DNA of 64,000 nucleotides from Proteiniphilum propionicum (GTDB lineage: Bacteria; Bacteroidota; Bacteroidia; Bacteroidales; Dysgonomonadaceae). Shown here piece after piece: positions 1 through 64,000 of the stretch; position 1 is the stretch's first letter; each line of letters opens with the position of its first letter. Below the pieces are notes generated by a model, which saw only the letters and a list, made by a program, of their open reading frames with translations, had not been told where the DNA came from and ran no database searches. The stretch is from assembly GCF_022267555.1 (NCBI RefSeq), contig NZ_CP073586.1:496001-560000 (forward strand). Reading direction: 5' to 3'. A program made the translations under genes and the position numbers.

Positions 1-1955
1 CATATATAGAGAACGTTCTAAGGATGGAAGCTGTTGCCTGTAAGGATTGGCTCACCAACAAGGTTGACAGAAGCGTCACCGGAAGAATTGCCCGTCAGCA
101 GTGCCAGGGCGAGATACAACTGCCCTTGAGCGACTGTGGCGCCATTGCCCTCGATTACAGGGGGTGTTCCGGCATGGCTACATCTCTTGGGCATGCCCCG
201 ATGACAGCCATGATAGATCCGGCTGCAGGCTCTGTAATGGCCGTTGCCGAATCACTGACAAACATTGTTTTTGCACCACTTGCAAACGGTTTGCAGAGTG
301 TCTCGCTAAGCGCCAACTGGATGTGGCCCTGCCGCAATCCGGGTGAGGACGCGCGACTCTACAAAGCGGTAGAGGCATGTTCCGATTTTGCCTGTGACCT
401 GGGTATCAATATCCCCACCGGCAAAGATTCACTCTCAATGACTCAAAAGTATGGCGATGACAAGGTATTTTCTCCCGGGACAGTTATCATCTCTGCTGCT
501 GCCGAGGTTATTAACATAAGAAAAATTGTATCTCCAGTATTGGCATATATAAGAGGAACCTACCTCTATTACATTGATTTTTCGTTTGATACGTTTAAGC
601 TGGGAGGATCGGCTTTTGCACAGTCGCTGGGAAAGATTGGAGATGAGGCTCCAACGGTGAACGATCCGGAATATTTTAAGAACGCTTTCGCTGCCGTCCA
701 GGAGCTGGTTAACCGTGGATTAATCCTTGCCGGCCATGATATTTCTGCGGGTGGTATTATCACCGCCATGCTCGAAATGTGCTTTGCAAATCCCAGGGGC
801 GGGCTCGAATCACGGCTCGATAAAATCCGCCATGCCGACCTTGTTAAAATACTGTTCTCCGAAAATCCCGGTGTCCTTATTCAGGTTAAACATCACCGCC
901 TAGTGGAGAAAATCCTGGGTGACTACGGTGTAGGCTTTGCAATAGTAGCAAGGCCTGTTGAAGAGCGCAGCCTGATTATTGAAAAAGATGGATTCCGGCA
1001 GGAGTTCAACATTGACAGATTGCGTGATATATGGTACAGAACATCATATTTGCTTGACATTAAGCAGAGTGGAGAAACATGTGCCGGACAACGTTATAAG
1101 AACTACGGGAGTCAGCCTCTTCAGTTCAATTTCAAACCATCTTTTACTGGAAAACTTGAGGATTTGGGTTTAAATCCAGATAGAAAGATAAAAACGGGAC
1201 TCACAGCTGCCATCATCCGTGAAAAAGGCACCAACGGAGAGCGTGAGATGGCATATGCGCTTTGGCTTGCCGGATTTGATGTGAGAGATGTGCATATGAC
1301 CGACCTCACATCGGGACGAGAGACACTTGAAGATGTGCGGTTTGCTGTATTTTGTGGCGGATTCTCCAATTCCGATGTTCTGGGTTCCGCCAAAGGGTGG
1401 GCCGGTGGTTTCCGGTACAATGAAAAGGCAAAAACCTCGCTCAGTAATTTTTTCGCCAGGGAAGATACACTCAGTCTCGGCATCTGCAATGGCTGCCAGC
1501 TGCTTATGGAGCTAGGGCTTATTTATCCTGAGATGGGCGACTCTCATCCCAAAATGGCACACAACCTGTCGCACAAGTTCGAATCGGCTTTTGTAAGCGT
1601 TGAGATTCCGAAGAACAGGTCGGTAATGTTCAAATCGCTCGAGGGCACAAAGCTTGGCATATGGGTGGCACACGGCGAAGGACGCTTTAATTTGCCTGAA
1701 CCTGAATCAGCATACAATATTGCAGCCAAATATGTGTATGATGAATATCCAGGCAATCCCAACGGCTCCGATTACTCAGTTGCTGCCATCTGTTCTCTCG
1801 ATGGCCGCCATCTGGCAATGATGCCCCATCTCGAACGGACTGTCTTCCCCTGGCAGAACGCCTGGTACCCACACGAATACCGGAAACATGAGGTCACCCC
1901 ATGGATGGAAGCATTTGCAAATGCACGGGAGTGGTTAAAATTAAGTGAAAAGTAA
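1..1955 (+). CDS. purL: Phosphoribosylformylglycinamidine synthase, C-terminal part (5' truncated by window edge)
   Basis: Purine biosynthesis enzyme converting FGAR to FGAM with glutamine and ATP. The reading frame is already open at base 3, so the gene starts outside the window and the first Met at base 24 is internal. What is present is the second AIRS-like synthetase half (KDWLTNKVDRSVTG and DPAAGSV motifs near the left edge), followed from about base 1190 by a class I glutamine amidotransferase domain. The nucleophile elbow GICNGCQ has its Cys codon at base 1485, and the His-Glu pair is in PHLERT near base 1826. About 650 residues of an expected 1230-1300 are visible, consistent with the single-chain large PurL. 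A thioesterase follows after 17 nt. Confidence 0.96.
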   Translation, partial: YIENVLRMEAVACKDWLTNKVDRSVTGRIARQQCQGEIQLPLSDCGAIALDYRGCSGMATSLGHAPMTAMIDPAAGSVMAVAESLTNIVFAPLANGLQSVSLSANWMWPCRNPGEDARLYKAVEACSDFACDLGINIPTGKDSLSMTQKYGDDKVFSPGTVIISAAAEVINIRKIVSPVLAYIRGTYLYYIDFSFDTFKLGGSAFAQSLGKIGDEAPTVNDPEYFKNAFAAVQELVNRGLILAGHDISAGGIITAMLEMCFANPRGGLESRLDKIRHADLVKILFSENPGVLIQVKHHRLVEKILGDYGVGFAIVARPVEERSLIIEKDGFRQEFNIDRLRDIWYRTSYLLDIKQSGETCAGQRYKNYGSQPLQFNFKPSFTGKLEDLGLNPDRKIKTGLTAAIIREKGTNGEREMAYALWLAGFDVRDVHMTDLTSGRETLEDVRFAVFCGGFSNSDVLGSAKGWAGGFRYNEKAKTSLSNFFAREDTLSLGICNGCQLLMELGLIYPEMGDSHPKMAHNLSHKFESAFVSVEIPKNRSVMFKSLEGTKLGIWVAHGEGRFNLPEPESAYNIAAKYVYDEYPGNPNGSDYSVAAICSLDGRHLAMMPHLERTVFPWQNAWYPHEYRKHEVTPWMEAFANAREWLKLSEK

Positions 1956-1972
1956 ACAAAGGAATTGTGAAA

Positions 1973-2383
1973 ATGACTCAGCCTGCTTTTGAACATATAA
2001 TGAAAGTGCGTGATTACGAATGCGATACGCAAGGCCACGTAAACAACGCCAATTACCAGCACTATTTTGAGGTTACGCGCCATGAGTTTCTGGAAATGGT
2101 GGGATTGAATTTCCATCAGCTCCATACTCAGGGTATCGATGCAGTAGTCTCCCGGGTTGAGATCCGCTACAAAGTACCCCTTAGGGGGATGGATGAGTTT
2201 AAATGTACCGTTACGCAGCTTGAAAGAGCAGGCGTGAAATATATTTTCCACCAAGAAATCATTCGATTAAAGGATAATGCGTTGTGCGCCAAAGCAAAGA
2301 TAGAGGTGGTGAATCTAGTTAACGGCATTCTAAAAAAGCCCGAAGTGTTTGACGAAGCGTTTGCAGAATATATTCAGGTTTAA
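1973..2383 (+). CDS. Acyl-CoA thioesterase, 4HBT (YbgC/FadM-like) hot-dog family
   Basis: Small hot-dog-fold thioesterase of 136 residues. The N-terminus carries the family signature with the catalytic Asp in YECDTQGHVNNANY (Asp about residue 18), and the rest fits the single-domain 4-hydroxybenzoyl-CoA thioesterase fold. The substrate cannot be told from sequence, but hydrolysis of short or branched acyl-CoA is likely. The frame also has a GTG at 1967, but an AAGGA box at 1959-1963 lies 9 nt before the ATG at 1973, so ATG is preferred. It sits between purL and dprA with short spacers and is probably co-transcribed with dprA. Confidence 0.9.
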   Translation: MTQPAFEHIMKVRDYECDTQGHVNNANYQHYFEVTRHEFLEMVGLNFHQLHTQGIDAVVSRVEIRYKVPLRGMDEFKCTVTQLERAGVKYIFHQEIIRLKDNALCAKAKIEVVNLVNGILKKPEVFDEAFAEYIQV

Positions 2384-2390
2384 TAAGCAA

Positions 2391-3500
2391 ATGGCAACAG
2401 ACAAATCTTTATACCGGATAGCACTCACTCAGATAAAAGGCGTGGGAGTGATGCATGCGCGTAACCTGCTGAAAGTAATAGGTGATGAAGAGGCTATTTT
2501 CAGAGAGAGCGTAAGCAGGTTAGAAGCCATTCCCCGCATCTCGAGACAACTTATCAGGGAGATACGTGATCCTGAAGTGCTGAGAAGGTCTGAAAAAGAG
2601 CTGGAGTTCATCACTAAAAACAACCTTCAGCTACTTTTTTTCACCGATCCAGGTTACCCCAGGCGGCTAACACAATGTATTGATGCTCCATTGTTGCTCT
2701 ATGCCAAAGGGAATACCGATTTCAACCACGAAAAAACAATCAGTATTGTAGGTACACGCAACGCTACAGGGTATGGGCTCGATTATTGCAAGAAGTTCAT
2801 CCGCGAGATCTCTTCAAAAATCCCTGATATTCAGATCATCAGCGGACTGGCATACGGAATAGACATCTGCGCTCATCGCGCTGCACTGCAACATGGCTTA
2901 TCAACCATAGCCGTACTGGCCCACGGGCTTGACAGAATATATCCTCAATTGCACCGCAATACCGCTGTAAAGATGCTTCAAGACGGAGCCTTGCTAACTG
3001 AGTTTCCAAGTGAAACAAATCCTGACAAGCATAATTTCGTGAGACGGAACCGTATTGTCGCGGGCATGGCAGATGCAGTGGTAGTAATAGAATCGGGAGT
3101 AAAAGGCGGTTCACTAATCACTGCCGATATCGCGAATTCATATTTCAGGGAGGTATTTGCCCTGCCCGGTCGTGTTCATGATAAGATGTCAACCGGATGT
3201 AATCGGCTGATATCCGACAATAAAGCGGTATTACTGCAGAGTACCGATGATTTTATTGCCCACATGGGATGGGAAACAAAAGAAAAAGAGACTCTCCCTG
3301 TACAACAAGAGCTGTTCCCGGATCTGTCGGAAGAGGGAAAACAGATTTTCAGTGCTCTGGAAAGATCCGGCTCAATGCATGTGAACAAGCTCGCCATTGA
3401 ACTCAACACACCCGTTCCGGAGCTATTCATGACTCTCCTGGAGCTGGAAGTGAAAAACCTAGTAGAATCACTGCCGGGAGGAATGTATAAACTGACGTAA
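2391..3500 (+). CDS. dprA: DNA processing protein DprA
   Basis: Single-stranded-DNA-binding protein that loads RecA during natural transformation and recombination. The 369-residue chain has an N-terminal helix-hairpin-helix-like segment (IKGVGVMHARNLL), a Rossmann core with GTRNATGYG, SGLAYGIDICAHRAAL and VLAHGLDRIYP, then the GALLTEFP, RRNRIVAGMA and KGGSLITA motifs typical of DprA/Smf, and a winged-helix C-terminal domain. The longer frame from 2349 would overlap the thioesterase by 35 nt; ATG 2391 lies 7 nt after the upstream stop and gives the usual N-terminus. recA lies 0.7 kb downstream, functionally fitting but separated by bcp. Confidence 0.95.
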   Translation: MATDKSLYRIALTQIKGVGVMHARNLLKVIGDEEAIFRESVSRLEAIPRISRQLIREIRDPEVLRRSEKELEFITKNNLQLLFFTDPGYPRRLTQCIDAPLLLYAKGNTDFNHEKTISIVGTRNATGYGLDYCKKFIREISSKIPDIQIISGLAYGIDICAHRAALQHGLSTIAVLAHGLDRIYPQLHRNTAVKMLQDGALLTEFPSETNPDKHNFVRRNRIVAGMADAVVVIESGVKGGSLITADIANSYFREVFALPGRVHDKMSTGCNRLISDNKAVLLQSTDDFIAHMGWETKEKETLPVQQELFPDLSEEGKQIFSALERSGSMHVNKLAIELNTPVPELFMTLLELEVKNLVESLPGGMYKLT

Positions 3501-3541
3501 AAATAGACAATTATTCATTTTCCGGCTACCGATTATTTTCT

Positions 3542-3549
3542 TATCTTTG
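3542..3549 (+). promoter_or_regulatory. Bacteroidetes -7 promoter element for bcp
   Basis: TATCTTTG is an exact match to the TAnnTTTG -7 consensus of the Bacteroidetes primary sigma factor, 28 nt before the bcp start codon. No clear TTTG -33 element is seen at the usual distance. Confidence 0.6.
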
Positions 3550-3577
3550 ACGAGTAACCCACTTAAAAAACTATTCA

Positions 3578-4039
3578 ATGGCTTTATATATTGGCGACAA
3601 AATACCCGAAATCCTGGGAACTGACCAGAACGGAAAGACAGTGAAAATGAGCAATTTTGCAGGGAAAAAGCTTGCCCTTTACTTCTACCCAAGAGACAAC
3701 ACACCGGGATGCACGGCTCAGGCATGTAGTTTGCGCGATGGCTACACTGAACTTCTCAGGGCCGGTTACGAGATAGCAGGCGTAAGCATAGACAGTGAAA
3801 CATCGCATCAAAAATTTATTGATAAGTTTTCACTCCCCTTTCCTCTTATTGCCGATACCGATAAAAAACTGGTAGAACTGTTCGGCGTTTGGCAGGAGAA
3901 ATCCATGGCGGGCAAAAAATACATGGGTACCGTTCGTACCACCTTCCTTATCGATGAAAACGGCATTATACGGCACATCATTGAGGGTAGAAAAGTGGAT
4001 ACAAAGAATCATGCAAAACAGATATTAGAGATGGGATAA
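3578..4039 (+). CDS. bcp: Thioredoxin-dependent thiol peroxidase (BCP/PrxQ)
   Basis: Peroxiredoxin of the BCP/PrxQ subfamily, 153 residues, reducing H2O2 and organic peroxides with thioredoxin. The peroxidatic Cys45 and resolving Cys50 are in TPGCTAQAC, the five-residue spacing that defines the atypical two-Cys PrxQ type. The AIADTD-like segment (LIADTDKKL) and the late Arg in RTTFLIDENG complete the fold. No signal peptide, so it is cytoplasmic. It has its own predicted promoter and fits oxidative-stress defence in an anaerobe carrying oxygen-labile FeS enzymes. Confidence 0.95.
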   Translation: MALYIGDKIPEILGTDQNGKTVKMSNFAGKKLALYFYPRDNTPGCTAQACSLRDGYTELLRAGYEIAGVSIDSETSHQKFIDKFSLPFPLIADTDKKLVELFGVWQEKSMAGKKYMGTVRTTFLIDENGIIRHIIEGRKVDTKNHAKQILEMG

Positions 4040-4159
4040 CGCCATTGGCAAAGGTGCGTCACACACACTTTAATTGCATTGTCCCCCGATTTAGATGTTT
4101 GTTTCTTTGAAAGAATCGTCTGAAAGATCAACTGAATTATCAATCAAACAAAAAATAAT

Positions 4160-5176
4160 ATGGCAGAAGAAATAAAGGACAACAAAAACAATGAAAAACT
4201 GAAAGCGTTGCGTGCCGCAATGGACAAGATTGAAAAAACATACGGCAAAGGCTCCATAATGATTATGGGTGATGAGAAGGTGGAAGAAATGCCGGTGATC
4301 TCTACCGGATCAATAGGATTAAACGTGGCTTTGGGCGTGGGCGGATATCCACGGGGCCGTGTAATTGAAATTTACGGGCCGGAATCGTCCGGTAAGACCA
4401 CACTTGCTATCCATGCTATTGCAGAAGCTCAGAAAGTAGGTGGCGTGGCTGCTTTTATTGATGCAGAGCATGCATTCGACCGTTTCTATGCTGAAAAATT
4501 GGGTGTTAAGACAGACGACCTGCTTATTTCACAACCCAGCAGCGGCGAGGAAGCACTGGAGATCGCTGAACAGCTTATCCGCTCTTCCGCTGTGGATATT
4601 ATCGTGATAGACTCTGTTGCCGCACTCACTCCTAAAAAAGAGATCGAAGGAGAAATGGGGGACTCCAACGTGGGGCTTCAGGCACGTCTGATGTCACAGG
4701 CGCTCAGGAAGCTTACTGCCGCAATAAGCAAAACAAACACCACCTGCATTTTTATTAATCAGCTTCGTGAGAAAATTGGGGTCATGTTCGGTAATCCTGA
4801 AACAACTACCGGCGGCAATGCTTTGAAGTTTTACGCATCGGTGCGCCTCGATATCCGAGGCAACGGTTCTCCCATAAAGGATGGAGAAGAACAGATAGGA
4901 AGGCCGACGCGCGTAAGGGTAGTAAAAAACAAAGTTGCACCTCCATTCAAAAAGGCAGAATTCGATATCATGTTCGGTGAAGGTATTTCTCGTACCGGTG
5001 AGATTATTGACTTAGGAGCAGATCTGAACATCATCAAAAAGAGCGGTTCGTGGTACAGCTACAACGATACCAAGTTAGGACAGGGACGCGATGCAGCTAA
5101 AGCTGCAGTGAAAGATAATCCCGAACTGTCGGAAGAGCTTGAAAAGCTCATTTTTGAGGCATTAAAAACAAAATAA
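4160..5176 (+). CDS. recA: Recombinase RecA
   Basis: Strand-exchange ATPase for homologous recombination and SOS co-protease, 338 residues, full length. Walker A GPESSGKT is at 73-80, Walker [11 protein letters not shown] near 147-156, and the DNA-binding L2 region (NQLREKIG and GNPETTTGG) near 198-215. The C-terminus is acidic as usual. It is followed by a hairpin at 5186-5217 that probably terminates transcription. No LexA box was recognised in the 120 nt upstream. Confidence 0.98.
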
Positions 5177-5185
5177 CAGTTTTAA

Positions 5186-5217
5186 GAAACGAGATTTTCA
5201 TTTGGGAATCTCGTTTC
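5186..5217 (+). terminator. Probable terminator after recA
   Basis: A perfect 11-bp inverted repeat (GAAACGAGATT and its complement) with a 10-nt loop starts 9 nt after the recA stop, followed by a moderately T-rich stretch. The U-tract is weak, so efficiency is uncertain. Confidence 0.6.
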
Positions 5218-5479
5218 ACTTTAAAATTATTTAGAAGCCATGCCAACCCTGACACCCCCACCCTCCCTCTCGTCATCTTAGCAGGCGCCAACCCAGTCTG
5301 GTCATCAAATAAACTTTATTATGCGAATCTATAGGAATTTAACACTGTCCGGAATAAATCTGTCCGGAATAAATCTGCTCGAAAAAAACGGATGCAGTTC
5401 TCCCGGGAACAAACAGGCGTGTTATCCGTTTATCTATCAAAAGCAACTGCATTAAATTTCTTTCTAAACTCACATCATA
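5218..5479. other. Non-coding stretch between recA and cysE
   Basis: No convincing gene. It holds a C-rich patch near 5244-5275 and a tandem duplication at 5345-5374. The cysE promoter must lie here, but no full TTTG/TAnnTTTG pair was found. Confidence 0.6.
5345..5374. repeat. Tandem 15-bp direct repeat upstream of cysE
   Basis: Two perfect adjacent copies of CTGTCCGGAATAAAT (5345-5359 and 5360-5374), with the first three bases of a third copy. It lies 106 nt before the cysE start codon. It may be a replication-slippage duplication or a paired regulator site; nothing in the sequence decides between these. Confidence 0.7.
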
Positions 5480-6301
5480 ATGACCAACAATACTTTAGAA
5501 CTTATACAACAGTTCAATCCCCCACCAATCAGCATTCCTATCAACAAATGCGAACTGGATAAAATTATCGATTCTTTTATCACCTTTATGTTTCCCATAT
5601 GCGATTGTCCCAAATCGCATAATGTACACGGAGGGTTGATTGAAACTGCGGGTTTATTTCACTCTAACATAGCCGCACTAACCAGTGAAAAAAAGGCTGA
5701 TGATATTACTGAAGAATTTTTCAGTAGATTCCCCACACTTCAAAAACGGCTATTCGAAGACGCCACCTGTTATTTGAAGTTCGATCCGGCAGCCAAGACT
5801 CTTGAGGAGGTAATTATAGCTTATCCCGGCTTTTACGCTCTATGCGTGCACCGTATTGCCCACGAGATCCATCACCTTGGTGTGCCACTTATTGCCAGGA
5901 TCTTCTCCGAATATGCTCACTCAAAGGTGGGCATCGACATCCACCCTGCAGCAAAAATAGGGAATAATTTCTTCATGGATCACGGAACCGGAATAGTGAT
6001 TGGCGAAACCACCCAAATAGGCAACAATGTGAAGATATACCAAGGTGTTACACTCGGAGCATTATATGTTGAAAAGAAGTTATCCGATGTAAAACGGCAT
6101 CCTACCGTTGAAGACAACGTGGTAATTTATGCAAATGCAACAATTTTAGGAGGAGAAACTGTAATCGGTCACGACTCCACCATAGGCGGTGGTGCATGGC
6201 TCACACAAAGCGTAATTCCCTATTCTATGGTTTACAATACCGTAGATGTAAAAATAAGAACCGTAAAAGATTTTATTCACCCGAATGATTTTGTGATCTG
6301 A
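5480..6301 (+). CDS. cysE: Serine O-acetyltransferase
   Basis: Transfers acetyl from acetyl-CoA to L-serine, giving O-acetylserine for cysteine synthesis. The 273-residue chain has an alpha-helical N-terminal domain with two Cys in CDCPKSHN and a C-terminal left-handed beta-helix of hexapeptide repeats beginning at GIDIHPAAKIG. The catalytic His is in MDHGTGIVIGE and the DVKRHPTV loop is conserved. The first 140 residues are longer than in the shortest SATs. The next gene, 81 nt downstream on the same strand, is the partner cysteine synthase, so the pair makes cysteine from serine and sulfide. Confidence 0.94.
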   Translation: MTNNTLELIQQFNPPPISIPINKCELDKIIDSFITFMFPICDCPKSHNVHGGLIETAGLFHSNIAALTSEKKADDITEEFFSRFPTLQKRLFEDATCYLKFDPAAKTLEEVIIAYPGFYALCVHRIAHEIHHLGVPLIARIFSEYAHSKVGIDIHPAAKIGNNFFMDHGTGIVIGETTQIGNNVKIYQGVTLGALYVEKKLSDVKRHPTVEDNVVIYANATILGGETVIGHDSTIGGGAWLTQSVIPYSMVYNTVDVKIRTVKDFIHPNDFVI

Positions 6302-6382
6302 CGCTCTTTCAACCGTTCTTACAACTATTAATACAAACAGGAGCATAGTATCACTCATATCATTCCAAACAGCAAAATAGTT

Positions 6383-7291
6383 ATGAAGTACAACAATATT
6401 TTAGAGGCAATTGGAAATACACCACACGTACGTTTAAACCGTTTATTCCCTGCACATGATGTATGGATTAAACTGGAGAAGCAGAACCCTGGAGGCAGCA
6501 TCAAAGACCGCATTGCATTATCGATGATAGAAGATGCCGAAAAACAGGGTATATTGAAACCAGGTGACACCATCATAGAACCCACTTCGGGTAACACTGG
6601 CGTAGGTCTCTCATTTGTTGGTGCTGTTAAAGGGTACAAAGTAATCATTGTTATGCCCGAATCGATGTCGGTTGAACGTCGACGCTTAGTGGCTCTTTAC
6701 GGCGCAAAACTTGTTCTGACCCCTCGTGAGAAGGGAATGAAAGGAGCCATAGAAAAAGCCGAAGAGATAAAGAGCGCTACTCCCGGTTCATGGATTCCTC
6801 AACAGTTTATGAATAAATCCAACCCAAATGTACATGCTGAAAAAACGGCAAAGGAGATACTCAACGATTTTCCTGAAGGCCTTGACTATCTTATTACAGG
6901 TATCGGTACGGGAGGCCATATCACCGGTGTTGGAAGAGAGTTGAAGAAAAAATTCCCTTCCTTGCAGGTGATCGGTATTGAACCTGCCGATTCACCCTTC
7001 ATCACCGAGGGGAAGCAGGGACCACACGCTATTCAGGGTCTCGGGGCGGGTTTTATTCCCGACATTCTTGATCTTACCATCATAGACAGTGTTATAAAAG
7101 TGACCAGGGATGAAACTTTTGATTATTCCAGACGTCTTGCCCGCGAAGAGGGTATCGTAGGAGGCATTTCCACCGGCGCGGCTCTGGCTGCAGTAGCGCA
7201 GAAAATAACTGAGCTAAGCGACAGGAAGCGTATTCTCACTTTCAATTACGACACCGGCGAGCGCTATCTATCTATAGAGGGGCTGTTTTGA
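6383..7291 (+). CDS. cysK: Cysteine synthase A (O-acetylserine sulfhydrylase)
   Basis: PLP enzyme making cysteine from O-acetylserine and sulfide, 302 residues. The Schiff-base Lys is K41 in PGGSIKDR, the substrate loop is PTSGNTG, and the phosphate-binding glycine loop is [21 protein letters not shown] near the C-terminus matches CysK/CysM. The last 20 nt overlap the end of mfd on the other strand, with no room for a separate terminator. Downstream of cysE, so likely one operon; cysteine supply also serves FeS-cluster-rich hydrogenases. Confidence 0.95.
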
Positions 7292-10200
7292 GCATATCCT
7301 CAAGAATAGCTACTCCATTCTCCACTGTTTCCACGTTACTGATCATTACAGACCGTTTTTTTCCATTCTCCCGCAGCCGGCATTGCCGCGGATGGAGCTG
7401 CACATAATTTAATAAATTATCAAATATTGATGAGCTGTAATATGGAGATTCCGGATCTGAGATCAGGAAGAGAGTCATTTGCCCGTTTTTCAGTACAATC
7501 TTTTCCAATCCCAGCGATTTCGCAATACGACGAAGCCTCACTATTCTAATCAGCTCTTTACCCTGTTGCGGTATTTTTCCAAATCTGTCCTCTATCCGCC
7601 CGGTAAAATTAAGTATTTCCGTTTCTGTCTCCATACTGTCAAGCTCACGGTATATAGCCACCCTCTCCGAGTCGTTTGGTATATATGTAGCCGGAAACAT
7701 CAGCTCAAGGTCGCTTTCCACAAGCACTTCATCAACGAAGTTCAGATCCGATGCTTTTATCTCCTGCTGTTCCTTATAGAGTTCCGAAAACTCATCTTTC
7801 CGAAGCTCGTGTACAGCTTCGGAAAGGATTTTCTGATAAGTTTCATAGCCCAGGTCGGCTATAAACCCACTCTGTTCCGCTCCCAGCAAGTTGCCTGCCC
7901 CCCTGATATCCAGATCCTGCATGGCAATATGAATACCGCTACCCAGCTCTGCAAAGTTCTCTATCGCCTGCAATCTTCGTCGCGACTCACTGCTCAACGT
8001 GTAAAGAGGTGGGGCAAGCAGGTAGCAGAACGCCTTACGGTTACTTCGCCCCACTCTTCCCCTCAACTGATGCAGGTCGCTCAACCCGAAATTATGTGCA
8101 TCCATCACAATAATGGTATTCACATTGGGCATATCAATTCCCGACTCTATTATGGTCGTGGCAATAAGCACATCATGCTCCTGGTTTATAAAGTCGGCAA
8201 TTACCTCCTCCAATTTTTTCGGATCCATCTGCCCATGTCCCACAGCTATACTTACTCCCTTAATCTCCCGTTTTATAAGAGCCTCTATCTCGTAAATATT
8301 CTTGATACGGTTATTCACGATAAACACTTGTCCGTTCCGGCTCATTTCAAAATTCACTGCATCGCGAATAATTTCCATATCGAATGTATGAACTTCGGTC
8401 TGCACCGGATAACGGTTTGGCGGAGGCGTTCCTATGGTTGAAAGGTCACGCGACCCCATAAGTGAAAACTGTAAAGTCCTTGGAATGGGCGTAGCAGTCA
8501 TAGTGAGTGTATCTATATTCACCTTCATCTGTTTCAACTTCTCTTTGGTTGAGACACCGAATTTCTGTTCCTCATCGATGATAAGCAATCCCAGGTCCTT
8601 GAATTGCACATCCTTTCCAACCAGTCTGTGAGTACCTATGATGATATCTATTTTACCATCTTTCAGATCGCTGAGGATCGACTTTTGCTCTTTTGACGAT
8701 CTCGCACGGCTCAAATAATCCACTTTAACCGGGAAATTCGCCAGCCTCTCACTGAACGTATGATAATGCTGTGTAGCCAATACAGTGGTCGGCACCAGTA
8801 AAGCAGTCTGCTTGCCATCAACTGCAGCCTTGAAAGCGGCACGAATAGCGATCTCTGTTTTGCCGAAGCCCACATCTCCACAAATAAGCCGATCCATGGG
8901 ACGCTCGCTTTGCATATCAGCCTTTACATCGCGTGTAGCTTTTATCTGGTCGGGCGTATCTTCATACATGAACGAAGCCTCCAGTTCAGTCTGCATATAT
9001 GTGTCCCTTGAGTAAGCAAAGCCCTTCTCCTGCAGTCGTTTGGCGTATAACCTAATCAGGTCGCGTGCAATATCCTTGATCTTCGATTTTGTACGCTCTT
9101 TCACCCTTTCCCATGCGCCGGAGCCCAGTTTGTTCAGTTGCGGCTGTTCACCCTCCTTTCCCTTATATTTAGAAATCTTATGCAGCGAGTGAATTGATAC
9201 AAACACCGCATCGTTATTCAGATAAGTAAGTTTAATCACCTCCTGCACCTTATCTCCTATACGAAGCCTCACCAGACCCGCAAACCTGCCAACACCGTGA
9301 TCCATATGCACCACATAATCGCCCTGTTGAAGCTGATTTATCTCTTTTAGTGTAAGTGTCAGCTTGCCTGAGCGTACTCTGTCGGATTTCAGGCTATATT
9401 TGTGAAAACGGTCGAAAATCTGATGATCGGTAAAACAGCAGATTTTCAGTGTCTCATCCGAAAAACCTTCATGCAAAGTTTTATTCACCGGAATAAACGG
9501 GATGGGGTCGTCGCGATCTTCAAAAATGTGGTAAAGACGTTTCTGTTGCTTTTCGCTATCGCTTAGTACATATATTGTATAGCCATCATCAATGAACTGA
9601 TGAAAAGAGCTGCTCACCAAATCGAAGTTTTTGTGATAGAGCGGTTGCAAAGAAGTCTTGAAATCGATGGATGCATCGGGTGTATCTGCCATCTTAACAT
9701 CGAAACGAAGTTGTTTGAATTGTTTTAAGCCCTTAATAAAATCATTTTTCGATAACATGTCTGCCTTTACAAACTCCACATCTCTGACATCAATATGCAG
9801 TAAATCATCATTTAGCGACTCCACACGGCTTGATATCCAGCGAATATCTTCTATCCCTATAACCGAGGTTGCCGGGAGGTAGTCGAACAGCGATGCCTTT
9901 CCGGAATCAGAATTCACAAATTCCGGAACGATGCGTATATGGTTGAATTTCTCATTAGAGAGTTGGGTCTCCGGATCGAAATTTCTGATGGTTTCCACCT
10001 CATCTCCAAAAAAATCAATACGGTAAGGGAACTCACTTGAGAACGAGAATACATCGAGAATGCTACCCCTAAGGGCATACTGTCCCGGTTCATACACATA
10101 ATCAGTATATTGAAACCCGTAACTGTCTAACATCTCACTCACGAATGACGAATCAATCCTTTCACCCACCGACACATTAAGTGTATTCTCCCTGAGTAGC

Positions 10201-10616
10201 ACTGCTGAAACGGTTTTTTCCGCCAGCGCATCGGGAAAGCTTACAATAATCAACGGGCTGCTTTCTCCCTGCAGCCGGCACAATAACTCTGTTCGCAGTA
10301 CCTCGTTTGCCGCATCAGGCTGTCCGTATTTTGCAGCCCTCTTATATGCAGAGGGAAAGAACATCACATCACCAGGCCCGATAAGCTGTAAAACATCGTG
10401 ATAGAAATAACCTGCTGTTTCCGCGTCATTCAGAATATACAGGTACGTTCGCGGATGTTTCCTGTACATTCCCACGGCAAAGATGGCCCGTGACGACCCC
10501 TGCAAACCCTTTACCGATAAAATGTTAACATTTTTCAGTAATGAATCCGCCGCCGCCACATTAGGATGTTTTTCAACCCTTAGCTGTAGTTTATCAATTT
10601 TTATTGTTTCAACCAT
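7272..10616 (-). CDS. mfd: Transcription-repair coupling factor Mfd
   Basis: ATP-driven translocase that removes stalled RNA polymerase and recruits UvrA. The 1114-residue chain has the UvrB-like N-terminal region, the RNA-polymerase-interacting CarD-like domain ([16 protein letters not shown]), helicase motifs with Walker A GDVGFGKT at 580-587, the DEEQ box in [11 protein letters not shown], motif [11 protein letters not shown], and the TRCF C-terminal domain. Length is normal. Its 3' end overlaps cysK, and its 5' end lies back to back with the glycogen synthase promoter. A -7 element on this strand is at 10629-10636. Confidence 0.97.
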
Positions 10617-10628
10617 TCATAGAAAGTG

Positions 10629-10636
10629 CAAAGTTA
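10629..10636 (-). promoter_or_regulatory. -7 promoter element for mfd
   Basis: On the minus strand this reads TAACTTTG, matching TAnnTTTG, 12 nt before the mfd ATG. It faces away from the glycogen synthase element at 10650-10657, with only 13 bp between them. Confidence 0.55.
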
Positions 10637-10649
10637 AGTCATTTTTTAT

Positions 10650-10657
10650 TATCTTTG
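10650..10657 (+). promoter_or_regulatory. -7 promoter element for glycogen synthase
   Basis: TATCTTTG matches the Bacteroidetes -7 consensus and ends 27 nt before the proposed ATG at 10685. This supports the shorter start over the longer frame at 10604, which would begin upstream of the promoter. Confidence 0.6.
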
Positions 10658-10684
10658 TCGCGTTTATTCAAGAAAAGGATTTAT

Positions 10685-12385
10685 ATGCAGACAGATGCCA
10701 GGCATACACCTAACTACATTTTCGAAACCAGTTGGGAAGTATGCAACAAGGTAGGTGGTATCTACACCGTATTATCAACCCGGGCCAATACCCTTCAAAG
10801 TATCTATAAAGACAGAATATTCTTTATAGGCCCCGACATCTGGCTTGAAAAGGAGAGTCCATGGTTCAAGGAAGATCCGGCACTTTACGCATCATGGCGC
10901 GACTTTGCCTTGCACAATCAGCATCTCGAAATCAGAGCTGGCCGCTGGCTGGTGCCGGGAGAGCCTATTGTTTTTCTGGTGAAATTCAAACCATTCTTTG
11001 AGAAGCAGAACGATATCTACACAAAGATGTGGCTTGATTATGGGGTGGACTCGATAGCTGCATACGGCGACTATCATGAATCAGCAATATTTGCATACTC
11101 CACGGGACTTGTTATCGAGAGTTTTTATCGTTTCCACCATCTCGAGGCCGACAACGTAATCGCCCATTTCAACGAATGGATGCTTGGCACCGGCGCACTC
11201 TATATTAAAAAGTACGTACCCAAGATTGCCACCATCTTCACCACTCACGCCACCTCGTTAGGCCGCTCAATAGCCGGCAACAATCTTCCTCTGTATAATC
11301 ATTTAAAAGGATACAACGGCGATCAGATGGCACGCCAGCTTAATATGGCTGCCAAACACTCTTTAGAGAAAAAAGCTGCTCTAAACGTCGATTGTTTCAC
11401 CACTGTGAGCGAGATAACAGCTTCAGAATGTGCCCAGTTCCTTAATCGCCACCCCGATGTTGTCACTCCCAACGGATTTGAGAAAGATTTCATTCCAAAA
11501 GGAATTACCTACGACCATGCACGTAAAAAGGGTAGAAAAGTATTAATGAACGTAGCGGAGAAGACTCTCGGGCACGCAATCCACAGAGATGCGTTACTTA
11601 TAGGCATCAGTGGAAGATATGAATATAAAAACAAGGGAATAGATGTTTTTATTGATGCGATGAACCTGCTAAGGAAAATGCCGCAGCTGACAAAAGATGT
11701 AATTGCTTTCATCATGGTCCCCGGTTGGATTAGTGGGCCGCGTAAAGACCTGCAGGCACTCCTTTTGGAAGACAATACACCACCTGAAAAGAATGACTCA
11801 TCGCAGGGTTGCCCTTATGTTACTCACCAGCTTGTTGACCCGCAACACGACATTGTAATGAGCCGTCTGAGGCATCTTGGTATCTGTAATTCTCCCAATG
11901 ACAGGGTAAAAATTATCTTTGTTCCCTCATATTTAAATGGCGACGATGGAATTTTCAATCTTCCCTATTACGATCTTCTTATAGGCCTCGACATGTCGGT
12001 GTTCCCTTCATACTACGAGCCTTGGGGATATACCCCGCACGAGAGTGTGGCCTTCTCCATCCCCACCATCACCACTTCACTTTCAGGATTCGGGGTGTGG
12101 GCCAAAAAGAGGAGTGATAAAAAAAATGGGCTTGACGATGGAATTCAGGTGATTTACCGCAACGATGAAAATTACATGGATGTTGCCGAGGAGATTGCCG
12201 GTCTCATAAGCGATTTTTCGCTGAAGAGCAGCGAACAGGTAAAGATGCTTAAACACAGTGCCTCCACACTATCAGACAAAGCCGACTGGCCACATTTCAT
12301 CTCTTTCTACCAGGAAGCCTACAGCAAAGCTTTGCACAACTCGTTCATCAGATTGTCAAAACCGTATAAACTTAAAGCAGATTAG
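10685..12385 (+). CDS. Glycogen synthase, GT3 (eukaryote-like) family
   Basis: Makes alpha-1,4-glucan from a nucleotide sugar. Residues 14-29 (ETSWEVCNKVGGIYTV) hold the donor-binding KVGG loop, TTHATSLGRSIAG follows in the middle, and PSYYEPWGYTPHESVAF near the C-terminus carries the two acidic residues of the GT3/GT5 retaining mechanism. The pattern matches GYS-type GT3 enzymes rather than bacterial GlgA (GT5), as is usual in Bacteroidetes. ATG 10685 is chosen because AAAGGA precedes it and the promoter lies at 10650; this gives 566 residues. The next gene, 167 nt on, degrades the product, so the pair controls glycogen turnover. Confidence 0.9.
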   Translation: MQTDARHTPNYIFETSWEVCNKVGGIYTVLSTRANTLQSIYKDRIFFIGPDIWLEKESPWFKEDPALYASWRDFALHNQHLEIRAGRWLVPGEPIVFLVKFKPFFEKQNDIYTKMWLDYGVDSIAAYGDYHESAIFAYSTGLVIESFYRFHHLEADNVIAHFNEWMLGTGALYIKKYVPKIATIFTTHATSLGRSIAGNNLPLYNHLKGYNGDQMARQLNMAAKHSLEKKAALNVDCFTTVSEITASECAQFLNRHPDVVTPNGFEKDFIPKGITYDHARKKGRKVLMNVAEKTLGHAIHRDALLIGISGRYEYKNKGIDVFIDAMNLLRKMPQLTKDVIAFIMVPGWISGPRKDLQALLLEDNTPPEKNDSSQGCPYVTHQLVDPQHDIVMSRLRHLGICNSPNDRVKIIFVPSYLNGDDGIFNLPYYDLLIGLDMSVFPSYYEPWGYTPHESVAFSIPTITTSLSGFGVWAKKRSDKKNGLDDGIQVIYRNDENYMDVAEEIAGLISDFSLKSSEQVKMLKHSASTLSDKADWPHFISFYQEAYSKALHNSFIRLSKPYKLKAD

Positions 12386-12552
12386 AAACATAACGTTTGC
12401 AGCAGCATCTAATGGTGTTTAACAATGTTTTTTAGGCTATTAACATTAAAATCATTATAATTGCATCTGTATCGTTCAAAATCTTGACATGGTAATGTTT
12501 TCTACTCTACCAAATAAAATCAACCTATAATAATTAAGTAAAACTAACAACA

Positions 12553-15117
12553 ATGATTATTCAGTCAAGTTATTCAAATACACCCGTATGGAAAGATATT
12601 CATGTTCATTCAGAATTACCTGCCCAGTTGCGGCCGCTAAAAGAGATTACACAAAACCTATGGTGGGTATGGAATGAGGAGGTAAAAGCAATTTTAGAGA
12701 CCCTGGACCCCGACGAGTGGGAAAAAAGCGGCAAAAACCCGGTTGAGATGCTGCAGAATCTACAACCCAATATCACTGAGAATGTGGTAAATAATCATGA
12801 GCTCATGCGACGGATCCAGCATATTTACGACAACTTTAAAAACTATATGAGCATTCCACATGACAAGGAGCGCCCAAGTGTAGCCTACTTCAGTATGGAA
12901 TACGGGTTATCTCACGTATTGAAGATCTACTCGGGTGGCCTTGGCATTCTTGCAGGAGACTACCTGAAGGAGGCCAGTGACAGCAACGTTGACATGACTG
13001 CGGTAGGTTTTCTCTACCGTTACGGATACTTCACCCAGACTCTTTCTATTGACGGTCAACAGATAGCCAACTACGAACCTCAGAACTTCGGCAGCCTGCC
13101 CATAACACAGATGATGAATCCTGACGATACTCCAATGATTCTAACCGTACCCTTCCATGACCGCCTCATCTATTCTAACGTATGGAAGGTGGCCGTGGGG
13201 CGCATCAACCTTTATCTGATGGATACCGATATTGAGCAGAACAGCGATTACGACCGCTCCATCACCCACCAGCTGTATGGCGGTGACTGGGAGAACCGTA
13301 TGAAACAGGAATATTTACTGGGCATTGGCGGCATCCTTCTTTTAAAGAAGCTGGGCATCAAAAAGGATGTGTATCATATGAACGAGGGACATGCAGCCTT
13401 TATAAATGTGCAGCGTCTGCGCGACTACGTGGTTGAAGAGAAGCTTTCGTTCCGCGAAGCCCTGGAGGTTGTTCGTGCCTCATCGCTATATACGGTTCAC
13501 ACCCCGGTACCTGCAGGTCACGACTATTTTGATGAATCGCTCATAGCCAAATACATGACACCCATTGTTCAAAAGATGGGTATTCCCTGGCAGCAGTTCA
13601 TGGACATGGGGCGTGCCAATCCAGGCACAAACGAAAAATTCTCCATGAGTGTGTTCGCCCTGAATACTGCACAAGAGACAAACGGTGTGAGCAAACTGCA
13701 CGGTGCCGTATCCCAAAAAATGTTCCAGCCGGTCTGGAAAGGCTACTTCCCCAAAGAGCTGCATGTAGGCTATGTGACCAACGGCGTGCACCTGCCAAGT
13801 TGGGCTACATCTTCGGTAAAGGCGCTTTACGAAAAGTATTTCGGCGATTCGTTCTTTAATGATCAGTCGAATCCCGAAATATGGAAAAAGATTTACGATG
13901 TGAGTGATAATGAACTGTGGGCTCTCCGCATGCATCTGAAGAAGAAGCTAGTTGACTATATCCGGATTGAGTTTACCGAAGGATGGCTAAAGAACCAGGC
14001 CGATCCTTCCAGGATCATGAGCATGCTAGAAGAGGTGAATCCCAACGCTCTGCTAATTGGTTTCTCACGCAGGTTTGCCACCTACAAACGGGCACATCTG
14101 CTTTTCACCGATTTAGAAAGGTTGTCCAGAATTGTCAACAATCCCAAATACCCGGTTCAGTTTATTTTTGCCGGTAAGGCACATCCTGCCGATGGCGGCG
14201 GACAAGGGCTTATCAAGCAGATTGTTGAAATTTCGCGTCGTCCCGAGTTCCTTGGCAAGATCATCTTCTTAGAGAATTATGATATGCGCCTTGCCAAGAG
14301 ATTGGTTTCAGGCGTGGACATCTGGCTTAACACCCCTACCCGTGCACAGGAAGCATCGGGCACATCGGGCGAGAAGGCCGAGATGAATGGTGTTCTCAAC
14401 CTTTCCGTGTTAGACGGATGGTGGTACGAAGGATACAGGGAGGGCGCCGGCTGGGCATTAACCGAAAAAAGGACTTACGACAGCCAGTCTTTCCAGGATG
14501 AGCTTGATGCTTCTACCATCTATTCTATGCTTGAGAACGAAATCATACCGTTATATTACGCTCACAACAGCTATGGTTACTCTTACGAATGGATACAGTA
14601 CATCAAAAAATCAATGGCTGAGATTGCACCCAACTTCACCACAAAACGAATGATGGACGACTATTACAATCTTTTCTACAATAAGCTGGCAAAGCGTTCA
14701 CATATTCTCCAGGCTAACAATTACGCTAAAGCAAAAGAGATTGTAAAATGGAAGGAAGACACTGCATCGAAATGGGATAAATTCGAAGTAATCAGGCTTG
14801 AGTTCAATCCTAACCAGAAGGTAGATTTCGACAACAGCAACAAAGAGATTTACGGCCGTGTTGTCATCGACAAGAAAGATATGGCCTGCGATTTTGGTGT
14901 TGAGTGTGTAGTTGTTGACCACGACACAATGACAAAAGAACCGCAATTTATTGATTCGTACGAGTTTGAGCTTGTAAAGAAAGAAGGCACCCTGTTGTAT
15001 TTCGAAACAAGCAAGTCGCCCAACGATCCCGGAACACACCAGTATGGAATACGAATATTCCCTAAAAATCCCGATCTGCCCCACAGGATGGATTTTGCAT
15101 ATATGCGCTGGATATAA
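12553..15117 (+). CDS. glgP: Alpha-glucan (glycogen) phosphorylase, GT35
   Basis: PLP-dependent phosphorolysis of glycogen or maltodextrin to glucose-1-phosphate. The 854-residue protein starts with a DUF3417-type segment (LKEITQNLWWVWNEE), followed by the phosphorylase core with YFSMEYGLS and HMNEGHAAF. The cofactor Lys is K608 in GTSGEKAEMNG. About 120 C-terminal residues form a beta-rich appendage typical of the short bacterial/archaeal alpha-glucan phosphorylase class. A strong hairpin terminator follows at 15141-15170. Product G1P can feed glycolysis through the PPi-PFK encoded at 33.7 kb. Confidence 0.93.
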   Translation: MIIQSSYSNTPVWKDIHVHSELPAQLRPLKEITQNLWWVWNEEVKAILETLDPDEWEKSGKNPVEMLQNLQPNITENVVNNHELMRRIQHIYDNFKNYMSIPHDKERPSVAYFSMEYGLSHVLKIYSGGLGILAGDYLKEASDSNVDMTAVGFLYRYGYFTQTLSIDGQQIANYEPQNFGSLPITQMMNPDDTPMILTVPFHDRLIYSNVWKVAVGRINLYLMDTDIEQNSDYDRSITHQLYGGDWENRMKQEYLLGIGGILLLKKLGIKKDVYHMNEGHAAFINVQRLRDYVVEEKLSFREALEVVRASSLYTVHTPVPAGHDYFDESLIAKYMTPIVQKMGIPWQQFMDMGRANPGTNEKFSMSVFALNTAQETNGVSKLHGAVSQKMFQPVWKGYFPKELHVGYVTNGVHLPSWATSSVKALYEKYFGDSFFNDQSNPEIWKKIYDVSDNELWALRMHLKKKLVDYIRIEFTEGWLKNQADPSRIMSMLEEVNPNALLIGFSRRFATYKRAHLLFTDLERLSRIVNNPKYPVQFIFAGKAHPADGGGQGLIKQIVEISRRPEFLGKIIFLENYDMRLAKRLVSGVDIWLNTPTRAQEASGTSGEKAEMNGVLNLSVLDGWWYEGYREGAGWALTEKRTYDSQSFQDELDASTIYSMLENEIIPLYYAHNSYGYSYEWIQYIKKSMAEIAPNFTTKRMMDDYYNLFYNKLAKRSHILQANNYAKAKEIVKWKEDTASKWDKFEVIRLEFNPNQKVDFDNSNKEIYGRVVIDKKDMACDFGVECVVVDHDTMTKEPQFIDSYEFELVKKEGTLLYFETSKSPNDPGTHQYGIRIFPKNPDLPHRMDFAYMRWI

Positions 15118-15140
15118 TCCTTCAAGCAATCTGATATTGG

Positions 15141-15170
15141 AAAAAGCGCCCTCTCACGAGAGGCGCTTTT
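15141..15170. terminator. Terminator between glgP and the AraC-type gene
   Basis: AAAAGCGCC pairs with GGCGCTTTT, with four further inner pairs, one bulged C and a very short loop. T-runs on both strands suit a bidirectional terminator for the two convergent genes. Confidence 0.85.
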
Positions 15171-15254
15171 CAATTTCACCATACACAAGGAAATTTTTAA
15201 TCCAACCTATTTAATAGAGATTGTGTTAACAAATCTATTTGTAAAAAAGCAGAG

Positions 15255-15734
15255 TCAGATAGCGTTCGATAATCTGCTCTTGTGAGGTGATATTCCAAAT
15301 TTTTTACTGAATGCATTTACCAGGTGCGACACACTTTTAAAGTCATACATTTTTGAGATCTCTGTTATTGAGATATCAGAATTTTGTACCAATGAGTATA
15401 TTTCCTCCATTTTCCGGTCAATCATCCATTGATATGGAGTCTGATCGAAGCTCTTCTTGAAATGTCGGGTAAATGTCCTTAAACAGTCGTAATGACACAG
15501 GTTAGCCAGTTCTTTCACGTTTCTTGCCGATGAATAGTTCTTCAGAACGTTATTCTCGAAAATTTTCGATTTAGATGTTCGGGGAATCAGTTTAACAAGT
15601 ACTACTTCCTTATCGGGCATTGAGCTCACCTTACTTTTGAGCCCATCCGAGAATGTGAAAGTGCATGAAGCCACATCCGTAAGCAAATATTTACGAATAC
15701 CTCCCGATCTTTCTTTTCTGTTAATTGTTTCCAT
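15255..15734 (-). CDS. Short AraC-family transcriptional regulator
   Basis: 159 residues, of which roughly the last 95 form the double helix-turn-helix domain: first helix pair around VKELANLCHYDCLRTFTRHFKK, then ISITEISKMYDFKSVSHLVNAFSKKFG. The first ~60 residues are too short for a normal sensor domain, so the protein may be a constitutive or partner-dependent regulator. Its start overlaps the end of the upstream secreted-protein gene by 14 nt, so translation is probably coupled. Targets are unknown; its own operon is the simplest guess. Other AraC-like proteins of this reduced size occur in Bacteroidetes. Confidence 0.8.
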   Translation of the reverse strand: METINRKERSGGIRKYLLTDVASCTFTFSDGLKSKVSSMPDKEVVLVKLIPRTSKSKIFENNVLKNYSSARNVKELANLCHYDCLRTFTRHFKKSFDQTPYQWMIDRKMEEIYSLVQNSDISITEISKMYDFKSVSHLVNAFSKKFGISPHKSRLSNAI

Positions 15735-16146
15735 ACATTCCTTTCTTAAATGTTCCTGTAAATGTCTCGGTACCCAACATAATGCGAATGGTATACTTGT
15801 CTGCAGGAAGCCCGGACAGGCTTACAACGTCAAATCCCATATCATACACTTCAAAATAGTACTGTTTTGCACCTTTTGATCCAATTATTTCCACCCATGC
15901 TCCACCACGGTAGTTCTGTACTGAGATTGTGACAATATTCCTGGAGCTGTGAGCTTCCACTAAAACCGGTTCAGCAACAGTCATGCTCATCATAGTGCGA
16001 GAATTCGCAATCCGGGTTGTACCACCCTCTCTTCCTAATTCAATTCTATCTTCCAAATCATCCTTTACCTCATTTGTTATAGTTGAGGGCAACAGAAGTG
16101 CAATTGGCACAACAATCAAGAATAACGACAACATAGTTTTTTTCAT
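15721..16146 (-). CDS. Small secreted protein, DUF3244-like
   Basis: 141 residues with an N-terminal hydrophobic signal segment (residues about 4-21, MLSLFLIVVPIALLL), a polar linker, then a compact beta-rich domain (ISVQNYRGGAWVEIIG, LPADKYTIRIMLG) resembling the DUF3244 / secretion-tail-like domains common in Bacteroidetes. No lipobox Cys. Function unknown; export to periplasm or surface is likely. It lies directly before the AraC-type gene with a 14-nt overlap and after a 224-nt spacer containing direct repeats. It could be a sensor partner of that regulator, but that is only inferred from the overlap. Confidence 0.7.
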   Translation of the reverse strand: MKKTMLSLFLIVVPIALLLPSTITNEVKDDLEDRIELGREGGTTRIANSRTMMSMTVAEPVLVEAHSSRNIVTISVQNYRGGAWVEIIGSKGAKQYYFEVYDMGFDVVSLSGLPADKYTIRIMLGTETFTGTFKKGMYGNN

Positions 16147-16297
16147 ACTGCTATTATTTTTTTGTTTTAGGTGAATATAACTAAAAATAATTATTTTGTA
16201 ATGTTAAATATTTTTCATGCGCGTTTCAAAACGTTTTTCAAATTATATAATTACGACACAAAGTAATACAGTAATGACATATAAGTCAATACCCCGA

Positions 16298-16369
16298 TGC
16301 AACTTTAACGGCACCAGCAGGCATATCTGCCTAATTATATGAGTGTTACCCTGTGCGACTTTAACGGTA
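16298..16369. repeat. Pair of imperfect 16-bp direct repeats around a small hairpin
   Basis: TGCAACTTTAACGGCA (16298-16313) and TGCGACTTTAACGGTA (16354-16369) agree at 14 of 16 positions, spaced 56 bp start to start. Between them is a 5-bp stem AGGCA/TGCCT at 16319-16332. The block lies between the TPR regulator stop and the DUF3244-like gene start, so it is a candidate operator. Confidence 0.6.
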
Positions 16370-16370
16370 A

Positions 16371-18044
16371 TTAATCAAAAAAAGGAGAGGTTTCGAGTCC
16401 TTTTTCAGACATTTTTTTCTTGAGTTGCGATTTTCTTACACGAATACTTTCCACGGTAGTGTTCATAAAAGTGGCCAGCTGCCTGTTATCGGCATTGCAC
16501 GCCAACAGCATCAGCAACATTTTCTCATTTGCATTAAAGTCACATTGCTCGTTCTTCAACTTTGTATAAGAGTAGAATGTTTCATCGTCGGGTGACAGCG
16601 TGTTGGTAATATCTCTGAGATCTGTATCAGTTTTTTTCAGAATATTCTCCATCGCTTTATACACATTCGGATGAGAAGAGATATACCGTTGCGTAAGCAT
16701 CTCAAATTCTCCCTGCAGGAACGTGAGCCGGTCAGAGATATTGCTATAAAGCTGCAGCAACCACTTTCTCTTTCGTGCCTCATCCATCATTATTTTTGCC
16801 TGCAACTCCTGCTGTTGCATCTTGTATTCTGCGTTCATCAGCTTTAGCCGGGCCATTCTTCTCAATCGCAGAGCGTTCATTGCAATAACTATAACCACTA
16901 TAACCAGTATCAGTGCTCCAATAACAATTCTCAGGTTCTGCTGATGAGTTCTCAACACCTCGTTCTCCGCTTCCGTGAGATCATATTTTTTCTCCAACTC
17001 TGCAATCTGAGTATCCAGCCTGTCCCTAACTGAGTTCTTATATAGATCTGAAGCCTCTCTCCGGTATCTGTTTGCCATTTCAAAATTACCCTGTTTCTCT
17101 GCTATGTTTGCAACATTTTGATAATAGAGATGATTCTGCCTATAGGAGATATCTTCAATACAGCCTATAGCTATCTGCGCATAAAGCATAGCACTGTCCA
17201 ACTGTTCAAGACCCACATAAATGTTGGAAATATTGTAATTTACCCTCGACATCTCTATTTTTTCATCTTGAATCCTGAACAAAAGCAATTTAGCTTTTTC
17301 TCTCTCCAATGCTTTTTCCGGTTCACCAATAATATCGTGATATATTGACTGTGCATTCAAGATAAAATATTCTTTTCCCGGGAGTTTGTCATAAAAAGTT
17401 GAGATAGTATCAAGATACAACTTTCCCTTTACAAAATCTTTCTGCTGCATCTCGTTCCAATATAGAGCCAGATACGTATCGAACAAATGTATTGAATCTC
17501 TCTCTTTACGGGCATATTTTAAGGTTTTATTAAAATAATCATTGGCCAGCTTATAATTTCTGTTATTGTAGTGAATATTTCCCAGAAAATAGTTTATTAG
17601 ATACCCTAATGACGGGTCGGGCACATATGAAGACGCATAGAGCTTATCCGCCTCTTTGAGCGGGTCGTAAACGGTACTGTCTTTCACTCCCATCCTTGTG
17701 CGCACTATCCCCTGATAAGCAAGCGCACGAATATAATTCCTGTTTTTCGGATTATGTATCCTGTAATAATCACTGACAGCGTTAATCAGTGAATCGCTAG
17801 TGAAATTAACGTACGTCTTGTCGTCAGAGATCACCTTCAAAAGCTCATAATAAGCTCTGTTGGAACGGGAAAGGGTTGACGGATTAAGCAATTTCAAACT
17901 ATCGGCAACCTGTTTCGGATATCTGTCCACCATGCTATCCCATTGCTTTAACCGATCTAAAGCAACCGAATCACTCCTTTTGCTACATGAGCTGTATGCA
18001 AAAAAAGAAACCAAAAACAGCAAAAAAACAGAAATACGCGACAT
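16371..18044 (-). CDS. Membrane-spanning TPR protein with C-terminal HTH (one-component regulator)
   Basis: 557 residues. A signal segment ends in a lipobox-like YSSC (Cys20). Residues ~55-340 are helical TPR-like repeats, followed by a coiled coil, one transmembrane segment at 372-391 (IVIGALILVIVVIVIAM), a second coiled coil, and a LuxR/GerE-like helix-turn-helix at about 505-545 (NRQLATFMNTTVESIRVRKSQLKKK). The TPR region should lie in the periplasm and the HTH in the cytoplasm, so an external or envelope signal may be passed straight to DNA. This architecture is recurrent in Bacteroidetes (TPR regulators, DUF6377-like). Target genes are unknown; the sus operon upstream and the repeats downstream are candidates. 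Confidence 0.78.
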   Translation of the reverse strand: MSRISVFLLFLVSFFAYSSCSKRSDSVALDRLKQWDSMVDRYPKQVADSLKLLNPSTLSRSNRAYYELLKVISDDKTYVNFTSDSLINAVSDYYRIHNPKNRNYIRALAYQGIVRTRMGVKDSTVYDPLKEADKLYASSYVPDPSLGYLINYFLGNIHYNNRNYKLANDYFNKTLKYARKERDSIHLFDTYLALYWNEMQQKDFVKGKLYLDTISTFYDKLPGKEYFILNAQSIYHDIIGEPEKALEREKAKLLLFRIQDEKIEMSRVNYNISNIYVGLEQLDSAMLYAQIAIGCIEDISYRQNHLYYQNVANIAEKQGNFEMANRYRREASDLYKNSVRDRLDTQIAELEKKYDLTEAENEVLRTHQQNLRIVIGALILVIVVIVIAMNALRLRRMARLKLMNAEYKMQQQELQAKIMMDEARKRKWLLQLYSNISDRLTFLQGEFEMLTQRYISSHPNVYKAMENILKKTDTDLRDITNTLSPDDETFYSYTKLKNEQCDFNANEKMLLMLLACNADNRQLATFMNTTVESIRVRKSQLKKKMSEKGLETSPFFD

Positions 18045-18070
18045 AAATAGAAAAGAAACTATAAAAATTA

Positions 18071-18078
18071 CAAATATA
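18071..18078 (-). promoter_or_regulatory. -7 promoter element for the TPR regulator
   Basis: Reads TATATTTG on the minus strand, matching TAnnTTTG, 26 nt before the start codon. The AT-rich context makes chance occurrence possible. Confidence 0.4.
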
Positions 18079-18292
18079 GTGGTTTTTTATATCTATAGCG
18101 AATAGTTTTTCACGTATTAGCTCTTTTGTTTTGTGTTATATATCACATATCAGCAAGGTGTGATTATTAGAAAGTAATTAAAGTCAGTTGTGGAAAATGA
18201 AAGGTATTCATTTTACTAATTGGCCCCGGAACTGGAGAAAACCCAAATTACGTCTTAAAAAGGTGCTGGAGCTATATAAGAAGGTATAAAAA

Positions 18293-18397
18293 ATATTCAT
18301 CACGCAATGAACACCCTTGCTCTTGGCTATACACTTCCTGCTATCGGGCGTGTTACGGACTTACACCGATTAGAGAATGTTCGTGTTGAGCGAGCCC
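18293..18397 (-). mobile_element. Group II intron relic (5' domain I fragment)
   Basis: On the minus strand this stretch matches, from memory of bacterial group II introns, the first ~100 nt of the ribozyme: a UUCUCUAAUCGGUGUAAGUCC segment, then CCCGAUAGCAGGAAGUG, then GCCAAGAGCAAGGGUGUUCAU. The usual continuation (CUGAAGGAAGC) is missing: the match decays into AT-rich sequence at 18293. No domain V or intron-encoded reverse transcriptase is present, so it is a dead fragment left by deletion. Confidence 0.7.
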
Positions 18398-18403
18398 CAA
18401 AAC

Positions 18404-18438
18404 AAAGAGGGTAGAATCCATATGAATCACCCTCTTTT
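18404..18438. terminator. Terminator-like hairpin
   Basis: AAAGAGGGT pairs with ACCCTCTTT around a 16-nt loop that itself contains an imperfect dyad centred on CATATG. T-runs flank it. No gene ends next to it, so it may belong to the lost element beside it. Confidence 0.5.
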
Positions 18439-18493
18439 CGCACTTAAAATCAATTTATCAATTCAGCGATGATAAAATCATTTAGAAATATTA

Positions 18494-18628
18494 TATCAAT
18501 ACTTCGGTAAGTTTTTAAGATGATTTCTGTAATGTCATGAATATCAATAGAATACAGAGCCTGCAAAAAACGCAGCACAACGTATTGATTACCAGCCTCT
18601 TAATTGAATATCTACCGAAGTATTGATA
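18494..18628. repeat. 135-bp element bounded by 16-bp perfect inverted repeats
   Basis: TATCAATACTTCGGTA at 18494-18509 is exactly complementary to TACCGAAGTATTGATA at 18613-18628, with 103 bp between. The right arm ends 10 bp from the stop codon of the lipoprotein gene. It resembles a MITE or a solo pair of transposon ends, or less likely a long 3' UTR stem. No transposase is encoded. Confidence 0.6.
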
Positions 18629-18638
18629 ATATATAACT

Positions 18639-19583
18639 TTATTTACCTAATTCAATAGCCCAGGTACCAGAGAAACTACCTGCATTAACAGAAGCCGAAC
18701 CACTGAATTTGAGCTTAGTATTACATGCATCCACTATGCCTGTGCCATTTCCTAAAGCGAAGTTATTATAAGATGGATTATCCCACCAGGCACCGGAGTT
18801 TGGTGCTAAAACTTGTTTATCAAATGAAATAGAGTAATCAACTGGATTAATTGTAATTACTAAAGGATTAGTAGCTTCTCCATTATAAAGACCAGCAATG
18901 CTTAATTTATTATCAGCTACTTTTGTAATTTCAACTTCGTATGGAGTTTCACCCCACCATTCATCTACAGTAACAGTGTTGGTACCCACAAAAGCATCTA
19001 AGATCAACTCACATACTACTGAATAACGCACATTGTAGGAATAAGCTCTACTTCCTACCCGCCAACCAGTAAAAGCTCTGTTGTTAAATCCCATTTGTTC
19101 AGTCCAACCTGTAACTACATACCCATCGTTCAAAACAGCATTTGTCGTAAAATAAAGAGTTTCACCCAATCCTGGAGTCTCTAATCCAAACTTACTATAT
19201 ATATCTGCAATGTTAAGTGTTACATCTGTAGGAAATGACGTGATATTATCTTCCACGATCTTTACGTCTTTTACAGTCTTGGTCTTCTCGGGATTTTCCG
19301 TTGTAGGATCAGGTATTACTCTTTCCAATACAGCTACAACTTGTGCATGTTTCATAAATGAATAATCTCCTTGCTGCTTCGGTATGGATAGTGTGACTTT
19401 GTAGTTACCATCAGTCTGATCTCTATACAGTACACCATCCGTCCCTTCTGTACGTACAATATCGATGACAACACCTCTCTTAACATCATCTATTGGAAAC
19501 GGCAACTCTTTATTATCGCAACTTAGTGCAATAAACAATAAAGATAAAGTGAAAAATGCCAAATATATTTTCTTCATATTCAT
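18639..19583 (-). CDS. SusE-position surface lipoprotein of unknown fold
   Basis: 314 residues with a lipoprotein signal (hydrophobic run ending LFIALSC, Cys about 22), so probably anchored in the outer membrane. The mature part is rich in beta-strand and aromatic residues, with WWGETPYEV and AWWDNPSYNN segments that could form a ligand-binding surface. It is the third gene of the susC-susD operon, 14 nt after susD, the place usually taken by SusE/F-like glycan- or peptide-binding lipoproteins. No catalytic motif was found. Ligand unknown. Confidence 0.75.
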   Translation of the reverse strand: MNMKKIYLAFFTLSLLFIALSCDNKELPFPIDDVKRGVVIDIVRTEGTDGVLYRDQTDGNYKVTLSIPKQQGDYSFMKHAQVVAVLERVIPDPTTENPEKTKTVKDVKIVEDNITSFPTDVTLNIADIYSKFGLETPGLGETLYFTTNAVLNDGYVVTGWTEQMGFNNRAFTGWRVGSRAYSYNVRYSVVCELILDAFVGTNTVTVDEWWGETPYEVEITKVADNKLSIAGLYNGEATNPLVITINPVDYSISFDKQVLAPNSGAWWDNPSYNNFALGNGTGIVDACNTKLKFSGSASVNAGSFSGTWAIELGK

Positions 19584-19597
19584 ACTTTTTTTAATTA

Positions 19598-21364
19598 TTA
19601 TTTATATTTATCCCAAAACACAAATGGAATAGATAGATTAGCTTTTTGGGTTATATTTGGGTTCAACTCTGTTTCCGAATTAGTTGGATAATAAAGAGAC
19701 CGTGGGAAGGTAGCAAAATTAGAAAGCGGAACTCTTGCATCCGATCTTTCCGTAACTGTAGGATTAACTCCAAAGCCAGGGTCTTGAGTCTTACTTGCAT
19801 CGAAGAAAAGAGGATAACCCGTACGACGATAATCAGTGTACACATCCACAGGATTCATAAAGTTATGTATCCATTTTTGGGTCATTATAATTCTCATCTT
19901 ACCTTCAGCGTTAGACGAATTATATTTTGTAAGTACAGCTTCAATATAAGCATCTCTATCTTCATTAGAGATTTTTGGAGCCGGATTAGCACTGCCATTT
20001 TTTTCAACAACACTGTTAACATGATCAAAAGCAGCAATAATAGCTTCTTGTAACAAAGTTTTAGCGTCGGCGCTTGTTTCTCCACTAAGAGCCAACTCAG
20101 CAAGCATAAACTTAAGTGATGAGAAAGTAATCATTTTGTGCGGAGCAATACCCGTACCAGCAGTCCCATCCTTAGTACTTACACGTTGATCCGGATCAGG
20201 TTCATTCTCTCCACCTTCATCCTCTTCCGGATCATACAAATAACTTGCATCGAATTTACCACCCATAGGATAAATAGCAAATTTTGTATATGAATTATCA
20301 TTGCTTCCTCCTGAGTTTGGCCCAGTAGTTGCGAAAAAGATTGAAATGAAATCTCCATTGCGATATTCATGCGGGCTTTCAGAAGGACTATTTCCATGCC
20401 CCCCGTACTTCTGATTATAAAAGTAATAGGGGATGCGTGGATCTTCAATACCTGCAAATGGGTTGTCAATTGTATTATAGGTCTGTCCCATCATTGTCTC
20501 ATAGAAGTAGGGGCTGATAAAATAAGTATGCTGACCCGAATACGATTCGTACGCAGGATGTCGCTCATTGCTGGGATTAGTAACATTGTTAAACCAAAAC
20601 TGAAAATCTTCATTTGCTTTAATGAAAGCATCTTCTGAAAGCAAAGCATTTAACATACTCTGCCACTCTGATATATCAGATTTTGCATTGCGTGATTGTA
20701 ATAACAATTTTAATTTAATTGTATTGTTCAACCTAATCCAAGCACTCTTATCCCCACTGTAAAAAAAATCATCTTTCCCAGGCTTTAAAGAATTTTCAGC
20801 CTCTGCATCATTCAGATTCTCAAGCCCTTCTTCCAACAAGGAAATAAGTATATTATATATATCCTTACTATTGTCTGGTTTTGGAGCATTTAATCCCGGG
20901 ACATTAAATTCTAAATATGGAATATCCCCCCAAAGATCCACCATTACAGAAAAAGTATAGGCTTTAAGAGTTTTTGCAATGCCAGCATAAATGAGGTTCC
21001 CTTCCGGTTCTGCATTCTTGATTATTGCATCATAATTTGTCAATACATAAGTATAGAGATAATTCCATGTATTAAATGTATTGTTCGCACCCGGAGTCAT
21101 TCCATAGTTCTGAACTTCACGTGATACCAAATGATGCACATAGGAAGAAAGGCCTGTCCCGATAAAATTACCTTGACTTAATGCCTGGACCATATAATAT
21201 TGGCTACCAGAAAGGAGCTGATTCAATTCAGGTGTTGTTGGACTATTGGGACTTTTATTTATATCTAGATAATCTTTGGTACAACTTCCAAGATATAAAA
21301 CAAAAGACAAGCCTAAAAAAAGCTTCATTATATTTTTCATATTCATAATCATTTTAATGTTCAT
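19598..21364 (-). CDS. SusD/RagB-family nutrient-binding lipoprotein
   Basis: Outer-membrane lid protein that captures substrate for the neighbouring SusC pore. The lipobox LGSC is followed by KDYLDINKSPN, typical of the SusD-like_2 group, and helical TPR-like segments follow. The open frame can be extended to a TTG at 21370 overlapping the susC stop; ATG 21364 gives 588 residues, and ATG 21340 (MKNIMKLFLGLSF) would give the most normal signal peptide, so the start is uncertain within 24 nt. The operon has no glycosidase, lyase or peptidase, so the imported nutrient cannot be guessed from context. Confidence 0.92.
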   Translation of the reverse strand: MNIKMIMNMKNIMKLFLGLSFVLYLGSCTKDYLDINKSPNSPTTPELNQLLSGSQYYMVQALSQGNFIGTGLSSYVHHLVSREVQNYGMTPGANNTFNTWNYLYTYVLTNYDAIIKNAEPEGNLIYAGIAKTLKAYTFSVMVDLWGDIPYLEFNVPGLNAPKPDNSKDIYNILISLLEEGLENLNDAEAENSLKPGKDDFFYSGDKSAWIRLNNTIKLKLLLQSRNAKSDISEWQSMLNALLSEDAFIKANEDFQFWFNNVTNPSNERHPAYESYSGQHTYFISPYFYETMMGQTYNTIDNPFAGIEDPRIPYYFYNQKYGGHGNSPSESPHEYRNGDFISIFFATTGPNSGGSNDNSYTKFAIYPMGGKFDASYLYDPEEDEGGENEPDPDQRVSTKDGTAGTGIAPHKMITFSSLKFMLAELALSGETSADAKTLLQEAIIAAFDHVNSVVEKNGSANPAPKISNEDRDAYIEAVLTKYNSSNAEGKMRIIMTQKWIHNFMNPVDVYTDYRRTGYPLFFDASKTQDPGFGVNPTVTERSDARVPLSNFATFPRSLYYPTNSETELNPNITQKANLSIPFVFWDKYK

Positions 21365-21366
21365 TG

Positions 21367-24300
21367 TCAAAATGTTAGTCTAGCATTAAATCCGATTCTT
21401 CTTGTAGAAGGTGCACTTTCACGGTCGATTCCTTGCACGTTACCACTACCGAATGCATTGGAACCCGGATCATAATTTGTATATTTAGGGAAACCCGGAG
21501 CAAAGTACCAAAGATTTCTAGCTATTACAGATAAATTTAAAGAACCTATAAATGTATTTTGCAACCACTTTTTTGGTAAATCATAGCCTAAGGATATTTC
21601 ACTTAAGCGAAATACTGTAGCATCAAATGCCTGGAATTCATCCACACTATTTATAGAAAAAGTATTACCTTCTGATGGAGAGAACCATAAATCATTTTCC
21701 GAAAGTTGTATTGTGTTTTGTATCTTATTGCCATTTGCGTCAAGAAGCGGTTCTTGAGTGTCAGGATTACCTAAAACACCAGGAAGTATACGGGAACCCA
21801 AACGATCTTCCGTATCCTTTGTGACTCCACGCCCTAACATATCGGATGCAGGTCCTGATATCAGTATTCCTCCAACTCTTGCATCAAACATAACATTCAG
21901 AGAAATTCCTTTATAAGATAATGTATTGCCAATTCCAACCTTATAGTTAGGATATGGATCGCCCAAATCGCCTAATTCCGGATCCTCTATATATGCCCCA
22001 CTGTTCGGATTCACAAGGAGATTACCTTCGTCATCACGCGCAATCACAGTACCACGTAAGAAACCATAAGGAAGGCCTGGTTTTAATGTCGGTTGGGGTT
22101 CGGAGGTTGAGCCAGTCGATAACGTGATTTGATCAATACCCTCAACTAATGAAACAACTTTACTAATATTCTTCGTATAATTTGCGAATATCTCCCACTT
22201 GAAATCCCTCACCCGAACAGGAACAATCCTAACACCTATTTCCACTCCTTTATTATTTAATTCACCGAAATTGGTATAATATATTCTCGAACCAGTGGAA
22301 GAAGGCAAACTGAGTGGAGCAATTTGATCGGTTGTGGATCTATCATACCAAGTAAAATCCAAACCTATCCGATTCTCAAGGAACTGAAGCTCAGTTCCAA
22401 TTTCAAATTCGGTAGTAAACTCAGGTCTTAACTCTGCGTCATATGTTGTGGTTGGCAACAACATTATAGGATTTCCGCCAAATGGAGTATCCTGAAGATA
22501 CGTACCATTTACATAATAAGGACCTGCATCATTACCTACTCTACCCCAAGCAATACGAACTTTACCAAAATTTAAAATATCTGGATCTATTTCGAAAGCA
22601 TCGCTAAACACAAAAGAGCCGGTTACTGCTGGATAAAAATAGCTATTATTCTCAACCGGCAATGTCGAAGAGTGGTCATTACGCAGTGTAAGATTCAAAA
22701 AAGCGTAATTTTTATATCCTAACAAAGCATCTGCATATATAGCCCACAATCTCCTCTTGGATTTTTCTTCACTTGCAGTTTGCTCCTGTGTGTTTCCAAC
22801 ATTATCTATACCTTTAAATATCATTTTATTACCAATAGCATCAGAGGTATGTATAATCCTTTGGTTAACATTATGCCCTACAGTGACCCTTAAATCAAAA
22901 TCTTCTTCAAACTTACGTTTAAAAGTAAGATTAAAGTTGGACTCTAATTCCTGAGTAGTATAATTATCGTTGGTAATTTGACCTAATCCTTCGAAATCCT
23001 CAGGACCTACAGAACCAATATTAATAACTTGTTTACGATCCATCTCATATTGGTTCCATCCAAACTGATAGCTTGCAGATAACCAATCTGTAAAATCATA
23101 TGCAGCATTCACAGTGCTGACCGTACGATCCATAACAGTATTAATTGTATTGTATTTCCATGACCATAAGGGGTTATCAACACCTCCAAACGCCATTAGA
23201 TTACGTCCGTCGGCGGTTTCAAAAGGTAATCCTGCCATGTCTACATTTCGGGGAATCAACATTGCACGGGCAAATGAGCTAACTGATCCACCATAGTTAC
23301 CCGCACCAAAAAAGGGACCATTTTGCACAGTCCTCGAATAAGTCAGTGTCCCTCCAACTACTAAATTATTATCAAGCTTCTGAGTTCCTCCAATACTAAA
23401 AGAAGTACGCTCAAATTCAGAATGAGGGATATACCCATCTTGATCAAGATGCGAAATAGTGGTACTGAAACTACCCTTATTGTTATAACTCATAATATTC
23501 ACAGAATTATCAAATATCCCCCCTTTTCGAAACAAATCTTTTACATTGTTTGGATATGCCTGATAAGGAATTGTTGTTTCCCAGTCAGGGAATGCAGCTT
23601 TGTAATTTGGATACAATGGTATTGTTGCATAACCCTCTGATCCGAATGCAGGTCCCCACGATCCATTAGCATTAGAATATAGGAAATTGGACCCTTGTCC
23701 ATAACTATTTTGATAATCAGGCAGAGATGCAATTGTTTCTGTTGTGTAGGAAGATGTCAAAGTTACTTCAAATCCTTTTTGAGAAGTTCTTATGCCCTTT
23801 CTTCCTGCTTTTGTGGTAATTAGCACAACACCATTAGCAGCACGGCTCCCATATAGAGCTGCAGCTGCAGCACCTTTTAGAACGTTCATACTTTCAATAT
23901 CATTGGGATCCAATGTCGAAATTCCAGATCCGTATGCACCTGCAGTTGTTAATCTATTCCCAGTTGTTACTTCAGGATTACTGTAAGGAATCCCATCAAC
24001 TACATACAACGGATCATTATTTCCCAGAAATGAAGAATTTCCTCTGATCAACACTTTAGTTGCACTACCTGCAGTTGCTGAAGAGGCACTTACTTGAACA
24101 CCTGGAATCTTTCCTTCTAGAGAGCGAAACAAGTCTGGTTCAGCTTTTTGAATCGCATCATCTGGATCTACTACAGATTGTCCATACCCAGTTGCTCGAG
24201 GTGGGCGGGTAATACCCATTGCACCGACAACTATCACTTCTTGCAGCAATTCACTATCAGTAATCAAAATAACTCTTACATTTGCACTTACAGGCACTTC

Positions 24301-24537
24301 TTGTGTTTTATAACCCACATATGAAATTACCAGTGTCCCGTCTGCGGGTGCCGATAAACGGAAGTGTCCGTCAATATCGGTTACCGTTCCCTGTGTAGTT
24401 CCCTTAATCTGAATTGTGGCACCTATCACAGGATCTCCGGCTTCATCCACCACTGTCCCTCTCACTTGAGTTTGGGCAGCGACAATCCCTATTCCTATAA
24501 AGAACAGGGCCAAAAACATAGTTAGTTTTCTTTTCAT
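21367..24537 (-). CDS. SusC/RagA-family TonB-dependent outer-membrane transporter
   Basis: 1056 residues from ATG 24537 (the frame extends to a GTG at 24561). A signal peptide (KLTMFLALFFIGIGIVAAQ) is followed by the carboxypeptidase-regulatory-like N-terminal domain (GTVVDEAGDPVIGATIQIKG), a TonB box-like segment near LQEVIVVGA, the plug domain with LYVVDGIPY and the conserved ALYGSRAANGVVLITTK, and a 22-strand barrel. It imports a large substrate using TonB energy together with the SusD lid encoded immediately downstream. The long AT-rich leader contains two possible -7 elements. No sigma/anti-sigma pair or hybrid sensor lies beside it. Confidence 0.95.
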   Translation of the reverse strand: MKRKLTMFLALFFIGIGIVAAQTQVRGTVVDEAGDPVIGATIQIKGTTQGTVTDIDGHFRLSAPADGTLVISYVGYKTQEVPVSANVRVILITDSELLQEVIVVGAMGITRPPRATGYGQSVVDPDDAIQKAEPDLFRSLEGKIPGVQVSASSATAGSATKVLIRGNSSFLGNNDPLYVVDGIPYSNPEVTTGNRLTTAGAYGSGISTLDPNDIESMNVLKGAAAAALYGSRAANGVVLITTKAGRKGIRTSQKGFEVTLTSSYTTETIASLPDYQNSYGQGSNFLYSNANGSWGPAFGSEGYATIPLYPNYKAAFPDWETTIPYQAYPNNVKDLFRKGGIFDNSVNIMSYNNKGSFSTTISHLDQDGYIPHSEFERTSFSIGGTQKLDNNLVVGGTLTYSRTVQNGPFFGAGNYGGSVSSFARAMLIPRNVDMAGLPFETADGRNLMAFGGVDNPLWSWKYNTINTVMDRTVSTVNAAYDFTDWLSASYQFGWNQYEMDRKQVINIGSVGPEDFEGLGQITNDNYTTQELESNFNLTFKRKFEEDFDLRVTVGHNVNQRIIHTSDAIGNKMIFKGIDNVGNTQEQTASEEKSKRRLWAIYADALLGYKNYAFLNLTLRNDHSSTLPVENNSYFYPAVTGSFVFSDAFEIDPDILNFGKVRIAWGRVGNDAGPYYVNGTYLQDTPFGGNPIMLLPTTTYDAELRPEFTTEFEIGTELQFLENRIGLDFTWYDRSTTDQIAPLSLPSSTGSRIYYTNFGELNNKGVEIGVRIVPVRVRDFKWEIFANYTKNISKVVSLVEGIDQITLSTGSTSEPQPTLKPGLPYGFLRGTVIARDDEGNLLVNPNSGAYIEDPELGDLGDPYPNYKVGIGNTLSYKGISLNVMFDARVGGILISGPASDMLGRGVTKDTEDRLGSRILPGVLGNPDTQEPLLDANGNKIQNTIQLSENDLWFSPSEGNTFSINSVDEFQAFDATVFRLSEISLGYDLPKKWLQNTFIGSLNLSVIARNLWYFAPGFPKYTNYDPGSNAFGSGNVQGIDRESAPSTRRIGFNARLTF

Positions 24538-25137
24538 AAACTCTACTTTTAAATTAAACACTTTCCTAATATCTTTTTATTATAAACTTTAATTTAATGA
24601 ATGTGGTTTTAACTTAACATCCCTTGTTTTTCAGCTCTCAGCTGCACACACGTTTTATAATTTATATAATTTCGATTCCAATTAACATTTATATAGAAAC
24701 TAATCTGTTCACAAATATATGTATATTATTTCAATTACATAATTTTTTCAACTTTTTTTTAAATAAACATCAAACTGAAACCGGACAGAGTGTTTAATTT
24801 ACACTTCTCCGGGTTTTACTTAAAGAGTAAAAAAATGTCAGGTTTGATATTTAACATTTGCATATAGTATATAACCTTTTCAATCTAAATTTTTGCAAAT
24901 TTACATCTTTAAACTACATTATCCAAGCAAAAGAGTGTTTTCGTGCTATTTTTATACTATTTTGTGACAATCTATATCAAAATAACAATGCAAACAGCAA
25001 TTTTGGAACATATAGATAACTAGCAGAAAAAGCGGGCTTTTCCCCAGCCTGCTATTCACCTTAACTCCGCCTTACTTTTACAGCCTATGGTTCACTATAT
25101 TTACTTTTTGCAGGAAGAGTATCCATAAACAGTTAAC
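24538..25137. other. Non-coding leader region upstream of susC
   Basis: About 600 AT-rich bp without a gene. On the minus strand TATATTTG (24719 to 24712) and TAAATTTG (24903 to 24896) both fit the -7 consensus; the second has a TTTG at 24931-24928, 24 nt upstream, somewhat far. A 6-bp inverted repeat TAGCAG/CTGCTA lies at 25021-25054. The long leader leaves room for control of the sus operon. Confidence 0.5.
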
Positions 25138-25163
25138 AAAAAAAGGGTGACCGACGGCCACCC
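25138..25163 (-). terminator. Terminator of the FKBP gene pair
   Basis: On the minus strand GGGTGGCC pairs with GGTCACCC (one mismatch, 3-nt loop) and is followed by seven T residues. It lies 31 nt after the lipoprotein FKBP stop codon. Confidence 0.8.
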
Positions 25164-25194
25164 CTAATATTTGTTTTATACTTAAGGAAGTAAC

Positions 25195-26214
25195 TTATTT
25201 CTCTATTCCCAGTAACTCCACATCGAAAACAAGATTGGAGAATGGTTTGATGGTGCCACGGTCTTGTGCGCCATAAGCCAGATCGTAGGGAACATATAAT
25301 CTCCACTTAGAACCGACAGGCATCAGCTTGAGGGCTTCGGTCCATCCGGGGATTACCTGGGTAACGCCGAATGTTGCAGGCTCTCCTCTGTCGACGCTGC
25401 TATCGAACACAACTCCATTGATCAGCGTACCATGATAATTAACCTTTACTCTATCGGTATCAGTTGGAACAGCTCCGGTTCCGGCACGAAGAATTTCATA
25501 TTGCAATCCGCTGGGAAGCGTTACAACACCTTCTCTTTTGGCATTCTCTGCCAGAAATGCATCACCTGCAGCAATGCTGTCCTTGTACTGAACCTTCAAC
25601 TCTTCCTCCTGCCGAGCCATTTCTCTGGCCTGAGCCTTTTCAACTTCTGAATTGACAAACACTCCTGCATCCATCTTTGAGATAGCAAGCTGTTCGTTTT
25701 TCAATGTACCAATAAGCCCTGACAACAGCTGATCTTTATTGATTTTCTTTGTTGAATCTTCGCCGAAAAGCATCTGGTTAAACTGTGGTATCATCTGCTG
25801 AGACACCTGAGAACCGATACTTAACCCTTGAATGTAAGCAGTTTTCTCTTCACCGCCACTCATTGCTTCACGAAAACCTTTGATAAACTGGTTTAACTTA
25901 GGTGCATTTACCTTGTTTAAAGAGTCGATCTTAGCGTTCATCTCTTTCTGTAATGTCTGCTTCTGCAAGGAGTCAGCTGCAGCAATTCTCATCTGGTAAT
26001 CGTACTCAATACTTGATGCACTCTGAATAATACCCATCTGTTCCATGAACTGGATTAATCCGCCCTGATCGGCAAGATTTACACCGTAAGCGTAAGAAAC
26101 ACTGTCGATGCTGTTATTCAAAGATGCTTTCGGGGTTGATGCTGTATTGCAGGACATAAATAAGACACTGCCTAATGCCATAACGGCAATTGAAAATAAA
26201 TTTTTCCCTTTCAT
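25195..26214 (-). CDS. FKBP-type peptidyl-prolyl isomerase lipoprotein
   Basis: 339 residues from ATG 26214; the longer frame upstream lacks a signal peptide. The N-terminus has a lipobox (SVLFMSC), so it is a periplasm-facing lipoprotein. A helical FKBP_N dimerisation domain spans about 40-220, followed by a C-terminal FKBP catalytic domain with VKVNYHGTLINGVVFDSS, VIPGWTEAL, KWRLYVPYDLAYG and VFDVELLGI. It should speed proline isomerisation and act as a chaperone during envelope protein folding. It follows the related FklB-like gene by 26 nt and shares its operon and terminator. Confidence 0.92.
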   Translation of the reverse strand: MKGKNLFSIAVMALGSVLFMSCNTASTPKASLNNSIDSVSYAYGVNLADQGGLIQFMEQMGIIQSASSIEYDYQMRIAAADSLQKQTLQKEMNAKIDSLNKVNAPKLNQFIKGFREAMSGGEEKTAYIQGLSIGSQVSQQMIPQFNQMLFGEDSTKKINKDQLLSGLIGTLKNEQLAISKMDAGVFVNSEVEKAQAREMARQEEELKVQYKDSIAAGDAFLAENAKREGVVTLPSGLQYEILRAGTGAVPTDTDRVKVNYHGTLINGVVFDSSVDRGEPATFGVTQVIPGWTEALKLMPVGSKWRLYVPYDLAYGAQDRGTIKPFSNLVFDVELLGIEK

Positions 26215-26240
26215 TGTTCTTTTGATATTTAATATGTTGT

Positions 26241-26825
26241 TTATACTATTCCTAATAATTCCACATCGAAGATAAGTGTCGAGTTGGGTTCGATGGAGTT
26301 CCCGGCTCCCTGTTCTCCATATGCAAGATGAGAGGGAATAAATAATCTCCATTTAGAACCAACAGACATAAGCTGCAAAGCTTCTACCCAGCCTTTGATC
26401 ACCTGGTTTACCCCGAATACTGCAGGTTGGCCTCTTTCGACAGAGCTGTCAAAAACCTTGCCGTTGATAAGTGTGCCATGATAATGACATTTTACCCTGT
26501 CGGTAGCTTTGGGCTTAGCCCCGTTCCCATTGGTAAGTACTTTGTACTGCAGCCCGCTGGAAAGAGTTATTACATTCTCCCTTTTCTTGTTTTCCTCCAG
26601 AAAAGCTTCTCCTTTCTTCAGATTACCAACAAGCATCTCATCTTCTTTTTTTCTGAAATAAGACTGTATTACCTCATTTGCTTCCTGAGGGCTCATAGAG
26701 AGGTTTGTGTTGTTCATGACATCTGTAAATGCCTTAACAAAAGAATCTACATCTAGTTCACGGAGCCCCGAGTTCATAAGGTTGGAAGCCATACTCATCC
26801 CCAGCGCGTAGCTTAATTTATTCAT
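26241..26825 (-). CDS. FKBP-type peptidyl-prolyl isomerase, FklB-like
   Basis: 194 residues from ATG 26825 (the frame opens at a TTG at 26858). A short N-terminal FKBP_N domain is followed by the FKBP core with VKCHYHGTLINGKVFDSS, VIKGWVEAL and KWRLFIPSHLAYG. No signal peptide is apparent, so this copy is probably cytoplasmic while its downstream paralog is exported. The two catalytic domains are close enough to suggest a tandem duplication followed by relocation. A -7 element lies at 26856-26863. Confidence 0.9.
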   Translation of the reverse strand: MNKLSYALGMSMASNLMNSGLRELDVDSFVKAFTDVMNNTNLSMSPQEANEVIQSYFRKKEDEMLVGNLKKGEAFLEENKKRENVITLSSGLQYKVLTNGNGAKPKATDRVKCHYHGTLINGKVFDSSVERGQPAVFGVNQVIKGWVEALQLMSVGSKWRLFIPSHLAYGEQGAGNSIEPNSTLIFDVELLGIV

Positions 26826-26855
26826 CAACTTTTTTCTTTTTTCGATTTTTAAACA

Positions 26856-26863
26856 CAAAAGTA
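26856..26863 (-). promoter_or_regulatory. -7 promoter element for the FKBP pair
   Basis: Reads TACTTTTG on the minus strand, 30 nt before the FklB-like start codon. It lies back to back with the sirtuin promoter. Confidence 0.55.
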
Positions 26864-26883
26864 CGATTTTAATATGAAATAAT

Positions 26884-26913
26884 TTTGTTTTTAGGCATAA
26901 AAAACTAAATTTG
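26884..26913 (+). promoter_or_regulatory. Promoter of the sirtuin gene
   Basis: TTTG at 26884-26887 and TAAATTTG at 26906-26913 with an 18-nt spacer give a near-consensus Bacteroidetes -33/-7 pair, 19 nt before the start codon. Confidence 0.6.
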
Positions 26914-26932
26914 AAGATAAAAGTGAAATCTT

Positions 26933-27622
26933 ATGCGAAAAAAATTGATTGTATTAACAGGTGCAGGCATGAGTGCCGAAAGCGGAATAGCTACTTTCAG
27001 AGATTCAGGAGGACTGTGGGAACAGTATCCGGTGGAACAGGTAGCTACGCCTGAAGGGTTTGAAACAGACCCGGAATTGGTCTTGAACTTTTACAATATG
27101 CGACGCAGAGAACTGCTAAAAGCGGAACCAAACGGCGGTCACTATGGTTTGGCAGCCCTTGAGAAAGATTTTGATGTACATATTATTACCCAAAACATCG
27201 ACAATCTGCATGAAAGAGCAGGAAGTAAAAAGGTGCTTCATCTGCACGGGGAACTGATGAAAGTACGATCTACCGGCGATGAATCGCTGATATATGATAT
27301 TGAACCGGGGAAATGCGACATTCACCTGGGTGACAAGTGCGAAAAAGGATTCCAGCTGCGCCCGCATATTGTTTGGTTTGGAGAAGCGGTTCCTATGATA
27401 CAGGAAGCGGAACTGTTGTGCCGACAGGCAGATATATTCGTAATTATTGGAACATCAATGAATGTTTATCCGGCAGCGGGATTGCTTGACTACGTTAAAA
27501 GAAACATACCGGTTTACCTGATTGATCCGAAAGATGTGCAAACAAGGCGCTATGATATTCATCATATTCAAAAAGGGGCATCGGAAGGGGTAGAGGAGTT
27601 AAAACAGCTGCTTCTTGACTAA
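26933..27622 (+). CDS. NAD-dependent protein deacylase, Sir2/CobB class III
   Basis: 229-residue sirtuin removing acyl groups from lysines with NAD+. The NAD site GAGMSAESGIATFRD (10-24), TQNIDNLHERAG and catalytic His in HLHGEL are present. Tyr54 and Arg57 in FYNMRRREL match the Tyr/Arg pair that binds succinyl or malonyl groups in CobB/SIRT5, so desuccinylation is likely. The zinc-site pairs of Cys are absent: only two Cys occur in the region (KCDIHLGDKC), so the zinc module seems degenerate, as I recall in related Bacteroidetes sequences. It has its own promoter and no obvious operon partner. Confidence 0.92.
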   Translation: MRKKLIVLTGAGMSAESGIATFRDSGGLWEQYPVEQVATPEGFETDPELVLNFYNMRRRELLKAEPNGGHYGLAALEKDFDVHIITQNIDNLHERAGSKKVLHLHGELMKVRSTGDESLIYDIEPGKCDIHLGDKCEKGFQLRPHIVWFGEAVPMIQEAELLCRQADIFVIIGTSMNVYPAAGLLDYVKRNIPVYLIDPKDVQTRRYDIHHIQKGASEGVEELKQLLLD

Positions 27623-27768
27623 CCTGAAGAAAAGGAATTAAAATAAACCGGAGACCATTTGTTTTTCATTTTAACTTACCGGAAATATCACGGATTGAAA
27701 ACGCTTTTCGATAGTCCTGTTTTTTTTGTAATTTCGCTGTTTGAAAAACCTATCAAGGAGAAAAATTA

Positions 27769-30384
27769 GTGGGAAAGAAAATTGCAGAAACACCAATGAT
27801 GAAACAGTACATCGAGATAAAGGAACAGCATCCCGATGCTATTCTGCTGTTTCGCGTTGGAGATTTTTATGAGACATTCTCTGATGATGCAATATCAGCA
27901 TCGGAGATATTGGGTATCACGCTCACGAGAAGGGCAAATGGTGCAGCACAGTTTGTTGAGCTGGCAGGATTTCCGCACCACGCACTCGATACCTATCTGC
28001 CTAAATTGGTGCGCGCCGGGAAACGCGTTGCAATATGTGATCAGTTGGAGGACCCGAAGCTGACAAAAAAACTGGTAAAACGGGGTATTACAGAACTGGT
28101 TACTCCAGGTGTATCAATAAGTGACACGATTCTGAACCACAAGGAAAATAATTTCTTGTGCGCACTTCATATTGCCAAAAACAACCTGTTCGGAATTGCT
28201 TTTCTAGATATCTCTACTGGCGAATTTCTTACATCTGAAGGTACCCGAGACGATATCGACAAATTGTTGTCAAACTTTACCCCAAAAGAGGTACTGATTG
28301 AAAGGGGTAACAAGAAAAAAATTGAAGAGGCGTTTGGCCCCAACTGGCTTATATTTGAACTGGACGACTGGATTTTCACAGAAGATGCTGCAAGGGAAAG
28401 GCTCCAGTCCCACTTTCAAACCAGAAACCTGAAGGGTTTCGGTGTGGAGAATCTCACTCAGGGCATTATTGCTTCGGGAGCTATAATGCAATACCTTGAT
28501 ATTACACAGCACACACAGATTGAACATATTAATACCCTGAACAGGATAGAGGAGGAACGTTTCGTGAGGCTGGACAAGTTCACGGTACGTAATCTTGAAC
28601 TTATTTCACCGATGAATGAGGGAGGGAAAAGCCTTCTTGAGGTGCTGGACAAAACCATATCTCCCATGGGATCGCGACTGCTGAGGCGTTGGATTGTTTT
28701 TCCACTGAAAGATGTAAAACAGATTGAAGCGAGACTGAACGTGGTGGAGTATTTTTTCCGAGAACCGGAGCTGAAAAAGATTCTTGCTCAACAACTCTCA
28801 CTTATTGGCGATCTGGAAAGAATAGTATCGAAAGCAGCGGTAGGCAGAATTACACCCCGCGAGGTGATACAACTTAAAGTGGCACTCACGGCTGTAGGGC
28901 CCATCAAAGAGGCATTTATGGCATCTGCCGACAACAGCCTGCGGGAAATGGGTGAAAAACTGGATCCTTGTCCCGATATCCGCGACCGAATTGAGAAAGA
29001 GATTGTTCCCGATCCGCCTGCACTGCTTAACAAGGGAGGGTATATAAGAAAAAACGTAAACAAAGAACTGGACGAACTCAGGGATATAGCCTATTCAGGG
29101 AAAGATTACCTGATGCAACTCCAGCAGCGCGAGAGTGAAAAGACAGGTATACCTTCACTGAAGGTGGCCTTCAACAACGTGTTCGGATATTACATTGAGG
29201 TGCGCAACACACACAAAGATAAGGTTCCTGCAGACTGGACCCGCAAACAGACACTGGTAAGCGCGGAAAGATATATAACTGAAGAATTGAAAGTCTATGA
29301 AGAGAAGATTCTGGGTGCGGAAGAGAAAATTATTTCACTCGAAAATCAAATCTATGCTTCACTGACGGAAAGCCTGATAGAGTATATTCCGGCTATCCAG
29401 GCAAACGCAGGTATTATTGCACGTGCCGACTGCCTGCTGTCATATGCAAATGTGGCACAGCAAAACCGCTATATGCGCCCTGAAATAAACGAAACAGACG
29501 TCATTGATATTAAAGAAGGGCGCCACCCTGTAATCGAAAGGCAGCTCCCACCGGACGAGCCATTTATTGCGAACGATGTATATCTGGACAGAGACTCACA
29601 ACAGATTATTATTATTACTGGGCCTAATATGGCAGGGAAATCGGCCCTGCTGAGACAGACGGCACTTATAACGCTTATGGCACAAACTGGCAGTTTTGTT
29701 CCTGCTGAATCAGCGAAGATAGGGCTGGTAGATAAAATTTTTACACGTGTGGGCGCATCAGACAACATCTCACTGGGAGAATCAACATTCATGGTTGAGA
29801 TGAACGAAGCCGCTAACATCCTTAACAACCTTTCGGACAGAAGCCTTATCCTGTTCGACGAGCTGGGGAGGGGTACAAGCACCTACGATGGGATATCTAT
29901 TGCATGGGCCATAGTGGAATATATACACGAAAACCCAAAGGCACGGGCAAAAACACTTTTCGCCACGCATTACCACGAGCTTAACGAGATGGAGAAAACG
30001 TTTAAACGGATAAAAAACTACAATGTGGCCGTAAAAGAGATAGACAAGAAAGTGATCTTCCTAAGGAAGCTTGTTCCGGGAGGAAGCGAACACAGCTTTG
30101 GGATTCATGTCGCAAAAATGGCCGGAATGCCGCAAAGCATAACCAAACGTGCAGATGCTATCCTGGGTGAGATGGAGACGGCAAACAGAAAAGATGGCAT
30201 AAAAAAACCGATCAACGACTTTATAAAAAAACGGGAAGGTTATCAGCTAAGCTTTTTCCAGCTTGACGACCCTATACTGAGCCAGGTACGTGATGAAATC
30301 ATGAACTTAGACGTAAATAATTTAACGCCAATTGAAGCATTGAATAAGCTTAACGAGATAAAGAAGATTGTAAAGGGGAAGTGA
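27769..30384 (+). CDS. mutS: DNA mismatch repair protein MutS
   Basis: Mismatch-recognition ATPase, 871 residues. The N-terminal mismatch-binding domain contains the Phe-x-Glu element in [13 protein letters not shown], followed by connector, core and clamp domains and the ABC ATPase with Walker A GPNMAGKS at 618-625 and [12 protein letters not shown]. Start is GTG at 27769: an AAGGAG box at 27755-27760 is well placed before it, while the first ATG downstream would drop the usual lead-in to MMKQY. A canonical Shine-Dalgarno is noteworthy in a Bacteroidetes gene. Followed by a small outer-membrane protein gene after 115 nt. Confidence 0.97.
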
Positions 30385-30499
30385 GACAGGGATAAATTCA
30401 ATAGCCACAAAACAAATCAACCGTTAATTTGTTATCATACTTACAAACCAAAACGAATAAAGATACAAATAGAATTGGTATTAATTTAAACATTAACTT

Positions 30500-30970
30500 A
30501 TGAAACTAAGAAAACTATTTATAGCCGGGCTTTTGATTACGGCTTTTGCCACCACACTCAACGCTCAGAGTTATCAAACTGCATTTGGTGTCAGATTAGG
30601 ATACGATAGTGGTTTATCACTGAAACACTTTATTGCACCGGCAAGTGCTGGTGAGTTTATTCTCTCGGCATCTCCCCGATATTTCCAGTTGACAGGATTA
30701 TACGAATACCATCAACCGGTTCCTGATGCACCGGGACTGGATTGGTATGTGGGACTTGGTGCACATCTTGGGGGAATACACTATGACAAGGATCGTTACA
30801 GTAACTCATTTCTTATTGGAGCTGATCTGATTGGCGGGCTTGAATACAAATTCCCGGGTGCTCCATTCAATGTTTCACTCGACTGGAAACCGTCGTTTAA
30901 CTTTACCAACGACTATAACGATTACTGGTTCAGCGGTTTCGCTCTAAGCCTGCGCTACATATTCAAATAA
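30500..30970 (+). CDS. Small outer-membrane beta-barrel protein
   Basis: 156 residues with a clear signal peptide (KLRKLFIAGLLITAFATTLNAQ). The mature part alternates hydrophobic and polar residues in strands ending in aromatic residues and closes with ALSLRYIFK, a typical barrel terminal strand. Size suits an eight-stranded OmpX/OmpA-like barrel. There is no periplasmic domain. Function unknown; adhesion, membrane stability or a narrow pore are all possible. A strong terminator follows immediately. Confidence 0.75.
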   Translation: MKLRKLFIAGLLITAFATTLNAQSYQTAFGVRLGYDSGLSLKHFIAPASAGEFILSASPRYFQLTGLYEYHQPVPDAPGLDWYVGLGAHLGGIHYDKDRYSNSFLIGADLIGGLEYKFPGAPFNVSLDWKPSFNFTNDYNDYWFSGFALSLRYIFK

Positions 30971-31000
30971 AATATGTAACGGTTATTGATAATCATCATA

Positions 31001-31033
31001 AAAACCGCTCTCAGCAGGGAGCGGTTTTTTTAT
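31001..31033 (+). terminator. Intrinsic terminator after the beta-barrel gene
   Basis: AAAACCGCTC and GAGCGGTTTT form a perfect 10-bp stem with an 8-nt loop, followed by a T-run. The promoter of the next gene begins about 20 nt later. Confidence 0.9.
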
Positions 31034-31053
31034 TATGTTACACCTAAAATTCG

Positions 31054-31061
31054 TACTTTTG
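31054..31061 (+). promoter_or_regulatory. -7 promoter element for the UvrD/PcrA-type helicase
   Basis: TACTTTTG matches TAnnTTTG and ends only 5 nt before the ATG at 31067, so the predicted transcript would have almost no leader. Confidence 0.45.
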
Positions 31062-31066
31062 TGGTT

Positions 31067-33424
31067 ATGTACAAAACCAAAAAGAATTCATATTCAGAGT
31101 TGCTTAATCAACTGAACGATGCGCAACGGGCAGCCGTAGAGTTTTGCGACGGACCGTCACTCGTGATAGCGGGTGCAGGATCCGGGAAAACACGTATGCT
31201 TACATATAAGATAGCCTATCTGCTTGAACAGGGCCTCCCTCCATACTACATACTTGCCCTCACATTTACCAATAAAGCCGCACGCGAAATGAAATCGCGT
31301 ATCTCTGGACTGGTAGGCGAAAAAAGAGCACGCAGCCTCTGGATGGGCACCTTCCACTCAATCTTTTCGCGCATTTTGCGCAATGAGGCAGAAGCCATTG
31401 GATTCCAGTCGAATTTCACCATATTCGATTCATCTGACTCAAACAACCTGATAAGGCTTATCATAAAGGATATGGGCCTTGATGACAAAATATACAGGCC
31501 GGGGCCGGTACATGGACAGATATCGCGGGCCAAAAACAGCCTTATAACCCCTGCCATGTACGAAACCAACGCTGAGATAATGCAGTTCGACCGCAAGTCC
31601 GGGCGCCCAATGCTCTTTGAGATATACCAGCAGTACCAGAACAGGCTTAGAACGGGGAACAGCATGGATTTTGACGACTTGCTGATGTACACAAATATTT
31701 TATTCCGCGACCATAAGGATGTGCTGGAGAAATACCGCAATCAGTTTCAATATATTCTGGTGGATGAATATCAGGACACCAACTTTGCACAGCATCTTAT
31801 TGTAAAACAGCTTGCCGATGTGCACCACAGAGTATGTGTGGTGGGTGATGATGCGCAGAGTATCTATTCGTTTCGAGGTGCAAAAATCGATAATATCCTG
31901 AATTTCAAATCCAACTTCCCTGAAACACGGACTTTTAAACTTGAACGGAACTACCGCTCTACACAAAATATAGTGAATGCAGCGAACAGCCTTATAAAAA
32001 AGAACACAGAACAGATTTACAAAGAGGTGTTCTCTGAAAACGAAAAGGGGGAGAAAATTGAAATCAAAAGTGCTTTTTCCGATTTCGAAGAGGGCCTCAT
32101 TGTCTCAAACAAAATAGCCCGGAGGAGGCTTGAAGATCATGATGCTTTCAGTGATTTTGCCATTCTGTACCGTACAAACGCCCAGTCACGTATCTTTGAG
32201 GAGGCGTTGAGAAAGAACAATATACCTTACCGAATTTACGGCGGATTATCGTTCTATCAGCGTAAAGAGATAAAAGATGTAATCAGCTACTTCCGCCTAA
32301 TTGTGAATCCCAATGACGAAGATGCTTTTCGTCGCGTCATCAAATATCCTTCACGGGGAATAGGCGATGTAACGCTTGGTAAGATCTCTTCGGCAGCACA
32401 ACTTCATAACACTAGCCTTTGGAGCATAGTGGCTTCACCATTGGAGTATAATCTGGATGTGAACACTGGAACAGCAAAAAAACTGGCTGGTTTCCATCAA
32501 CTTATCAGCGATTTTATCAATAAAAATGATGCGCTCAACGCTTATGAGCTGGCGCAGGAAGTGATTAAAGACAGCGGAATTGCTAAGGATGCATACGATG
32601 ATATGACACCCGAGGGGATGAGCCGCATGCAAAATATTCAGGAACTGCTCAACGCAATAAACGAGTTTGTTACCTCCAGGCTGGAGGAGGGTGAGGAGAA
32701 AGTTCAGCTGGCCGATTTTCTTTCGGAAGTGTCACTTCTGACAGACCTGGATACAGACAAGGAAGCTGATAATGAAAAGGTGACCCTTATGACAGTCCAT
32801 TCAGCGAAGGGGCTTGAATTTAATCATGTTTTCGTAGTGGGTATGGAGGAAGATCTGTTCCCTTCGGCAATGGCAAAATCAGAAATACGGGGGCTGGAAG
32901 AGGAGCGCCGCCTGTTTTACGTGGCAATTACCAGGGCAAAGAAAACATGTACCATCACCTACGCAAAAAGCAGGTTTAAAAACGGGGTTATCAACCAGGC
33001 TAAGGAGAGCAGGTTCCTGAATGATATTGACAGGTCGTTTATCTCCATGGAAAGTTCTGCTGCCTCCGGCGTTACACGTTCTGCACCATCGGATGATTTC
33101 TGGGGTACGATGCGTGAAGAACGGCTGGGACGAGAGAGCCGGTTTCAGAAAAAAAACGCTCCCGCTTCCCGGGTAACTTCTCAAAGAAAATTTGTCCCCG
33201 TGCATGACAGGCCTTCAAATATACCATTATCGGAAGAGGCTAAAGAGTTGGCTGTAGGCCATATAATTGAGCATGAAAGATTCGGCCGCGGCGTGGTTAC
33301 ATCTATCGAGATGAGTGGCAACGACCGACGTGCCTTTGTGGAGTTCGATTCTGCAGGGAGAAAACAGCTGTTGCTTAAATTCGCGAAATTTACCATTGTT
33401 GGGACCAAAAACAGCGATAAATAG
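31067..33424 (+). CDS. UvrD/PcrA-family 3'-5' DNA helicase
   Basis: Superfamily 1A helicase, 785 residues from ATG 31067; the longer frame would start inside the preceding terminator. Walker A AGAGSGKT is at 35-42, the Q motif NDAQRAAVEF precedes it, Walker B is VDEYQDTNF, then VGDDAQSIYSFRGA, LERNYRS, VTLMTVHSAKGLEFNHVFV, and RRLFYVAITRAK. The C-terminal tail after about 650 is basic and ends in a beta-rich module (VGHIIEHERFGRGVV) like the PcrA RNA-polymerase-binding Tudor-like domain. It acts in nucleotide excision repair and clearing of replication/transcription conflicts. Confidence 0.95.
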   Translation: MYKTKKNSYSELLNQLNDAQRAAVEFCDGPSLVIAGAGSGKTRMLTYKIAYLLEQGLPPYYILALTFTNKAAREMKSRISGLVGEKRARSLWMGTFHSIFSRILRNEAEAIGFQSNFTIFDSSDSNNLIRLIIKDMGLDDKIYRPGPVHGQISRAKNSLITPAMYETNAEIMQFDRKSGRPMLFEIYQQYQNRLRTGNSMDFDDLLMYTNILFRDHKDVLEKYRNQFQYILVDEYQDTNFAQHLIVKQLADVHHRVCVVGDDAQSIYSFRGAKIDNILNFKSNFPETRTFKLERNYRSTQNIVNAANSLIKKNTEQIYKEVFSENEKGEKIEIKSAFSDFEEGLIVSNKIARRRLEDHDAFSDFAILYRTNAQSRIFEEALRKNNIPYRIYGGLSFYQRKEIKDVISYFRLIVNPNDEDAFRRVIKYPSRGIGDVTLGKISSAAQLHNTSLWSIVASPLEYNLDVNTGTAKKLAGFHQLISDFINKNDALNAYELAQEVIKDSGIAKDAYDDMTPEGMSRMQNIQELLNAINEFVTSRLEEGEEKVQLADFLSEVSLLTDLDTDKEADNEKVTLMTVHSAKGLEFNHVFVVGMEEDLFPSAMAKSEIRGLEEERRLFYVAITRAKKTCTITYAKSRFKNGVINQAKESRFLNDIDRSFISMESSAASGVTRSAPSDDFWGTMREERLGRESRFQKKNAPASRVTSQRKFVPVHDRPSNIPLSEEAKELAVGHIIEHERFGRGVVTSIEMSGNDRRAFVEFDSAGRKQLLLKFAKFTIVGTKNSDK

Positions 33425-33584
33425 CCATGGGCAGTAACTTCTCACTTACTTTGCCTTAATCATGTATTATCATATTAATAGCAAATAAGGCGAAATTGTT
33501 CACTGAAGTTGGAAATTTTGATTTTTACTTGACTTCTGCTCTATTAACTTATCGAAAATATTCACTATTTTGAGGAAAAAATAG

Positions 33585-33607
33585 TATTTTTGGGGTTCGA
33601 TTCGAAC
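33585..33607 (+). promoter_or_regulatory. Promoter and operator-like dyad of PPi-PFK
   Basis: TATTTTTG (33585-33592) fits the -7 consensus. Three bases later the perfect dyad GTTCG-ATT-CGAAC (33595-33607) covers the expected transcription start, a usual place for a repressor site. Confidence 0.4.
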
Positions 33608-33650
33608 GAACTGCATTTAAAGTTAGAAAATAATCATAAAATTCATTTCA

Positions 33651-35315
33651 ATGACAAAAAGCGCTTTACAAATTGCACGGGCAAGCTATGAGCCCAAAAT
33701 GCCTGAAGGATTAATGGACAATGTGACAATTGAAGAGGGTGCCGCTACTGATTCGGTAAACGATCAGAAAGAAATAGAGCAACTTTTCCCTCACACCTAT
33801 GGAATGCCAATCGTAAAATTCATCAGGACAACCGGTAAACCGGGAATGGATGAACCGGTGAATGTCGGTGTAATTCTCTCGGGCGGACAGGCTCCGGGTG
33901 GACACAATGTGATTGCTGGACTTTTCGATGGAATAAAAAGATTGCATCCTGACAGTAAACTATATGGTTTTATTCTTGGTCCCGCAGGCCTGATAAACCA
34001 CGAATATAAGGAACTTACATCCGGTATAATTGATGAGTACCGCAACACGGGAGGATTCGATATAATTGGTTCCGGACGTACTAAGCTGGAAACAGAAGAA
34101 CAATTCGACAAGGGTTTAGAGATACTGAAAAAGCTGAATATAAAAGCATTGGTAATAATTGGAGGAGATGACTCAAACACAAACGCCTGTGTACTGGCAG
34201 AATACTATGAATCAATAAACGCAGGAGTACAGGTTATAGGATGCCCTAAAACCATTGATGGCGACCTCAAGAACGAACAGATTGAGACCTCTTTCGGATT
34301 CGATACGGCATGCAAAGTATATTCCGAATTGATTGGGAACATTCAACGCGATTGCAACTCGGCACGAAAATACTGGCACTTTATAAAGGTAATGGGCCGG
34401 TCTGCTTCGCATATTGCCCTGGAGTGCGCACTGCAAACACATCCAAATATATGCATCGTCTCGGAAGAGGTTGAATCAAAAAAGCAATCTCTGGATGATA
34501 TAATTGACTATATTGCCGGGGTAATAGCAAAACGAGCCGAGGCAGGGTTGAATTTTGGGACTGTGGTAATTCCTGAAGGTTTGATAGAGTTTATACCGGC
34601 AATGAAGAAATTGATCAGGGAACTGAATGATTTCCTTGCTGATAACCAGGAAGAGTTTGATCTGGTTCGCCGCTCAGGAAAACGCGACTATATAATCAGC
34701 AAGCTGTCGCCTGAGAATGCAGAGATCTATGCCAGCCTGCCGGAAACGGTTGCACGCCAGCTTACACTTGATCGCGACCCTCACGGTAATGTGCAGGTTT
34801 CGCTGATAGAGACCGAGAAGCTTTTGGCTGAAATGGTGAAAAAACGCCTCGATATATGGAAAGGAGAGGGAAAATATAATGGCAAATTCGCGAGCATCAC
34901 TCACTTCTTTGGGTATGAAGGACGTTGTGCAGCACCTTCTAACTATGATGCCGACTACTGTTATTCACTCGGGTACACGGCATCAATGCTTATTGCCGCA
35001 GGAAAGACCGGGTACATGTCATCAGTACGTAATACCACTGCTCCGGCCAGCGAATGGATAGCAGGCGGAATACCAATTACCATGATGATGAATATGGAAC
35101 ACCGCAACGGAGAATTAAAACCGGTTATTCAGAAAGCATTGGTTGATCTGGAAGGAGCGCCTTTCAAATACTTTAAAAGCCAGAGGGACAAGTGGGCTGA
35201 AGCTACCGACTATGTATATCCGGGCCCTATACAGTACTTCGGGCCTGCTGAAGTATGCGATCAACCGAGTAAGACAATGCAGCTGGAACAAACCGGCAAA
35301 ATTGAGATACAGTAG
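33651..35315 (+). CDS. pfp: Diphosphate--fructose-6-phosphate 1-phosphotransferase
   Basis: PPi-dependent phosphofructokinase of the long (PfpB/plant-like) clade, 554 residues. It uses pyrophosphate and is reversible, sparing ATP in glycolysis. The donor-site GGDD in [12 protein letters not shown] marks PPi rather than ATP use, and the [22 protein letters not shown] and [14 protein letters not shown] motifs line the active site. The gene has its own promoter with an operator-like dyad and ends in a strong terminator, so it is monocistronic. It fits an energy-limited fermenter and links to the glycogen genes at 10.7-15.1 kb. Confidence 0.95.
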
Positions 35316-35344
35316 TTACAGAACAGTAAATTAAATGGAATATT

Positions 35345-35381
35345 AAAAAAAGGGGCGTCTTGCATAAGACGCCCCTTTTTT
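35345..35381. terminator. Bidirectional terminator between pfp and the ppiD-like gene
   Basis: GGGGCGTCTT and AAGACGCCCC form a perfect 10-bp stem with a 4-nt loop. It is flanked by A7 on the left and T6 on the right, so it serves both convergent transcripts. Confidence 0.95.
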
Positions 35382-35421
35382 ATTGTCTGTTACGGAAGTG
35401 TGAATATAAAAATGGAATGAA

Positions 35422-37551
35422 TCAGAAGAATTTGTGCCGATTATCTTCAACCCCCAGTTTTCTTTTCAACACTTCAAAAGACTGCATCTGAAGGCGATAA
35501 GCATTATTACTCATAATAATGTTTTTCTGTCCTTCGGCATTATATTCCTCAGTACCCTGGGTACGACCGGTAACCTTTGTTACGTAAACACCCATATTGC
35601 CTTCCATAGGGCCAATGATTTTATTAAGCGGCGCAAAAGCAGATACTGCATTCAGCACGGGCTCAAAACCCAATCCTGTAATATTGCGGGTATTGAAGTT
35701 TACAAAACGCACGGTGTCGGCACTTGAGTTCATCCCGGAGGCATAGTCATCTATTGATGAAAGGCTTTTTGACTGCAAGCCGGCAATAATCTTCTCGGCT
35801 TTCTTCTTGTTTACCAGCTGCATGCGGATACCTGAGGAGACCTCGGACAAAGGTGTTGTGCCGGCAGGGACCACCTGTTCAACCCGGGCTATGACCCTCA
35901 AATTGGTAAGATCGAACTTCTTAACAGTACCCTGTTTTTTTTCATTAGCTGCCCACGTAATAATCTGGCGAGAGCCAGGCAACTGAGCAAGCGAGTGATC
36001 GCTTGCAGAAACAGTGACATTAGGCATAACCATGTACCCTCTTTCAGAGGCCAGTTCATTGAATTTTTCTCCTACACCTGGTGTTGAGACAAACTGATTT
36101 AATTCGTTGTCAACATTGTTTGAGGTCTTCTCGCTTGCAGGGACAGGCATATTGATTATCGCAACCTTATATTTATTTACAGGACGGGTTTTCTCTTCAA
36201 CCTGAACAATAAGCTGCTGCCCGGGAACCACTAGCTTTAACGGCTGGCCTACCGGAGAGTTAAAAACCGTTTTCACGAAATCAGAACCAAATGTTACAAG
36301 ATCTATTTCTCTTGCCCAACCAACATCACCGCCATTGGAGGAAGGATTGAGGCTGTTTGCAACATCGGCAAAAGTATGCCCGTCGCGCAATAATCCGTAT
36401 ATGCTGTCTGTGAAGTTTGTCACAGCCGAATCCTGCCCTACAACGGATGCATCGGGTATAGCCATCATTCTGAGGTGAACAGAATCGGATGCTGTTGTCC
36501 TGTCTATCAGCTTATAAACCTGATAGGAATCTCCATCGCGTGCAGGCCCGAACATCTCGCCTATCTCTGCCGAACGTACAAATTCTATCTGATCAGGGGT
36601 TAGCATTATTTCGCTTACAAACACATCCCTGTAAGGGGTGTCTGAATAGTCGGCTACTATGGCAGCAGGGTTTGCACTGTTCTGTAATTCCGTGTAAGCT
36701 TTTTCAGACTCGGCCCCCACCTCTGCATAATCCTCCTCACTAGGAACAATCTCCTTAGTGAAGTAAGAGAGTTTAACAAGTGGAGTCTCAAGCCTGAACG
36801 ATTTTTTATGCTTATCGTAAAATGCCTTTATATCGCTATCGGTAACTGTTACAGCCGAATCGGGAATAGTAAAGTAGCTCTGCATTACATACTCTATGTC
36901 TGCGTTTTGCTGTGAGAGTTCGAAAGAGGTCTTTGCCTCCATTTCGTTCACAATAACTACATTAGACAACAATGAAATGTACTTCTCCTCAAGCCGCTGT
37001 GTTCTTACCATCTCTTCTATGAAGAGCCACAATGATTTGTATCTGTTCACTAAAGCCTGCTCCTGAGGATTGGGGCTTGGCATGTTTATGGTATTTATAA
37101 AATCGACGAGTGCCTGACGACTGAATATTCCTGTTTGCGGATCAATGAAAAAAGGCAGCTGCTGCAATACAGGTGAAATAAATTCTCCGTGTACCAGGTC
37201 GTTGATCTCTTTTTTTGTAACTGTGAGACCTAATTTTTTTGTTTGATGAGCAAGAAGACGTTCACGGACCATTTGCTGATACACTGCCTCACGGATCTGG
37301 GAAGAGATATTCTCATCGAGTGATGTCTGACCGCTGACCATCTTTTGAAACTCCTCGAACTCCGTGATCTTATCGGCATATTTCTGTGTAGATATAACCT
37401 CTCCGTTAACCAGGAACGCCTTGTCGCGCACTTTTCCTAAAAAAGTCGATCCTGATGTGAACAGGTCTCCCAAAACAAACGCAAGAAGCGCAACGCCAAT
37501 AACTATTACCAGAAGTGCACCTTTATCTCTGATCTTTTGTAAAGTAGCCAT
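35422..37551 (-). CDS. Membrane-anchored peptidyl-prolyl isomerase, PpiD/SurA-like
   Basis: 709 residues. A single N-terminal membrane anchor (ALLVIVIGVALLAFVLGDLF, about 12-31) is followed by a SurA-type N-terminal chaperone domain (VNGEVISTQKYADKI), long helical segments, a parvulin-like domain near 340-440 (DSVHLRMMAI, GGDVGWAREIDLV), and a second degenerate parvulin-like region. It should fold outer-membrane proteins in the periplasm. It is the last gene of the envelope operon that starts at the FadL-like gene. The gap of 118 nt to gldE contains no terminator. Confidence 0.9.
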   Translation of the reverse strand: MATLQKIRDKGALLVIVIGVALLAFVLGDLFTSGSTFLGKVRDKAFLVNGEVISTQKYADKITEFEEFQKMVSGQTSLDENISSQIREAVYQQMVRERLLAHQTKKLGLTVTKKEINDLVHGEFISPVLQQLPFFIDPQTGIFSRQALVDFINTINMPSPNPQEQALVNRYKSLWLFIEEMVRTQRLEEKYISLLSNVVIVNEMEAKTSFELSQQNADIEYVMQSYFTIPDSAVTVTDSDIKAFYDKHKKSFRLETPLVKLSYFTKEIVPSEEDYAEVGAESEKAYTELQNSANPAAIVADYSDTPYRDVFVSEIMLTPDQIEFVRSAEIGEMFGPARDGDSYQVYKLIDRTTASDSVHLRMMAIPDASVVGQDSAVTNFTDSIYGLLRDGHTFADVANSLNPSSNGGDVGWAREIDLVTFGSDFVKTVFNSPVGQPLKLVVPGQQLIVQVEEKTRPVNKYKVAIINMPVPASEKTSNNVDNELNQFVSTPGVGEKFNELASERGYMVMPNVTVSASDHSLAQLPGSRQIITWAANEKKQGTVKKFDLTNLRVIARVEQVVPAGTTPLSEVSSGIRMQLVNKKKAEKIIAGLQSKSLSSIDDYASGMNSSADTVRFVNFNTRNITGLGFEPVLNAVSAFAPLNKIIGPMEGNMGVYVTKVTGRTQGTEEYNAEGQKNIIMSNNAYRLQMQSFEVLKRKLGVEDNRHKFF

Positions 37552-37669
37552 TTAACTATCTTTTATAACTTTTTAAACATTAAAAATACTGACTCAAATG
37601 AGGGCACGAAGTTAGTAAAAATAAAGCAGATAAAGATATTTTTTTTAAGAAATATGAGCATGAATCGCA

Positions 37670-38956
37670 TTAAAATGTTATTTTGTCGTCTCTGTCGTTT
37701 ACTGTTGTTAATCGCACTACCTCAATTTTACGTGCTGTAACTTTCAGTATTTTGAAAGTCAGTTTCCCAATGGTTATTGTCTCATAAGTCTTTGGAAAAC
37801 GTTGAGTGTGATGCAGAAGATATCCTGCTATGGTTGAGTATTCGTCAGATTCCGGAATATCAAGGTTATACACATCGTTAAGGTGGTCGATCTCTACACG
37901 GCCCGATAAAATAAATTCGTTCTCTCCCTCCTGTTTCACGAATTTCGATTCCACATCGTATTCATCTTCAATATCCCCGAAAATCTCTTCCACCAGATCT
38001 TCCATGGTCACAATGCCCGATGTGCTGCCAAACTCATCCACTACCACTGCTATGCTTTTATGCTGTTGCATCAGATCGCTCATAAGCCGGTTTGCCGGCA
38101 TGCTTTCGGGAACAAAGGAGATTGTAGCCACATTGTTTGTCCAGTCCTTAGGGTTATTAAAAATCTCCCACATGTGAATGTAACCTACAATATTGTCTAT
38201 ATCTTCTTTAAAGACAAGAATTCTGGAGATACCTGTCTCAATAAATTTTTCTTTCAGCGTATTCAGGTCTGTATCTAAGCTAACCCCCACGATATCTGCC
38301 CTCGGAATCATACAATCCCTTATTTTCATGGTAGAGAACTCAAGCGCGTTACGGAAAATTTTAACCTCGGAGTCAACATCTCTCTCTTTTCCCATATCGT
38401 CGATACTCTTCTTCAGATAGGTATCGAAGTCAACCCTGGTGAATGCTTTCTGATTCGATTCAGGCGGGCGGATGCCAAACAGTTTCAATACCAGTCGTGA
38501 AAGCAGTACGAAAAATGACGCGAATGGATACAATAGTATGTAAAAAATAAAAGCAGGAATAATAAGAAGGTTCACCCAAAAATTGGGGTTACTCCTGAAC
38601 AGGATGCGTGGAATATATTCACCGGTAAGCAAAGTAATGATTGTTACACATATAATGACTAGCAACAGTCGTAACAGGGAGCTTTGCACTATGCCATCAA
38701 GCTTATGGTGAGAGATGAGGATTGTGAAATATACAAAAAACACCAGCGCGATCACCTTCCCTGTCATTAGCGATGTAAGGAACTTTCTCGGATGGCGGTA
38801 AATAGCATTAAGCAAGTAGTTGTAAAAGCCTGCAGATTGGTTTCCTACAGCATATCTAAGCTTGTCTGAGGAAGTGAATGCCTCTTCAATGCCTGAAAAG
38901 AACAGGGAAAGAATAATAAATGCAATCCACCACCCTATTAGCAAAGAATCCGGCAT
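37670..38956 (-). CDS. GldE-like / CNNM-CorC family membrane protein with CBS pair
   Basis: 428 residues: DUF21 membrane domain with four hydrophobic helices (residues ~5-170), a CBS pair with MKIRDCMIPRADIVGV and SIAVVVDEFGSTSGIVTMEDLVEEIFGDI, and a C-terminal CorC_HlyC domain. The family includes magnesium/cobalt efflux proteins and the GldE component linked to gliding in motile Bacteroidetes; in non-gliding species it is probably an ion-homeostasis protein. It lies 12 nt after lptC and upstream of the PpiD-like gene, a conserved Bacteroidetes order as I recall it. Confidence 0.9.
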   Translation of the reverse strand: MPDSLLIGWWIAFIILSLFFSGIEEAFTSSDKLRYAVGNQSAGFYNYLLNAIYRHPRKFLTSLMTGKVIALVFFVYFTILISHHKLDGIVQSSLLRLLLVIICVTIITLLTGEYIPRILFRSNPNFWVNLLIIPAFIFYILLYPFASFFVLLSRLVLKLFGIRPPESNQKAFTRVDFDTYLKKSIDDMGKERDVDSEVKIFRNALEFSTMKIRDCMIPRADIVGVSLDTDLNTLKEKFIETGISRILVFKEDIDNIVGYIHMWEIFNNPKDWTNNVATISFVPESMPANRLMSDLMQQHKSIAVVVDEFGSTSGIVTMEDLVEEIFGDIEDEYDVESKFVKQEGENEFILSGRVEIDHLNDVYNLDIPESDEYSTIAGYLLHHTQRFPKTYETITIGKLTFKILKVTARKIEVVRLTTVNDRDDKITF

Positions 38957-38968
38957 TTGTTATGTTTT

Positions 38969-39646
38969 TTATCTGTTTTTATCAACCTGTTGCACTTTGT
39001 CTGACAATACAGGTTCTACATCCGGTTCAATTAGTGCTCCGGACTCTAACGTGTCTGAGGGTGGGTTATCTGAAAACAGGAATATACCGTCGTGGGGACG
39101 GAATATTCGATATTCTGTCATCGACTGGTTAGATTCAAATCCATAGCCCTTTATCTCCTTTTCGCCACTCTTTATCTCAATATATGCATCTGAATAAACT
39201 TTAGCACTTTCTTTATCCCAGAAAAGTTCATCACTGTCGAATTGCTCTCCCTTCATGTTTTCAACATGGACGTTTTTCTTCAGCCTCCACATATCTTTGG
39301 TGCTGTAATACCATGCGGTATCTGCTTCTATCGTTGCCTCAATTTCAAAATCGGGTGCAAACTGCTCCAGATAGAGCCCTTCGGGGAAAAACCAGTAAGG
39401 TTCCTTTGCCTTGTCGAATACCATCCATACATCAGCAACCAGTTTATAACGGGTAATGCCGGAGTCGGAAATAAGTGTTGAGATAGTGTCAGTGACCATT
39501 GTGGGAACAAGCTCAGAGTTGTAATCAAATGCCACAAGATCTTCGTTCTTGTCTTTACAAGATATAAAATAAAGCGACATAACAACCACAATAAAGGTGG
39601 TTGTTATGAGCCGTTTGTATCTTATATTGTGTTGTTTATTCAACAC
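38969..39646 (-). CDS. lptC: LPS export protein LptC, lipoprotein form
   Basis: 225 residues. The N-terminus has one hydrophobic segment ending in a lipobox (SLYFISC), so this LptC appears lipid-anchored. The OstA/LptC-like beta-jellyroll follows (VENMKGEQFDSDELFWDKESAKVYSDAYIEI). It bridges the inner-membrane LptBFG pump to LptA during lipopolysaccharide export. The start codon is GTG (39646-39644); no ATG lies near enough to preserve the signal segment. It follows the TPR gene by 21 nt and precedes gldE by 12 nt. Confidence 0.88.
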   Translation of the reverse strand: MLNKQHNIRYKRLITTTFIVVVMSLYFISCKDKNEDLVAFDYNSELVPTMVTDTISTLISDSGITRYKLVADVWMVFDKAKEPYWFFPEGLYLEQFAPDFEIEATIEADTAWYYSTKDMWRLKKNVHVENMKGEQFDSDELFWDKESAKVYSDAYIEIKSGEKEIKGYGFESNQSMTEYRIFRPHDGIFLFSDNPPSDTLESGALIEPDVEPVLSDKVQQVDKNR

Positions 39647-39667
39647 TTTTCCTGTTTGTTTTCATTA

Positions 39668-41032
39668 TTATCTCAACCGTACGGTTGTGGTTTCACCAAT
39701 CCAACCAGGGATAAATATAGATTCACCAGCTTTTATTCCCATCATAAAGGCCGTCTCGGCATCCATGAAAGCAGCTGAATACCTGTTGATAAGGCTGTTT
39801 GCCTTAGAAGCTACGCTGGGATCAACAGCTCTCGCTTTTTGAAGCTTATCAACAGCAGCAAGATAAACCAAACCAGCTTTTTCAGGTTCGGAGAATATAT
39901 TGTTAGCTGAGCTGGCATACAACTGAGCGATCAGAATATATGCTTCACCGTTGTTGGGATTATATTCCAACGCATCATATGCTGCTTGCCTTGCTTTGGC
40001 GAAATTTCTCTGGTTAGAAAATATACCGGCAAGCTGCATCATGTAATCGGAAGACTTATTTTTATCGGTCTCCATCCTGGCTGCATCCTCGTAATATTTC
40101 AAAGCAGTATCGTAATCTTTGTCCCTCAGGCTCTTGTTGGCAAGCCCTATGGCAGCACCAGCAGAAGGCTCAAGCTCGTACAAATACTCTGAAGTGGAAA
40201 AATAGAGATCGGTTTCAGAACAACCTACAGATCCCAGTGCATTAAGCACTTCGTTGAGGAACACTTTGTCTGTTTTGTTTGGCTCTACCTTATCGGCATA
40301 ATATTCGGTGAGTGTCTTGCAGTCTCCCGCGCCACTACCCACAAATGCTTTAACTATTCCATCTTTAACCATTCCTAGATAATCGGCGTTAGCCTTATCA
40401 TCAGCTGCATTTGCATCGGCAATAGCCTGATCAACGTATCCCATTACCATGAAATAGTCTTTTATGAAACGGTCTTTTTTCGAATTATCGTTCAGGTATT
40501 CGCTTAGAGAAGCCACCATATAGTATGAATATGCATCAAGGGGATACATTTTGCCTTTCATTTCACCTATTGCCTCTCCTAACCAATCGTAAACAACTCC
40601 CTGATCGGCCTTGGATCCCATCATCTCTAGATAGTCATATGTCTTGAATGCAAGGATGGTTCCTTTGGCATCTTCTTCTCCAAAGTATTTAATCCGTGTA
40701 TCATAAATCTCCATAACCTTATCCAGATATTCTTTTTTCTTTGCTTCATTAGCCTCACTCTCGTAGAGAGACTTGAAAATGCGAGGGCCGTAGATGTAGA
40801 TATTTTTACTCGACCCGGGGCATTTTTCATATACTGAAGCCCATGGCTTCAAAGCACCCTCATAGGCCTCAGCTTTGGCTGATGTTTGCATTAGGCTTAA
40901 ATTCTGACGACAGTCAATACTATCCTGTCCGTGTCCGAAAGGTGCTTTTACAGGATCGTATCCTGCTTTCTGGGCGCCAGCGCCAACTATCGTTATGATA
41001 GCCACGAAACCAGATAATAATAATTTTTTCAT
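39668..41032 (-). CDS. Periplasmic TPR protein
   Basis: 454 residues with a signal peptide (KKLLLSGFVAIITIVGAGAQ). The mature part is almost wholly helical with recognisable TPR units near 300-400 (DKDYDTALKYYEDAARME, RNFAKARQAAYDALEYNPNNGEAYI). No enzymatic motif. Its place between an outer-membrane barrel gene and lptC suggests a scaffold in envelope assembly, but the sequence alone does not show the partner. Confidence 0.85.
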   Translation of the reverse strand: MKKLLLSGFVAIITIVGAGAQKAGYDPVKAPFGHGQDSIDCRQNLSLMQTSAKAEAYEGALKPWASVYEKCPGSSKNIYIYGPRIFKSLYESEANEAKKKEYLDKVMEIYDTRIKYFGEEDAKGTILAFKTYDYLEMMGSKADQGVVYDWLGEAIGEMKGKMYPLDAYSYYMVASLSEYLNDNSKKDRFIKDYFMVMGYVDQAIADANAADDKANADYLGMVKDGIVKAFVGSGAGDCKTLTEYYADKVEPNKTDKVFLNEVLNALGSVGCSETDLYFSTSEYLYELEPSAGAAIGLANKSLRDKDYDTALKYYEDAARMETDKNKSSDYMMQLAGIFSNQRNFAKARQAAYDALEYNPNNGEAYILIAQLYASSANNIFSEPEKAGLVYLAAVDKLQKARAVDPSVASKANSLINRYSAAFMDAETAFMMGIKAGESIFIPGWIGETTTVRLR

Positions 41033-41147
41033 ATTACTTAATGTTTTAAATTGTTTCCTTCATTTCTCTGTTGAGGTTTTGACAAAATGTTAAAAGAAAA
41101 GTTTAATCATTTAGATACTTTTCTTCATTTTCAAGCTGATAGATTAT

Positions 41148-42488
41148 TTAATTAAACTGCCGTTTAAAGAACCATAGCTCATTAATATTAACATTTATTG
41201 ATATCTTAAACATATCCTGAGAGATCATAAAATCAGCATCTGGCTGCTGCCTTGTGTAGCCAAACCCAATGTTCAGCATTGAGGTGCGGCCGGACATATA
41301 GTCGAGAAAGGGCAATCCAACCCCCACATTTACACCATACTCGCTGAAGGTTCCCATACCTACATCTTTACCGCTAACAGGCTCGTTAATGTTGAAGTTG
41401 GTATAGGAATTTTCGTAAGAGACCCCTCCTCTAAAACGTATACGATGAAAAAAATTTGGGCTCATAGGATCTTTCACGTACTCCAGGCCGGCATTAAAAC
41501 GGTATGAGTTGTTGAAACGGTCTTTTTCAGCCATATCATCTAGCAGATCAGGATATTTTGTATTTTTCCATAACTGGTAGGTTCCGTCAAGCCCAACCAA
41601 TAGGTTCCCTCTTCTGTATGTAACACCTGCACCAAAAGTATGAGGCAACTGAAAGTTTGCTTTTCGCAACGTATCTGTGGCCAATACCTGAGAAGGTGAT
41701 AACCAGGGATTCTGATAAGGATCTCCGGTATAAAGCATCTTGGAGGGATTAACATCGGCTTTTGTATTTATTTCGGGAGAATATACTGCCCCGAATGTCA
41801 ATTCCCGCGACTTGCCTAACGGATAGGTGAACTGAATACCAAAATCATATTTCAAATCACGTATAGTGTACATATATTTTTTTTCGCTCACCAGTGCAGA
41901 TGCAGATGTGGGGGTAACCACACTGCTGCGTGAAAAATTGCCAAACAGATAGGAAAAATTTGCCCCCACAGATAAATTTTGTATTGGCTCCCATGCAAAC
42001 CCGCTGAAAACGCGACTTAACCCCCCAGATCCCCTGTAGGCTTCAATATAGTGTGAGTCGGGCAATGAACGTGATGCACCATATTCATATCCCATCTTTG
42101 AGTAGGGAAGAAGCCCTATGCCGGCACCAACATTTCGGAAAAGCGGAAACTGTATGGCTATATAATCAAGATTGCCATTATAGAAATCACGCCTGTTTGT
42201 ACCGTCATCCATATGTGCCAAATGTCCCGATACCCCCATATCAAAGATAAATGTTAGTGAATCAATCTCTGAATAGGATGCAGGGTTGCCGGGGTTTACC
42301 TGTTGGCTTCTGCGCAACCCGTAACTGATTCCGCCCATAGCCTCGGAAGCGCCGAACGCCGGGTTAGACAGAAGTCCATACCCATATCTGCTATAGGGAG
42401 AATTGGAGCCCACATGTTGTGCAAAAACAACAGCGGCAACCGTAAGAAAAGCGATCAACAAAGAGAAACGTTTTTTCCTAATAATCAT
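41148..42488 (-). CDS. FadL/PorV-like outer-membrane protein
   Basis: 446 residues from ATG 42488, which places the signal peptide (KKRFSLLIAFLTVAAVVFAQ) at the N-terminus; the frame also has an ATG at 42530 that would add 14 residues. The mature start HVGSNSPYSRYGYG and the SEAMGGISYGLR motif are typical of the OmpP1/FadL-like barrels of Bacteroidetes, followed by ~14 amphipathic strands. It may import hydrophobic compounds or have a structural role. First gene of the envelope operon. In several Bacteroides genomes, as I recall, a type III pantothenate kinase precedes it; here it does not. Confidence 0.8.
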   Translation of the reverse strand: MIIRKKRFSLLIAFLTVAAVVFAQHVGSNSPYSRYGYGLLSNPAFGASEAMGGISYGLRRSQQVNPGNPASYSEIDSLTFIFDMGVSGHLAHMDDGTNRRDFYNGNLDYIAIQFPLFRNVGAGIGLLPYSKMGYEYGASRSLPDSHYIEAYRGSGGLSRVFSGFAWEPIQNLSVGANFSYLFGNFSRSSVVTPTSASALVSEKKYMYTIRDLKYDFGIQFTYPLGKSRELTFGAVYSPEINTKADVNPSKMLYTGDPYQNPWLSPSQVLATDTLRKANFQLPHTFGAGVTYRRGNLLVGLDGTYQLWKNTKYPDLLDDMAEKDRFNNSYRFNAGLEYVKDPMSPNFFHRIRFRGGVSYENSYTNFNINEPVSGKDVGMGTFSEYGVNVGVGLPFLDYMSGRTSMLNIGFGYTRQQPDADFMISQDMFKISINVNINELWFFKRQFN

Positions 42489-42666
42489 CTGTTTCGGTAT
42501 ATAAACCAGCTCTAAGCCGCCTTGTTTCATAAATGTTTTGAAAATACAAAGATGACATATTTTTACGATGTCACCAACAAAACTTCACAAACATCTTGTT
42601 AAAAAGATTAAAGTTTAATCTTTATAAACTATTCATTCCGGCCAATCTGCTTTTTTTAATAATCTA

Positions 42667-43224
42667 TTATTTAATGTTGTTCTTGTAGCCATTGTACGAA
42701 ACCACATCTTCCAGCGGCTTACGTTTTTTTGGCCTTAGAGGCTGCACGCTATACCCAACGGCTATATCTAACCACACCCTCCTGGATTCAGGAATTGACA
42801 ATAGCCTTCTCATACCAGGTTCATCAAACCAGCCCAGTATGCAGGAGCCAAGCCCCTCGGCATGAGCAGCCAGAACAATATGGGCGGCAATTATGCCAAG
42901 ATCCATCTGAGCGTAGTCTTTTTGCTTTACCCAGCCCCCGACTCCTGAAGATAAGTTCACCTTCTCCTCAACCAGCACAATATGAACAGGGGCCTGTTTT
43001 GTAAAATGATTCATGCCCAAAGAACGAGCTGAGGTAGCTTCGGCCACCCTGTTCTTCAATTCAAAATCATCTACAACTATAATATGCCATGGCTGGGCGT
43101 TACATGCTGAAGGGGCAAGACGAGCCACTTCAACTATCCGCTCTATTTTTTCTCTCTCCACCATTCGATCAGGGTCGAATGCACGATCGCTCTGGCGATT
43201 GGATACAAATTCAAGAAAATCCAT
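42667..43224 (-). CDS. Nitroreductase-family flavoprotein
   Basis: 185 residues. The start (LEFVSNRQSDRAFDP) contains the Arg/Ser FMN-phosphate contact region, followed by APSACNAQPWHIIVV, the AHIVLAAHAEGLGSCILGWF segment and a basic tail. This is the short NAD(P)H-dependent nitroreductase type that binds FMN as a dimer. The physiological substrate is unknown; flavin recycling or quinone/nitro compound reduction is possible. The riboflavin synthase gene is just upstream on the same strand, but 132 nt and a predicted promoter separate them. Confidence 0.88.
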   Translation of the reverse strand: MDFLEFVSNRQSDRAFDPDRMVEREKIERIVEVARLAPSACNAQPWHIIVVDDFELKNRVAEATSARSLGMNHFTKQAPVHIVLVEEKVNLSSGVGGWVKQKDYAQMDLGIIAAHIVLAAHAEGLGSCILGWFDEPGMRRLLSIPESRRVWLDIAVGYSVQPLRPKKRKPLEDVVSYNGYKNNIK

Positions 43225-43279
43225 ATTATACGTTATCCGTTCACTAATGTCAAACTTTTTCGAACTTTTCCCGCAACCG

Positions 43280-43287
43280 CAAAAATA
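43280..43287 (-). promoter_or_regulatory. -7 promoter element for the nitroreductase gene
   Basis: Reads TATTTTTG on the minus strand, 55 nt before the start codon. AT-rich context lowers certainty. Confidence 0.35.
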
Positions 43288-43356
43288 AACATATTTACTC
43301 TTTTCAGGTTAAAGAAAAAGTTCACTCCATAGTGTAGTGGAATCATGTTTACCTTT

Positions 43357-43980
43357 CTACTCACCCGGTATATCTAAATAGTTCAGTGCCACTATACGGC
43401 TTATATATTTACCTATTATATCAAATTCAAGGTTCACTACTGTTCCCTTTTGTATTTGGTGAAAATTGGTAAACTCATAAGTATAGGGTATTATTGCCAC
43501 CTTAAAGCTGTTCTCCTCAGGGTCCACAACTGTTAGGCTAACCCCGTTTACTGTTACTGAGCCTTTGTCCACAGTCAAATACCCTTTCTTTGCCATATCC
43601 CTGTCAAACTTGTACTCAAAGGTGTAGTACCAGCTGCCATCTGCCTCCACAACATTCTTGCAAACAGCCGTTTGATCGACATGCCCTTGAACAATATGTC
43701 CATCAAGGCGTCCATTCATAGGCATACTGCGTTCAAGGTTCACCTTGCTTCCTATCTCCAGAAGGCCTAGATTCGACTTCTCCAGAGTCTCCCGGATGGC
43801 AGTCACCGTATATCTGTCGCCATCTATTTCAACCACGGTGAGGCACACTCCGTTATGCGACACGCTCTGATCTACTCTCAGCTCTCCGGTAAAGGAACAT
43901 GTAAGGGTAATGTGCAGATTTCCTTTCTCCTTGCTAAGCGCTACAACTGTTGCGGCCTCTTCTACTATTCCTGAAAACAT
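43357..43980 (-). CDS. ribE: Riboflavin synthase, alpha subunit
   Basis: Dismutates two 6,7-dimethyl-8-ribityllumazine molecules to riboflavin. 207 residues starting with the hallmark MFSGIVEE, with two lumazine-binding repeats, each with SHNGVCLTV or VNGVSLTV cores and the LERSMPMNGRLDGHIVQGHVD linker. Full length. No FMN riboswitch (RFN element) could be recognised upstream, and no other rib gene is in the window. Confidence 0.96.
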   Translation of the reverse strand: MFSGIVEEAATVVALSKEKGNLHITLTCSFTGELRVDQSVSHNGVCLTVVEIDGDRYTVTAIRETLEKSNLGLLEIGSKVNLERSMPMNGRLDGHIVQGHVDQTAVCKNVVEADGSWYYTFEYKFDRDMAKKGYLTVDKGSVTVNGVSLTVVDPEENSFKVAIIPYTYEFTNFHQIQKGTVVNLEFDIIGKYISRIVALNYLDIPGE

Positions 43981-44027
43981 CTTAATATTGAATATTTGAT
44001 AATTAACTGTAATTCACAAAACTATTT

Positions 44028-46070
44028 TTACCAGATAGAAGCACGCTCTTCGGCGGGCAGGTACATTGGGTCGGAGGGTTCAATACCGAATGCTTCGTAC
44101 CATGCATCGATATGTGGTAGTGCTCCGTCAACACGCCATCGACCGAGGGAATGCGGGTCAATTTTTGTCAACCGCAAAATTTCGGCATCACGTATATTCC
44201 CTGCCCAGAGATTGGCATAACTAAGGAAAAACCGCTGAGAGGGCATAAAACCGTCAATAGTCTCTCCAGTCTGTGCCTGGGCAGTGCTTTGGAAAGCATG
44301 ATGTGCAACTTGCAGCCCCCCATGGTCGGCAATATTTTCACCAAGCGTGAACTTGCCGTTGGCATGAACGGTATCAAGTACAACAATATTATCAAAATAA
44401 TCGGTCAGCACTTTGGCTCTCTCCTCGAAACGTTGAGCATCCTCCGCTGTCCACCAGTCGGCCAGGTTTCCGTCTTTATCAAATTTCCGGCCCTGGTCGT
44501 CGAACCCATGCGTCATCTCATGCCCGATTACCACACCTATGCCACCGTAGTTTATAGCATCATCGCCATCAATATAAAAGAAAGGAGGCTGAAGTATTCC
44601 AGCGGGGAAGCAAATTTCATTTGACGTGGGGTTATAATATGCATTTACTGTCTGGGGCGACATATACCACCTTGTCCTGTCAACCGGTTTGCCCAAGTCG
44701 TCAATCATCTCGGCATATGCAAACTCAGAAGCCCGCACTATGTTCTGCCAGTAGGAGTCAGCTTTGATCTCGAGGGTGGAATAATCTTTCCACTTATCGG
44801 GATAGCCTATCTTAATAATGAACGTACCCAGCTTCTCCTGTGCTTTCACTTTAGTGACTTCGCTCATCCATTCAAGCTGATTGATACGTTCACTCAATGC
44901 CGTTTTAAGGTTATTTACCAGATTGAGCATTCGCTCCTTGGCTTCAGGAGGAAAATATTTCTTCACATAAAGCTGTCCCACAGCTTCTCCCATTGTCCCG
45001 TTAACGGCATCGATGCTCCTTCTCCAGCGAGAGCGAAGTTCCTGTCTCCCGCTCAAGGTTCTCCCGTAAAATTCGAAATTTGCATTCACGAAATCGTCAC
45101 TCAGATATCCAGCTGCTGAATTGATTACCTTCCAGCTAAGGTAATCCTGCAAAACATCCACCGGCTCCCTTTCAATAATTGCGATGGATCTTTTAACTGG
45201 CTCTGTCTGCGACACGTTTAAGCTATCAATCCCTTCGGCTCCCACCTCTTTAAAATATAAATCCCATTCAAACGGAGCAATCGTTTTATTGAGTGATGCA
45301 ACCGCTATTTTATGATAATTCAGTTCGGGCTGACGCCTCATCTCTTTTGTGATGTGAGCGCCGGCAAGTTCCGTTTCAATTTTCATAACGTTCTCAGCAG
45401 CCCTCAGGGCAGCATCTTCAGAATAGCCAGCATTACGGAATTGAGCATTTATAAGCTTGTTATACTCTTCGCGTATCATTTTGGAGTGGCTATCCTCTGA
45501 CAGGTAGTAATCTCTATCACCCATGCTGATACCGGACTGGTAAATATGGGCGATATTCATCCCGCTATTTTTATCGTCGGGCCCTACTGAAAACCCGAAA
45601 AACGGATTCGAAGCAAAACGGCTGATTTTTGCCATCAGACGTATGATATCTTTTTTTCCCTTTGCAGCTGCTATTTCTTCAAGTTGTGGAATAATGGGAG
45701 TTGCGCCATCGCTGTTTAGCTTAACGCTGTCAAGACCCATCATATAGAGATCACCCACCTTCTGAGCGTTTGACCCGGCGGGATTATCAGTTTTTCCAAG
45801 CTCTTCTATCAGCGATTGTATCTGCACCTGATTCTCTTCGCGCAGCTTGTCGAACGAGCCGTAACGGGCATGTTCATCGGGAATGGGGTTGGCCTCCTGC
45901 CAGCCCCCGGTAGCATATTTATAAAAACTTTCGCCGTATAAGGCTGATGTATCGATATTTGAGAGGTCAAGCCCCCCCTGGGCATATGTCGTCTTTTTCT
46001 GAGTACAACCTGAGGTGATCATTGCTGACAATAGTATTGATGAAAATAAAACTCTCTTCATTTTAAACAT
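44028..46070 (-). CDS. pepO: M13-family zinc endopeptidase (PepO/neprilysin-like), lipoprotein
   Basis: 680 residues from ATG 46070 (the frame opens at a TTG at 46094; ATG 46061 is also possible). A lipobox (SAMITSGC) indicates membrane anchoring outside the cytoplasm. The peptidase M13 N-terminal domain is followed by the catalytic C-terminal domain with NAYYNPTSNEICFPAG, HEMTH at 517-521, and ENIADHGGL supplying the third zinc ligand, ending with a near-terminal WRVDG/SIW motif. It cleaves oligopeptides, consistent with peptide fermentation. Upstream -7 element at 46092-46099. Confidence 0.94.
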   Translation of the reverse strand: MFKMKRVLFSSILLSAMITSGCTQKKTTYAQGGLDLSNIDTSALYGESFYKYATGGWQEANPIPDEHARYGSFDKLREENQVQIQSLIEELGKTDNPAGSNAQKVGDLYMMGLDSVKLNSDGATPIIPQLEEIAAAKGKKDIIRLMAKISRFASNPFFGFSVGPDDKNSGMNIAHIYQSGISMGDRDYYLSEDSHSKMIREEYNKLINAQFRNAGYSEDAALRAAENVMKIETELAGAHITKEMRRQPELNYHKIAVASLNKTIAPFEWDLYFKEVGAEGIDSLNVSQTEPVKRSIAIIEREPVDVLQDYLSWKVINSAAGYLSDDFVNANFEFYGRTLSGRQELRSRWRRSIDAVNGTMGEAVGQLYVKKYFPPEAKERMLNLVNNLKTALSERINQLEWMSEVTKVKAQEKLGTFIIKIGYPDKWKDYSTLEIKADSYWQNIVRASEFAYAEMIDDLGKPVDRTRWYMSPQTVNAYYNPTSNEICFPAGILQPPFFYIDGDDAINYGGIGVVIGHEMTHGFDDQGRKFDKDGNLADWWTAEDAQRFEERAKVLTDYFDNIVVLDTVHANGKFTLGENIADHGGLQVAHHAFQSTAQAQTGETIDGFMPSQRFFLSYANLWAGNIRDAEILRLTKIDPHSLGRWRVDGALPHIDAWYEAFGIEPSDPMYLPAEERASIW

Positions 46071-46091
46071 GATTGATTTGTTTTGCAAATA

Positions 46092-46099
46092 CAAAAGTA
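46092..46099 (-). promoter_or_regulatory. -7 promoter element for the M13 peptidase
   Basis: Reads TACTTTTG on the minus strand, 21 nt before ATG 46070. It overlaps the TTG at the open end of the frame, which argues against that longer start. Confidence 0.5.
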
Positions 46100-46125
46100 C
46101 AAAAATATTCCGAAAGAATTTTCAA

Positions 46126-47013
46126 TCAGCTGAACTTAGCCAGTTCTTTTTTAATTTGTTGAAGAGTTTTTTCACTCACAGGCACTAATGGCAGGCGAAG
46201 CCTGTTTTTTATCATACCTTTCAGATAAAGGAGACACTTTACTCCTGCAGGATTACCCTCAACGAACATAAGATGGAAAAGTGTATCAAAATCTTCATTC
46301 ATCTTCCTGCGGATTTCTGATGCATCGCCTTCAAGAGCATTTTTTACCAGCCAGGCCATCTCTTTCGGGAAGGCGTTGCCGAATACCGAGATTACCCCTA
46401 TTCCGCCAAGTTGTATCACATCGGTAGTAATGGCATCATCACCCGAAATAACGTAAAACCCCTCCGGTGCTCCGTCTATTATGGTTTTTATCTGTTCCAG
46501 GTTGCCCGATGCTTCTTTCACGGCTACAATATTTTTACAGTCACGCGCAATGCGTAGTGTTGTTTCGGCCGTCATGTTCACCCCGGTCCTCCCGGGCACA
46601 TTATATAGTATGATAGGTACCGGAGAGGCTTTTGATAGAGCGCAATAGTGCTGATAAAGCCCTTCCTGAGTGGGCTTGTTGTAATAAGGTGTTACTGAAA
46701 GCACTCCACTTATTCCGTAGAAATCGCTACTCCTAAGCTCCTCTGTTAATTCGGCGGTATTGTTGCCCCCCACACCCATTACAACGGGAATCTTGCCATT
46801 TACCTTTTCAACAATGAACTTGACCACTTCCTCTCTCTCTTTTTTCGAGAGCGTAGGTGTTTCAGCTGTAGTCCCTAAAGCCACAATATAATCTGTACCA
46901 TTCTCCAAATGGTATCTTATTAACCGCGAAAGCGCCTCAAAATCCACAGAGCCGTCTTCACAGAAGGGGGTAATAAGTGCTACTCCCAAACCTCTGAATG
47001 TTATTTTTGACAT
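46126..47013 (-). CDS. dapA: 4-hydroxy-tetrahydrodipicolinate synthase
   Basis: Condenses pyruvate with aspartate semialdehyde, the first committed step to diaminopimelate and lysine. 295 residues; the Schiff-base Lys is K166 in VAVKEASG, the proton relay is Thr48/Thr49 in LGTTAE with Tyr137 in LYNVPGRTG, and Arg142 binds substrate carboxylate. Normal TIM-barrel length. The gene follows a predicted promoter on the minus strand and precedes the M13 peptidase, which has its own promoter. Confidence 0.96.
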   Translation of the reverse strand: MSKITFRGLGVALITPFCEDGSVDFEALSRLIRYHLENGTDYIVALGTTAETPTLSKKEREEVVKFIVEKVNGKIPVVMGVGGNNTAELTEELRSSDFYGISGVLSVTPYYNKPTQEGLYQHYCALSKASPVPIILYNVPGRTGVNMTAETTLRIARDCKNIVAVKEASGNLEQIKTIIDGAPEGFYVISGDDAITTDVIQLGGIGVISVFGNAFPKEMAWLVKNALEGDASEIRRKMNEDFDTLFHLMFVEGNPAGVKCLLYLKGMIKNRLRLPLVPVSEKTLQQIKKELAKFS

Positions 47014-47092
47014 GAAATGATAGTTTTTTCCTGCAGTTTATTAACGGAATGCCCATTTTCCGGATAAATTGTTTCCGAAACACAAAGGTACA

Positions 47093-47100
47093 TATTTTTA
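47093..47100 (-). promoter_or_regulatory. -7 promoter element for dapA
   Basis: Reads TACCTTTG on the minus strand, about 80 nt before the dapA start codon. Confidence 0.5.
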
Positions 47101-47216
47101 AAAAAAACAGGGCAACATCGTTCTAAAAAAACTTGACAAGAGAGATTTAGATCAAAAAAACATGTGCATTTAACATAAATTACATCTTCCCGGGTACAAC
47201 TGATTAAAATAAGTGA

Positions 47217-47224
47217 TATTTTTG
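47217..47224 (+). promoter_or_regulatory. -7 promoter element for terC
   Basis: TATTTTTG matches TAnnTTTG and ends 77 nt before the chosen ATG at 47302; the region between could hold an untranslated leader. Confidence 0.4.
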
Positions 47225-47301
47225 AGTGATTTTTGACCGGCAGAAATACCCTTCAACAGTCGCGAGTCCCTTATAAACATTGTATTATAAATCGTCACAA
47301 G

Positions 47302-48330
47302 ATGAGTTCAATAACAATTTACTGGCTTGCGTTTATAGCAATTTTTGCCGTTGTTTACGCTATCGACCTGTCCTTAACATCTCTTAAAGGTAGTACCTTA
47401 AGTTTAAGGTCTTCATTAAGCTGGACTGCCGTATGGGTATCCGTTGCACTGCTTTTCGGCCTGTCGCTCGCTTTACTTTTCCCACTGGATTCCGGAAGTG
47501 CTGTACGTACAGGGCCTGTAATGGCGTCAAAATTTATTGCTGGTTATTTCACTGAATACTCACTATCGGTAGATAATCTTTTTGTCTTTATCCTCATTTT
47601 TTCAATGATGGGGATTAAAGCGGACAATCAGCCTAAACTTCTGAAACTTGGCATCCTCATTTCAATTGCTTTGCGCGTACTGTTTATTATTGCCGGGATG
47701 GAACTGGTGGAAAAGTTCCACTGGTTAATCTACATTTTTGGGCTGCTGCTTATTTGGACAGCCTATAAAATGGCATTCTCCAAAGAGGAGGAGAGCGTGA
47801 ATCCGGAGTCGAATATTCTCTATAAGAGTGCATCAAAGCTTTTTCCGGTCGATCCCAATGTCCATTCTCCGCATTTCTTTACAAGAAAAGATGATAAAAT
47901 TCTGATTACAAACCTTTTTCTAACATTGCTAGTCATCGGGTCAACAGATATCCTTTTTGCTGTAGATTCCATTCCTGCCATTATTGGCGTAATAAAAGAG
48001 GGGTCAAACAGCATACTAACTCCCTCTGAAGAGAATTTTATTGCCATCTCCTCAAATCTTTTTGCCGTGATGGGCCTGGTCTCACTGTTCTTTGCCCTGA
48101 AAGGGGTTATGAGTATGTTCAGGTATTTGAAAACTGGCGTAAGCGTCATACTCCTTTTTATCGGAGCAAAAATGATTTCAAGCGCTTTTGGGGGAATAAG
48201 TAATTTTTTTGCTCAACATTCATGGTTCTCACTGATAGTCATAATTACCATATTGATTGCATCAATCCTGATGTCTATAATTATCACAGAAAAAAGCAGA
48301 AGCAGGGAAGCGGCAAAATACAGAAGCTGA
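47302..48330 (+). CDS. TerC-family integral membrane protein
   Basis: 342 residues from ATG 47302; the frame opens at a TTG at 47233, which lacks support. About eight to nine hydrophobic helices, with the family motif FTEYSLSVDNLFVFILIF and a second acidic motif GSTDILFAVDSIPAI. The TerC/Alx family is linked to manganese export at alkaline pH and to metal loading of exported proteins. The tellurium name is historical. Monocistronic, between dapA (divergent) and hydG. Confidence 0.9.
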   Translation: MSSITIYWLAFIAIFAVVYAIDLSLTSLKGSTLSLRSSLSWTAVWVSVALLFGLSLALLFPLDSGSAVRTGPVMASKFIAGYFTEYSLSVDNLFVFILIFSMMGIKADNQPKLLKLGILISIALRVLFIIAGMELVEKFHWLIYIFGLLLIWTAYKMAFSKEEESVNPESNILYKSASKLFPVDPNVHSPHFFTRKDDKILITNLFLTLLVIGSTDILFAVDSIPAIIGVIKEGSNSILTPSEENFIAISSNLFAVMGLVSLFFALKGVMSMFRYLKTGVSVILLFIGAKMISSAFGGISNFFAQHSWFSLIVIITILIASILMSIIITEKSRSREAAKYRS

Positions 48331-48537
48331 AAACTGGCAAAAAAAGCCCCTCTCTGTCATGCGCCGTCTAAAATGTTGGGAGGAAATACAAATCTCTTTA
48401 ATCACTCTGATAAATCCGGTAGCAAATTGATTCTGAAATTGAAAAAGGAGTGACCCGGATAATATAAAAAGAGAACAGAACTGCATGATAGTCAAAATTT
48501 ATTCATTTTTAATGGTGCAAAATTGCTTGGTAAATGT

Positions 48538-48545
48538 TATCTTTG
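48538..48545 (+). promoter_or_regulatory. -7 promoter element for the hydGFE maturase genes
   Basis: TATCTTTG is an exact match to TAnnTTTG, ending 26 nt before the hydG start codon. Confidence 0.6.
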
Positions 48546-48571
48546 TAATAAAGTGAGATTTTATAAAACGT

Positions 48572-49993
48572 ATGCAATTTACACCTGAAAAATATAGAAT
48601 TCCCGATGTTCCCATGCAGCCGTTTATCGATACGGATGAAATTTGGGAGTATCTGAATAGTGCAGTGCCAACTCCTGAGAAGGTAAGAGAGATAATTGAC
48701 AAATCGCTTTCCAAAAAAAGATTAAACCTGGAGGAGACGGCAACGCTAATCAATGCATCGGACCAAGAATCAATTCAACTAATCAAAGAGGGTGCCAGAG
48801 AACTGAAAAAGAGGATTTACGGCAACAGGATCGTACTTTTTGCCCCACTTTATGTAGGCAACAAGTGTTCCAACAACTGCACTTATTGCGGATTCAGGGC
48901 TTCAAACACTGAGCAGGTGCGTAAAACCCTTACCCATGAAGAGCTAATGAAGGAGATTGAAGCATTGGAGGATAGCGGCCAGAAGAGGTTGATACTGGTG
49001 TATGGAGAACATGCGCAGTACAGCCCTGAATTTATTGCCGACACCGTAAGAACAGCATACAGTGTGAAGAAAGGGAACGGGGAGATAAGAAGAGTAAACA
49101 TTAATGCTGCTCCGTTAGACATAGAAGGGTTCCGTATTGTGAAAGAAGCGGGAATAGGGACTTTCCAGGTATTTCAGGAAACCTATCATAGAGAAGCTTA
49201 CAAGACCTATCACCTGCGTGGGAAAAAAGCTAATTTTGATTACCGCCTTACATCTCTCGACAGGGCACAGGAAGCCGGGCTCGATGATGTGGGCATAGGA
49301 GCTCTGATAGGACTTTACGACTGGCGCTTTGAGGTGATGGGTCTGGTGCGACACACCAACCACCTTGAGGCTTGTTACAACGTGGGGCCGCATACCATAT
49401 CGTTCCCGAGAATAAAAGATGCTTCGATGCTGCAGATGGGCAACCGCTATTTTGCCTCAGACGAAGATTTCGCCAGGTTAGTAGCTATCCTTCGCCTTGC
49501 CGTACCATATACCGGCATGATACTCACGGCACGTGAGCCGGCAGGGTTGCGTAACGAACTTATACAATACGGGGTGTCGCAGATAGATGGTGGAACAAAG
49601 ATAGAGCTTGGCGGTTATTTGACTAAGGAGAAGGATCACGACCTTAACAGGGGACAGTTCCGTATCAACGACGACCGCTCACTAAACGAGATCATCGACG
49701 AACTTCTGCACCAGGAGATGCTGCCATCGTTCTGCACTGCCTGTTACCGGCTTGGAAGAACTGGCGAGCACTTTATGGAGTTTTCAGTACCGGGATTCAT
49801 CAAACGGTTCTGTACTCCCAATGCTATTCTCACACTGGCTGAGTACCTTGTTGATTACGCGCCGGAGGAGACTTCTGAAAAGGGCTGGGAAGTGATTGAG
49901 AAGAATATGGGCAGCCTGAATGAAAAGGTGCAGGCAGAGGTGCGGGAAAGGATTGCAAAAATTAAAGAAGGGGAACGGGATTTGTATTTTTAA
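48572..49993 (+). CDS. hydG: [FeFe]-hydrogenase H-cluster radical SAM maturase HydG
   Basis: Cleaves tyrosine to supply CO and CN- ligands as an Fe(CO)2(CN) synthon for the H-cluster. 473 residues. The radical SAM cluster site is C99-x3-C103-x2-C106 (CSNNCTYC); the C-terminal auxiliary cluster region has FCTACYRLGRTGEHFM and a later Cys in FCTPN, the CX2CX22C pattern that sets HydG apart from ThiH. It begins the hydG-hydF-hydE cluster, which serves both hydrogenase catalytic subunits encoded on the opposite strand to the right. Confidence 0.97.
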   Translation: MQFTPEKYRIPDVPMQPFIDTDEIWEYLNSAVPTPEKVREIIDKSLSKKRLNLEETATLINASDQESIQLIKEGARELKKRIYGNRIVLFAPLYVGNKCSNNCTYCGFRASNTEQVRKTLTHEELMKEIEALEDSGQKRLILVYGEHAQYSPEFIADTVRTAYSVKKGNGEIRRVNINAAPLDIEGFRIVKEAGIGTFQVFQETYHREAYKTYHLRGKKANFDYRLTSLDRAQEAGLDDVGIGALIGLYDWRFEVMGLVRHTNHLEACYNVGPHTISFPRIKDASMLQMGNRYFASDEDFARLVAILRLAVPYTGMILTAREPAGLRNELIQYGVSQIDGGTKIELGGYLTKEKDHDLNRGQFRINDDRSLNEIIDELLHQEMLPSFCTACYRLGRTGEHFMEFSVPGFIKRFCTPNAILTLAEYLVDYAPEETSEKGWEVIEKNMGSLNEKVQAEVRERIAKIKEGERDLYF

Positions 49994-50173
49994 ACTGCTA
50001 TCCCGGGAAAAGGGCCTGATTAAAATACTGGATATTTATTCTGCAATTGTGATGGTTTTATTAGTCGCCATGACGAGCCTGATGAACATAGTGAATATTT
50101 ATTCTTTGATAACTGCCTGGCCTGCCATGAGGAAACGATTGTAAAGATCAGTTCCGAATCAGAAAGAATAAGT

Positions 50174-51370
50174 ATGAATAACCTCCATATTGGCATATTC
50201 GGACGAAGAAATACAGGAAAAAGTTCGCTGATAAATATGATCACCGGACAGGATATTTCTATTGTATCAAGTTTCCCGGGTACAACAACAGATCCGGTGA
50301 AAAAATCGGTGGAAATCCTGGATATTGGCCCTGCAATTCTGATAGACACCGCCGGAATAGATGACTTAGGGGAGATAGGATCAAAAAAGATACGGAAATC
50401 GCAGGAAGTTATACGAAGAGTTGATTGTGCTATTCTTCTTATTGCCGGTAATCAGTTTGGCGATTATGAAGTGCGGCTGATTGAACAGTTTAAAAGATAT
50501 GATGTCCCTTACCTCATTGCCCACAACAAAAGCGATATAGACAAAATAGCCGCTATCACCAAGACAGCCATTAAACAGTACTCCAAAGCAGAAATTATCG
50601 ACTTCAGCACTATCAACCCGGCAGATAAGAACAGACTCGTTTCCGCACTGAAAAGGATAGTACCTGAAATTGCCTTTCAGAAAAATTCGCTAATCGGCGA
50701 CCTGGTACAACCAAAGGATGTGGTTTTGCTGATAACCCCCATTGACAGGGAAGCACCGGAAGGACGGATAATACTCCCGCAGAATCAAACCATCCGCGAC
50801 GCACTTGATAACCGGTGTATCACAGTTGTATTGAAAGAGACCGAGCTCTCCGACTTTCTTAAAATTGGCATCACCCCTGCTTTGGCAATTACCGACAGTT
50901 CGGTGTTCGGTATTGTAGCAGAAATACTTCCGGAAAATATTCCATTGACCAGCTTCAGCATCCTTTTTTCCCGCCTTAAGGGTAACTTTGATGCATTCAT
51001 CAAAGGGACGCCACACATCTCTAAGCTTGAAGAAGGAAACTCCGTCCTTATTCTGGAGAGTTGTACACACCAGACCAGCTGCGACGACATAGGACGTGTA
51101 AAAATACCTGGTATGCTGCAGCAGTTCACCGGGAAAAAGCTTAATTTTACAGTCGTTTCAGGCCTCTCGGAGGTTCCACGAAAGGTAAAAGACTTTTCAC
51201 TTGTAATACAATGCGGCGGCTGTATGATTACACGAAAGCAGTTGCATAATCGGCTGAAACCATTTATTGAAGCAGGTATACCTGTTACAAACTATGGAAT
51301 GACACTGGCTTATCTGAATGGCATTTTTAAAAGAGCGACGGTAGTTTTCGACAAAATAACGGCCGGCTGA
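50174..51370 (+). CDS. hydF: [FeFe]-hydrogenase maturation GTPase HydF
   Basis: Scaffold that builds the 2Fe subcluster and delivers it to apo-HydA. 398 residues. The GTPase domain has Walker A GRRNTGKSS (10-18), G3 DTAGIDD and G4 NKSD. The C-terminal cluster-binding domain has Cys297-x-His299 and, 46 residues later, Gln346-Cys347-x2-Cys350. The usual motif is C-x-H-x(46-53)-H-C-x2-C, so the second His is replaced by Gln here; the three Cys are intact. A 180-nt gap precedes it, open in the HydF frame for 50 codons. hydE follows 13 nt later. Confidence 0.95.
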   Translation: MNNLHIGIFGRRNTGKSSLINMITGQDISIVSSFPGTTTDPVKKSVEILDIGPAILIDTAGIDDLGEIGSKKIRKSQEVIRRVDCAILLIAGNQFGDYEVRLIEQFKRYDVPYLIAHNKSDIDKIAAITKTAIKQYSKAEIIDFSTINPADKNRLVSALKRIVPEIAFQKNSLIGDLVQPKDVVLLITPIDREAPEGRIILPQNQTIRDALDNRCITVVLKETELSDFLKIGITPALAITDSSVFGIVAEILPENIPLTSFSILFSRLKGNFDAFIKGTPHISKLEEGNSVLILESCTHQTSCDDIGRVKIPGMLQQFTGKKLNFTVVSGLSEVPRKVKDFSLVIQCGGCMITRKQLHNRLKPFIEAGIPVTNYGMTLAYLNGIFKRATVVFDKITAG

Positions 51371-51383
51371 CAACTGTCATCAT

Positions 51384-52457
51384 ATGTTTGACATATTAAA
51401 AAAAAGTATCCTGTCGAAAGACGATATCGTAACACTTCTCTCCCTGCAGGATGAAGAGAAGCAGCAGCTGTTCAGCTATTCGGCTAAAATAAAACTGCAA
51501 AATGTAGGGAACAAGGTTTTTTTACGCGGATTGATAGAGCTCTCCAATATTTGCGAAAAGGATTGTTACTATTGTGGCATCAGACGGTCTAACAGCAATA
51601 CGCACCGTTATATTCTCAGCCACGATGAAGTGATGAAGGCAGTTAAGAATGCCTATGAAAAAGGGTACGGTTCCGTGGCGATACAGTCAGGAGAAACATC
51701 TTCTAAAGCGTTTGTCAATAAAATTGACAAGATAGTGTCAGAGTCCAAAAGTGTAACCAACGGTGAGATAGGTATCACCCTTTCGTGTGGAGAACAATCA
51801 GAAGAGACCTACCGCCGCTGGTTCGAAAGTGGTGCCGACCGCTATCTGCTCCGGATTGAAGCATCCTCGGAAGAGCTTTACGGGAGATTACACCCCAACG
51901 ATGAGATTCACAGTTACGGTAAAAGGATAAATGCACTGGAAGCACTGCGTAAGACTGGCTACCAGGTGGGCACAGGCGTTATGATAGGGCTGCCGTTTCA
52001 GACCGGAGAGCACCTGGCAAACGATCTGCTGTTCATGAAACAACACGATATAGATATGTGCGGCATGGGCCCTTATATTGAACACACCAATACTCCGCTG
52101 TACCAGTACAGGGCACAGCTTCCTCCGCTTGCCGAGAGGCTTGCACTGAGCCTTAAAATGGTATCATTGCTTCGCATACTGATGCCTGACATTAACATTG
52201 CTGCCACCACCGCACTGCAGGCTATTGAAAAGGGCGGACGCGAACAGGCTATCAGAGTGGGTGCCAACGTATTGATGCCTAACATTACTCCAAGACAGTA
52301 CCGTAACGACTACTTCCTGTATGAGAACAAGCCCCTCTCTGCCAACAGCGACGAAGACGAGCTTTTTTTCCTGGAGCAACGCCTGCAGGCGACAGGACAT
52401 GAGATAGGGTACTTTCTCCAGGGCAACTCTCTGCATTATAAGGGCCCGCCTCGATAG
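51384..52457 (+). CDS. hydE: [FeFe]-hydrogenase H-cluster radical SAM maturase HydE
   Basis: Radical SAM enzyme acting on the HydG product on the way to the bridging dithiomethylamine 2Fe cluster. 357 residues, full length. Cluster ligands C57-x3-C61-x2-C64 (CEKDCYYC); the SAM-binding GGE-like element appears as QSGETS, and TIM-barrel motifs GTGVMIGLPFQT and MCGMGPYIEHTNTPL follow. The third maturase, 13 nt after hydF. No terminator was seen in the 270 nt after it. Confidence 0.95.
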   Translation: MFDILKKSILSKDDIVTLLSLQDEEKQQLFSYSAKIKLQNVGNKVFLRGLIELSNICEKDCYYCGIRRSNSNTHRYILSHDEVMKAVKNAYEKGYGSVAIQSGETSSKAFVNKIDKIVSESKSVTNGEIGITLSCGEQSEETYRRWFESGADRYLLRIEASSEELYGRLHPNDEIHSYGKRINALEALRKTGYQVGTGVMIGLPFQTGEHLANDLLFMKQHDIDMCGMGPYIEHTNTPLYQYRAQLPPLAERLALSLKMVSLLRILMPDINIAATTALQAIEKGGREQAIRVGANVLMPNITPRQYRNDYFLYENKPLSANSDEDELFFLEQRLQATGHEIGYFLQGNSLHYKGPPR

Positions 52458-52697
52458 ATACAACCCCGCGCGGTATCACTGTTATTAATACTCTCCTTTG
52501 ATAGCCCTAATACCTCAGGGAGATACTTTCCAGAGCCTGATGATTGAAGTAATATATGCGCTACATTCACATATTTATGTGTTTTAGCTTCTGAGACTTT
52601 CTTACTTCCGAACCCCGTGTTCTGACTTAATGATGTAACAGCAATAAATTAATAGCTACTTTTTACCGTAATATAACCAATTTGTAATATATTTGTG

Positions 52698-52705
52698 TAA
52701 TTTTG
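52698..52705 (+). promoter_or_regulatory. Possible -7 element for methionine gamma-lyase
   Basis: TAATTTTG fits TAnnTTTG 22 nt before the start codon; an overlapping candidate TATATTTG lies at 52688-52695. The -33 element is unclear. Confidence 0.4.
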
Positions 52706-52727
52706 ATTATCTAAATACTTTTCGATT

Positions 52728-53927
52728 ATGCACGACTACCCAATTAACCAAGCCGGGTTCGCCACCAAAGCCATACACGGAGGCCGTCAGAAAAATCAAT
52801 TCGGTTCCCTTTGCGATCCCATTTATCAAACATCGGCATTTACTTTTGAAACAGCAGAACAAGGAGGACGTCGTTTTACACTGGAAGAAGAAGGCTATAT
52901 TTACAGTCGTTTAGGTAATCCTACCTGTACAGAGGCGGAAGAAAAAGTCCGGTTACTGGAAGGCGGTGAAGCATGTGTTTCTGCCGCTTCGGGGATGGGT
53001 GCTATCACATCGGCCATTTGGGCGTGTGTTGAACAGGGCGATCATATTATCGCCTCAAAAACGCTTTATGGATGCACTTTCGCCTATCTTAACCATGGAG
53101 TCAGCAGATACGGAATTGATGTATCGTTTGTGGATATTCGTGATCCGGGGAACATTGAATCGGCCATGCGTCCCAATACCAGGCTGGTTTATCTGGAAAC
53201 GCCGGCAAATCCTACACTTTACATAGCAGATTTATCGTCAATTGCAGAAATAGTCCATCGGAAACCCGACTGTATTTTTATGGTCGATAACACTTTTTCC
53301 ACTCCCTATATCACACGTCCTATAGAAAGGGGTGCTGATGTAGTTATTCATTCGGCAACAAAATACCTTAACGGACACGGCGATGTTATAGCAGGATTTG
53401 TTGTGGGAAAGAAAGAATATATTGACAGAGTGCGGTATGTAGGTATTAAGGACATGACAGGAGCCAGCCTGAGCCCTTTCGAAGCTTTTCTGATTGCACG
53501 CGGGCTCAAAACTCTGGAAATAAGAATGGAAAAACACTGCAGTAACGCACAAAAAGTGGCCGAGTTTCTAGAAAAGCACGCTTCTGTTGAAACTGTCTTG
53601 TTTCCCGGATTGGCATCGTTTCCTCAGTTTGCATTGGCAAAAAAACAAATGTTGCTGCCGGGGGCTATCATCTCTTTTGAAGTAAAAGGAGGGGTAGAGG
53701 CAGGAAAAAAACTTCTCAACAACCTGCAGCTTTTGTCTATTTCGGTAAGCTTGGGGGATGCCGAAACCCTTATTCAGCATCCCGCCAGCATGACCCACTC
53801 CTCCTATTCACCCAAAGAACGGTTTGCCGGCAACATAAGCGACGGGCTTATCCGCCTGTCTGTAGGATTGGAGAATTCAGAAGATATCATTGCCGACCTT
53901 GAACAGGGATTGAATAAATTAAAGTAG
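52728..53927 (+). CDS. megL: Methionine gamma-lyase
   Basis: PLP enzyme splitting methionine to methanethiol, 2-oxobutyrate and ammonia. 399 residues. The PLP Lys is K212 in SATKYLNGHGD, the phosphate-binding region is YSRLGNPT, and Cys116 in YGCTFAYLNHG lies at the diagnostic active-site position of methionine gamma-lyases (Cys116 in the Pseudomonas enzyme), which separates it from cystathionine lyases. 2-oxobutyrate can be oxidised by a ferredoxin-dependent oxidoreductase, giving reduced ferredoxin for the bifurcating hydrogenase next door; this link is inference. Its stop is 1 nt from the hydC stop on the opposite strand. Confidence 0.9.
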   Translation: MHDYPINQAGFATKAIHGGRQKNQFGSLCDPIYQTSAFTFETAEQGGRRFTLEEEGYIYSRLGNPTCTEAEEKVRLLEGGEACVSAASGMGAITSAIWACVEQGDHIIASKTLYGCTFAYLNHGVSRYGIDVSFVDIRDPGNIESAMRPNTRLVYLETPANPTLYIADLSSIAEIVHRKPDCIFMVDNTFSTPYITRPIERGADVVIHSATKYLNGHGDVIAGFVVGKKEYIDRVRYVGIKDMTGASLSPFEAFLIARGLKTLEIRMEKHCSNAQKVAEFLEKHASVETVLFPGLASFPQFALAKKQMLLPGAIISFEVKGGVEAGKKLLNNLQLLSISVSLGDAETLIQHPASMTHSSYSPKERFAGNISDGLIRLSVGLENSEDIIADLEQGLNKLK

Positions 53928-53928
53928 A

Positions 53929-54480
53929 CTATTTTCTGTACTCATTCAAAATATTTTTTACGCCATCTGGAGATACACGCCCATACACTTTCTCTCCCAC
54001 AAGCACTACAGGAGCCAGTCCGCACGCCCCCACGCATCGCAGGCAGTTGATGGAGAACTTGCCATCGGGAGTAGTCTCCCCTACCTTAATGTTCAGTACT
54101 TTCTTGAACTCCTCCAGTACCATCTCGGCACCTCTTACATAACATGCTGTCCCGGTACAGACCGATATTGGGTGTTCACCTTTAGGGATCATCGTGAAAA
54201 ACGAATAAAAAGTCACCACACCATAAACATGAGCAACGGAGAGATGAAGGTTATGGGCAATCACATCCTGCACCTCTGCCGGCAGATAGCCGAACTCATG
54301 CTGTGTTTCATGCAGCACGTTTATAAGCTCTCCGGGATCGTTGCCGTATGAGTCACATATATTATTAATCTTCTCTATTTTCTCTCTGGAAAGGTTCACC
54401 TTTACCTCTATGCCGTCGGTACCTGCCACTTTTTCCATACAAGCGAATACTTCGGGCGATATACTAAATTTTTTATTCAT
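53929..54480 (-). CDS. hydC: Bifurcating [FeFe] hydrogenase subunit HydC (NuoE-like)
   Basis: 183 residues. A helical N-terminal part is followed by a thioredoxin-like [2Fe-2S] domain with C108, C113, C149 and C153 (CTGTAC and CVGAC), as in NuoE. It forms the small subunit of the HydABC complex and passes electrons between HydB flavin and the complex. Last gene of the hydrogenase operon, 15 nt after hydA. No terminator is visible before the convergent methionine gamma-lyase gene. Confidence 0.94.
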   Translation of the reverse strand: MNKKFSISPEVFACMEKVAGTDGIEVKVNLSREKIEKINNICDSYGNDPGELINVLHETQHEFGYLPAEVQDVIAHNLHLSVAHVYGVVTFYSFFTMIPKGEHPISVCTGTACYVRGAEMVLEEFKKVLNIKVGETTPDGKFSINCLRCVGACGLAPVVLVGEKVYGRVSPDGVKNILNEYRK

Positions 54481-54495
54481 ATCTTCTCTGCTTTT

Positions 54496-56280
54496 TTACT
54501 TACTATTCGGACCATTTAAATGAATTGAAACCTCATTGCTTTTAGGAAAATACTCAGTATGCAGCAAACTGTGGGCTTTATGGCTCCCCGGTTCGCCCAG
54601 GAATTCACGGTAGAGCCTTATAATTGAAGGGTTCTCGTGCGACTTGCGGATGGTTTTGCGCTCATCCTCGGTGTAGATAGCGGCAGCACGTTTGGCAAGG
54701 ATTCTGCTGTTACCATGATGATAAGGCTGTCCACCTCCGCCAATGCAGCCTCCGGGGCATGCCATAATCTCAATAGCATGATATTGCGAAGTTCCAGCTC
54801 TCACTTCATCCAGCAATTTGCGAGCGTTCCCCAACCCATGAGCTATTCCTATATTTAGCTTTAACCCGTCGAAATCTATGGTGGCAGACCGGATACCCTC
54901 TACTCCGCGCAGCTCGTGAAATTCAACCTCTTCAAGAGTTTTACCAGTATGCAGCTCGTATGCAGTACGACAAGCAGCTTCAATTACTCCACCGGTGTTA
55001 CCGAAAATTACAGCTGCTCCTGACGACTCACCCAGCGGGTCATCGAAATCTTCATCGGGAAGATTCAGAAAATCGATGTTAGCCTGTTTTATAAATGCTG
55101 CCAGCTCTCTAGTAGAGATGGAAAAATCGACATCGGCATTACCGGCTACACTGAACTCATCGCGCTGACATTCATACTTCTTTGCCAGGCATGGCATAAT
55201 GGATACCACTACCAGATCTTTCCTGTTGACTCCGATCTTGTCTGCAAACCATGATTTTGCTATCGCTCCGAACATCTGCTGTGGCGACTTTGAAGTAGAT
55301 GGCACATCCAAAAGATCAGAAAAGTTGTGTTCAAAGAAGTTAACCCATCCAGGGCAGCACGACGTGAGTATAGGCAGACGGACAGAAGTGTCTCCGGCCA
55401 GATGGCCCTGAATGCGCTGCAGCAACTCCGTCCCCTCCTCCATAATGGTAAGGTCGGCACTAAAGTCGGTATCAAAAACATAGTCGAATCCCAGCTCCCG
55501 CAACGCCGCCACCATCCGACCAGTAACGAGCGTTCCCGCTTCCAGTCCGAACTCTTCTCCTAAAGCGGCGCGAACAGCTGGTGCTGTCTGTACTACAACA
55601 GTTTTGGCGGGATCATTCAAAGCTCTTATAATGTCGTTGGTGTGATCCACTTCGGTAAGAGCGCCTGTCGGGCATACCGATACACACTGTCCGCAATAGG
55701 TACATGGAGAGTCTTCAAGGTTCATCTCGAAAGCGGGTGCCACAACCGACATAAAGCCGCGGTTTACTGCTGCAAGAGCACCCACTGTCTGCACCTCGTT
55801 GCACATCATTTCACAGCGTCGGCACATAATACATTTATCTACATCACGTATTATTGAGGGTGAAGTATCCTTCCTGTAATGCGACTGCTCTCCTTCATAC
55901 GGGAGGCTGCGTATTCCAAACTGTGTTGCAAGGCTCTGCAGTTCGCAATGGCCCGATTTAGCACATACCAGGCAGTCGAACGGGTGGTCTGAGATAATGA
56001 GTTTCAATACTGTTGTCCTGGCGTTAAGCACCCTGATACTGTGTGTATTTATCACCATGCCATCTTGAGCTTCGGTCATACACGATGGAGCAAGATTCCT
56101 GCGCCCCTCCACCTCCACAACACAAATACGGCATCCTCCGGGTTTATTTTCAATATCCAGGTCGCACAACTCAAAATGGCACAGTGTCGGAATTTCCACT
56201 CCCACCTGCTGTGCAGCCTTTAAGATGGTAGTCCCTTTTTCTACCCTTACTTTTTTCTTGTCTATAGTGAGTTCTATCAT
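54496..56280 (-). CDS. hydA: Bifurcating [FeFe] hydrogenase catalytic subunit HydA
   Basis: 594 residues from ATG 56280 (the frame opens at a TTG at 56304). In order: plant-type [2Fe-2S] domain (CHFELC, CRIC), His-ligated [4Fe-4S] segment (HPFDCLVCAKSGHC), two [4Fe-4S] ferredoxin motifs (CIMCRRCEMMC, CTYCGQCVSVC), then the H-cluster domain with TSCCPGW (C308/C309), MPCLAKKYE (C364) and MACPGGCIGGGGQP (C508/C512). All ligands and the proton-relay Cys are intact, so it should be active. The small-subunit-like helix follows; the extra C-terminal [2Fe-2S] domain of Thermotoga HydA is absent. Group A, trimeric type by context. Confidence 0.97.
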   Translation of the reverse strand: MIELTIDKKKVRVEKGTTILKAAQQVGVEIPTLCHFELCDLDIENKPGGCRICVVEVEGRRNLAPSCMTEAQDGMVINTHSIRVLNARTTVLKLIISDHPFDCLVCAKSGHCELQSLATQFGIRSLPYEGEQSHYRKDTSPSIIRDVDKCIMCRRCEMMCNEVQTVGALAAVNRGFMSVVAPAFEMNLEDSPCTYCGQCVSVCPTGALTEVDHTNDIIRALNDPAKTVVVQTAPAVRAALGEEFGLEAGTLVTGRMVAALRELGFDYVFDTDFSADLTIMEEGTELLQRIQGHLAGDTSVRLPILTSCCPGWVNFFEHNFSDLLDVPSTSKSPQQMFGAIAKSWFADKIGVNRKDLVVVSIMPCLAKKYECQRDEFSVAGNADVDFSISTRELAAFIKQANIDFLNLPDEDFDDPLGESSGAAVIFGNTGGVIEAACRTAYELHTGKTLEEVEFHELRGVEGIRSATIDFDGLKLNIGIAHGLGNARKLLDEVRAGTSQYHAIEIMACPGGCIGGGGQPYHHGNSRILAKRAAAIYTEDERKTIRKSHENPSIIRLYREFLGEPGSHKAHSLLHTEYFPKSNEVSIHLNGPNSK

Positions 56281-56364
56281 TATTTTTTTAGGTTTACGGA
56301 GCAATTGCCAGGACTATTTTAATATCTCCCTCAACTATTGCTCGATGTTATTGATAATTCCTGT

Positions 56365-58188
56365 TTAATTGGCCATTACACTAACCTTATAATCACTTTT
56401 CAGGCTGATTGCTTCAAACTGACATTTCTCCATGCAGGCGCCGCATTTAATACATATCTCCTGATTGATAACATGTGGCTCTTTCTTTTCTCCACTGATT
56501 GCATGTGTAGGACAAACCCGCTTACATGCCATACATCCGATACAATCTTCTTCAGAAATCACATAGTATAGGAGGTTACGACACTGGCCGGAACGGCATT
56601 TTTTATCATGCACATGCTCCTTGTACTCATCCATGAAGTTGTTGAGTGTTGAGAGTACCGGGTTGGGAGCAGTTTGTCCTAATCCGCACAACGAAGTATC
56701 TTTAATGACACTGCTTAAGTTTCTCAGCTTTTCTATATCTTCCTGTTTGCCTTTGCCATCGGTGATTCTTTCGAGGGCTTCATAAAGCCGTTTGTTGCCG
56801 ATGCGGCAGGGTGCACATTTTCCGCAGGACTCTTCCACAATAAAACCCAGGTAGAACTTGGCTACCGATACCATGCAGTCATCCTCATCAAGCACAATCA
56901 TGCCTCCTGAACCCATCATTGAGCCTGCAGCAGTAAGACTTTCATAATCTATCGGCGTATCAAGGTGCTTCTCTGTAAGGCATCCTCCTGAAGGCCCTCC
57001 TGTTTGCACCGCCTTGAATTTCTTGCCGTTTTTTATTCCGCCGCCAATCTCGTAAATAATCTCTCTAAGCGTAATACCCATTGGCACCTCAATCAATCCC
57101 ACATTATTTATCTTTCCTGCAAGTGCAAACACTTTAGTCCCCTTCGACTTTTCGGTTCCGATTGAAGAGAACCATTCGGCCCCTCTTTGAATAATCACAG
57201 GTATATTGGCAAGAGTCTCCACATTGTTAACGTTCGTAGGTTTTCCCATATATCCGCTCTGTGCCGGAAATGGAGGTTTGTTGGACGGTTCACCCCTTTT
57301 CCCTTCCATAGAGTTTATGAGTGCTGTCTCTTCACCGCAGACGAAAGCACCTGCACCATATTTAAGGCTTATATCGAAGTTGAAGCCGGCATCGAAAATA
57401 TTATCACCCAGCAATCCGTACTCCCTTGCCTGCGCTATTGCAATCTTCAGTCGTTTTATAGCCAGCGGATATTCTGCCCTTATATATATCAATCCTTTGG
57501 TTGCGCCTATGCAATAGCCGCAAATAATCATAGCTTCAAGTACAGAGTGGGGGTCACCCTCAAGGATGGAGCGATCCATGAAAGCCCCCGGATCGCCTTC
57601 ATCGGCATTACAGACCACATACTTCTGATCGGCTTCGTTCCTGCTAGCAATCTCCCATTTCAGGCCTGTAGGGAATCCCGCACCGCCACGGCCACGCAAT
57701 CCCGATTTCTTGATCACATCAATGGCCTCCTGCGGAGAGTAATCTGTAAGAACTTTACCTAATGCCTGGTATGCATCTCGGGCAATCGATTCATCAATAT
57801 TCTCGGGATCGATGGTTCCACAGTTACGAAGCGCTATACGCAACTGCTTCTTATAGAAGCCCATATGTTTTGAATCGAGTATATGTTCCTCGGTCTCGGG
57901 ATCTGTATAAAGCAGACGATTTACCTTTCGCCCCTTGATAACATGTTCATCAATAATCTCTTTTGCGTCAGAAGGCCTTACCTGGGTGTAGAACGTGTTA
58001 TCTGGCAAGACTTTCACTATTGGCCCCTTTTCGCAAAAACCAAAACAGCCGGTACGGATAATCTGTACATCCTCTTTCAATTCTTTTCTCTCAACCTCAT
58101 CGCGTAACATTTCGTAAACCAGGCTGCTTTCCGATGAATTGCATCCGGTCCCTGCGCATACGAGAAGGTGCATTTTGTATTGACTCAT
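56365..58188 (-). CDS. hydB: Bifurcating [FeFe] hydrogenase subunit HydB (NuoF-like)
   Basis: 607 residues. N-terminal thioredoxin-like [2Fe-2S] domain (C11, C16, C48, C52), NuoF core with the FMN motif GRGGAGFPTGLKWE and NADH-binding GAGAFVCGEETALI, a [4Fe-4S] site ESCGKCAPCRIG, and a C-terminal 2[4Fe-4S] ferredoxin domain (CIGCMACKRVCP, CIKCGACMEKC). It holds the FMN where NADH and ferredoxin electrons merge during confurcation to H2. It is 60 nt upstream of hydA and 13 nt after the small [2Fe-2S] gene. Confidence 0.96.
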   Translation of the reverse strand: MSQYKMHLLVCAGTGCNSSESSLVYEMLRDEVERKELKEDVQIIRTGCFGFCEKGPIVKVLPDNTFYTQVRPSDAKEIIDEHVIKGRKVNRLLYTDPETEEHILDSKHMGFYKKQLRIALRNCGTIDPENIDESIARDAYQALGKVLTDYSPQEAIDVIKKSGLRGRGGAGFPTGLKWEIASRNEADQKYVVCNADEGDPGAFMDRSILEGDPHSVLEAMIICGYCIGATKGLIYIRAEYPLAIKRLKIAIAQAREYGLLGDNIFDAGFNFDISLKYGAGAFVCGEETALINSMEGKRGEPSNKPPFPAQSGYMGKPTNVNNVETLANIPVIIQRGAEWFSSIGTEKSKGTKVFALAGKINNVGLIEVPMGITLREIIYEIGGGIKNGKKFKAVQTGGPSGGCLTEKHLDTPIDYESLTAAGSMMGSGGMIVLDEDDCMVSVAKFYLGFIVEESCGKCAPCRIGNKRLYEALERITDGKGKQEDIEKLRNLSSVIKDTSLCGLGQTAPNPVLSTLNNFMDEYKEHVHDKKCRSGQCRNLLYYVISEEDCIGCMACKRVCPTHAISGEKKEPHVINQEICIKCGACMEKCQFEAISLKSDYKVSVMAN

Positions 58189-58201
58189 ATTTAGTTGTAT
58201 T

Positions 58202-58600
58202 TTAGATAGTATTATAATTTTGTGGTATTATACCGTCGACAAGTTCGCCATCTTTGATATAGCGTTCTATTATCTCGTCGGCTTTTTTAGGATTTACATA
58301 TCCGAAAACCATCGGTTCTTTTCCCGGCATGGTTATTTCCACGGTAGGTTCGGCAAAGCAGTAACCCATGCATCCTGTCTGTGTTACTACCGCATCTATT
58401 CTTCTCTTATCGAGCTCTTCCACGAAGTACTCCATCACCTCTTTAGCTCCAGAGGCTATTCCGCATGTGGCCATAGCCACCTTCACCTGAACAATTGACT
58501 CGGGGTTCTCAGCCCTGTTCCTTAAGTCGAGGATGGATTTTACCTCTTCCTGTTTCTTTTTCAGGTCGGCAAGTGTTTTTATTCCATTCATATTATTCAT
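58202..58600 (-). CDS. Small (2Fe-2S) thioredoxin-like ferredoxin, hydrogenase accessory
   Basis: 132 residues. A helical N-terminus with heptad-like charge pattern is followed by a thioredoxin-like ferredoxin fold: ATCGIASGAKEV with C46, then QTGCMGYC with C77 and C81. Only three Cys are in the usual ligand region, one fewer than in HydC. Proteins of this type accompany HydABC operons; they may shuttle electrons to or from the complex or to the neighbouring sensor proteins. It is 13 nt before hydB and 48 nt after the GHKL ATPase gene. Confidence 0.85.
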   Translation of the reverse strand: MNNMNGIKTLADLKKKQEEVKSILDLRNRAENPESIVQVKVAMATCGIASGAKEVMEYFVEELDKRRIDAVVTQTGCMGYCFAEPTVEITMPGKEPMVFGYVNPKKADEIIERYIKDGELVDGIIPQNYNTI

Positions 58601-58648
58601 ATATTAATAGTTATAAGTTATTTATTGTAGCTGTTTCCACCCCCACTG

Positions 58649-59215
58649 CTACCTGCATAGAAAGCTATTCAAAGGCCTCATTTTGAATATCTCTTTCAGG
58701 TTTTCGTTTATAAACTCTTTTACTGCCGGCAACATCTGCGGGTATTGCAAATCTATCCCCTGCAACTTCATTTCATTGGAATCAATTTCAAATAGCTTCC
58801 CATCTACCTTATAGGCAAACCTAAAATGAATCCCCGGATTAGCTTTCAACAACAAAGCCAGATATCCCGCAATATCTCCCAGCGGTAGACAGTCGGGGTT
58901 ATCAGTACGGTAAACCGCTTCAACTGTTGTCCCTTTACCCTCTTCAGATAGTACCTCCAGCGAACCTCCGGCCTGCTCGCAAGTCATTTTTAAAAAAGGG
59001 ACGCCTAACCCAACTCTTCTGGTGGTTCGAGTAGAATAAAAAGGGTCGGCCAGTTTTTTCACTGCCTCTCCGCTCATTCCTATTCCATCATCTTCTACCC
59101 TGAATATTAGCCTGTTTCCTATACTATCCTCATTAAAAGATATACAGATTTTCTTCGCTTCCGCCCGAATGGAATTCTGTACTATATCCATCATATGCAT
59201 CGCCATATCAACCAT
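58649..59215 (-). CDS. GHKL ATPase (histidine-kinase-like ATP-binding protein) in the hydrogenase operon
   Basis: 188 residues from ATG 59215, whose start overlaps the PHP gene end by 8 nt (translational coupling). The Bergerat ATP-binding fold shows an N box (MMDIVQNSIRAEAKK), G1 box DDGIGM, and a G2-like TTRRVGLGVPF. No dimerisation/phosphoacceptor His domain or transmembrane helix precedes it, so it is not a full sensor kinase: it may be an anti-sigma-type serine kinase or signal ATPase. The last ~60 residues form an extra small domain of unknown fold (FRFAYKVDGKLFEIDSNEMK). Function unproven. Confidence 0.82.
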   Translation of the reverse strand: MVDMAMHMMDIVQNSIRAEAKKICISFNEDSIGNRLIFRVEDDGIGMSGEAVKKLADPFYSTRTTRRVGLGVPFLKMTCEQAGGSLEVLSEEGKGTTVEAVYRTDNPDCLPLGDIAGYLALLLKANPGIHFRFAYKVDGKLFEIDSNEMKLQGIDLQYPQMLPAVKEFINENLKEIFKMRPLNSFLCR

Positions 59216-59960
59216 TAGTGCAATATATTTCAGATCCCTTATTCCGGTTTTCAGCAAAAAATGTTCTAAAACATTCCCAATCTGGCCTCTCCATATTGAA
59301 GCGATTATACACTGAAGCAATATCTTCCGGATAATGGGCATCGGAGTTTTGGAGGAACCGTTTACCTTTAAGACCCTGGTGTTTTTTTACAAACTCTTCC
59401 GGCGTTGTAGCTTTTGACACCTCAAGCGCATCATACTCAAGATCGAAAGGTATAAAACCCAGCTGACTGAACAGGCTGTTTTTCGGCCTGTCGATATGAG
59501 CCGGCACGAAAATTCCGTCCAGCCTGTGTACCTCTCCTGCCACGCCCTCTATCTCATCATCAATACTCATAAATAAAGAGCGCTCTTCTTCATACACTAT
59601 CAGATCATTCTCATCTACAGCTACCTGGTATCCCATGCGGCGAGGATCGTTTTTCACATCGGTCATTCTCTCTTCCAGATAGTTCTGAAACTCCTCCAAT
59701 GCCTGCAAATGAGGGAAATAACATAGGCAGTGGACCTCTTCCCTTGTGTTCACCTCACACCCGGGTATAACATAAACGCCTTCCCTGCTGCCAATTTCCA
59801 CGCAAACACGTACATTCCGGGTGGTGTTGTGGTCGGTGATTGCTATCATATGCAGCCCCTTCGCCTTCGCCGTACGGATAATATTCCCCGGGCTCATATC
59901 AAGGCTGCCGCACGGTGACAAACAGGTGTGAATGTGCAAATCGGCATTGAAACAGTTCAT
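59208..59960 (-). CDS. PHP-domain metal-dependent phosphoesterase-like protein
   Basis: 250 residues. The N-terminus carries ADLHIHTCLSPCGSL (two metal-binding His), then ITDHNT, a Glu in PGCEVNTREE with HCLC after it, PAHIDRP and NSDAH near 210: the complete set of metal ligands of the PHP family. Substrate unknown; related stand-alone proteins hydrolyse phosphoesters or cyclic/oligo-nucleotides. It is unusual beside hydrogenase genes unless it belongs to the signalling set here. It lies 65 nt after the DRTGG gene and is coupled to the following ATPase gene. Confidence 0.88.
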   Translation of the reverse strand: MNCFNADLHIHTCLSPCGSLDMSPGNIIRTAKAKGLHMIAITDHNTTRNVRVCVEIGSREGVYVIPGCEVNTREEVHCLCYFPHLQALEEFQNYLEERMTDVKNDPRRMGYQVAVDENDLIVYEEERSLFMSIDDEIEGVAGEVHRLDGIFVPAHIDRPKNSLFSQLGFIPFDLEYDALEVSKATTPEEFVKKHQGLKGKRFLQNSDAHYPEDIASVYNRFNMERPDWECFRTFFAENRNKGSEIYCTNG

Positions 59961-60025
59961 TTAACTCCTCTCTTTTTCGCTTTATTCAACTTTGTTGTCA
60001 GTTGCGCGTCGCTCATGCCACGTGC

Positions 60026-60373
60026 TCAATCAACCTCCTTCAACCACTCATACAGTATTCCGGCAGTTTCAAAAGCAGGCATCCCGGATGTTAGTATAAC
60101 TACCTCCTCAGCTTCGGCATGATCCAATACCTCCTGAGCAACAATCCGCTCATTGACCACTATTACTGCACTTAACTCTTTAAGCGAAGCAACCGCCACA
60201 ATATTTTTATGTACCTGCGATGTAACCCAAAGCATTTTAGGTTGTGCTTTACCCATCACATCACTCAGCAAATCAGACACATAAGCCGACTGCACCGCTC
60301 TCTCTAACAGAGAGTTACCCGTAAGACATTCAAAATTCAGCTCTTCTGTAAGCTGTTTAAGATTCTTTTCCAT
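60026..60373 (-). CDS. DRTGG-domain protein (downstream copy)
   Basis: 115 residues, essentially one DRTGG-like domain: GNSLLERAVQSAYVSDLLSDVMG, then a buried strand-turn pattern (LWVTSQVHKNIVAVASLKELSAVIVVNER) and a closing EVVILTSGMPAFETAGILYEW. DRTGG domains occur in Pta and near CBS domains and are suspected to bind ligands. Its start overlaps the HydS-like gene by 17 nt, so stoichiometric production and perhaps a complex are likely. Function unknown. A distant paralog is at 62188-62532. Confidence 0.82.
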   Translation of the reverse strand: MEKNLKQLTEELNFECLTGNSLLERAVQSAYVSDLLSDVMGKAQPKMLWVTSQVHKNIVAVASLKELSAVIVVNERIVAQEVLDHAEAEEVVILTSGMPAFETAGILYEWLKEVD

Positions 60374-61733
60374 GTGAATCTCTGTATTTATTGAGCCTGT
60401 TCCTGCCCCATATCTTTTCTATAACCACAAAGGCCTGATCAGGGCTCAGTTTGTAATTTTTCTCCATAACACGCTGCACAAAAACACAATGAGATATGCT
60501 CGCTTTGCCTCTTACAATATCTTCGGCCAGATTCCTGCAGCCCGGTGCACCGCAGGCACCGCAATCGAAACCGGGAAAGTAGGTCATAAGCCGCTCAATT
60601 CGCTGCAGCTTAATCAACGCCTTCTCCATATCTTCATCCAACAGCAGTCCATCGCGTGGATAAACCGGATCGACACTGGAAAGTGCATGAAGCACCTCCT
60701 TATACTCCATAAGTGGATTTCTCACAACTCCTTTGTCGGCCTTTTTCAGCTTTTGCAATCTTTTATGCCTATGTTCCAATCGTTCCACTGTAAGGAATCT
60801 GTTACCGGGACAAAGGATGCCCCCGGCACACCCCTGGTCACAGGCACGCATCTCTAGAAAATCTATTTCGGCGATATGTCCCGATTCCAGCTTTTCAAGA
60901 AACTCAATCACATTATCTATCCCGTCAATAGCCAAGCTTCTACCAGGAAAATATTTCTTTTCGGTCCCCGACAACGACCAGTTGACCGAATCGGGGCTCA
61001 TATTTGCAAATTTTTTGTGTAACCCGGGATTTTTCTTTCCATGCAGTATTTTTGAAACCTTGTTATAGATCTCGGTCATATTTATTGTAGCATCGATAGG
61101 CGATTGCAGCTCACCTACGGGTGCACGGGCTGCAACAATTTTCGCAGCGCACGGGGTAATATAATATATGAACAATTTCCCCGGGTCCATACCCTCCCTC
61201 TCCTTCAATTTTCTGAGATAGAGAGCAACTACATCGTGAGGTGCTTTCAGCAACAAAATCAGCTCTGTAAGCGAAGGGTATTGAACCTGAATAAGGCGGA
61301 CTATTGCAGGACAAAACGAACTGATAAGCGGATGAGGCAGTTCCTCTTTCGCAACAGATTCATAGGCTTCTTTCATGAAATCCACTGCCTGCTCCACCTC
61401 ATATACCTCATCAAAGCCCAACTGTTTTACCGCATCAAGTACCTGTGTGGCCGAATATTCTGAAGGAAATTGGCCAATAAAGACAGAGGGCACCAGTGCA
61501 ATCCGGTATCCGTCCCTCTCTATGGAAATGAAACCGTCATCCTTAGCGTAAATGGCCCGTTGAGGACAAACACGGTAACATTCGCCGCAGTCGATACATC
61601 TTTCCGGTTGAATGCGCGCATACCCCTCCACAATACGGATAGCCTGTGTAGAACAAACACGCATACAATGCGAGCAACCGATACATTTATTTGTATCAAT
61701 CTGAATTGAATGTGTATAGTTCCTGTCTTTCAT
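60357..61733 (-). CDS. HydS-like [FeFe] hydrogenase-related protein (putative H2/redox sensor)
   Basis: 458 residues: two [4Fe-4S] ferredoxin motifs (C17/20/23/27 and C46/49/52/56), then an H-cluster-type domain with Cys141 (SSFCPA), Cys195 (TPCAAK) and Cys298/Cys302 (RACDQGC), and a C-terminal FeS4 domain with C391, C394, C399 and C416. All four H-cluster Cys positions are kept, but the proton-relay Cys is Phe140, the Met of MPC is Thr193, and the GGGQP loop is lost (AGGILCPGN). That pattern matches the putative sensory (group C/D) hydrogenases rather than turnover enzymes. No PAS domain is attached. It is flanked by DRTGG and ATPase genes, so these may be signal partners. Confidence 0.85.
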   Translation of the reverse strand: MKDRNYTHSIQIDTNKCIGCSHCMRVCSTQAIRIVEGYARIQPERCIDCGECYRVCPQRAIYAKDDGFISIERDGYRIALVPSVFIGQFPSEYSATQVLDAVKQLGFDEVYEVEQAVDFMKEAYESVAKEELPHPLISSFCPAIVRLIQVQYPSLTELILLLKAPHDVVALYLRKLKEREGMDPGKLFIYYITPCAAKIVAARAPVGELQSPIDATINMTEIYNKVSKILHGKKNPGLHKKFANMSPDSVNWSLSGTEKKYFPGRSLAIDGIDNVIEFLEKLESGHIAEIDFLEMRACDQGCAGGILCPGNRFLTVERLEHRHKRLQKLKKADKGVVRNPLMEYKEVLHALSSVDPVYPRDGLLLDEDMEKALIKLQRIERLMTYFPGFDCGACGAPGCRNLAEDIVRGKASISHCVFVQRVMEKNYKLSPDQAFVVIEKIWGRNRLNKYRDSHGKES

Positions 61734-61774
61734 TTTGTACCTAAAAGTATCCGGATACTATTCCAATAAGCCGG

Positions 61775-62191
61775 CTAGCCGTTGAAAAAAACTTTTATCT
61801 CAAGCCTTGTTCCTGTCCCGGGTGTAGATGACAAATACATCTCATCACAGTTTCTTTTGATATTAGGCAGTCCCATCCCGGCTCCAAATCCCATTTGACG
61901 AACCTCATCAGTAGCAGTAGAAAAGCCCTCTTCCATCGCTTTGTCAATATCTTCAATTCCAGGCCCCTCATCCTCAACAACCACATCGATTCCCTCCGGT
62001 GTGATATCCACACTCATTATCCCTTTCCAAGCGTGTGCCACAACGTTTACTTCGGCTTCGTAGAGCGCCACGGCTATCCTTCGCACAATAATAGGCGATA
62101 TATTGAACTGTTTAAGAGTTTTTTTCACCTCAGAGCTTGCCCGTCCTGCCGCGCTGAAATTTCCCCCCTCTATGTTGTAATGCATCTTCAT
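61775..62191 (-). CDS. RsbW/SpoIIAB-like ATP-binding protein
   Basis: 138 residues with the anti-sigma-factor serine kinase fold: N box VALYEAEVNVVAHAW, G1 box VEDEGPGIED, and G2 MGFGAGMGLPNIKR. No transmembrane or sensor region. Such proteins bind sigma factors or phosphorylate STAS antagonists; no sigma factor or STAS gene is nearby, so the partner may be the adjacent DRTGG protein, with whose gene it overlaps by 4 nt (ATGA). Different in length and sequence from the other ATPase at 58649-59215. Confidence 0.85.
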   Translation of the reverse strand: MKMHYNIEGGNFSAAGRASSEVKKTLKQFNISPIIVRRIAVALYEAEVNVVAHAWKGIMSVDITPEGIDVVVEDEGPGIEDIDKAMEEGFSTATDEVRQMGFGAGMGLPNIKRNCDEMYLSSTPGTGTRLEIKVFFNG

Positions 62192-62532
62192 AGGGAAACC
62201 GGTTTCAACCCATTTTGATAGAGTTTCCCTGAAATCTCAAAAACTGTTGAATCTGTTGCAACAATTGATATATTATGTTCCTTTGCCAAAGCCAACATTT
62301 CATCCGTAACCTGTTTGCCCCTGCCGAAAATTATGCAGGAAATATTGATGATCTCTGCAGTACGGATAGCTTGCACTGTGCACAAACCCGTAATAAGGAT
62401 GGTGTTCTCCATCTGAAATCGCAATACATCACTCATCAAATCAGAAGCAAAAGCATTTGTGTAATTGTGAAGAGTGTTACAATCGAGTTGTATTGTTCCG
62501 TCGATAATCTCGTTTACCCTTTGTAAATTCAT
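62188..62532 (-). CDS. DRTGG-domain protein (operon-leading copy)
   Basis: 114 residues, one DRTGG-like domain: IDGTIQLDCNTLHNYTNAFASDLMSDVLRF, ILITGLCTVQAIRTAEIINISCIIFGRG and a closing ISIVATDSTVFEISGKLY. It leads the ten-gene hydrogenase operon and overlaps the RsbW-like gene by 4 nt. Resembles the second DRTGG gene in length and layout, but little identity is visible. Likely cytoplasmic; ligand and function unknown. Confidence 0.82.
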   Translation of the reverse strand: MNLQRVNEIIDGTIQLDCNTLHNYTNAFASDLMSDVLRFQMENTILITGLCTVQAIRTAEIINISCIIFGRGKQVTDEMLALAKEHNISIVATDSTVFEISGKLYQNGLKPVSL

Positions 62533-63116
62533 TTTTTATTTCAAACAATGTACGAAAAATAGCTTTCTTTGTGTTTTTATGATGTGTTACTTTGCAACAA
62601 TTTGTATCATATTGTGGTTGTTTTATCAAATATGTCTTGACAAAGGTAACATTGCAGAGCTAAAAACACCTTTTCAACAATCTGAATATTAGGTAATTAA
62701 AATGTTTTTACTACTTTATACTACAAAGTAAACCATTTTTTTCAAATTAAAGAAATTTTTCGGTAATTAAATTCAATAATTTATCAAATTTTCCGTGATG
62801 CCGATATAAGCAAACAACCAGGCAGCTCTCTTGAAAATCAGTCTAAACAGACAATCACACAACCATTTAATAAATGCTTAACTAATCTTTCATACTCCTC
62901 CTGAGTCCTGCATAAACCACTCTGTTATTAAATGCTTAAGTCTGCTAACAAAGCCAAAATAAATTAAAAAATAATTATTTGAGTCTGCTCCAAAAAATCG
63001 GGAATATCAAAAATGGTTTTTTATAATGTATTGAATATTAATATCTGTTTTATCCGATTGTAATGAAAGAGACTTTCAGGAGGGGACTCATGCTGATAAT
63101 CGGTATGTAAAACCGC
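62533..63116. other. Non-coding AT-rich region between the two hydrogenase loci
   Basis: No gene in 584 bp. It contains the promoter candidate at 62641-62648 and a short inverted repeat TGAAAG-AGA-CTTTCA at 63064-63078, just downstream of the second hydrogenase gene; that stem is too short to call a terminator. The rest is strongly AT-rich. Confidence 0.6.
62641..62648 (-). promoter_or_regulatory. -7 promoter element for the hydrogenase/signalling operon
   Basis: Reads TACCTTTG on the minus strand, matching TAnnTTTG, 108 nt before the first gene of the operon. It is the best candidate for driving the ten genes down to hydC. The -33 element is not clear. Confidence 0.45.
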
Positions 63117-64000
63117 TTAAACCGACCTTTTCACATAGTGCGTATGCAACAGATGATGCGATCTATCACTCATGGGGCACATGAGAAAATCCTCATAAAT
63201 CCTTACAATTTCGGGGTTTTCATGAGATTTACGTATCGTTTTGTGTTCATCTTCAAAATAGATTGATTCAGCACGCTTTTCCCGTATTTCGGCATTGGTC
63301 GGTATAGGCTGGCCTCCTCCGCCCAGGCAGCCTCCCGGGCAGGTCATTACCTCGATAAATGCGTAAGGTGATGTGCCATTTTTTATCTGATCGAGCAACA
63401 AAGCAGCATTTTTCAGCGTGTTGCCAACAGCAACTTTCAAAGTTGTTCCGTTCATATCTATATCGGCTTCTCTTATCCCCTGTAATCCCCGGACCGACTT
63501 GAAATCTAAACTCTTCAGGTTTCTCCCGGTATAAAGCTCATAAGCAGTCCTTAACGCTGCTTCCATAACACCACCCGTGGATCCGAACAACACTGCCGCA
63601 CCTGTCGATTCGCCCAGTGGGCTGTCGAACTCTTCATCCGGAAGCTGCGTGAATTCAATACCCGATTCACGAAACATACGAGCCAGTTCCCTTGTGGTTA
63701 GAGAATAATCTACATCAAAGAATCGTTCCTCCTCCGTAAGGCTCATTCTCTCTTTCCAGTATTGGAATGCACCATCCATTTCGGGCCTTCGGGCCTCATA
63801 TTTCTTGGCGGTGCAGGGCATAACAGAAACTACAACTATATCTCTCGGGTCGGTACCTGTTTTTTCGGCGTAATAGGTTTTGGCTACCGCACCAAACATC
63901 TGTTGTGGAGATTTACATGTAGACAAATGTTCCAGCAGCTGTGGATAAAAATGTTCAATAAACTTTATCCATCCCGGTGAACAGGATGTTATCATTGGCA
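63117..64000 (-). CDS. Second [FeFe] hydrogenase catalytic subunit, C-terminal part (5' truncated by window edge)
   Basis: The frame is open to the right edge (codon Pro before the internal Met at 63995), so the N-terminal FeS domains lie outside. Present are the L1 motif as TSCSPGW, L2 MPCTAKKYE and L3 MTCPGGCLGGGGQP, then a small-subunit-like tail (HKTIRKSHENPEIVRIYEDFL). In L1 the second of the two adjacent Cys, normally an H-cluster ligand, is Ser; HydA at 54496-56280 keeps both. Between L1 and L2 it resembles that HydA (CKSPQQMFGAVAKTYYAEK). It may be a paralog with a different partner or role. Subunit context is cut off. Confidence 0.93.
   Translation of the reverse strand, partial: PMITSCSPGWIKFIEHFYPQLLEHLSTCKSPQQMFGAVAKTYYAEKTGTDPRDIVVVSVMPCTAKKYEARRPEMDGAFQYWKERMSLTEEERFFDVDYSLTTRELARMFRESGIEFTQLPDEEFDSPLGESTGAAVLFGSTGGVMEAALRTAYELYTGRNLKSLDFKSVRGLQGIREADIDMNGTTLKVAVGNTLKNAALLLDQIKNGTSPYAFIEVMTCPGGCLGGGGQPIPTNAEIREKRAESIYFEDEHKTIRKSHENPEIVRIYEDFLMCPMSDRSHHLLHTHYVKRSV

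Follow-up and report, generated by a model that had tools for sequence, protein, structure and literature searches.

The window analysed here is a stretch of 64,000 nucleotides from the genome of Proteiniphilum propionicum (contig NZ_CP073586.1, positions 496,001 to 560,000). Close to its end lies the gene of an [FeFe] hydrogenase homologue, HydS, embedded in a row of genes transcribed in the order DRTGG1, HATP1, HydS, DRTGG2, PHP, HATP2, TrxFd, HydB, HydA and HydC (Table 1). The HydS open reading frame (ORF) is real, as originally predicted, and its strand, absent from that prediction, is the minus strand. The first six genes are referred to below as the cassette. DRTGG1 and HATP1 overlap by 4 nt, the HydS ORF shares 17 nt with the DRTGG2 ORF, and the cassette is not broken up by any other long ORF. 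The HATP2 ORF opens at 59341, and its start near 59215 was judged by the length of its relatives; no phosphoacceptor domain was found in it. No RNA family reached its gathering threshold between positions 52000 and 64000. Overall, the order in the genome is a type 1 hydrogenase set, then the cassette, then hydBAC (L131). With hydBAC directly downstream, HydS shares its locus with a group A hydrogenase of the bifurcating type.

Table 1. Genes of the window that encode HydS, its neighbours and the H-cluster maturases.
Feature	Position	Strand	Remarks
HydG, H-cluster maturase	48572..49993	plus	TIGR03955, over cut-off
HydF, H-cluster maturation GTPase	50174..51370	plus	TIGR03918, over cut-off
HydE, H-cluster maturase	51384..52457	plus	TIGR03956, over cut-off
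HydC (NuoE-like 2Fe-2S)	53929..54480	minus	
HydA, group A6 catalytic [FeFe] hydrogenase	54496..56304	minus	NF040763, 898.9 bits, over cut-off
HydB (NuoF-like, FMN/FeS) of the downstream NADH-dependent hydrogenase	56365..58188	minus	
TrxFd, thioredoxin-like 2Fe-2S protein of the hydABC set	58202..58600	minus	
HATP2, stand-alone histidine-kinase-type ATPase domain	58649..59215	minus	
PHP-domain phosphoesterase	59208..59960	minus	250 aa
DRTGG2, second DRTGG-type protein	60026..60373	minus	115 aa; below Pfam DRTGG cut-off
HydS, group D (M2e) [FeFe] hydrogenase homologue	60357..61733	minus	458 aa, ATG start
HATP1, SpoIIAB/RsbW-like GHKL ATPase, predicted serine kinase	61775..62191	minus	138 aa
DRTGG1, stand-alone DRTGG-type protein	62188..62532	minus	114 aa; below Pfam DRTGG cut-off, clear fold match
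C-terminal part of the HydA of a second hydrogenase set, located upstream	63117..63998	minus	runs off the window

Domain Structure and Active-Site Residues of HydS

The Pfam layout of HydS comprises Fer4, Fe_hyd_lg_C (residues 90–305, E 2.8e-27) and the FeS domain PF04060 (387–418). Two N-terminal [4Fe-4S] motifs (C17/20/23/27 and C46/49/52/56) precede the hydrogenase domain. The four-Cys FeS4 domain expected at the C-terminus is indeed there, as C391-x2-C394-x4-C399-x16-C416 (Cx2Cx4Cx16C). The four cysteines proposed as H-cluster ligands (C141, C195, C298 and C302) were read from the sequence as predicted, and so were F140, T193 and K198; P194 was read as well. The group A motifs TSCCP, MPC and GGGQP are replaced by SSFCPA, TPC and CAGGIL, respectively, in agreement with the predicted replacement of the GGGQP loop; HydS carries CDQGCAGGILCPGN where the CxxCxGGGQP loop would stand. 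An AlphaFold model based on 52 sequences has a mean pLDDT of 90.5 and a pTM of 0.89, and the 50 PDB matches listed for this model are without exception solved [FeFe] hydrogenases.

The predicted lack of a PAS domain was borne out, with no Pfam match to PAS at E ≤ 0.001; this lack has been published as a feature of the whole group (PMC8163306, PMC3561251). The tail following the last Cys has 42 residues in HydS, and 19–58 in group D as against 168–257 in group C. The possibility that a PAS or another output domain lies concealed at the C-terminus was considered and is ruled out by the Pfam search together with this tail length.

Residue counts were made over 95 unique group D ORFs with a length of 380 aa or more, exclusive of a later-found variant, HydS', that is described below. 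The four H-cluster Cys and the four FeS4 Cys are present in 95/95. Position 193, the site of M353 in group A, is Thr in 93 and Ser in two, and position 140, the site of C299, is Phe in 72, Tyr in 22 and Ala in one. R296, which takes the M497 position of CpI, is Arg in 93/95, with one Lys and one Asp. The odd Ala and the odd Asp both come from L116, the sole Bacillota sequence among the 95. This conservation indicates that the residue pattern of HydS is not due to chance, and the Arg at the M497 position together with Phe/Tyr at the C299 position is a new detail of the group D pocket.

The original prediction that HydS loses the proton relay holds for the group A relay (C299 and the other residues), which is gone; it does not hold for the relay of group D. 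The proton path E252-E289-S249-D265 has been proposed as exclusive to group D in PMC10407848, and primer stretches quoted in that paper, which cover the surroundings of E252 and E289, set the register by which these residues align with E258, E294, S255 and D270 of HydS. E258, E294 and D270 are each found in 95/95 of the group D ORFs, and position 255 is Ser in 30, Thr in 62 and Pro in three (S/T in 92/95). Since this acid relay is conserved throughout the 95 ORFs, the proton relay of HydS is replaced rather than lost.

Assignment to Group D

Land et al. (PMC8163306) described group D (M2e) as having a pair of N-terminal 4Fe-4S motifs, no PAS and a Cx2Cx4Cx16C motif at the C-terminus; further traits given there are the loss of C299, the change of M353 to Ser/Thr and a frequent location within a group A hydrogenase operon. 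The term sensory was applied to the group on account of adjacent protein kinases and bifurcating hydrogenases (PMC3561251). HydS scores 100 bits against the NCBIfam group A model TIGR02512, below its cut-off of 405.95. A first tree was computed with 55 sequences (23 of group D, 16 of group C, 12 of group A, 2 of group B and 2 of the type beside the R. albus HydS), drawn from 106 group D ORFs (95 unique), 17 group C ORFs and 104 other hydrogenase ORFs, 16 of which were used; the one group C ORF left out, L069, runs to the end of its stretch. Group D forms one side of a branch with support 100/100, and group C is supported at 83/61. A second tree of 49 rows, with three HydS' added and a further 6 group D and 4 group C rows dropped, groups HydS' with group D at 100/100 (group D without HydS' reaches only 70/38) and supports group C at 96/90. 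With every defining feature that was looked for, HydS is, judged by its sequence, an [FeFe] hydrogenase of group D (M2e) and lies outside groups A, B and C. Its placement outside group A supports the original assignment to the sensory-type [FeFe] hydrogenases.

A published member of group D is TamHydS of Thermoanaerobacter mathranii (PMC8163306, PMC10407848, PMC11803613, PMC13104023). The tree was built without it, and what ties HydS to TamHydS is a set of common features, together with the residues and primer stretches that these papers quote, rather than the whole TamHydS sequence. On this basis, the two share the domain order, the absence of PAS, the four H-cluster Cys and the Cx2Cx4Cx16C motif, the loss of C299, a hydroxyl residue at M353 and the acid relay (E252/E289/S249/D265). 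Both have a group A hydrogenase of the bifurcating kind and an ATPase resembling histidine kinases as neighbours; an AraC gene is also described as flanking TamHydS (PMC8163306). TamHydS differs in having A137 where HydS has F140 (F/Y in 94/95 group D ORFs), L291 at the M497 position where HydS has R296 (R in 93/95), and S191 where HydS has T193. The slow binding of H2 that had been predicted is at odds with the report on TamHydS, which describes low turnover yet increased H2 affinity (PMC8163306).

Group C (M2f) is the other group to which HydS bears a likeness, sharing N-terminal 4Fe-4S motifs, the H-domain and a C-terminal FeS4 domain. The members compared were TmHydS, as described in papers, RaHydS of Ruminococcus albus (L117, which we take to be the published protein) and a copy in the P. 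propionicum genome itself (L132:8860-10608). Most group C sequences (15/17) also do without the proton-relay Cys. In contrast to HydS, group C proteins carry a PAS domain (the own-genome copy) or a fused histidine kinase (L032), and have a SpoIIE phosphatase as neighbour in L117, L118 and L132. The position of E258 is Leu, Ile or Met in 17/17 of them, and the tree separates group C from group D. As a protein, HydS is unremarkable within group D, itself a known kind, and the reasoning of the original prediction is close to the published view of this group; it is the surroundings of the gene that go beyond the literature found among open-licence papers.

A Conserved Cassette Around HydS

A scan of genome contigs gave at least 578 relatives, the best 80 of which, Bacteroidota by title, were examined. 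Wherever the contig leaves room, the neighbours are constant in these best 80 of at least 578 loci: DRTGG1 in 75/75, HATP1 in 78/78, DRTGG2 in 80/80, PHP in 80/80 and HATP2 in 77/77. HydB follows downstream in 70 of the 72 loci with room (L115 counted in), nine contigs being too short. The two loci without it are L097, with hydG about 2 kb upstream of the cassette, and L115 (Parabacteroides distasonis), whose group A6 hydA is on the same record but at a distance of about 59 kb. The Bacillota locus L116 (S. variabile) reads DRTGG1-HATP1-HydS-DRTGG2-PHP, with HydC, HATP2, HydB and HydA divergent. For six Bacillota M2e genes in part of Table 6 of PMC3561251, our own arithmetic puts exactly four locus numbers between the gene and the hydrogenase trimer. 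HydS fused to a cassette protein was not encountered; the only HydS fusion was found in group C, where the partner is a histidine kinase (L032/L134, L033).

HATP1 is the best conserved of the six, with a median identity to the window of 58.4% (59 loci), versus 41–46% for the other five cassette proteins; HydB, HydA and HydC stand above every cassette protein, at 70–75%. Searches of other sequence collections gave a single match of about 50 residues to group D in viral contigs. In plasmid records, HATP1 matched P. distasonis, S. variabile and three Vibrio records (38% over 77% of the protein).

In a set of 61 relatives that counts the own genome, a HydS match above 200 bits was found in 27, and HATP1 (E ≤ 1e-15) in the identical 27. 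The DRTGG1 profile found the same 27 genomes plus G009 and G032, with one match each. With related genomes and linked genes, this co-occurrence of HydS and HATP1 speaks for a shared fate, not for contact, and a Fisher test of the 27/34 split was set aside on account of the relatedness of the genomes. Within the genus, 17/37 genomes have no HydS match above 200 bits. Seven of these 17 were examined at the hydrogenase region: all seven have type 1 hydrogenase genes, with HydC, HydB and HydA whole in five, and none has cassette genes beside the hydrogenase in the stretches examined. In the other two, L129 and L130 (a contig of 4.2 kb in the case of L130), HydB is partial or broken and no HydC was seen.

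HATP1 and the DRTGG Proteins

In SpoIIAB, the N-box Glu is catalytic and the usual substrate is a STAS protein. HATP1 resembles SpoIIAB (PDB 1til, E 5.6e-12) and RsbW over the GHKL domain, the N-box Glu and Asn and the ATP-binding boxes being aligned, and E45, N49, D74, G76, G78 and the stretch GFGAGMGL are invariant in 14 rows. It differs from them in falling below the curated SpoIIAB and RsbW cut-offs (52.2 bits against 135 for TIGR01925) and in having no STAS partner outside a sulphate permease. In the own genome, PF13581 matches HATP1 and one TPR histidine kinase. No stand-alone STAS protein was found there: the sole PF01740 match lies inside the sulphate permease, and STAS_2 (PF13466) gave no match. 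The genome has one match to a SpoIIE-family phosphatase, located beside the group C HydS.

As no free STAS protein was found, the DRTGG proteins are proposed as the substrate of HATP1; they are perhaps its substrate, a guess that makes them candidates. The DRTGG1 model has the DRTGG fold (TM 0.84 to 2ioj), and the fold common to the DRTGG domain of CBS-type pyrophosphatase (PDB 3l2b, 3l31) and AF1212 (2ioj) is matched at TM 0.76–0.84 by query length. Matches of the DRTGG profile to the PDB ‘Pizza6’ proteins were discarded as repeat-summed chance matches. The cassette differs from these known proteins in having two small stand-alone paralogues, which share S-D-L-x-S-D-V in the aligned Bacteroidota rows; D-L-x-S-D-V is invariant apart from x in 24 such rows covering both paralogues. 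The Bacillota DRTGG2 (L116) reads G-D-L-L-S-W-A, so that the stretch is only partly kept there (D-L-L-S). In the open-licence full-text literature, DRTGG turned up alongside hydrogenase in one paper and alongside bifurcation in none.

Loci with a Possible Different Input

More distant loci were sought at the level of class and phylum. The class survey covered 197 genomes, own included, with a HydS cut-off of E ≤ 1e-80 and at most eight candidates scored per genome in the listed rows; it found HATP1 in three genomes and HydS in two. The phylum survey (394 genomes) gave seven HATP1 matches, own genome and G159 included. Two kinds of locus depart from the standard cassette. In L140 (G206), the order is DRTGG1, a 312-aa CBS-CBS-HATP1 fusion, DRTGG2, PHP and HATP2, with no HydS. 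This cassette sits between HydC-TrxFd-HydB and a 1102-aa protein without an H-domain, which starts like HydA/NuoG and continues as HdrA. The same CBS-CBS-HATP1 fusion is found in L152 (G457) and L153 (G292), HydS being absent from the stretch examined; Pfam recognizes two CBS domains in all three. The second kind of locus, L149 (G564), L150 (G403) and L151 (G411), has the whole cassette with the HydS variant, HydS', which keeps the four H-cluster Cys and is without C20, E258 and D270 in 3/3. These cassettes adjoin HydC-TrxFd-HydB and a 586–588-aa protein without an H-domain according to Pfam; this protein matches HdrA in L149, the only one compared with that library.

The simplest reading of these swap loci suggests a modular sensor with HATP1 as the receiver of its signal. 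HydS would then be an exchangeable sensor, and the sensor swap in distant loci points to HATP1, rather than to the DRTGG protein named originally, as the first receiver. The part of the original prediction by which output passes to separate proteins is probably right; the DRTGG protein that it singled out is one of five constant partners. All five recurring neighbour genes are good candidates for the signalling partners of HydS.

A Proposed Pathway and Its Alternatives

Taken together, HydS, a group D hydrogenase, probably provides the input to a signalling cassette of fixed composition. Once matured, it would hold an H-cluster, and H2, or an electron state set by H2, would shift its conformation. 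This change would be passed to HATP1 as first receiver, which, acting as a SpoIIAB/RsbW-type protein serine kinase, would alter a small partner in its phosphorylation or its binding state. The DRTGG proteins, with the conserved S-D-L-x-S-D-V stretch, would be the likeliest candidates for this role. PHP and HATP2 would reset or relay the signal, and the outcome would tune the neighbouring NADH-dependent HydABC, either its activity or its expression. Where the neighbouring complex is of the HdrA type, the sensor would be the HydS variant or the CBS pair fused to HATP1. Linkage does not prove the contact between HydS and HATP1, since genes of an operon co-occur through joint inheritance. The C-terminal cluster of TamHydS is reported to be unresponsive to H2 (PMC13104023), which weighs against the pathway. 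Further points against it are the score of HATP1 below the curated cut-offs, the failure to find a free STAS protein, the partly kept stretch in the Bacillota DRTGG2, the higher conservation of the hydBAC proteins and the absence of HydF over cut-off from some genomes with HydS or HydS'. A wider reading is more tentative: the constant cassette may serve NADH-dependent flavin-iron-sulphur complexes with an exchangeable input and a kinase acting on a non-STAS substrate. The inputs would be HydS with HydABC, the relay-less variant HydS' with an HdrA-type subunit, or a kinase-fused CBS pair.

Several other readings have to be weighed against this pathway. HATP1 could control transcription of the operon in the manner of an anti-sigma factor or a two-component relay, with the DRTGG proteins as adenine-nucleotide sensors that set a threshold instead of being substrates. 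SpoIIAB, the closest relative of HATP1, is the anti-sigma F factor, a fold match links DRTGG to the regulatory domain of that name in CBS pyrophosphatase, and HATP1 is fused to CBS pairs in three loci. We regard this as rather unlikely, the annotated cassette of P. distasonis having neither a sigma factor nor a DNA-binding gene and that of the window being free of further long ORFs. HydS could also be a slow working hydrogenase which trades electrons with HydABC or ferredoxin, DRTGG, HATPase and PHP regulating the complex independently of it. TamHydS does catalyse H+/H2 conversion, at a low rate (PMC8163306), the other five genes persist without HydS in the examined stretches of L140, L152 and L153, and these cassettes adjoin complexes with an HdrA-type or HydA/NuoG-like subunit. 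Yet HATP1 has gained a CBS pair in these loci, where HydS is missing, which fits the replacement of an input. HydS moreover sits between HATP1 and DRTGG2 in the best 80 of at least 578 loci, and the locus already has a catalytic group A hydrogenase, making the slow enzyme an unlikely explanation.

The last alternative concerns the H-cluster itself: part of the HydS family might lack it and act as a plain FeS redox sensor, H2 sensing being later or lineage-specific. HydF over cut-off was found in 9/16 genomes surveyed and was absent from G159, G039, G564, G403, G411, G206 and G457; five of these seven hold HydS or HydS'. They include all three carriers of HydS' (G564, G403 and G411) as well as G159, which pairs a normal HydS with no HydF over cut-off. 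The HydS' genomes, without HydF and with C20 and the acid-relay residues E258 and D270 lost (L149, L150 and L151), would fit a sensor lacking the H-cluster, although this is no proof. Missing HydF as proof of a HydS devoid of H-cluster is weakened by G039, where the absence probably reflects an assembly gap, since a HydA with catalytic motifs, HydB and HydC are present. HydF was, besides, the sole maturase sought in G159 and the HydS' genomes. The four H-cluster Cys stay in all three HydS', and the genome of the window encodes HydE, HydF and HydG; a cluster-free sensor seems quite improbable.

Implications

The preferred reading, HydS as the input of the cassette, yields a named and testable set of partners together with a natural sensor swap, and in this lies the worth of the finding. 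The constant gene set and the three CBS-HATP1 genomes name HATP1 (138 aa) as first candidate receiver, and DRTGG1 and DRTGG2 as candidate substrates; all are small proteins, amenable to expression and to tests with H2. If the wider reading of the cassette is true, the DRTGG proteins would perhaps be partners of a kind new to SpoIIAB-like kinases. If the proposed pathway is right, the level of H2 would be tied to the control of electron-bifurcating-type complexes in fermenting bacteria.

Variants and surroundings of the cassette

The cassette of the window is flanked by two different group A HydA genes, and the hydrogenase set upstream of it is of the type retained by HydS-less congeners. Between the upstream hydA and DRTGG1 lie 584 bases without a convincing gene, a stretch which is likely the place of a putative cassette promoter and in which no RNA family match was found. 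Cassettes also occur away from hydABC, and the HydS proteins of two such loci, L115 and L141, share 85% identity.

In the variant HydS′, the H-cluster cysteines are retained; C20 and, with E258 and D270, the acid relay of group D are gone. HydF was not found above the cut-off in any of the three HydS′ genomes. Among the cassettes lacking HydS, where the predicted kinase HATP1 is fused to a CBS pair, the HdrA-type subunit of the neighbouring complex was confirmed at L140 and L152, the L153 contig stopping within the gene at its place.

Location and setting of the features discussed (L, fetched loci; the HdrA match for HydS′ loci was run for the L149 protein)
Feature	Location	Setting
HATP1–CBS pair fusion	L140:8974-9909	cassette without HydS, adjoining HydB-type complex
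HATP1–CBS pair fusion	L152:9640-10569	same
HATP1–CBS pair fusion	L153:8725-9639	same
HydS′	L149:9897-11216	adjoins HydB complex with HdrA-like subunit
HydS′	L150:7918-9249	same
HydS′	L151:8269-9582	same
Cassette	L115:7209-10980	Parabacteroides distasonis; hydABC not adjoining
Cassette	L141:4903-8657	genome G159; hydABC not adjoining
Group C type HydS	L032:1459-3444	
Group C HydS with its two neighbours	L132:8568-11777	own genome (C1, about 3620567-3623776)
Intergenic stretch	window 62533-63116	
HydA, upstream	window 63117-63998	
HydA, second flank	window 54496-56304	

Group C sensors

In L060, L064, L065, L070, L075, L079, L085, L088 and L092, the group D cassette is preceded at a short distance by a gene for a group C HydS, which thus places both sensors in one common locus; in L060, a 397-aa ORF separates the two. 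The group C type HydS of L032, in which no PAS match was found, is joined directly to HisKA and HATPase domains.

The own genome also encodes a group C HydS, with PAS. Its gene is preceded by that of a 2Fe-2S protein and followed by a SpoIIE-family phosphatase gene, the sole match to this family in the genome. A single switch could be made up of the kinase beside one sensor and the phosphatase beside its counterpart.
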